Positions 1 to 22,470 of a stretch of DNA of 22,470 nucleotides are shown one piece after another; within the stretch, counting starts at the first letter, position 1, and every line of letters starts with the position of its first letter. The stretch covers positions 1-22,470 of the IMG/VR virus record IMGVR_UViG_3300046003_003300; one strand, given 5' to 3'. The DNA comes from a virus. The position numbers and the translations under genes are program-made. The notes below the pieces were generated by a model. The model was not told the DNA's origin. It saw only the letters and a list, made by a program, of their open reading frames with translations, and did no database searches.

Positions 1-440
1 ATGGAAACGGGAACGAATCCGGTCAGATTAACAACTGGCGTCCCTGTTGCCGGTGCCGTTGGTTTCCATGCGTTCGGGTTGGTTGTCGTATGCCATGCGC
101 CAGGCGGAACTCGATCCGGCGTTTCAACGTCTGCTGTGCTGGTCCATGATGCTGTCGAGCTTGAAAGCGCCCAAACGTCTCCGTCACTTGCAATGCCATC
201 TGAACCGCTTCCAAATGACGGGCGATCAAAAAGAACACCGGCAAAATCCAGATTGCTGAAAGCCTCCGGCGTGCTTCCATCGCTGGTCAGCGTGCCTGTG
301 ACGGTGGCATAAACCACCTGAGATGTCGGTTGCTCCGGCTCATCCGGTGACAGTGGAGAATACGCCGCATTAACCGCCACTGGCGCGGCTGGCGACAATG
401 GCGAGTATGGGGGCAATGGTTGATCCGGAGCGGCTGGCAT
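1..440 (-). CDS. Pro-rich late protein, truncated at window edge
   Basis: An open frame of 146 codons starts at ATG 440 and runs off the left edge without a stop. It begins MPAAPDQPLPPYSPLSP and is Pro/Ala rich for about 40 residues, with the hexapeptide YSPLSP occurring twice. A Ser/Thr/Gly-rich, beta-like stretch with many Trp residues follows. The start lies 12 nt after the stop of the tail tube candidate, in the same orientation, so it belongs to the late tail operon. I do not recognise the family. Position alone suggests a tail-associated structural or assembly protein. No Shine-Dalgarno sequence is seen before the ATG (leader ends CCGCC). The competing plus-strand frame over 1-312 is judged a shadow, because every neighbour is on the minus strand. 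Confidence 0.7.
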   Translation of the reverse strand, partial: MPAAPDQPLPPYSPLSPAAPVAVNAAYSPLSPDEPEQPTSQVVYATVTGTLTSDGSTPEAFSNLDFAGVLFDRPSFGSGSDGIASDGDVWALSSSTASWTSTADVETPDRVPPGAWHTTTNPNAWKPTAPATGTPVVNLTGFVPVS

Positions 441-452
441 GGCGGATTACGG

Positions 453-1013
453 TTAGGAACCGGACGGGAAGTTGACGCTGTTAAGCGCGACGCCTTTGAT
501 TTCGGTAAAGCGTAGAACCGGCTCAACAATTTGCGCGTTGAACTCGGCGGTTTCCTCCAATCGGCATTCGCACCAACAATCAATCACAAAGCGGTCAGTC
601 CCGCCAAGTTGCCGCCCCTGGATGCGCAGCCATCCTTCAATTTTGCGGTCATTCTGGATGAACGGCGTTTGAGCGGTTCCGGTGGCAATGGCCGATGCTA
701 GGCCGAATTGCAAGCGGTGAACCAATTCGCCCATTTGAGCGGTTTTCAGGATCACCCAATCCTGGATCGTGATCATCTTGTTGATCTTGGTGTAACCTCC
801 AGACGCGAGCGGAACGGTGCGCTGAATGTCAACCGTTTCCTTGTCGAATTTGAAGTTGAGAACGTCGCCGATGGTGTAGGCGGTCCAGTTGGTTGTCGGG
901 TCGTTGTCAGGCTTGACCGTTTTCGAGACGGTCACTGAATCAACGGTGGTCCCCTCAGGGATGAAATAGGCGAATGCGCCAAGCATGATTTCGGTTAATG
1001 CGGGAACGGCCAT
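453..1013 (-). CDS. Probable major tail tube protein
   Basis: This 186-aa protein starts MAVPALTEIML and has the all-beta, low-Cys composition of tail tube subunits. It includes a long polar central stretch and the C-terminal element RFTEIKGVALNSVNFPSG, where tail tube proteins usually end on a beta strand. It follows gp36-like and gp37-like genes. In Mu that place leads to the sheath (L) and tube (M) genes. No sheath-sized gene lies between, which points to a non-contractile tail, although the downstream genes are outside the window. The leader is A-rich (AAAAAGAAAAAACACC before ATG) with no clear SD. The function rests on position and general character, not on a diagnostic motif. Another minor tail protein is possible. 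Confidence 0.55.
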   Translation of the reverse strand: MAVPALTEIMLGAFAYFIPEGTTVDSVTVSKTVKPDNDPTTNWTAYTIGDVLNFKFDKETVDIQRTVPLASGGYTKINKMITIQDWVILKTAQMGELVHRLQFGLASAIATGTAQTPFIQNDRKIEGWLRIQGRQLGGTDRFVIDCWCECRLEETAEFNAQIVEPVLRFTEIKGVALNSVNFPSGS

Positions 1014-1031
1014 GGTGTTTTTTCTTTTTGG

Positions 1032-1463
1032 TTAGAGTGTGATTGTGCAGGAAAGGTTTACGCGCAAGGCGAGCAATTCGGTGTCTTGAATCGGGTCGAT
1101 CCCTTTGACGGCAACGCGGGAATGGAAATGGCCACCGGTTTCTGGAATCCATCCATGAAGCGACTTGCAAACCGCTTCAATGATTTCATCGGCTGGCGTC
1201 TCGTTGCGGTGAATAACTGGCTTGAAAAACCCGGTTGCTGTGAAGTTGGTTAGAATGCGGACAAGCGAGTTGTTTTCGTCGGCATTCTGACCGCCGGTCC
1301 ATGTGATAACGATCACGCCTTGACCTGTCTGCTTGCCTATCGACTTGCGGAGTTCGCTCGCAATGTCGCGTTGCCGGTCAACCACGATCTCCACGCCATA
1401 AAGCGCAGCATCCGCTTGCAAGCGGGCGGCCATAGCGTCGGCAGTGTCGTAAAATGCGGACAT
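1032..1463 (-). CDS. Mu gp37-like tail terminator/completion protein (putative)
   Basis: A 143-aa protein with an N-terminal helix (MSAFYDTADAMAARLQAD), a basic segment and then alternating strands (QGVIVITW, LVRILTNFTATGFF) ending in VNLSCTITL. This size and fold pattern fit tail terminator proteins, which cap the tube and join it to the head. It sits directly after the gp36-like gene, whose TAA stop is separated from this ATG by only CC (TAACCATG), so the pair is probably co-translated. In Mu-like phages gp37 (DUF1834) takes this slot. The assignment is mainly positional; a head-tail joining protein is the main alternative. Confidence 0.5.
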   Translation of the reverse strand: MSAFYDTADAMAARLQADAALYGVEIVVDRQRDIASELRKSIGKQTGQGVIVITWTGGQNADENNSLVRILTNFTATGFFKPVIHRNETPADEIIEAVCKSLHGWIPETGGHFHSRVAVKGIDPIQDTELLALRVNLSCTITL

Positions 1464-1465
1464 GG

Positions 1466-1909
1466 TTAGAAGTCAAGCAAAGCGGCCCCGCCGTAAGACG
1501 GGTAGGATGTGGATGATTGAACGGCTTCTGGAATCGTGCCATCCGGTGATTCAATCGTGACCTCGCACGATGCGATTGATGTCAGGAACTCATGAGCCTT
1601 GCGCAATTCCTCACGCCTAACCTCAGTTGATCCCTCAGACAGTGGCAGCGATCCGACAAGCGCGTCACGGGCAATTGTGCAAGCGGCAAACAGGCATTCG
1701 CTAGGGATAGTCCCGGCACTTCCCATCTTGGCGAGGTTGGCGCGGCAGGATGCGACTTTGCCGCGAACCATTGCAGTCACCTGCGCGATGATCCCGGCGA
1801 TAGCGTCAACTCCTGATTCCGCCGGTTGCGCCGCGTCCACATAGGCGCAAAGCTCGTCATTCGACAAGCGCGCTTTTATGTGATCGGAAGTAATGGCAAG
1901 CCAGGACAT
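1466..1909 (-). CDS. Mu gp36-like (DUF1320-type) head-tail connector protein
   Basis: A 147-aa, mostly helical protein beginning MSWLAITSDHIKARLSNDEL. Proteins of the Mu gp36/DUF1320 group usually start with a short 'I...D...L.....L' helix and carry a middle region of Ala-rich helices, as here (GIIAQVTAMVRGKVASCRAN). The C-terminus is polar and Ser/Tyr rich (SSTSYPSYGG). It is the usual connector slot after the capsid genes and before the tail terminator. It is the first gene after the hairpin terminator at 1916-1957, with the ATG only 16 nt from the stem, so its expression depends on readthrough or a separate start. No SD is visible. Confidence 0.6.
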   Translation of the reverse strand: MSWLAITSDHIKARLSNDELCAYVDAAQPAESGVDAIAGIIAQVTAMVRGKVASCRANLAKMGSAGTIPSECLFAACTIARDALVGSLPLSEGSTEVRREELRKAHEFLTSIASCEVTIESPDGTIPEAVQSSTSYPSYGGAALLDF

Positions 1910-1915
1910 AAGTCA

Positions 1916-1957
1916 GAAAATGAAAGTCCCCGCCCGCTTTCGACGGCGAGCGGGGAC
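1916..1957 (-). terminator. Intrinsic terminator after the capsid/cement genes
   Basis: An inverted repeat pairs 1926-1937 with 1946-1957 (GTCCCCGC on one arm, GCGGGGAC on the other, one C-A mismatch, then three more pairs) around a short loop. Read on the minus strand, the stem is followed by TTTCATTTTC, a U-rich though interrupted tail. It lies between the cement gene (stop at 1984) and the gp36-like gene (start 1909). A partial terminator just after the capsid genes would lower tail gene expression relative to capsid. The tail is not a clean U-run, so efficiency is uncertain. Confidence 0.6.
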
Positions 1958-1983
1958 CGGACATGAACACGAACAACCAACAA

Positions 1984-2379
1984 TCAGAACAGCAGGGAAA
2001 CAGTGAACGACTGTGCTAAGCTCGCGCCTAGCGTGTCGCCTGTTTGGGCGATACGGATATACCGGCGAGTATTTGGAGGGATCGGGAACTCGACCGTCTT
2101 CGCGCCAAGAACAGAATCGGCGGCAGTGATGGTCGTTGAAACCTTCGGGTCAACCGCTGCAAATGAAGAGTTGTCAGCGGAATCGTGCAGCGTGTAGGTG
2201 CAGATTTTGCCAGTGGTGGCAACGTCGGCAGGGCTGACGATTTCAACCAGCAACCCTTCAATCAATCCGCCAGTGACCTGCTCAAGATCAAATGACGCGG
2301 AAACTGCGGATGTGGTATGAATTGGAGTCGAATCAATGAAATTAGCGTCCTTTTGGCGGCGGGAGTGTAGTTGGGCCAT
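1984..2379 (-). CDS. Probable capsid cement/decoration protein (Bbp16-like)
   Basis: A 131-aa beta-rich protein lying 34 nt downstream of the major capsid gene, where decoration or cement proteins are normally encoded. The sequence TLHDSADNSSFAAVDP followed by a 'PIPPNTRRYIRIAQTG' element recalls the Bbp16-type cement proteins of BPP-1-like phages, which have the same DSADNS-type and 'RRYIR' elements. That resemblance is from memory of the family. Such proteins bind the outside or edges of the shell and stabilise it after expansion. The leader ends CACTACC before ATG, with no SD. A hairpin terminator follows the gene. Confidence 0.6.
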   Translation of the reverse strand: MAQLHSRRQKDANFIDSTPIHTTSAVSASFDLEQVTGGLIEGLLVEIVSPADVATTGKICTYTLHDSADNSSFAAVDPKVSTTITAADSVLGAKTVEFPIPPNTRRYIRIAQTGDTLGASLAQSFTVSLLF

Positions 2380-2413
2380 GGTAGTGAGTCAGTTAGTTTT
2401 GAATCAGGGTGGA

Positions 2414-3361
2414 TTAGGCGGCTCCGAGAGTTTCGGTGTCAACGATGTTGTCAGTGACGATGATCGGGATTCCGCAAGCGTGAGTTGGAATCGGCGCTAC
2501 GGTTCCTTCCGCGCCTCCGGTTGCGCCCATCTTGCCGTTGCCTTGCAGCGTGACGGTGCGGGAGTCCTGAAGCTGTTGCAGCGACCGGCGAGACATGAAC
2601 CATGCGTCCGGCTTGTATCCGACTGGATACTTGTGGAATAGCGCGTTGAGCTTGGCGTCGGTGCAACCCTTGCCGCTATCTGCAGTGAGGTTGTAAAGGC
2701 GACCGATGGCGTATGGATGGACGCATTGCATACCGATCCATGCGGTGAGGTTGCTCACATAGGCGTCGTATTGCCCGCCGTTTGCATCGGTGATGGATTG
2801 TTCCTTGAACGGTGGCAGGCTGAGAACGGAACCGCCGCCGTAGATCATTTGAACGAATTGCGGCCCGAATTTCACGCCATAAACGCTCGATCCGGTGGTT
2901 GCGGTAGTGCCGCCCGCGTCAACCTTGATAGCGGCAGGACAGAGAGCGCGAAGGCCTGGGAAACCCTTTGAATCTTCGTCCACGCCATACCATACCTGTT
3001 TGCCGATTTCAATACCGGCAGACATGCCGACGCCGGATGCTTCGATGGCTTGGAGAGCGGCGGGGCCGTCTTCGTTTGCCATTGCAACCGCCTTGTCAAC
3101 GTTGATAGCACCACGGAAGATGAAGCATTCAACCGTCTTCACAGCGAATGAAGACTTGCTAGGCGCGATGCCTTCGTTTGCGTTGGTGAATCCAGTCGTC
3201 GGGATGCTGGTCCGGTCAACCGTTTTGTATGAGGTGCCTGTGACCGTGCGAGCGCCGATTGCGAGCAATTCGGGGGCTGCGGTAACGATGGATTCGATGA
3301 GTCCGACTTCTTTGGCGTGGCCGCGAAGTTTGGCGATGTCGAGGAGATTGAGATTAGCCAT
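2414..3361 (-). CDS. Major capsid protein
   Basis: A 315-aa protein directly downstream of the protease/scaffold gene and upstream of the cement candidate. Residues 1-40 form a helix-rich N-arm (MANLNLLDIAKLRGHAKEVG). Residues 60-72 hold NANEGIAPSKSSF, residues 134-137 FPGL, and the C-terminal part has a PDAWFMSRRSLQQLQ segment and a closing PIIVTDNI strand. This is the pattern of an HK97-fold capsid family found in many environmental phages. It does not resemble Mu gpT in sequence, although the neighbours are Mu-like. Length suits a shell subunit. The protein has no long N-terminal delta domain, consistent with a separate scaffold. The leader is CTCAATACC-ATG, without SD. Confidence 0.8.
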   Translation of the reverse strand: MANLNLLDIAKLRGHAKEVGLIESIVTAAPELLAIGARTVTGTSYKTVDRTSIPTTGFTNANEGIAPSKSSFAVKTVECFIFRGAINVDKAVAMANEDGPAALQAIEASGVGMSAGIEIGKQVWYGVDEDSKGFPGLRALCPAAIKVDAGGTTATTGSSVYGVKFGPQFVQMIYGGGSVLSLPPFKEQSITDANGGQYDAYVSNLTAWIGMQCVHPYAIGRLYNLTADSGKGCTDAKLNALFHKYPVGYKPDAWFMSRRSLQQLQDSRTVTLQGNGKMGATGGAEGTVAPIPTHACGIPIIVTDNIVDTETLGAA

Positions 3362-3398
3362 GGTATTGAGTGGTTAGGCGATGTGAGTGGTGGGTGGA

Positions 3399-3869
3399 TT
3401 ATTTGGCGGCTGCGAGTTCTTCTGCGAGCGCGGCTTCCAAAAGTGCGATTCCTGTCTTGCCTTCGTATTTGTCGGCGGTTTTTGCAGTGACCGTTCCGGA
3501 TGTGACAAACGGCTTGTCAAGTCCGACATGCTGCTTTGGCATTCCTGCGAGGATTTCTTCAGCGAACGTGTCTCCAGCTTCGATCTTGGTGCGGAACTTG
3601 TCCTGTGTCGCTTCGTCCTTCGGCGCAAGACGCCCATCGGCAACCGCAGCTTTAACGAGAGTTTCGGCGCGATCCTTGGCGGCTGCGGCGCACTTGGCTT
3701 CTGCGGCGTCTTTACCTTTCTTCAGGTCGGCCAGTTCCGCTTCCAGTTCGGTAATCCGTTTCGCCTTGTCGTTCATCTCGCCATCCATGGCGGTGAGTTT
3801 GGCGAGTGCCGATTGTTCGGCGGTTTCGTGTGCCGGGTCGATCCCGAGTTTGGCAAGCAGTAGTTTCAT
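3399..3869 (-). CDS. Possible nested in-frame scaffold (Z-like internal start)
   Basis: Inside the protease gene, in frame, an ATG at 3869 (Met173) begins MKLLLAKLGIDP and would yield a 156-aa protein made only of the coiled-coil and Ala-rich scaffold half. The preceding stretch is A-rich (ACCAAACAAAAAGCCGATC before ATG), similar to the leader of the tail tube gene. In phage Mu, gene Z encodes the scaffold from an internal start within gene I, and the domain boundary here is at the same kind of place. The internal start is an inference; the scaffold may come only from the full-length protein. Confidence 0.4.
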   Translation of the reverse strand: MKLLLAKLGIDPAHETAEQSALAKLTAMDGEMNDKAKRITELEAELADLKKGKDAAEAKCAAAAKDRAETLVKAAVADGRLAPKDEATQDKFRTKIEAGDTFAEEILAGMPKQHVGLDKPFVTSGTVTAKTADKYEGKTGIALLEAALAEELAAAK

Positions 3870-4385
3870 GATCGGCTTTTTGTTTGGTGAGATTTCAACC
3901 GCATCACTTGCGGCGATACGCGGAATTTCGCGAAATGCAGGCTCATTGACAAGCGCCCCGAGTGGCCCCCGGTTTGGGAGTCCTGCGGGAATGCCGGATT
4001 CGTCAATCAGGAACGTGGGAGAGAAATAACTGAAGTCCTTTCCTTCGATGGCCTCTTTGCCCGCTCCGGTCCATTCTAGCGCGCACATGACGCCTTGCCC
4101 TGGTTCGTAGCGGAACCCGGTTGGAAGCGCGCTAGCCTTGCCTCCCTTATGCTCGAAATCAAACCATGCTCGCACGTTTGATTGCTTGCGCTGGTCGAGA
4201 GCGGTTTGAAGCGTGGCGGCGATGTCGCTGCCTTTGGCTGCTTCCACGTTGACCGTGATCGTTTGAGCCTTGCCGTCAACGTATGGCGTGATCGTATGAC
4301 TACCTTCAGGCAGGTAAACAATCTCATTCGGCAATCCTCCATCGGGAAGGATGCTGGCGAATGCGGTGACTAAGCGGTGGTTCAC
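3399..4385 (-). CDS. Mu I/Z-like prohead protease with C-terminal scaffold
   Basis: A 328-aa protein in the Mu protein I slot. Residues 1-165 are the protease-like part, with WFDFEHKGG around 74-82, an EWT element at 104-106 and FSPTF at 121-125, as in Mu-type serine proteases that cleave the scaffold during head maturation. Residues 173-328 are a charged coiled coil (about 200-245, ELEAELADLKKGKDAAEAK) and an Ala-rich tail ending EALLAAALAEELAAAK-like, typical of a scaffold. I chose GTG 4385 because no ATG exists between the upstream stop at 4449 and this codon in frame. The frame is open back to that stop, so the N-terminus is not certain. The major capsid gene follows after 37 nt. Confidence 0.8.
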   Translation of the reverse strand: MNHRLVTAFASILPDGGLPNEIVYLPEGSHTITPYVDGKAQTITVNVEAAKGSDIAATLQTALDQRKQSNVRAWFDFEHKGGKASALPTGFRYEPGQGVMCALEWTGAGKEAIEGKDFSYFSPTFLIDESGIPAGLPNRGPLGALVNEPAFREIPRIAASDAVEISPNKKPIMKLLLAKLGIDPAHETAEQSALAKLTAMDGEMNDKAKRITELEAELADLKKGKDAAEAKCAAAAKDRAETLVKAAVADGRLAPKDEATQDKFRTKIEAGDTFAEEILAGMPKQHVGLDKPFVTSGTVTAKTADKYEGKTGIALLEAALAEELAAAK

Positions 4386-4448
4386 GCCGTCATAAAACCC
4401 CGGCGGATAGGCTTTGACAACCGGGACGAATGGCCCCCGGTTTTGCGA

Positions 4449-5102
4449 TCACTCAAACGAGTCCACAAACTCCTTGATTGCCGCCACTGCTGCCGCTGAA
4501 ATAACTGCGTCGCTTGGCAAAATGCCCTTGTCTGGTTTGTGCCTGGTGATGGTTCGCAAGGTGTAGAGCAAAGCCCCGCCAACTTTCGGCAGGATGATCG
4601 TTTTGCCCTTGTTTGGGCCGTGTTTTGCTTTGATTTTGACTCCTTCTACGAGGTAGCCGACCGTCTCACGGCCTCGGGCTGCGAAGATGAACGCCAACGT
4701 GCCGGAGTCCTGCGGACCTACCCGCCGCCCGTCCTTGACTCTGACCTTGCTGCTAGGAATGGCAAGCGCCCGCGTTGCTTTGCCTGTGTGACTCGATAGC
4801 GACTTTCCGGGCGTTACGTTGCCGCCGTGGTAGCGCAAGCTGATTCCACGCTCTGTGAGCGTAACCGTGGCGCTTGTGGCGGTTGCGTCCGCTTCGGTAG
4901 ATTCAATTACTCGCTCCCAGAAACGGAGTCCGTCATGGTCGCGCGGAAGGTATTTTGACCGCAAGTGGTCATCGGTAACGTCAGAAACCCGCTTGGCTAT
5001 GTCGCCGTTCATTCCGATCCTGTCTTGCACGGCCATCGTGATAGCTCTCAGGCTGGCGTTAGCCGCTGCCGCGTCAATCTTTACTGTCAGGCTTAGACTC
5101 AT
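4449..5102 (-). CDS. Mu G-like virion morphogenesis protein
   Basis: A 217-aa protein in the slot of Mu protein G (virion/tail morphogenesis family), between the F-like minor head protein and the protease. It is basic and mixed alpha/beta. It starts MSLSLTVKIDAAAANASLRA and contains the segment KYLPRDHDGLRFW followed by the strand pair SATVTLTERGISLRYHGG and a basic GPNKGKTIILPK stretch. Such proteins act at the head-tail joining step. The ATG overlaps the upstream TGA by 4 nt (ATGA), which fixes the start and indicates translational coupling. A 63-nt gap follows before the protease GTG. Confidence 0.65.
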   Translation of the reverse strand: MSLSLTVKIDAAAANASLRAITMAVQDRIGMNGDIAKRVSDVTDDHLRSKYLPRDHDGLRFWERVIESTEADATATSATVTLTERGISLRYHGGNVTPGKSLSSHTGKATRALAIPSSKVRVKDGRRVGPQDSGTLAFIFAARGRETVGYLVEGVKIKAKHGPNKGKTIILPKVGGALLYTLRTITRHKPDKGILPSDAVISAAAVAAIKEFVDSFE

Positions 5103-6415
5103 TCGGTCAATTCCTCCAACATGATATTGATCGTCCGCTTGCCCTTGTCTGACGAGAAAAGCGCAACCTTGAACTCTGACCCGCCAACGTAAACGAACCC
5201 CGGCTTGCCAGGTCTAAGCGCGCCAACGTCAACCGCCTTCGACCCGTTCCGAACCGCAACAAGGACTTTCCACCCGTCGCCTGTCAGGCCAATCGCCTTG
5301 TTCGCGGCGGTGATTGAATCGGCGAAATCCCACCCGGCAACATCGGGCGGGATGGTGAATCTCTTGGCGTAAAGCCCGCGAATGAATCCAGCGGCGTCAC
5401 TCGCTGCGAGCTTGAAAGCGCGGAAGATTTGCGCCGGCAATGATTCGGTTTCGATTCGGTCGAATAGTCGCCGCAAAGTAACCCGGTCGGCAATCTTCTC
5501 CTTGGCTCTTCCAGCCTTCCACTTTGCCAGCGCGTCCTTTTGGGTCAGGATGTCAAATTCAGGCGGTGCCGGTCGTTTCCATAGCGCGTCGAGTTCCTTC
5601 GCCGGGTATTTCTTCGTCCCGTCTGGATCGGTAAAAATCAACTTGTCGCCGTCCCATTTGACCATACGGCCCATGGTTTTGTCGATTTGCTCGCGCAAGT
5701 CCTGATCCTTGATTGCTGGCGTGACTTCTAGCCCATCGTTCATCGACCGAAAGAGCGGTTTTTGCATCGCGTCATTGTTCGGGTCAAGCTGGAATCCTAG
5801 CTCTTTCGCCCGTGTCCGACTTACCCCTTTGACGCTCATTCCGCTGCCCCAATCAAACGGCGGCCAAGGTTGACCAAATCGGGAAAGCGCAACCCATATC
5901 GGGTGATTCAACAATGCGATCTTGAGAGTAGGATGAACGCCTGGCGTTCCAGCGGTCTCCTTCTTTGCTTCATTCCATCGGGTTTCCCAATCACGCGGAA
6001 CCATGCGATTTCCTAGGCGATAGAACTCTTGCGCTGGCGTTGTCCGAATCCCGGTTTGACTCCTTACCCATTTGGCATGACCGCGCGCCATGCGTAGGTT
6101 TGTCGTCAAAACCACGTTGATTCGGTCGAGACTGGAAAGGTCTTGTAATCCGCCTTCTTTGCCTTGTGGCGGCTGGTATCCCTTTTCGCCAAGCCACATT
6201 CCGATTTCTTTCCGAACGGTTGCTTGGTCCCGTTCATTTCTCGCCACTTGCTCGGCACCATCACGAAACCGCTGCAAAATCTCAGCCTCAGTCACCCGCG
6301 CCATGAAGAACGCCCGCTGTCGGATCTCCGATGGAATGGTTTCCCACTCCGCGCTTGTCAATTCGGCGGGTAGATTCTCGCGCTTGGCAAACGATTTGAA
6401 AGCGTCATTTGTCAT
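5099..6415 (-). CDS. Mu gp30/F-like minor head (head morphogenesis) protein
   Basis: This protein has 438 aa from the start chosen here. I chose ATG 6415 (MTNDAFKSFAKR) over the longer ATG at 6454, because 6415 overlaps the portal stop by 11 nt (ATGACAAATGA) while the longer start lies deep inside the portal gene. The F-like core lies at about residues 100-210. It has TTNLRMARGHAKWVR at 104-118, the helix seen in Mu F and SPP1 gp7 relatives, and PWPPFDWGSGM at 183-193, corresponding to the 'PP.G.GCRC' element but without its cysteines. Residues 210-438 are an extra region (charged linker, then a compact alpha/beta C-terminus) whose function I cannot assign. The protein is expected at the portal vertex or inside the head. 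Confidence 0.8.
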   Translation of the reverse strand: MTNDAFKSFAKRENLPAELTSAEWETIPSEIRQRAFFMARVTEAEILQRFRDGAEQVARNERDQATVRKEIGMWLGEKGYQPPQGKEGGLQDLSSLDRINVVLTTNLRMARGHAKWVRSQTGIRTTPAQEFYRLGNRMVPRDWETRWNEAKKETAGTPGVHPTLKIALLNHPIWVALSRFGQPWPPFDWGSGMSVKGVSRTRAKELGFQLDPNNDAMQKPLFRSMNDGLEVTPAIKDQDLREQIDKTMGRMVKWDGDKLIFTDPDGTKKYPAKELDALWKRPAPPEFDILTQKDALAKWKAGRAKEKIADRVTLRRLFDRIETESLPAQIFRAFKLAASDAAGFIRGLYAKRFTIPPDVAGWDFADSITAANKAIGLTGDGWKVLVAVRNGSKAVDVGALRPGKPGFVYVGGSEFKVALFSSDKGKRTINIMLEELTE

Positions 6416-8051
6416 TGGTCGGTTCTTTCGCCCCGCTAACCCATGCCGCTCCAAGGAGCGCCGCCAATGAGTCTTCGTCGATTAGCTTGCCCTCTTTCAC
6501 GGCTTTCTCAAGGTCTTTCATCCGCTCGCTTAGTGAGTCAAGCGCGGCAGCATCGGCGGCTTTGACGGGCTTCTTGCGCGCTCGCTTTGCCTTGACTGGC
6601 TTTGCGGGTGGTTCCGGTTCTTCGTCATCTCCCGGTTCGGTTTCAAGTTCTGGTTCCGTGCCGGTTTGCGGCGTGGCGATTTCATCCTGTTCTTCAGACT
6701 CCTCCACAAGCAATTCATCCCCTGCCGCCGGTTGCGGTATCCCGTGCCGCTCGTAAAACCAAGCGGACGCGACAGGCACGACGCCGGAGGTGATGCCAAG
6801 CGCAACATCGCGCTCAGCCATCGCTTTCTCATCCTTCGATTCTTCCGACCTTGCCCACATCTCAGGCAGGTCTGACCGCTCGCCGTAGTTGACCGCCACG
6901 ATGGCTGGAATGAGTTGATGCGTGAGAATCCCACCAACGAAGTCAGCGACGCCGGAAACGACCGCGTTAAGCGTGTTTTCGTGAACCTCGCCAAGCGCGC
7001 GGCTGCCGGTGCCATCGGTTCCACTGGTCAGCGTTTGGCCTAAAATGAATTGCTCGCATTGACGGTCGGCCAGGTCTAGCAAAGCGGCTTGCGGGATAGC
7101 GTCGCCGCCTTTTGCCGCGTCCATGACGTTGACCTTGGTTCCGGAGTTGGTAATGACGTATCCCGCTGATCCGATGTCTGCCATCGCAGCCTGAACGGCG
7201 GAAACGTCGGAAGCGTCGGCAACCTCAACGTGGCGCCATGGCACGCCGTAAAGCTGAGTAAACGACATGAACCATTTCAGCCCATAGACCGCCGCCAACC
7301 AATACCCTACCAGCGCACGCAACGGTGCGGCAACGGATGGATGCCCGTCATGGCCCGAATGAACGCCAATCAGGAAACGATTCGGTGCAAAGTCTTCATA
7401 AACCCGCGCTCCCATTGCACCGCTAGGATCAAACATGAGGCGGTCTTCTGCGTCATCTTTCGGGTCGTAATACGGGTAGCCATAATACCGCGCCGGAACC
7501 GCCTTGGTGCATCGTGGTTTCCATGTCCCGTCTGCGGATTTATCCCATCGGATTTCTGCGACCCGATGCCCGTAGTAATACCCGCGCACTAGCCCGGAAA
7601 TGGTAGATTCTAGACCATCCTCCATGCGTTCGGGGCGTGGTTTCATCCCCCAAACGATTGCTTCAATCTCCCGCGCCATGCGCTCCGCTGACTTCTTCGG
7701 ATTGTCGCCGCGTGGTGCGTATGGAATGACTTTCCACGGCGCTGTCACTACCATCCGCGAAACCTCGTCAATCGACTTTTGCAGCTTCGGCCAGGTGTCA
7801 ATCATGGCCGTGAAAAGGAGGCTTTGCTGGTGCAAGTCGCCATTAAGCGCAGCTGCGAGCGTCGCCTTTACGTCTGTTGGCTTTTGCTCCCGCTCGAAAA
7901 TATCCCACATGCGATCCCGCGCCGCTGGCACGTTGATGGAATTGGCCCAATCGTTGCGCTGCCTGCGGTTTTCAGCGGACGCGGCAGCGACAATGTCACG
8001 GCGTGGCGGCAAAGCAGCGCCAACGGGTCGGAATTGTGGGGAAATGTTCAT
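6405..8051 (-). CDS. Mu gp29-like portal protein (DUF935)
   Basis: A 548-aa portal protein that would form the dodecameric vertex ring through which DNA enters. The diagnostic element of the Mu gp29/DUF935 group, FILGQTLTSGTDG followed by TGSRALGEVH, is at 335-357. The core also has YGHRVAEIRW (160-169) and the LYGVPWRH segment (268-274). After residue 445 the sequence leaves the conserved core: an acidic, Pro/Glu-rich stretch (about 448-480), a Lys/Arg-rich patch (about 484-497) and a final helical segment. Length fits the family. ATG 8051 follows the upstream gene's stop by 9 nt; the leader is CTAATCAAGAACC. Confidence 0.92.
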   Translation of the reverse strand: MNISPQFRPVGAALPPRRDIVAAASAENRRQRNDWANSINVPAARDRMWDIFEREQKPTDVKATLAAALNGDLHQQSLLFTAMIDTWPKLQKSIDEVSRMVVTAPWKVIPYAPRGDNPKKSAERMAREIEAIVWGMKPRPERMEDGLESTISGLVRGYYYGHRVAEIRWDKSADGTWKPRCTKAVPARYYGYPYYDPKDDAEDRLMFDPSGAMGARVYEDFAPNRFLIGVHSGHDGHPSVAAPLRALVGYWLAAVYGLKWFMSFTQLYGVPWRHVEVADASDVSAVQAAMADIGSAGYVITNSGTKVNVMDAAKGGDAIPQAALLDLADRQCEQFILGQTLTSGTDGTGSRALGEVHENTLNAVVSGVADFVGGILTHQLIPAIVAVNYGERSDLPEMWARSEESKDEKAMAERDVALGITSGVVPVASAWFYERHGIPQPAAGDELLVEESEEQDEIATPQTGTEPELETEPGDDEEPEPPAKPVKAKRARKKPVKAADAAALDSLSERMKDLEKAVKEGKLIDEDSLAALLGAAWVSGAKEPTNDK

Positions 8052-8060
8052 GGTTCTTGA

Positions 8061-8426
8061 TTAGTCTTGCGTTGGCGTTGCTGTTTTCTTGCCTTGGCAC
8101 CCAGCAATAACGGATTTCACCCCATCCATTGCAACGGTTGACCTTTCGAGCGCGACAATCAATCGGTCCCGCTCATCCTTCGATTCCTTGTCCCGCGCAA
8201 GTTCCTTTGCTTCCGCCTTGGCCTCGGTGCGGTCAAGTCTTGCGCTCATCCATCTAAGCGCGATAGCAAGACCGACAAGCGCGCCAACCGGACCGACAAG
8301 CCAAGTCATCCAATCCGGCATGGGCGCGTTAGTAACGTCGGCAAGCATTCTCGTTGTCTTGCTTCCAAGTAGCGAGGCGGATACGGCGATAAATCCAGAT
8401 GCGGCGGTTTCGATATTTGCGATCAT
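8061..8426 (-). CDS. One-TM coiled-coil protein, candidate lysis or holin-related
   Basis: A 121-aa protein with a soluble-like N-terminus (MIANIETAASGFIAVSAS), one clear membrane segment at about 40-60 (WMTWLVGPVGALVGLAIALRW) and a highly charged helix at about 62-100 (RLDRTEAKAEAKELARDKES). The topology fits class-III-like holins or i-spanin-type proteins, and it lies two genes after the CHAP endolysin. A periplasmic coiled coil behind a single TM would suit an inner-membrane spanin, but no overlapping Rz1-like lipoprotein is embedded in it. The exact role is unassigned. The start follows the zinc-ribbon gene's stop closely (TGACTCATG). Confidence 0.65.
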   Translation of the reverse strand: MIANIETAASGFIAVSASLLGSKTTRMLADVTNAPMPDWMTWLVGPVGALVGLAIALRWMSARLDRTEAKAEAKELARDKESKDERDRLIVALERSTVAMDGVKSVIAGCQGKKTATPTQD

Positions 8427-8429
8427 GAG

Positions 8430-8576
8430 TCAGTATTTTTTGCGGCAGTTCGGGCAGATAGCGCAGCCCGACGGGAGGAAATTCAGGGTTGACCGGCAAT
8501 CACGGCAGAATCCAAGCAACTTGCAGGCCTTGCCTAGCCAGTAGTGGATTCTCAGGTTAATGCGGCGGGCGATCAT
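8430..8576 (-). CDS. 48-aa zinc-ribbon miniprotein
   Basis: This short gene runs from ATG 8576 to TGA 8430. It encodes MIARRINLRIHYW, then CKLLGFCRDC and CAICPNCRKKY. Pairs of cysteines (CRDC at 24-27, CAICPNC at 38-44) make a zinc-ribbon pattern. It fits exactly between the endolysin stop (TAA, 2 nt before this ATG) and the next ATG at 8426, so the spacing itself supports it as real. The N-terminus is basic and helical. The function is unknown; it may bind nucleic acid or another lysis or packaging protein. Confidence 0.7.
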   Translation of the reverse strand: MIARRINLRIHYWLGKACKLLGFCRDCRSTLNFLPSGCAICPNCRKKY

Positions 8577-8578
8577 AG

Positions 8579-9067
8579 TTAAATTGTAAATCTGATTCGT
8601 GAGCGTATTTTCGAGACTGGCCTGCGCTTGACCAGCACGGCCCCGCCTTCGCGTGATCCCTGCCCGTCCGTGTTGCCTTCGATGGTTTGCACCATTCCTT
8701 GCGTGGCTGGTCCTATGGCGATTCCGCAGTGCGAGAACGTGAAAACGAGAATATCACCCGCTTTGATGTCGCGTGGGGGCTTTTGGGTTCGAGTGGTGCC
8801 GTCTTGCGCCAAGCTCCAATGTTCTAGCGCCCATGCGACGGCAGTTGTCGGGCGGCGAAAAGTGGCTGTTTCCTCGACTCCGCAACGCTTCATAGCCTCG
8901 CGAACGCACCAACAAACAAACGCCGCGCACCATGGCCAGCCTTGCGACGGGTCGAGAGCGGTTGCGGACTTGTAGGCGTTGACCCTTGGCCCGCAGTTCG
9001 TGCCGTCGATTTCCTCAACGCCGATCTCTGCCGCCGCAACGTCAACGATGGATTGCGCTAGGGTCAT
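8579..9067 (-). CDS. CHAP-domain endolysin
   Basis: A 162-aa peptidoglycan hydrolase made of a single CHAP (NlpC/P60-fold) domain. The catalytic Cys is C47 in GWPWCAAFVCWC. The His is H113 in DILVFTFSHCGIAIG. The third residue is probably E130 or N132 in TIEGNTDG. These motifs in this order define the amidase/endopeptidase family that cuts the peptide part of peptidoglycan. There is no signal peptide and no cell-wall-binding domain, so release to the wall would need a holin. The candidate is the 55-aa membrane protein encoded just upstream, whose stop lies 3 nt from this ATG. Length is typical for a Gram-negative-phage single-domain endolysin. Confidence 0.88.
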   Translation of the reverse strand: MTLAQSIVDVAAAEIGVEEIDGTNCGPRVNAYKSATALDPSQGWPWCAAFVCWCVREAMKRCGVEETATFRRPTTAVAWALEHWSLAQDGTTRTQKPPRDIKAGDILVFTFSHCGIAIGPATQGMVQTIEGNTDGQGSREGGAVLVKRRPVSKIRSRIRFTI

Positions 9068-9070
9068 TTT

Positions 9071-9238
9071 TCAGTCTGAAAGGTGGATCATTAGGCCGAG
9101 GTTGATTACGAACGCCACTAACGCCACCACAAGGAGCCATCCAATGTCGTGAACGATGGCGTAAGGCATGGCGATGAATCCAGCGAGCGCAACAACCTCA
9201 AAAACATGGCGGTATTCCCAAGCAGTCGGCATTTTCAT
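9071..9238 (-). CDS. 55-aa two-TM membrane protein, candidate holin
   Basis: The ORF from ATG 9238 to TGA 9071 gives a 55-aa protein with two hydrophobic segments. These are about 12-29 (VFEVVALAGFIAMPYAIV) and about 33-53 (GWLLVVALVAFVINLGLMI), with charged residues at both ends (MKMPTAWEYRH, HLSD). That is the profile of a small class-II-type holin, and the endolysin follows after 3 nt. The start overlaps the stop of the lipoprotein gene by 4 nt (ATGA), which fixes it. The holin role is inferred from topology and position; there is no sequence signature to prove it. Confidence 0.7.
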   Translation of the reverse strand: MKMPTAWEYRHVFEVVALAGFIAMPYAIVHDIGWLLVVALVAFVINLGLMIHLSD

Positions 9239-9411
9239 TTTTCAGCGAAGATTTGAGCGGCAACCAGCGCGGCGTTGACGCCGACAGCATCCGGCCCGGT
9301 CGTGGTGATCGTGGTGCCGTCCGGCAACTTCGTAACCGTCGTGGTGCAACTGGTCATCGACCAGCAAAGCAAGCCGAGAGCGGCAATGGCGAACAAATGG
9401 CGCGTTTTCAT
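9235..9411 (-). CDS. Small lipoprotein in the lysis cassette
   Basis: A 58-aa protein starting MKTRHLFAIAALGLLCWSMTSC. It has a basic n-region, a hydrophobic core and a lipobox-like MTSC, with Cys22 as the predicted lipidation site. The mature part is Thr-rich (TTTVTKLPDGTTITTTGPD) and ends with an Ala-rich helix. I chose the ATG at 9411 instead of 9474 because only that start puts the signal peptide at the N-terminus. GAAAGG lies upstream as a distant possible SD. Position beside holin and endolysin suggests an outer-membrane lysis role, such as an o-spanin, but it is not Pro-rich like Rz1 and has no clear inner-membrane partner. Confidence 0.75.
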   Translation of the reverse strand: MKTRHLFAIAALGLLCWSMTSCTTTVTKLPDGTTITTTGPDAVGVNAALVAAQIFAEK

Positions 9412-9467
9412 CGCGGCAATGTCGCCTTTCGTGGCCCCCGGATGCAAGGTTAGGCAATGGCCCCCGA

Positions 9468-10817
9468 TTACCATCCCGTTACAAGACCAGCACCGAACGG
9501 GTTATCGCTGACTGGTTGCCGGTGGAATGAATCGGCAGTGACAGCACCGTTCATCCATGAACCGCAGCCGATGCAACCAAGAATCGCATCCGCCCGGTCG
9601 GGTGATCCAAGACCTCTCTTTGCCATGTCCTCTTTCGATTCCGCCTTTTTCTTGCCCTTTGCATCCCATTGAAACAACCTGGTTGTCAGTTGCCGCTTCG
9701 TCTCAGGATCAGGCTCGCCAATGTTGAAGTCTCCGCGTTGGATACGGCGGCAACCTTGAATCCAAACCTCTGAAATCAGGTTGGAATAGTTCTCAGCGTC
9801 AAGCGGTTTTGACCCGCCGTGGAACTCATTGATTGGAAAATTTTCATCGCGGAACTGGTCAACCATCGGCCCACCTAGCCCGTCTGCGTCGCCGTAGCAT
9901 TGGTGCGGCTTGACGTTGTTTGAGTTGGCAAGGTGGATGAACCGGCGCACGGCTTGAACCGTGTCACGCTGCCTCCATGCCTCAACAATCCGCACCCGAT
10001 TACCACGGCGCAAAGCAAATACGTTCTCGTCCCCTCCACGGGCAAAGTCGAAAAACGCGACAGTCTCTCCGCCAATCTCGTTCGCGGTTGGCTGCAGTAG
10101 GATTGCCGCTTGGAGCGCTTCGGGGTCAATAATGAGAAATTGACCATCCATTGTAAACTCTGCCGAATGAGCGGATGCGAATTTATCCGGCGGCATTAGC
10201 TCCCGGTCTCGCTCGCGCTTCCACGCTGGAATGTGGGGGCATTCATCGGATGGAACTTTGCGCGTCCAGTAGTATTTTTTCAGCGAATGGAAGCAGTCAA
10301 AGAACCGACCGACCGGAGGACCAGCGGACGAGATAATGAGCGAATAGGCAACGGTGCAACGGTCAAACGCCGTCCAGATTGCATCAGGCACCGTCTTTGC
10401 TTCGTCGATCAGGATCATAACCGGGTCAACGTCCGGTCCCTGCTTAGGATGCCAACCCTCGGCCCTGCCTGCGTCTTTTGTGCTAAATCCGATCCCCTCA
10501 CCGCCGCCTGGCGCTTTGATTCGTAGCGGCGAGGATGCACGCCTAACCTCGAAATTGCCGGGTAGCTGCGTTGCCATGCTCGCCCATGTCTGGTTTTGGA
10601 GCTGATTGAAACTTGACGACGTGGCAACCAGCCATCCCTTCGGGTGCTTTGAGAAAAACCAATCGACTGCCGATGCTGCCAGCCATGTCTTGCCAGCTCC
10701 GTTCGCCGTTATCAGCGCCGTAGGGTATCCCCTGCCGAATGACTCCAACGATTCAATCTGCCAGCCCATGAGCGTCTTTCCGCGCGCAATCGCCAGTTGC
10801 CACGGGGTCAGCTTCAT
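9468..10817 (-). CDS. terL: Terminase large subunit
   Basis: A 449-aa DNA packaging motor. The ATPase domain has Walker A TANGAGKT at 37-44 and Walker B VMILIDE at 133-139, with catalytic E139. The nuclease domain (about 250-420) carries the acidic residues D257 (FFDFARGG), D310/D312 (CYGDADGLGG) and D407/D410 (SPDRADAIL), as in RNase-H-fold terminases. It cuts concatemeric DNA and pumps it into the prohead through the portal. The start is fixed by an ATGA overlap with the small subunit. The protein fits the Mu gp28-like/Sf6-type group in length. Unlike in Mu, the portal gene is separated from it by a lysis cassette. Confidence 0.93.
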   Translation of the reverse strand: MKLTPWQLAIARGKTLMGWQIESLESFGRGYPTALITANGAGKTWLAASAVDWFFSKHPKGWLVATSSSFNQLQNQTWASMATQLPGNFEVRRASSPLRIKAPGGGEGIGFSTKDAGRAEGWHPKQGPDVDPVMILIDEAKTVPDAIWTAFDRCTVAYSLIISSAGPPVGRFFDCFHSLKKYYWTRKVPSDECPHIPAWKRERDRELMPPDKFASAHSAEFTMDGQFLIIDPEALQAAILLQPTANEIGGETVAFFDFARGGDENVFALRRGNRVRIVEAWRQRDTVQAVRRFIHLANSNNVKPHQCYGDADGLGGPMVDQFRDENFPINEFHGGSKPLDAENYSNLISEVWIQGCRRIQRGDFNIGEPDPETKRQLTTRLFQWDAKGKKKAESKEDMAKRGLGSPDRADAILGCIGCGSWMNGAVTADSFHRQPVSDNPFGAGLVTGW

Positions 10818-11413
10818 TTGTCGGATTCCTCGCCACGGAATGATGCAGGCGCGGAAACACCGGAGGCAATGCGGGCGGCATCGGACGCGCGGGAAAGAAT
10901 CGCCTCTTGCATCTCCGGCGAAATCTCATGCGAGGATTGCGATTGAATTGGCTTGCCGTCTGGTCCGCTGATTTCAGTGGCGATGCGGTCCCCGTAGCGT
11001 TTCGGGTCCCATTTAGCCAAGAGTTTCAACCGCGTCTCAACCCGTAACTTGGTGCGCAGAATCCACTCCTTGTCTGGAATCTCAACCGTCTGCCCTGCCC
11101 GCTCAAATGCCACCGTATCAAGCTCGCTAGAGTCAGCGATAGCCATGGCGTCAAGCGCGATTCGGTCAAAACCTGCCTCCCTTGCGCGCGCGATTTGCCG
11201 GTAAAACTCCTCGTCTTCTTTCATCCACTCATAAACACAATCACGATTCGGCATGTCCTCCGGTTCGCAGATGATAGTTAACGGAGTCCCTTGTGCCAAC
11301 CCTGTCAAAATCCGGTCAACCACTTCCGGCACGAATTTCGACGGTCTTCCCCTTGGTCTTTTTTCGACCCTGGTCAGCACTTCTGCCTTGGTTTTGTCGC
11401 TGTCCCGTTTCAT
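10814..11413 (-). CDS. terS: Terminase small subunit
   Basis: A 199-aa protein with an N-terminal basic tail (RPRGRPSKF), then a helix-turn-helix-like region (LTIICEPEDMPNRDCVYEWMKEDEEF) and the 'R.E..LKLLAKWDPKRYGDR' element typical of Sf6-type TerS. The C-terminus is Ser/Glu rich. TerS rings recognise the packaging start site and load the large subunit. The next gene is terL with a 4-nt overlap, as usual for the pair. The leader before ATG 11413 contains GGAAAAG, one of the few SD-like strings in the window. Confidence 0.85.
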   Translation of the reverse strand: MKRDSDKTKAEVLTRVEKRPRGRPSKFVPEVVDRILTGLAQGTPLTIICEPEDMPNRDCVYEWMKEDEEFYRQIARAREAGFDRIALDAMAIADSSELDTVAFERAGQTVEIPDKEWILRTKLRVETRLKLLAKWDPKRYGDRIATEISGPDGKPIQSQSSHEISPEMQEAILSRASDAARIASGVSAPASFRGEESDK

Positions 11414-11444
11414 GCCATCACTTTTCCGCGCGCGTGCGCCATCG

Positions 11445-11708
11445 TCAAGCGTCCGAAATGGCCCCCGGCGTAGTTACTAGCCCAGCCTCCACAAACGCGG
11501 CCAGAAGCCTATCTCTGCGCAATCTTGCCTTATCCGCGGAATGAGTCTTCATCCCGATCTTGATTCGGCTTCCGGTGAGCCCCTTGTCGCGTGTTATGGT
11601 TACGCGCATAACCCAATACCCGCTCGCGCGCCGGTGCAGGTGATGATTCGGGTCGTCCATTCGGGCGGCAGAGCATTCGACAAGGCGGAGTCTGGTTGGT
11701 GGTGTCAT
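11445..11708 (-). CDS. Small basic protein resembling an integrase arm-binding domain
   Basis: An 87-aa protein whose ATG at 11708 overlaps the stop of the zinc-finger gene by 4 nt (ATGA), which sets the start. The segment SGYWVMRVTITRDKGLTG followed by SRIKIGMKTHSADKARLRRD and a helix LLAAFVEAGLV looks like the three-strand plus helix arm-binding (AP2-like) domain found at the N-terminus of tyrosine integrases, here without any catalytic domain. It may be a DNA-binding regulator or packaging accessory, since the next gene is terS. The identity is inferred from pattern only. Confidence 0.6.
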   Translation of the reverse strand: MTPPTRLRLVECSAARMDDPNHHLHRRASGYWVMRVTITRDKGLTGSRIKIGMKTHSADKARLRRDRLLAAFVEAGLVTTPGAISDA

Positions 11709-12004
11709 GGTTTTTTGCGTGATTTCCGGTAAGCGGCCATCTTGCACGATGACCGGCAAAACTTCTGTGTCTTCATCATGACCACGAATCTTGACCCGCA
11801 TTCCCCACAGAATCGGACTTCCTCCGATGGCTCCTTGATCTCGCGCGGCTTGTAAGCGCCTCGTTTCTCCTTCTCCCGCGCCGCTTCCACGTTCCAGCTT
11901 TCCCGCTTCATGCCTCTGGTTGCCAGCCAGGCGTCGCACGCTCGCCCGACCGACTGGCTTAGGAATTTCATCGGCTGCGATTCGTCTATGTCAATGTCTC
12001 TCAT
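11705..12004 (-). CDS. Zinc-finger protein, first gene of the late operon
   Basis: A 99-aa protein from ATG 12004, preceded by the CAACC-rich leader ACCAACCAACACC. The N-terminal half is helical (MKFLSQSVGRACDAWLATRG). The C-terminal half is a four-Cys zinc finger: CGEC (C66, C69) and CRSSC (C83, C87), followed by the basic helix KMAAYRKSRKK. The 'FC...C..AAYR' pattern is common in small phage and bacterial nucleic-acid-binding proteins. The longer possible start at 12076 is rejected because its extra residues lie in the regulatory region and lack homologue-like character. A role as late regulator is possible but unproven. Confidence 0.7.
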   Translation of the reverse strand: MRDIDIDESQPMKFLSQSVGRACDAWLATRGMKRESWNVEAAREKEKRGAYKPREIKEPSEEVRFCGECGSRFVVMMKTQKFCRSSCKMAAYRKSRKKP

Positions 12005-12088
12005 GGTGTTGGTTGGTGATGCGTCAAGGATTGCCAGATTGGCCCCGATGGCAAGCGGTTTTTCTAACCGTTGCAAAGTAACGGACTA

Positions 12089-12107
12089 GGTAACGGTCGC
12101 TGTTACC
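12089..12107. promoter_or_regulatory. Inverted-repeat operator candidate
   Basis: GGTAAC at 12089-12094 and GTTACC at 12102-12107 are perfect inverted copies separated by 7 bp, giving a 19-bp dyad with half-site centres about 13 bp apart. This geometry suits a dimeric helix-turn-helix protein. It lies about 85-100 bp upstream of the first late gene. The small HTH protein encoded at 20381-20572 is a possible ligand, but this is a guess. Confidence 0.45.
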
Positions 12108-12183
12108 ACGCAAGTCATTGGAATTCAAGCCTTTGCCCGCCTGAGAGAGAGAGTAACAGAAAAATGTACATAATAATAATATA

Positions 12184-12230
12184 GCGGGCGCGCCCGCGCC
12201 CACACACCCGCGCCCACACCCGCGCCCCCA
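12184..12230 (-). repeat. GC palindrome plus short tandem repeat with G-quadruplex potential
   Basis: A perfect 14-bp palindrome GCGGGCGCGCCCGC (12184-12197) runs into three copies of a CCCGCGCCCACA-type unit (12193, 12207, 12219; the last is CCCGCGCCCCCA). On the minus strand this gives six tracts of at least three G (12193-12195, 12199-12201, 12207-12209, 12213-12215, 12219-12221, 12225-12229) with loops of 3, 5, 3, 3 and 3 nt, a textbook G-quadruplex pattern. It sits beside the AT-rich tract and among the GTAAC boxes. Confidence 0.75.
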
Positions 12231-12330
12231 AGCGCCTCTACAGCGGACGGTGCTGTTACCGACCGATTCCGGCGCAAAAACACTGTGATTGCAACAAGTT
12301 ACGAATAACAAAACCGGTTACGGTGGTAAC

Positions 12331-12364
12331 AAAAAGCCCCGAAATGCGCGTTGCACTCCGGGGC
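12331..12364 (-). terminator. Intrinsic terminator ending the early/replication operon
   Basis: On the minus strand GCCCCG (12364-12359) pairs with CGGGGC (12341-12336). An inner GTGC/GCGC stem extends the helix, and the run TTTTT (12335-12331) follows at once. It lies about 56 nt after the primase stop codon. On the plus strand the stem is followed by GGTTTT, so weak activity in that direction is possible. It separates the replication genes from the late control region. Confidence 0.8.
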
Positions 12365-12419
12365 GGTTTTGGTTCAAACGGTCGTTTGAAACTTTGTTTT
12401 GCTGCCGATTTTCCGAATT

Positions 12420-15059
12420 TCACACCGGAATTTCCACCGCTCTTTGCCTCACATGCGATCCAAAAGCCATCGTTTCCACCCGCTTTGCACCTTTGACGCG
12501 CTCCAATTGCAGCTTCCACTTTGCCCCTGCCCATGCCGTGTCGGTGAAGATTTTCTCCAATAACTGGTGACGGTTGGCGACAAATAGCGCCTCGCCTTCT
12601 AGCTTCATCCCGTGCCTGAGTAGGGTCTTTCGGAACTCATCACGGCGGAAGTTCTCTGCCTCGACTGGCGTGTATTCCGGCAGCGCGTGAATCTCTGCGA
12701 TGATCTCACTGACAGACATGGTTGCGCCGTGTCCTTGAATCTCAAACCGGATTGGAGCGGCGAACAGGTGAGCCAGGCATTGATTCTCGTCGTTGTCAAC
12801 GTCTTCCGACCTGAAGCCGGACCAGTCCTGCTGTGCCATCCATGAGCGCGCCGCCTGCTTCGTGATTTCCTTGCCGCTGGTCAACGAGTATGCACCGGCA
12901 AGTAGCGTGCCGATTTGGTCTGCGCTGCGCTTGTCGCCGGTGAATTCGACAGCGACCGATGAGAATGTTTCCGTGTTGGTGTTGATCGTTTTGGCATGCC
13001 TGAGTGACCGGCTTCGGATTCGCTCACAATAGCCATCTGAGCCGACCGTGTCACGCCATAGGGACTTGATGCGGTCGAAGTCCTCCTGCGCGTATGGACC
13101 TGTATTCTTGCGCAGCGGCAGCACCGTCACGCGGCTGGTGTCGGCTTTCTTGACCGCGGCGACGCCGATGCTGGCGAAAAGGAACATGGAACGGATCATG
13201 TAAGTGATTGACCCGCCCGATGCCGTCCCCTTGACGATTCCTGCGCCGGTTTCCGTTGACGCTTGGCGGGCGAGTTCTAAAACACCGTTAAACCGGATTT
13301 GGCTTGCTCGGTCTTCGCTCTCTGCCTCGTCAAATACCACCGGCAGCGCGTCGCTGCCCAAATGACCGCGTATCCCGGCCTCGCTGGTGTTGCCCTGAAC
13401 ATGCAGCGCGGTGCGCCCAACAAGCGGGTGAATGATGTTCGCCACCGTCCACGACTTGCCGCTGCCCGATGGACCAGTAACCCACAAATGCGGACGCCAC
13501 CCGAGCGCCCCGCAGATAGGAGCGAGCGCAATCCACCCGGCAAGGAGTTTCCCGAATAGCGGTTGCTCCCAAGATAGCAACTCGCACAATTCAATCAGCC
13601 GGGCAGCTTGCGCGTTCGTGGCAACCTCGGCAGAATCCACGGGTATTTCCAGCGCGCCTTCGTAGATTGCCCGAACGGCGCTTGAAAACGTCGGTATGTC
13701 AACCTCGCGACCGTTAACAACCAGCTTATCCCCGGCGTGGAAAACCACGTCCGCGCCGTCAATCCAGCATCCGCGCCCGCGTATCCGGCGTGGGTCGAAT
13801 TTCGGCAGGGTTTGACTGCGTTGGATCAGCGCGTTGGTTGCCGCGTCCCAGTCGGCACCCTGCTTCGTCGGGTATTCAGCCTCCCAGATTTGAAGCGGGG
13901 CTAGGCGCATGAGATTGTTTTTCGAGTGCGCTGAGGCTGATAGACTCACGATTTGCTGCCCGCTGTCCGGCATGTAAAAAAATGAGTCACCGTCAACTCC
14001 CAAGAGCCGGAACGGCAAGTCTCCGATTCGGTCATCTTTCCATTTGCGCTGTGGCGGCGCTGTGGTTGCCTCAACCGGCACGGCGGTATCATCAGGGCAG
14101 TTGTATCCCGGCGGAGGTTCAGGCGCGTCCTGTGTCGGCGTGGCGGGCGGTTTGAGCCATGCCAGCAACTTCGCGCTATCCCATCCCTCCGCCACCGCGT
14201 CGGCCAAGTCCCATCCCTCCGCAACTCCGGCGGGGGGCTGGATGATACGAACCTTGCCGGCAATGCCGGAGAGCGCCCCGGCGATAGCCCGCGCCGCGTC
14301 ATGCCCGGGCGCGTCGGCATCCGGCCAAATCAGCACTTTCCGACCTGCCAGCGGTTGCCAATCGACATACCGAACGGCCTTGGATCCTCCCGGCCACGTC
14401 ACCACCACGCCGGGGCAGATAGTCCGCGCGGCGTCGGCGGCTTTCTCGCCCTCGACCACGATCACCCCGGCGTCGGGATTGTTGGCAAGCAAATCCAGCC
14501 CGTAAAGCGGGCGGGGTTTTGGGAATGATTGAAACCGCCATTCGCGCCGATCCCCTGATTGGCAGTAGGTTTGCGGCAGAATATCCTTGTGGCCTTCCGG
14601 CAGGTTGAAGCGGTGAATGTATCCGATCACCCCACCATCAGCCGTCCGGTAGGCCCAGCTTGCCGATGGCGTCCCGTGCCGCTTGTGGCGAAACACAGGC
14701 GACGGGACGCCATCCGGCACCGGCACTATCGGCAGCCAATCCTGCTTCGTTGCCGCTGGTTGCCACTCAGGCGGCGCAAGGTTGGCTTGCAGGCGGGCGT
14801 CAATCTCCCGCGCAGCCTCGGCCATCGTGCATGACCGGATAGCGGCGAGCAATCCGATAGGATCGCTCCCGCCTTGTCCGCTGGCAAAATCCTTCCAAAC
14901 CCCGGAGCGCAGATTGATGGACAATGAGCGCCCCGGTTCGCCGGACGTTGACCCTACCTTCAGTTCGTTGCCTTCGCGGTGTCCGTTAGGAAACCATTCA
15001 GCGAGGAGTGACGGAAGGGATTGCAGCGCGGCTGCGGCGATGGCTTGGAAGTCGATCAT
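12420..15059 (-). CDS. Toprim primase/helicase-type replication protein
   Basis: An 879-aa two-part replication protein. Residues 1-100 form a DNA-binding-like N-terminus related to primase zinc-binding domains but without the cysteines (INLRSGVWKDFASGQGG at 49-64). The Toprim-like domain spans about 195-275, with VVEGEKAAD (201-209) and PDADAPG (246-252). A Pro-rich linker lies at about 303-340. The DUF927-like ATPase half has Walker A GPSGSGKS (529-536), Walker B VVFDEAE (574-580) and the arginine-finger-like region DTSRVTVLPL (640-649). It probably primes and unwinds DNA at the replication fork. TAA of the upstream methyltransferase gene lies 14 nt before this ATG, with leader CCAACCCGCCAACC. 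A terminator follows. Confidence 0.85.
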   Translation of the reverse strand: MIDFQAIAAAALQSLPSLLAEWFPNGHREGNELKVGSTSGEPGRSLSINLRSGVWKDFASGQGGSDPIGLLAAIRSCTMAEAAREIDARLQANLAPPEWQPAATKQDWLPIVPVPDGVPSPVFRHKRHGTPSASWAYRTADGGVIGYIHRFNLPEGHKDILPQTYCQSGDRREWRFQSFPKPRPLYGLDLLANNPDAGVIVVEGEKAADAARTICPGVVVTWPGGSKAVRYVDWQPLAGRKVLIWPDADAPGHDAARAIAGALSGIAGKVRIIQPPAGVAEGWDLADAVAEGWDSAKLLAWLKPPATPTQDAPEPPPGYNCPDDTAVPVEATTAPPQRKWKDDRIGDLPFRLLGVDGDSFFYMPDSGQQIVSLSASAHSKNNLMRLAPLQIWEAEYPTKQGADWDAATNALIQRSQTLPKFDPRRIRGRGCWIDGADVVFHAGDKLVVNGREVDIPTFSSAVRAIYEGALEIPVDSAEVATNAQAARLIELCELLSWEQPLFGKLLAGWIALAPICGALGWRPHLWVTGPSGSGKSWTVANIIHPLVGRTALHVQGNTSEAGIRGHLGSDALPVVFDEAESEDRASQIRFNGVLELARQASTETGAGIVKGTASGGSITYMIRSMFLFASIGVAAVKKADTSRVTVLPLRKNTGPYAQEDFDRIKSLWRDTVGSDGYCERIRSRSLRHAKTINTNTETFSSVAVEFTGDKRSADQIGTLLAGAYSLTSGKEITKQAARSWMAQQDWSGFRSEDVDNDENQCLAHLFAAPIRFEIQGHGATMSVSEIIAEIHALPEYTPVEAENFRRDEFRKTLLRHGMKLEGEALFVANRHQLLEKIFTDTAWAGAKWKLQLERVKGAKRVETMAFGSHVRQRAVEIPV

Positions 15060-15073
15060 GGTTGGCGGGTTGG

Positions 15074-17794
15074 TTATTGTTGGCCCATTGGTTTTGCGCT
15101 CATAGACTCAAGCTCCGCCAAGTCGAACAGGCTCGGCATAGTTATCTCCGCTTCCGCCGCTTGGCAGTATGAGCAAGCGTCGAGGTAATAAGCGTGATTG
15201 AGTTCAAAGCCAATTCCTTTTCTGCCTTTCAGAATTGCACGGTAAGGCACGGTGCCGATCCCGGCGAACGGGTCAAACACAGTCTCACCCGGCATGGTGA
15301 ATTGCTCAATGCATCGGTCAGCGATGTCGAATTGCATAGGGCAAAGGTGCATTTCCTTGCCATGACTCCACTGCGAGGCATTTAGCGTCATCATGCGAGT
15401 GATGTCTGTCCACACGTCATCGGACCAGCTTTGCGGCTGCAAAAGCATGAACGTCACCGGCAGCATTCCAAGCGCGTCAATCGCTTCGCCGAATTTGACG
15501 TGATTCTCAAACGAATAAACAGTGTCCAAGCTGTGCGCTTTGAAAAGCTGGAATATATCAGCGTGGGTTAGTCCTTTCAGGTCGTCACATGTAAGCGGAC
15601 GGTCGCCACTGCTGCGGGTGAATCCATGTGCGTCAGTCTGCCAACGTGAGCGGCTATAAACCCGACTCTTGGTTTTCTTGTGGAATTTCACCGGAACAAT
15701 GTCTCCGCCGCACTCGCACGTTTCCGATGTGAGTTTTGCCATGTCTTTCTGAGTATATACCCGCCCGCATTCGTCGCAGATATGTTCACGGCCCGTGTAT
15801 TTCACGACAGGCTCATCCGCGTAACTATCGCTCGTTTCAGTTGGTGGTTTCCGGAACATGAGCAGATACTCCGGCATTCCTACTCCCATCTTTGAGCCGT
15901 CCTTGCATTGCTCTGTCCAACCAAGGCGATAGGTTTGATTATTCTCCCTCACCACGTCTGTTACAATGGTTTTCATGCCCATGTATGCAAAGCCATGCTT
16001 CACGAAATGGCGCGTGGTTTCCATGTGGAACGGATAGACGGTTTGAAAACCTAGCCCGGTCATGCCACCCGGCACGATGCGGTCCTTGACATGGATGATT
16101 GCCAAGCGACCAGGCTTCAATGCGCGAAGCAATGAAGGCGTCAAGTAATCCATTTGCCCGAAAAACTCTTCGTTTCCTTCGCTGTGTCCGAAGTCAGCGT
16201 AGTTCGGTGAGTATTCGTATTGAGTTGAGAACGGGATGGATGTCAGAATCATGTCGAGACTATTCTCGGCAAGCTCAGCCGTGCCTTTCACTGTATCCTC
16301 ATTGGTTAGAGCAAACCGCTCGCCTTTGCAGACAATGGCGCTATCAATGCCCATGCCTCTTGTCAGGTGTTGAGCCATTGCTGCCTGTGACAGCCCGAAT
16401 TTTTGAATAATCTCAGTCATGTTCTTAACCATAATAATGTGTTGTTGCCATTTTCTTTCGAGTGTCTTTTTAACGGCATACTCGGCTTCCGTATAGATGA
16501 TGTCTATTCTTACTTTCTTTGTTTGCAGGAATCGGTAAGTCCGGTGGATTGCTTGAATGAAATCCGCGAACTTGAACCCTATCCCCACAAAAATTTCCCA
16601 TGCGCAAAACCTTTGGAAATTGCACCCACTCCCGGCGATAACCGGCTTAGTTGATAGAGTTGCAAAGTCGCCGTTAGAGAATCCAATGATCCGACGCTCA
16701 CGCTCGTCCATATCTTGGCACCCCCAGACAGCCAGAGAGTCCGGCAACGCATCTTGAATTGCTCGGCGCTCATCTTCCAAGTCATGCCATACCAAACAAT
16801 GATCAAGCGGGTTAGATTTGCGAAGCTCTACCATCTTTTCAATCCTCTTCGCCATGCTCGCCCGTTTTTCCGCGCTTGCATCTTGCACTCCAATAGCTGC
16901 GTCCCTCATGAGCTTGCCTTGCCCCATTTTGTCGAATCCAAGGTTAGAATAATCACTTTCCACGCAATGCCAATGAACATCCATCTCTGGCAATGAATAA
17001 CCTTCATCCGTGAATCCAAGGTCGGAAGGCTTTTGCACGAATAGCGCCCAGCTTGCTACCCATAGCCAGAACTCCTCCTCCTTATGAGCGTGCAACGTGA
17101 GCTTGTCGGCTTTAGTTGAGTCTCGTTTGAAGAATCTGGTCTTGGCTTGGCTAACGTCCATAATGCCCAAGAAATCAGCGTAGCAAAGAAGCTCGATGTA
17201 TTCGTTAGGCGATGGCGTGGCAGTTGCGACAAACCGATATTTCACGGTCTTCTTGTCTCCGCGTGATCGTCCGGTTGGCCCGCCGTCTCCGGTGCATAGC
17301 AGCATGAACTCCCGAAAGGTCTTGCTGCCACCGAACCCGCGCAAGATTGCGGCCTCGTCAAGTGATACAACCAAGAACTCAGCGGGGTCCAGCTTGCCAT
17401 CCCTAACGGTCTCATAGTTGGTTAGGTAGATTCCGGTTGGACCGGCTTCTTCAATCCTGCGAATGAATTTAGGCGGTGTTTCCCATCCAAGAATCTCTGT
17501 CGCATCGCGGGCAAACTCTTGCCGCACTCCGAGCGGGCAGACGATCAATCCGCGCCCTCCTTCGTTTTCCGTGATGATCCTGGTTGTTTCTAATTGCACC
17601 ACGCTCTTTCCAAGCCCGAATGATGCAAAGCAAGCTCGCCGCCCGCCTTTTACCATCCATTCAACCATTGCTCGCTGGTGCGGCTTTAGGGCGTGATTGA
17701 TTCCTGTCGCGTCGATTGTTACTCCGTCATCGCAAGCCATGCGGACTTTGCTTTTCAGGAATTGATCGTAGTCTGTGTTTTGTTTCGTTGTCAT
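15074..17794 (-). CDS. SNF2-like helicase fused to DNA methyltransferase
   Basis: A 906-aa fusion. The N-terminal superfamily 2 helicase (about 30-450) has Walker A SFGLGKS (58-64), motif II SLDEAA (144-149, DEAA rather than DEAH), motif III-like ATATP (190-194) and motif VI QAIHRTYRFLQ (414-424). The C-terminal methyltransferase (about 485-885) has permuted order: catalytic motif IV TSIPF (518-522, Ile in place of the first Pro of SPPF) precedes the SAM-binding motif DPFAGIGT (841-848). A zinc-ribbon insert has C673, C676, C693 and C695. Such enzymes methylate adenine N6 or cytosine N4. A helicase-coupled form could modify or protect phage DNA, in concept like P1 DarB. No restriction nuclease partner is linked. 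The start is fixed by an ATGA overlap. Confidence 0.88.
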   Translation of the reverse strand: MTTKQNTDYDQFLKSKVRMACDDGVTIDATGINHALKPHQRAMVEWMVKGGRRACFASFGLGKSVVQLETTRIITENEGGRGLIVCPLGVRQEFARDATEILGWETPPKFIRRIEEAGPTGIYLTNYETVRDGKLDPAEFLVVSLDEAAILRGFGGSKTFREFMLLCTGDGGPTGRSRGDKKTVKYRFVATATPSPNEYIELLCYADFLGIMDVSQAKTRFFKRDSTKADKLTLHAHKEEEFWLWVASWALFVQKPSDLGFTDEGYSLPEMDVHWHCVESDYSNLGFDKMGQGKLMRDAAIGVQDASAEKRASMAKRIEKMVELRKSNPLDHCLVWHDLEDERRAIQDALPDSLAVWGCQDMDERERRIIGFSNGDFATLSTKPVIAGSGCNFQRFCAWEIFVGIGFKFADFIQAIHRTYRFLQTKKVRIDIIYTEAEYAVKKTLERKWQQHIIMVKNMTEIIQKFGLSQAAMAQHLTRGMGIDSAIVCKGERFALTNEDTVKGTAELAENSLDMILTSIPFSTQYEYSPNYADFGHSEGNEEFFGQMDYLTPSLLRALKPGRLAIIHVKDRIVPGGMTGLGFQTVYPFHMETTRHFVKHGFAYMGMKTIVTDVVRENNQTYRLGWTEQCKDGSKMGVGMPEYLLMFRKPPTETSDSYADEPVVKYTGREHICDECGRVYTQKDMAKLTSETCECGGDIVPVKFHKKTKSRVYSRSRWQTDAHGFTRSSGDRPLTCDDLKGLTHADIFQLFKAHSLDTVYSFENHVKFGEAIDALGMLPVTFMLLQPQSWSDDVWTDITRMMTLNASQWSHGKEMHLCPMQFDIADRCIEQFTMPGETVFDPFAGIGTVPYRAILKGRKGIGFELNHAYYLDACSYCQAAEAEITMPSLFDLAELESMSAKPMGQQ

Positions 17795-18171
17795 TGGTTG
17801 GTGTTTGTTTTGGGAGAATTTGCATCATACATCCTTGCATGTCCGATTACCCGGTGATCCGTCCCGAGTATCGCCATGCCTTGATATACCGCATGAGTAG
17901 CTCCGTGCGGTAGCCCCGTGGCGGTGGTGACGTAAAGAACTATTCCGGTCTTGCCGTCGTGTTTTTCTAGGGCGGATTTGTCGATGTCGGACATGTAAAG
18001 GCGGATGCAAGTCGAATTGCTCGCCGCGCCGCGCTCGTATGCCTCCCATGCCAATTGCACTTCATATTCGCAGTAGTTGCCCGGCCATGCCTTGTCCGGT
18101 CCGTGGCGGTTGATTGACCTCTCAAACGGCGGCGCTGTAATCCATTGCTCAAATGACTGGCGGGTTGTCAT
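17791..18171 (-). CDS. Conserved-looking phage protein of unknown function
   Basis: A 126-aa protein starting MTTRQSFEQWITAPPFERSI. The N-terminal 45 residues (WITAPPFER, then PGNYCEYEVQLAWEAYE) resemble a short domain that recurs at the start of many small phage proteins. The remainder has alternating strands (TGIVLYVTTATG, HAVYQGMAILG). It overlaps both neighbours by 4 nt (ATGA on each side), so it is co-translated with the helicase-methyltransferase. No function can be assigned. Confidence 0.75.
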   Translation of the reverse strand: MTTRQSFEQWITAPPFERSINRHGPDKAWPGNYCEYEVQLAWEAYERGAASNSTCIRLYMSDIDKSALEKHDGKTGIVLYVTTATGLPHGATHAVYQGMAILGTDHRVIGHARMYDANSPKTNTNQ

Positions 18172-18365
18172 AGCTTTTCGGTGATTGATTTGATTCGTTC
18201 GTCCATGTCTTTTTTAAGTCGCATCAGTTGCGACAGAACTTCGCTTGCGTCATCATGGATTGCGCGTATTTGCCCCTCATGGACGATTGCCATATTTAGG
18301 CGAGCTTCGATTATGCGTTGATCTTGGCGAAGTATTTCTAACGCGTTTTGCGCTGGCGTGTTCAT
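18168..18365 (-). CDS. Small coiled-coil protein
   Basis: A 65-aa protein that is almost entirely helical and charged, with heptad-like spacing of Leu/Ile/Met (ALEILRQDQRIIEARLNMAI and LSQLMRLKKDMDERIKSI). No Cys, no TM segment. It is coupled to the nuclease gene upstream and to the next gene by 4-nt overlaps. It could be an oligomerising accessory factor for one of the neighbouring enzymes, but nothing in the sequence shows which. Confidence 0.7.
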   Translation of the reverse strand: MNTPAQNALEILRQDQRIIEARLNMAIVHEGQIRAIHDDASEVLSQLMRLKKDMDERIKSITEKL

Positions 18366-18706
18366 AGTGTGATGATTTCCTTGGCTTCCATGACTGAACG
18401 GGCGATTCCGGCAAACCCGCCATCGGCGCGCACTTTGTCGAGAAAGTTGATTTGCTCCGGCGTAGCTTTTCTCCCTGGTGCTTTGACCTCTACCGCCACG
18501 AACACAGCAACCCGGCGTCCGATCATGTCATGCGTGATTGTAATTGACCGATATCCTATCAGGTCACTCGATCCATTGCAAAGCCCGAACCTAACCAATC
18601 TCCCGGACTGGTCTTTAAGCGCGCCAGTCTGGTTGCGGAAAATCCTAACAGCTGGGTCTTGCGATAGGCCAAGGCGGATTGATTGAAGGATTGCTGTTTC
18701 GTTCAT
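18362..18706 (-). CDS. VRR-NUC domain nuclease
   Basis: A 114-aa stand-alone VRR-NUC (PD-(D/E)XK superfamily) protein. The catalytic pattern is D48 in CNGSSDLIGY, then E73-V-K75 in VAVEVKAPG, and Q85 in TPEQINFL, with the usual 'DKVRADGGFAGIARS' element near the C-terminus. Stand-alone phage VRR-NUC proteins are structure-specific endonucleases thought to act in recombination or fork processing. I set the start at ATG 18706 (MNETAILQSIRL), which overlaps the helicase stop by 4 nt; a longer frame from 18754 would run back into the helicase gene. It sits between two helicases. Confidence 0.88.
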   Translation of the reverse strand: MNETAILQSIRLGLSQDPAVRIFRNQTGALKDQSGRLVRFGLCNGSSDLIGYRSITITHDMIGRRVAVFVAVEVKAPGRKATPEQINFLDKVRADGGFAGIARSVMEAKEIITL

Positions 18707-20172
18707 GCTGGTTGTCTCCTTTGTTGTCTTGATCCCCAAACGTATCTCGCCCACGCTGCCGGGTTTTTGTATCCCCTGGCCTTTCCTAGCGCAATCAAAT
18801 CGTCAAGCGATTGCGCCTTTGATTGCTCTGCTTTGCGTTGGCGTGACGGGTCAACGAATAATCCGCAGCACGGGCATTTTGTATCCCATCGTGAGTGGAT
18901 TGTTGAGCAAGCGGAGCAAGCCCGATTATGCTCGTCAATGATCCCGTCAACCATTTCAAGTGTCCCGTCACGGTGTTCAATCTCGCGCGCTTTGCGCTCA
19001 TAGACATGCCCGCACTCTGGACACTCCGGCGCGGGGTCGTGGCAGCAATAGCAGTTCGGGCATTGGCAAACCTCCACATTCTCCTCTTGCGCCTTGCGCT
19101 TGCCTTTCGGTCGTCCTTCCAATCTCCATTCGCGTTCTGCCTCTGCCAGCCCGTGCCGCGCAAGGTTGCCGACGTGGTCGAGAATGACGGAGCGAGTCTT
19201 GCCTGGCGATGGCCTAAGCACCCGCCCGATTTGTTGCAGGTGTAAGCCTAGCGACATGGTTGGGCGCAGCAGGATTGCAGCCTCAACGATTGGCAGGTCA
19301 AATCCTTCATTGATTATCTCACACGATGTCAGCACGTTTAAGCGACCGTCGCCAAGCGCCCGCACGATGTCCCGGCGAGCCTCGCGTTCCATGTTCCCGT
19401 CAATCGTCCCGGCGTGGTATCCAGCGGAAGCAAACTGGTCGGCAACGTGTTGAGCGTGCGCCACAGACGCGCAGAATGCCACAGCAGGCGCGCCGTTGCA
19501 AATCCGGCGGTAATGGTCAACAGCGTCCCCGGTAATCGTCGCGCGGTCCATGGCTGCGGCGAGTTGGTCGGCGGCAAAGTCACCACCGCGCATTTTGACG
19601 CCGGAGAAATCCGCAGCCATCGGCGGGGCAAAATAGACCGGCGGCGCAAGGTGGCCAGCACGAATCAAATCCCTCACGGCTGGACCCATTATGAGCGCGT
19701 CGAACACTTCGCCAAGCCCTTTACCGTCTAACCGCTCCGGAGTCGCTGTGACGCCAAGCACGCGCGCCGATGGGTAAGCGGCAATCACTTTCAACCAACT
19801 GCCAGCCGTGGCGTGGTGTCCCTCGTCTGCGATGATCAAAGACGGGTTGTAATGTGCCAACCTCCGCACCAATGTTTGCACGCTGGCAACTTGGACTAGG
19901 TGTGATCGGTCAGGCGTCCGACCAGCGGCAACCACGCCGTGAGCGACGCCGAATGCGTTGAGCGTTCGGCACGTTTGGTCAACCAACTCCTGCCGGTGAA
20001 CGAGAATCAAAACCGGGTTGCCTATCTTCGCGGCATTTTGCGCGATGTAAGCGAAAAGCACGGTCTTTCCGCTGCCGGTCGGCGCAACGAATAGCGGGCG
20101 GCGTTTCCCGCGTCGGTAAGCGTCGCGGATGTCGGACGCTCCGGCTTGCTGGTAATCGCGGAGGGTTATCAT
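18703..20172 (-). CDS. Superfamily 2 DEAD/DEAH-type helicase with zinc ribbons
   Basis: A 489-aa helicase of the SSL2/UvsW-like group. Motifs: Walker A PTGSGKT (31-37), DEGH (116-119), TATP (142-145) and QQIGRVLR (313-320). After the helicase core come two cysteine clusters: CQCPNCYCC with CPEC (369-387), and CSAC with CPCC (419-436), which are probably zinc ribbons for DNA contact. The C-terminus ends with a basic SRQQRRQPA tail. The start is ATG 20172 (MITLRDYQQ), fixed by an ATGA overlap with the upstream gene, and not the ATG 12 nt earlier. It likely remodels branched DNA during phage replication or recombination, possibly with the VRR-NUC nuclease encoded next. Confidence 0.9.
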   Translation of the reverse strand: MITLRDYQQAGASDIRDAYRRGKRRPLFVAPTGSGKTVLFAYIAQNAAKIGNPVLILVHRQELVDQTCRTLNAFGVAHGVVAAGRTPDRSHLVQVASVQTLVRRLAHYNPSLIIADEGHHATAGSWLKVIAAYPSARVLGVTATPERLDGKGLGEVFDALIMGPAVRDLIRAGHLAPPVYFAPPMAADFSGVKMRGGDFAADQLAAAMDRATITGDAVDHYRRICNGAPAVAFCASVAHAQHVADQFASAGYHAGTIDGNMEREARRDIVRALGDGRLNVLTSCEIINEGFDLPIVEAAILLRPTMSLGLHLQQIGRVLRPSPGKTRSVILDHVGNLARHGLAEAEREWRLEGRPKGKRKAQEENVEVCQCPNCYCCHDPAPECPECGHVYERKAREIEHRDGTLEMVDGIIDEHNRACSACSTIHSRWDTKCPCCGLFVDPSRQRKAEQSKAQSLDDLIALGKARGYKNPAAWARYVWGSRQQRRQPA

Positions 20173-20384
20173 GGCTCGGCCCAAATGATTACGTCGTTGA
20201 AATCAGTGCAAGGAATCGAGCATTTCGACCCGTCATGCTTTGCGCCGTCCGGTGAATCGACTCCTTGACACCATAGATGCTCTCCGCAAGCGTCAAGGAC
20301 TCGAAACGATGGCCAATCGCATCCTGTGTTATATGCCTTGTCAGTCCAAAGCACGATGATTCGTTTTCCGATTAAGTGATTCAT
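20169..20384 (-). CDS. Small Cys/Trp-rich protein, unknown function
   Basis: A 71-aa protein starting MNHLIGKRIIVLWTDKAYNTGC. It has a strand-rich start (RIIVLW), four Cys (CDW, DACG, WCQG, KCSIPC region) and ends VIIWAEP. The cysteines are not in clear CXXC pairs, so metal binding is uncertain. It is joined to both neighbours by 4-nt overlaps. I do not recognise the family. Confidence 0.7.
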   Translation of the reverse strand: MNHLIGKRIIVLWTDKAYNTGCDWPSFRVLDACGEHLWCQGVDSPDGAKHDGSKCSIPCTDFNDVIIWAEP

Positions 20385-20572
20385 GGTTGGCGATGTCTTT
20401 TGGCTAGCTTCCGATAGGTTTCCTCAATCCTCGCGGCAGTCGCCGCCCGTGGTTGGTAGCGATGCGTTTTCCACCGCCACCATGTTGTCCGACCGACGCC
20501 GCAGAGTTTCAGGAATGCCAGCGGTTTAAGGTGGAGTCGCATGGCGTAGATATGGATTGGGTCGGTTGTCAT
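20381..20572 (-). CDS. Small helix-turn-helix protein
   Basis: A 63-aa protein with the start at ATG 20572, where it overlaps the upstream stop by 4 nt. The segment LAFLKLCGVGRTTWWRWKTH (18-37) is an HTH: a helix, the turn GVG and a recognition helix with TTWWRWK. RAATAARIEETYRKLA follows as a closing helix. This resembles Cro/CI-like mini-regulators in phage early operons ('GV..STW.RWK' type). It may bind the GTAAC boxes at 12065-12330, but that link is speculative. Confidence 0.8.
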   Translation of the reverse strand: MTTDPIHIYAMRLHLKPLAFLKLCGVGRTTWWRWKTHRYQPRAATAARIEETYRKLAKRHRQP

Positions 20573-20820
20573 TTCTTCAGTAGTTTTTCCGCCGCCGTGA
20601 CGGCTTTGTATTGGCGCAAGCTCCCGTTCTCCGTGCGCCATTTATCGCGGGTCGCGGCGACGAGTTCGGCGAGTGCTTCGATTAGCAAATCAGCATCACG
20701 GCAAAGCGTTGTAATCGCCTCACCTATCCTACTCGCCGTGTGCTTTGGTGGCTCCATTCCTTGCGATTTCCTCCAAGCGTTATGGTCGAGCAGGATGTCG
20801 ATTGCTTTGGTGGTTTTCAT
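20569..20820 (-). CDS. Small helical protein, unknown function
   Basis: An 83-aa, mainly helical protein (MKTTKAIDILLDHNAWRKSQ at the N-terminus, then ADLLIEALAELVAATRDKWR, then a Lys-rich end AEKLLKK). There are no Cys pairs or membrane segments. Overlaps of 4 nt on both sides place it in the coupled early operon. The family is not recognised. Confidence 0.7.
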   Translation of the reverse strand: MKTTKAIDILLDHNAWRKSQGMEPPKHTASRIGEAITTLCRDADLLIEALAELVAATRDKWRTENGSLRQYKAVTAAEKLLKK

Positions 20821-21068
20821 GGCTTGCAGTTCTTCAGGGTGGTTTCAACGTCGTCGAGCATCCGGCAGCGTCCGCATACGTTTTCCGATTCAGGTCGGAA
20901 ATCGCATAGGCATTGGCCGCATTGCAAATAATCCCGCACGGATTCAAGGGTTGCCAGGCAGTCGCCAAGGTCGGATTCAAGGCGTCTTGCAAATTCTGAC
21001 CCGACAACCTCAATGAATGTAATCGGCTCCGGATACGCTGCCGCGTCAGTCCTTGGCGTCTTGCTCAT
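20817..21068 (-). CDS. Small Cys-rich protein (TPRTDA type)
   Basis: An 83-aa protein starting MSKTPRTDAAAYPEP. The 'SKTPRTDA....FARRLE.DL' layout recurs in many small phage proteins of unknown function. The C-terminal half has CGQCLC (57-62) and CGRC (71-74), giving a candidate zinc-binding site. The start at ATG 21068 is set by the ATGA overlap with the zinc-finger gene upstream; the longer frame from 21116 is rejected because it would overlap that gene. Confidence 0.7.
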   Translation of the reverse strand: MSKTPRTDAAAYPEPITFIEVVGSEFARRLESDLGDCLATLESVRDYLQCGQCLCDFRPESENVCGRCRMLDDVETTLKNCKP

Positions 21069-21220
21069 GGCTTCTTTTCCTCCTTGGCTCGGCATTTGTG
21101 GCAGCAATGTGTCCACATGATATTTGCAAACCTATCAAGCTTAACAAGCTTGATGCTTGTTCGGTTCTGGTTGTTGATAGCGCAGCCGCAGAAATAGCAA
21201 CGTTTCTTTCCCTTGCTCAT
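21065..21220 (-). CDS. 51-aa zinc-finger miniprotein
   Basis: The short ORF runs from ATG 21220 to TGA 21065. It encodes MSKGKKRCYFCGCAINNQ, a middle strand pair and CCHKCRAKEEKKP. The CYFCGC knuckle (8-13) and CCHKC (39-43) form a zinc-finger pattern with a basic tail. Both ends overlap neighbours by 4 nt (ATGA), so it fits the coupled chain exactly; this is the best evidence that it is real. It probably binds nucleic acid. A perfect 9-bp inverted repeat lies inside the gene (21134-21154). Confidence 0.75.
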   Translation of the reverse strand: MSKGKKRCYFCGCAINNQNRTSIKLVKLDRFANIMWTHCCHKCRAKEEKKP

Positions 21221-21420
21221 ATCACCGCCTTTCTAACCGTCTTCTCCTTGTTGAATCGCTCCCAGCGTCCGATAGCAGCTTGCGCGTCTTGCGGGGTCTC
21301 GGCCCGAAAGCATTTGAGGCTCCCGTGCCGGGTTGGATCGCCAGGCGCAACGATGGCTTGTAAGTGAAGCTTCCCGACTGATGAAATCGGCTTGCCGTTG
21401 ATGGTTGTTGGTTCGTTCAT
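21217..21420 (-). CDS. Small protein, unknown function
   Basis: A 67-aa protein starting MNEPTTINGKPISSVGKLHL. It has a short strand-rich N-terminal half and a helical end (QDAQAAIGRWERFNKEKTVRK). The start at ATG 21420 gives the ATGA overlap seen throughout this operon; an ATG 12 nt earlier is less likely. No motif is recognised. Confidence 0.7.
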   Translation of the reverse strand: MNEPTTINGKPISSVGKLHLQAIVAPGDPTRHGSLKCFRAETPQDAQAAIGRWERFNKEKTVRKAVI

Positions 21421-21638
21421 AATTCGTTCCACATTCTGAGGTTGGTTATTTTGGCAATAGCGAACAGCGCGTCATCCTCGGTAATGCCCTTGGCGGAGTA
21501 ATCGCCACGGGTTGCCGTCCACGCCATGCCTTGAGAGCTTACGCGCATTTCGGTGGTAATGCCGTTTGCTTCAATCCACCGCAGCCTAGGCGACTTCATG
21601 GCTGGGATTCCGGCGAATAGGTCGGGTTGGTCGGTCAC
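21417..21638 (-). CDS. Small protein with clamp-binding-like QPDLF motif, GTG start
   Basis: A 73-aa protein. I chose GTG 21638 because it forms a GTGA overlap with the upstream stop, matching the 4-nt overlaps of all following genes. The ATG at 21671 would overlap the upstream gene by 37 nt. The sequence starts MTDQPDLFAGIPAMKSPRLRW. QPDLF at residues 4-8 resembles the QL(S/D)LF peptide that binds the bacterial beta sliding clamp. The rest (strands MRVSSQGMAWTATRGDYSAKG, helix DDALFAIAKI) is unassigned. Confidence 0.65.
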   Translation of the reverse strand: MTDQPDLFAGIPAMKSPRLRWIEANGITTEMRVSSQGMAWTATRGDYSAKGITEDDALFAIAKITNLRMWNEL

Positions 21639-21901
21639 TGTAGCTTGTATCCTTTCTTTTCTGGTATCCATCCGTCGTCAAGCTGGCGAACTATGATTTC
21701 CGCCTGTTCAAATGCCGTTTGGCGCTGGTCGGTTCTGGCGGTCAATCGCATAAACGACTTTCCTTTTTTGAGTCCTCTTTTGGCTTTGTTCTCCCATCGG
21801 AAAAATGAGATTGAGAATGTGCCAAAATGGCAGTTGTTTTCTTTCGGATCGCACGCGGATTGATATCCGTGCTGTCCTGCTTGTGTTGGTTTGCTTGTCA
21901 T
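21635..21901 (-). CDS. Small basic protein, first gene of the coupled chain
   Basis: An 88-aa protein starting MTSKPTQAGQHGYQSACDPK, with a central FGTFSISFFRWENKAKRGLKKGK stretch rich in aromatic and basic residues (shown here in part as SISFFRWENKAKRGLKKGK) and a helical end (AFEQAEIIVRQLDDGW). The start at ATG 21901 has leader CTCAACCTAACGAAACA and follows the long hairpin at 21923-21983. The alternative ATG at 21964 would place the hairpin inside the gene and is rejected. It may bind nucleic acid given its charge. The family is not recognised. Confidence 0.65.
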   Translation of the reverse strand: MTSKPTQAGQHGYQSACDPKENNCHFGTFSISFFRWENKAKRGLKKGKSFMRLTARTDQRQTAFEQAEIIVRQLDDGWIPEKKGYKLQ

Positions 21902-21922
21902 TGTTTCGTTAGGTTGAGTAAT

Positions 21923-21983
21923 ACCGCGCCCCGCCGGACTGTCCACCGTTTTGCCACTCGGCAACCCGGCTGCGGGGCGCGGT
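21923..21983 (-). ncRNA. Structured leader element (12-bp stem with inner hairpin)
   Basis: ACCGCGCCCCGC (21923-21934) and GCGGGGCGCGGT (21972-21983) are perfect inverted copies enclosing 37 nt. The enclosed part holds a second hairpin, TTGCC-actc-GGCAA (21951-21964), and a small GGACaGTCC dyad. On the minus strand it ends 21 nt before ATG 21901 and is followed by ATTACTCAACC, not a U-run, so it is not a standard terminator. It is more likely a structured 5' leader, an RNA-processing site or an operator. Confidence 0.5.
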
Positions 21984-21996
21984 TCCGTTACGGGGA

Positions 21997-22149
21997 TTAT
22001 ATCATGCCGCTAATGAGGATTGCGGCCAGGATTGTGGCAGCAGCTAACAGCGCCCGCTCTAGCCTGTTGGCGTGGATGGCTCTCAGCCGTTCTTCGTGTG
22101 TCTCCAGCGTCATCAGGCGCGCGGCTAGTTGGTGGTATGGGTCGGTCAT
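21997..22149 (-). CDS. 50-aa tail-anchored membrane protein
   Basis: A 50-aa protein from ATG 22149 to TAA 21997. It has a polar helical N-terminus (MTDPYHQLAARLMTLETHEE) and a basic hinge (ANRLER), then a single C-terminal TM segment ALLAAATILAAILISGMI. The topology suggests an inner-membrane tail-anchored protein, which may recruit phage factors to the membrane or alter the host envelope early in infection. The leader is AAATCACCCCAACC with no SD, just after the T-arm-like hairpin. A longer frame to 22299 runs through the upstream gene and is rejected. Confidence 0.65.
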   Translation of the reverse strand: MTDPYHQLAARLMTLETHEERLRAIHANRLERALLAAATILAAILISGMI

Positions 22150-22163
22150 GGTTGGGGTGATTT

Positions 22164-22182
22164 GCCGGGGATTGAACCCGGC
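22164..22182 (-). other. T-arm-like hairpin upstream of ATG 22149
   Basis: GCCGGG (22164-22169) pairs with CCCGGC (22177-22182) around a 7-nt loop. On the minus strand this reads GCCGGGTTCAATCCCCGGC, which matches the shape of a tRNA T-arm (5-bp stem, TTCAATC loop). No acceptor, D or anticodon arms can be found at the right distances, so it is not a whole tRNA gene. It lies in the 44-nt gap between two small genes. Confidence 0.6.
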
Positions 22183-22193
22183 TGGCTTATTGG

Positions 22194-22400
22194 TTAGGCG
22201 GCTGCGATGGTGGCGTATTGAAAGTTCCAGAAGTCGTATCCTTCGATTGACCGGCCCCATGAGATGCCTTTCAGTATTGCTGTCCGCGCGTCTTTGCATG
22301 GCTCATTGAGCATTTGAGGGTTGGTCATTTCGGCAGCTCTGATTGCCTTTTTTGCAAGTTCTGGTGGGAGGGTTTCGAGTAGTTCGCGGATTGTTTTCAT
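22194..22400 (-). CDS. Small protein, unknown function
   Basis: A 68-aa protein starting MKTIRELLETLPPELAKKAIRA. The N-terminal helix 'MKT.RELL..LP' is common in small phage proteins. The C-terminal part (GISWGRSIEGYDFWNFQYATI) is aromatic rich. It is the first complete gene from the right edge. Its leader TAACCAACCAAGACA before ATG 22400 is the clearest example of the CAACC-type leader in this genome. Confidence 0.75.
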   Translation of the reverse strand: MKTIRELLETLPPELAKKAIRAAEMTNPQMLNEPCKDARTAILKGISWGRSIEGYDFWNFQYATIAAA

Positions 22401-22459
22401 TGTCTTGGTTGGTTAGTCGCTCGCGGCGACAGGGGGAAATTATTCTTCCTCCCTTTCCC
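22401..22459 (-). promoter_or_regulatory. Leader upstream of the first early gene
   Basis: No open frame crosses this stretch in the minus direction. It contains a small hairpin, GTCGC-tcgcg-GCGAC (22416-22430), followed on the minus strand by TAACCAACCAAGACA and the ATG. Upstream is a purine-rich GGGAAAGGGAGGAAGAATAA stretch. A promoter may lie here or beyond the edge; I see no clear -35/-10 pair. Confidence 0.35.
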
Positions 22460-22470
22460 AGATCGGAAGA
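22460..22470 (+). other. Illumina adapter remnant at contig end
   Basis: The final 11 bases AGATCGGAAGA are identical to the start of the standard Illumina adapter read-through sequence. They are most simply untrimmed adapter and not phage DNA. The true sequence would end at or before 22459. Confidence 0.85.

Follow-up and report, generated by a model that had tools for sequence, protein, structure and literature searches.

A Putative Phage Replication Origin with Two Groups of Candidate Iterons Directly Behind a Primase-Helicase Gene

Introduction

The closest described counterpart of the locus reported here is the rep-ori of SaPI/PICI elements, in which the origin comes immediately after the gene of an initiator helicase and its iterons flank an AT-rich region in two sets (Ubeda et al. 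2007, cited in PMC7581432 and PMC6092414). As excerpted from the two citing papers, the iterons read by SaPI Rep come immediately after the gene that encodes it, the primase of PICIs is either fused or encoded in an adjacent gene, iteron sequences are listed for different PICIs, and the layout is described as unique to these phage-inducible islands. For EcCICFT073, the gene and its region were tried together on a conditional replicon (PMC6092414). In SCCmec, a chromosomal cassette, an excerpt from one of the same sources has the Cch2 protein using its C-terminal domain to bind direct repeats immediately after its operon, and places three AAGTG iterons in the putative Cch2 origin (PMC7581432). 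The archaeal plasmid pRN1 has an essential origin directly downstream of its primase-helicase gene, behind a terminator, and this origin is a 100-nt stem-loop without iterons (PMC4234260).

We analysed IMG/VR virus record IMGVR_UViG_3300046003_003300, a stretch of 22,470 bp (the window) whose main genes all lie on the minus strand, and in it the 415-bp gap (12005–12419, minus strand) that leads from the primase-helicase gene to the late genes. We consider it quite probable that this gap is the replication origin of the phage and that the eight GTWAC pentamers within it are iterons bound by the adjacent DnaG/TOPRIM primase–MCM-like helicase. The original prediction, which was made from the window alone, had offered two readings, either a replication origin next to the primase gene, with the boxes as its iterons, or sites of one regulator controlling both operons; comparison with relatives supports the former well and speaks against the latter. 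In the open-licence literature, covered mostly by listing, we found no paper describing this origin type in tailed phages.

Results

The Gap behind the Primase-Helicase Gene

Read on the minus strand from the primase stop codon, the order is terminator, four boxes, GC-rich tract, AT-rich tract, and four more boxes. All eight pentamers, the AT-rich tract, and a terminator at the upstream border had been predicted, and all were confirmed. The intrinsic terminator of the replication operon occupies 12364–12336 (minus strand; RNA fold −24.6 kcal/mol, z −4.6) and borders the putative origin; the first box lies 90 bp past the stop codon. The first group of candidate iterons comprises GTAAC at 12326–12330, a GTTAC inverted relative to it at 12317–12321, and GTTAC at 12298–12302 and 12255–12259. 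A GC-rich low-complexity tract (12184–12234) with a hairpin (12184–12211) comes directly before the AT-rich tract (about 12155–12184), a candidate DNA-unwinding element that is the AT-richest 30 bp within 400 bp after the primase and has four boxes on either side. In the second group, GTAAC at 12153–12157 adjoins the AT tract, and the last three boxes (GTTAC at 12102–12106, GTAAC at 12090–12094, and GTAAC at 12078–12082) are spaced 12 bp from neighbour to neighbour. The first small gene past the putative origin is an ORF at 11705–12004 (minus strand), outside the origin module. An Rfam search of the 415-bp region returned no family, and a search of phage records for distant DNA similarity to it returned no match.

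The layout resembles the SaPI/PICI rep-ori in that a candidate initiator helicase is followed by candidate iterons in two sets around an AT tract, and it resembles pRN1 in the succession of primase-helicase gene, terminator, and putative origin, although the pRN1 origin described above lacks iterons and the plasmid's primase is not of the TOPRIM type (PMC4234260). It differs from the islands in two respects. The primase is of the DnaG/TOPRIM type, whereas SaPIbov1 and SaPI5 are assigned primases of the AEP family in the excerpted text (PMC7581432). In addition, a PICI is a satellite relying on a helper for virion genes, whereas the window encodes, phage-like, a Mu-type portal and both terminase subunits (a small terminase of the Sf6 type and a large subunit) with more head-region ORFs, and weak matches to tape-measure and tail-fibre proteins come from a 68-kb record of the same phage. 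A PICI-like layout combined with portal and terminase genes suggests a replicon that functions in the PICI manner within an element that is itself no PICI.

The replication operon of the window also contains, at 15074–17794, a fused helicase and DNA methyltransferase, and the same profile families occur in the second phage of the 68-kb record (G002, IMGVR_UViG_3300046001_005260). That record carries two related portal/terminase sets in tandem (12499–14145 with 54181–55818, and 15562–16911 with 57112–58467; self-hits 68–90%), which represent either neighbouring prophages that are related to each other or a joined assembly.

The pentamer is concentrated in the gap. Across the window we counted 25 GTWAC, against 16 ± 4 in shuffled sequences, and the window-wide excess is this cluster. 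The densest 253 bp hold eight copies, with a maximum of four among 300 Markov-simulated windows, and no other 280-bp stretch in the 68-kb record of the same phage has more than three, so that the density is not equal genome-wide. The ninth copy that had been proposed as a related site in the early leader does exist, at 21987, but it is a single copy within background. GC skew, suggested as a further check, was uninformative in the window and showed no turn at the region in the 68-kb record.

Close Relatives

The 68-kb record (locus L003) is 99.9% identical to the window over 20 kb, with the region unchanged; it and loci L004, L005, and L028 are the window's own phage and do not count as independent evidence. 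An informative comparison comes from L002 (genome G001), whose primase is 94% identical and whose region aligns at 87%. Its late genes beyond the array are unrelated, with a GpA-type terminase in place of the window's Sf6-type small terminase and other large subunit, and it has other ORFs where the window has its first small gene. The gap and its boxes are nevertheless kept, which suggests that the array is tied to the primase and not to the late genes. The 300 bp closest to the primase carry 22 changes, as against differences at 180 of 442 fourfold-degenerate primase sites; this non-coding stretch therefore appears to be constrained, unless it was recently exchanged. The boxes at 12326, 12317, 12255, and 12153 are retained, the box at 12298 has one base changed, and the GC-rich tract is partly changed. 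In the 70 bp that follow these 300 bp and contain the second box group, 24 positions are different and the sequence is re-arranged, yet L002 has four boxes here to the window's three; to judge from the alignment, boxes have re-formed where the second group diverged.

Nine independent loci have primases at least 61% identical to that of the window. Six of them (L023–L027 and L029) have no GTWAC behind the gene, whereas L036 has six copies, L021 eight, and L022 a weak GTTGC-type set (p 2e-4). The original prediction had held that relatives with the same gene order but no conserved boxes would count against it, and in part such relatives exist, in that several primases 61–64% identical have no boxes after the gene. 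For L023 and L024, in that identity range, no long AT-rich gap follows the primase, and no origin was located for L023–L027 and L029.

Repeats behind the Primase across the Family

A nine-row primase alignment led to 79 viral and 79 bacterial-genome loci, the viral set being the 79 kept of 573 relatives that passed; a scan of bacterial genome contigs with two close primases alone had yielded no relative. The analysis used the 150 of 158 loci with a full gene end and 300 bp downstream, together with upstream regions in 144. A 6–7-mer repeated at p ≤ 1e-5 was present within 400 bp downstream in 81 of the 150 loci, compared with 1 of 144 regions upstream and 32 of 942 windows drawn at random; the Poisson p-values are uncorrected for the number of words tried, and the comparison with control regions stands in for that correction. 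After thinning at 88% identity, 46 of 103 downstream regions had a repeat. When only intergenic gaps of at least 150 bp are compared, the repeat is found in 52 of 89 gaps after the primase and in 21 of 326 elsewhere (Fisher 3e-25), a conservative contrast since the control gaps may include displaced true arrays.

The repeats differ by lineage. In a set of 49 loci, GTWAC clusters of 6–14 copies lie directly behind the primase in L036, L042, L045, L048, L060, L063, L065, L100, L101, and L102, the last two being on Verrucomicrobiales MAG contigs; the same set includes L028 and L021, with eight GTWAC each. Elsewhere another repeat takes the same place (GTTTGCA, GTATGCA, or GTCTGCA), and further downstream repeats are GTCCGCA, GTCAAC, GTGACA, CGTCACA, GTTAGA, and GTTCCCA, with GTSAC also a lineage repeat. 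The array architecture is common to these relatives: among 83 loci (the 81 with a repeat plus L028 and L036, with GTAAC assigned as the repeat of L021), the AT-richest tract has at least two copies on each side in 60, where 31.9 would be expected, and neighbouring copies are most often 8–12 bp apart. On this sequence comparison, the layout described for PICIs would now be seen in phages, with a different repeat in each lineage. In the downstream regions of L059, L046, L101, and L102, the second group of iterons is immediately preceded by a further conserved element (TTAAGGT or CAACG..TTA).

The scan has limits in both directions. The window's own boxes fail the blind 6–7-mer test (the best p, 1e-4, belongs to another word), because they share only five bases; the array was recognised instead through GTWAC, through L002 and L021 (p 5e-7), and through far relatives. 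No adjacent array at p ≤ 1e-5 was found in 69 of the 150 loci, including the close relatives L024–L027 and L029, and some of the 81 may be false arrays (the CATAGG of L023 was counted and is not array-like). In 23 of these 69, the locus has some cluster at p ≤ 1e-8 at another position. Similar-looking sites lie 0.3–5 kb downstream in L134, L090, L091, L105, and L150; we do not count displaced clusters as support, since others (e.g., those of L067, L145, and L153) may be unrelated repeats.

Arrays are present in three of seven named phages. Synechococcus phage S-H1 has seven copies of CGTTAG and Pararheinheimera phage KLER1-1 five of GCTTACA, in both cases downstream of the primase, and Acinetobacter phage Acjo_20 has its eleven copies of GTTACA, which surround AT tracts, upstream of the gene (L020:1970–2500), which indicates that the array is not confined to the 3′ side of the primase. 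PBb002, PY223, Dolphis, and ZRG1 showed no array beside the primase. Several copies of the primase-helicase occur per genome in picocyanobacteria, including Cyanobium sp. Cruz-8D1 (L115, L127, L131, L133, and L165), most with an array behind them; these are possibly integrated elements that replicate with this cassette.

The Primase-Helicase as Candidate Reader of the Boxes

The adjacent gene (12420–15059, minus strand) encodes a candidate initiator in which a DnaG-type TOPRIM primase is joined to an MCM-like AAA+ helicase and a C-terminal domain (approximately residues 755–879) that is a candidate reader of the iterons. Profiles identify the protein as a DNA primase with a TOPRIM domain, and its N-terminus matches solved DnaG primases. 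An AlphaFold2 model built from 72 sequences (mean pLDDT 90) has SCCmec Cch as its best Foldseek match (E 2e-9), with SaPI5 and SaPIbov1 Rep also among the matches listed. A PICI-type replicon would call for a self-loading helicase of the Cch/SaPI Rep kind, one that binds the iterons and brings about autonomous replication. By VIA-align, Cch scores Z 14.1 over residues 348–879, SaPI5 Rep 13.2, and MCM helicases up to 14.2, and the TOPRIM part scores Z 14.1 with T7 primase. Cch and Cch2 differ from the window protein in having no fused TOPRIM, again as excerpted (PMC7581432).

The C-terminal domain has a winged-helix-like order of helices and strands and, folded alone, a pLDDT of 93. In isolation it gave no significant Foldseek match (best E 1.5); its Z scores are weak for SaPIbov1 Rep (4.3), Cch (3.1), and heat-shock-factor domains (about 3), and the top Z belongs to sigma-factor helices. 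The fusion with a DnaG/TOPRIM primase recalls the alpha protein of phage P4, which unites TOPRIM, helicase, and an origin-binding domain in one protein; here the TOPRIM and the helicase were found, and the C-terminal match is weak. P4 has an iteron sequence of its own plus a separate crr site and differs from the present locus in both, and the nearest resemblance of the window helicase is to Cch and SaPI Rep.

The distribution of repeat types agrees with the primase tree, requiring 17 changes, and none of 300 shuffles gave fewer than 19; the tree has 105 thinned rows, 41 of them with a repeat class assigned by hand-made rules and five labels set by eye (L028, L021, L036, L100, and L022). Shared repeats are predicted best by identity in the C-terminal part (AUC 0.754, against 0.681 for the helicase and 0.605 for the primase) over 3,447 pairs uncorrected for relatedness, with the repeat words of L028, L022, L036, L062, L050, and L100 set by hand. 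In L079 and L080 the helicase parts are 93% and the C-terminal parts 77% identical, and the repeats are GTGACA and GTAACA. Taken together, the tree, the C-terminal signal, and this pair of loci make the primase-helicase the likely reader of the boxes.

Discussion

Several other explanations of the array deserve consideration. A chance cluster in a gap of odd composition has some arithmetic on its side, since without correction for composition 153 of the 1,353 windows of 415 bp in the 68-kb record contain some pentamer at least eight times, so that the count in a single genome is moderate evidence only. The region's expected number of GTWAC is 1.08, however, and eight or more arose in none of 20,000 composition-matched simulations; the boxes are conserved in L002, and distant relatives, L101, L063, L042, and L060 among them, have GTWAC clusters in the corresponding position. 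These clusters and the family-wide scan already contradict chance, as far as sequence comparison can, and we regard it as having a negligible claim. That the boxes are instead operators of a phage transcription regulator, switching the late operon and perhaps the early one, would fit a region that lies directly upstream of the late genes behind a terminator, and a single box in the early leader. We think this improbable. L002 keeps the array beside its primase with late genes that are entirely different; among 153 pairs of GTWAC loci, only 14 have any protein in common over the 6 kb downstream (6 of the 18 loci hold about 2 kb or less there); the Acjo_20 array is upstream of the primase; and the early copy is single and at background level. 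A sigma-70 late promoter in the region was also sought: the scan for sigma-70-like sites found none on the minus strand, and its sole plus-strand match points away from the late genes.

Short direct and inverted repeats around an AT tract are carried by partition and recombination sites as well, and a centromere or attP-like site beside the primase would look similar; a ParB-like gene does lie near the primase in Bordetella phage PY223. That phage shows no array beside its primase, however, and across phyla the array is linked to a replication protein, which makes such a site very improbable. The alternative to which we give somewhat more room, while still finding it unlikely, accepts the origin and assigns the boxes to another phage or host protein, with the primase-helicase no more than recruited. 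It draws on the C-terminal domain, for which no known iteron-binding domain gave a strong structural match, and on the further small proteins encoded in the window. Against it, box type tracks the primase phylogeny, and best of all the identity of the C-terminal part, and the closest folds include Cch and SaPI Rep, which are described as initiator helicases of replication operons.

If the gap is an origin read by the adjacent primase-helicase, we infer the following course of events. The primase-helicase would be made as the last gene of its operon, and the terminator would stop transcription of the replication operon, keeping it out of the origin. The C-terminal domain would then recognise the boxes, helicase rings would assemble on both groups and open the intervening AT tract, and unwinding and priming of the DNA would fall to this one protein.

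In a larger context, we hold it to be about evenly balanced whether a large family of phages, of Verrucomicrobia, Cyanobacteria, Proteobacteria, and others, replicates from a PICI-like cassette of initiator and downstream iterons that travels from phage to phage as a whole and has undergone many changes of its recognition code (GTWAC, GTSAC, GTTTGCA, GTATGCA, GTCTGCA, GTCAAC, GTTAGA, etc.), near-identical initiators such as those of L079 and L080 being natural specificity switches. Almost identical initiators with iterons that differ by one base would open the recognition code to direct tests, for which named isolates with arrays (S-H1, KLER1-1, and Acjo_20) exist. Were this so, the start of replication and the protein that reads it could be predicted, from sequence alone, in many uncultured phages, and the PICI rep-ori layout would be that of a phage replicon that satellites share or have inherited.
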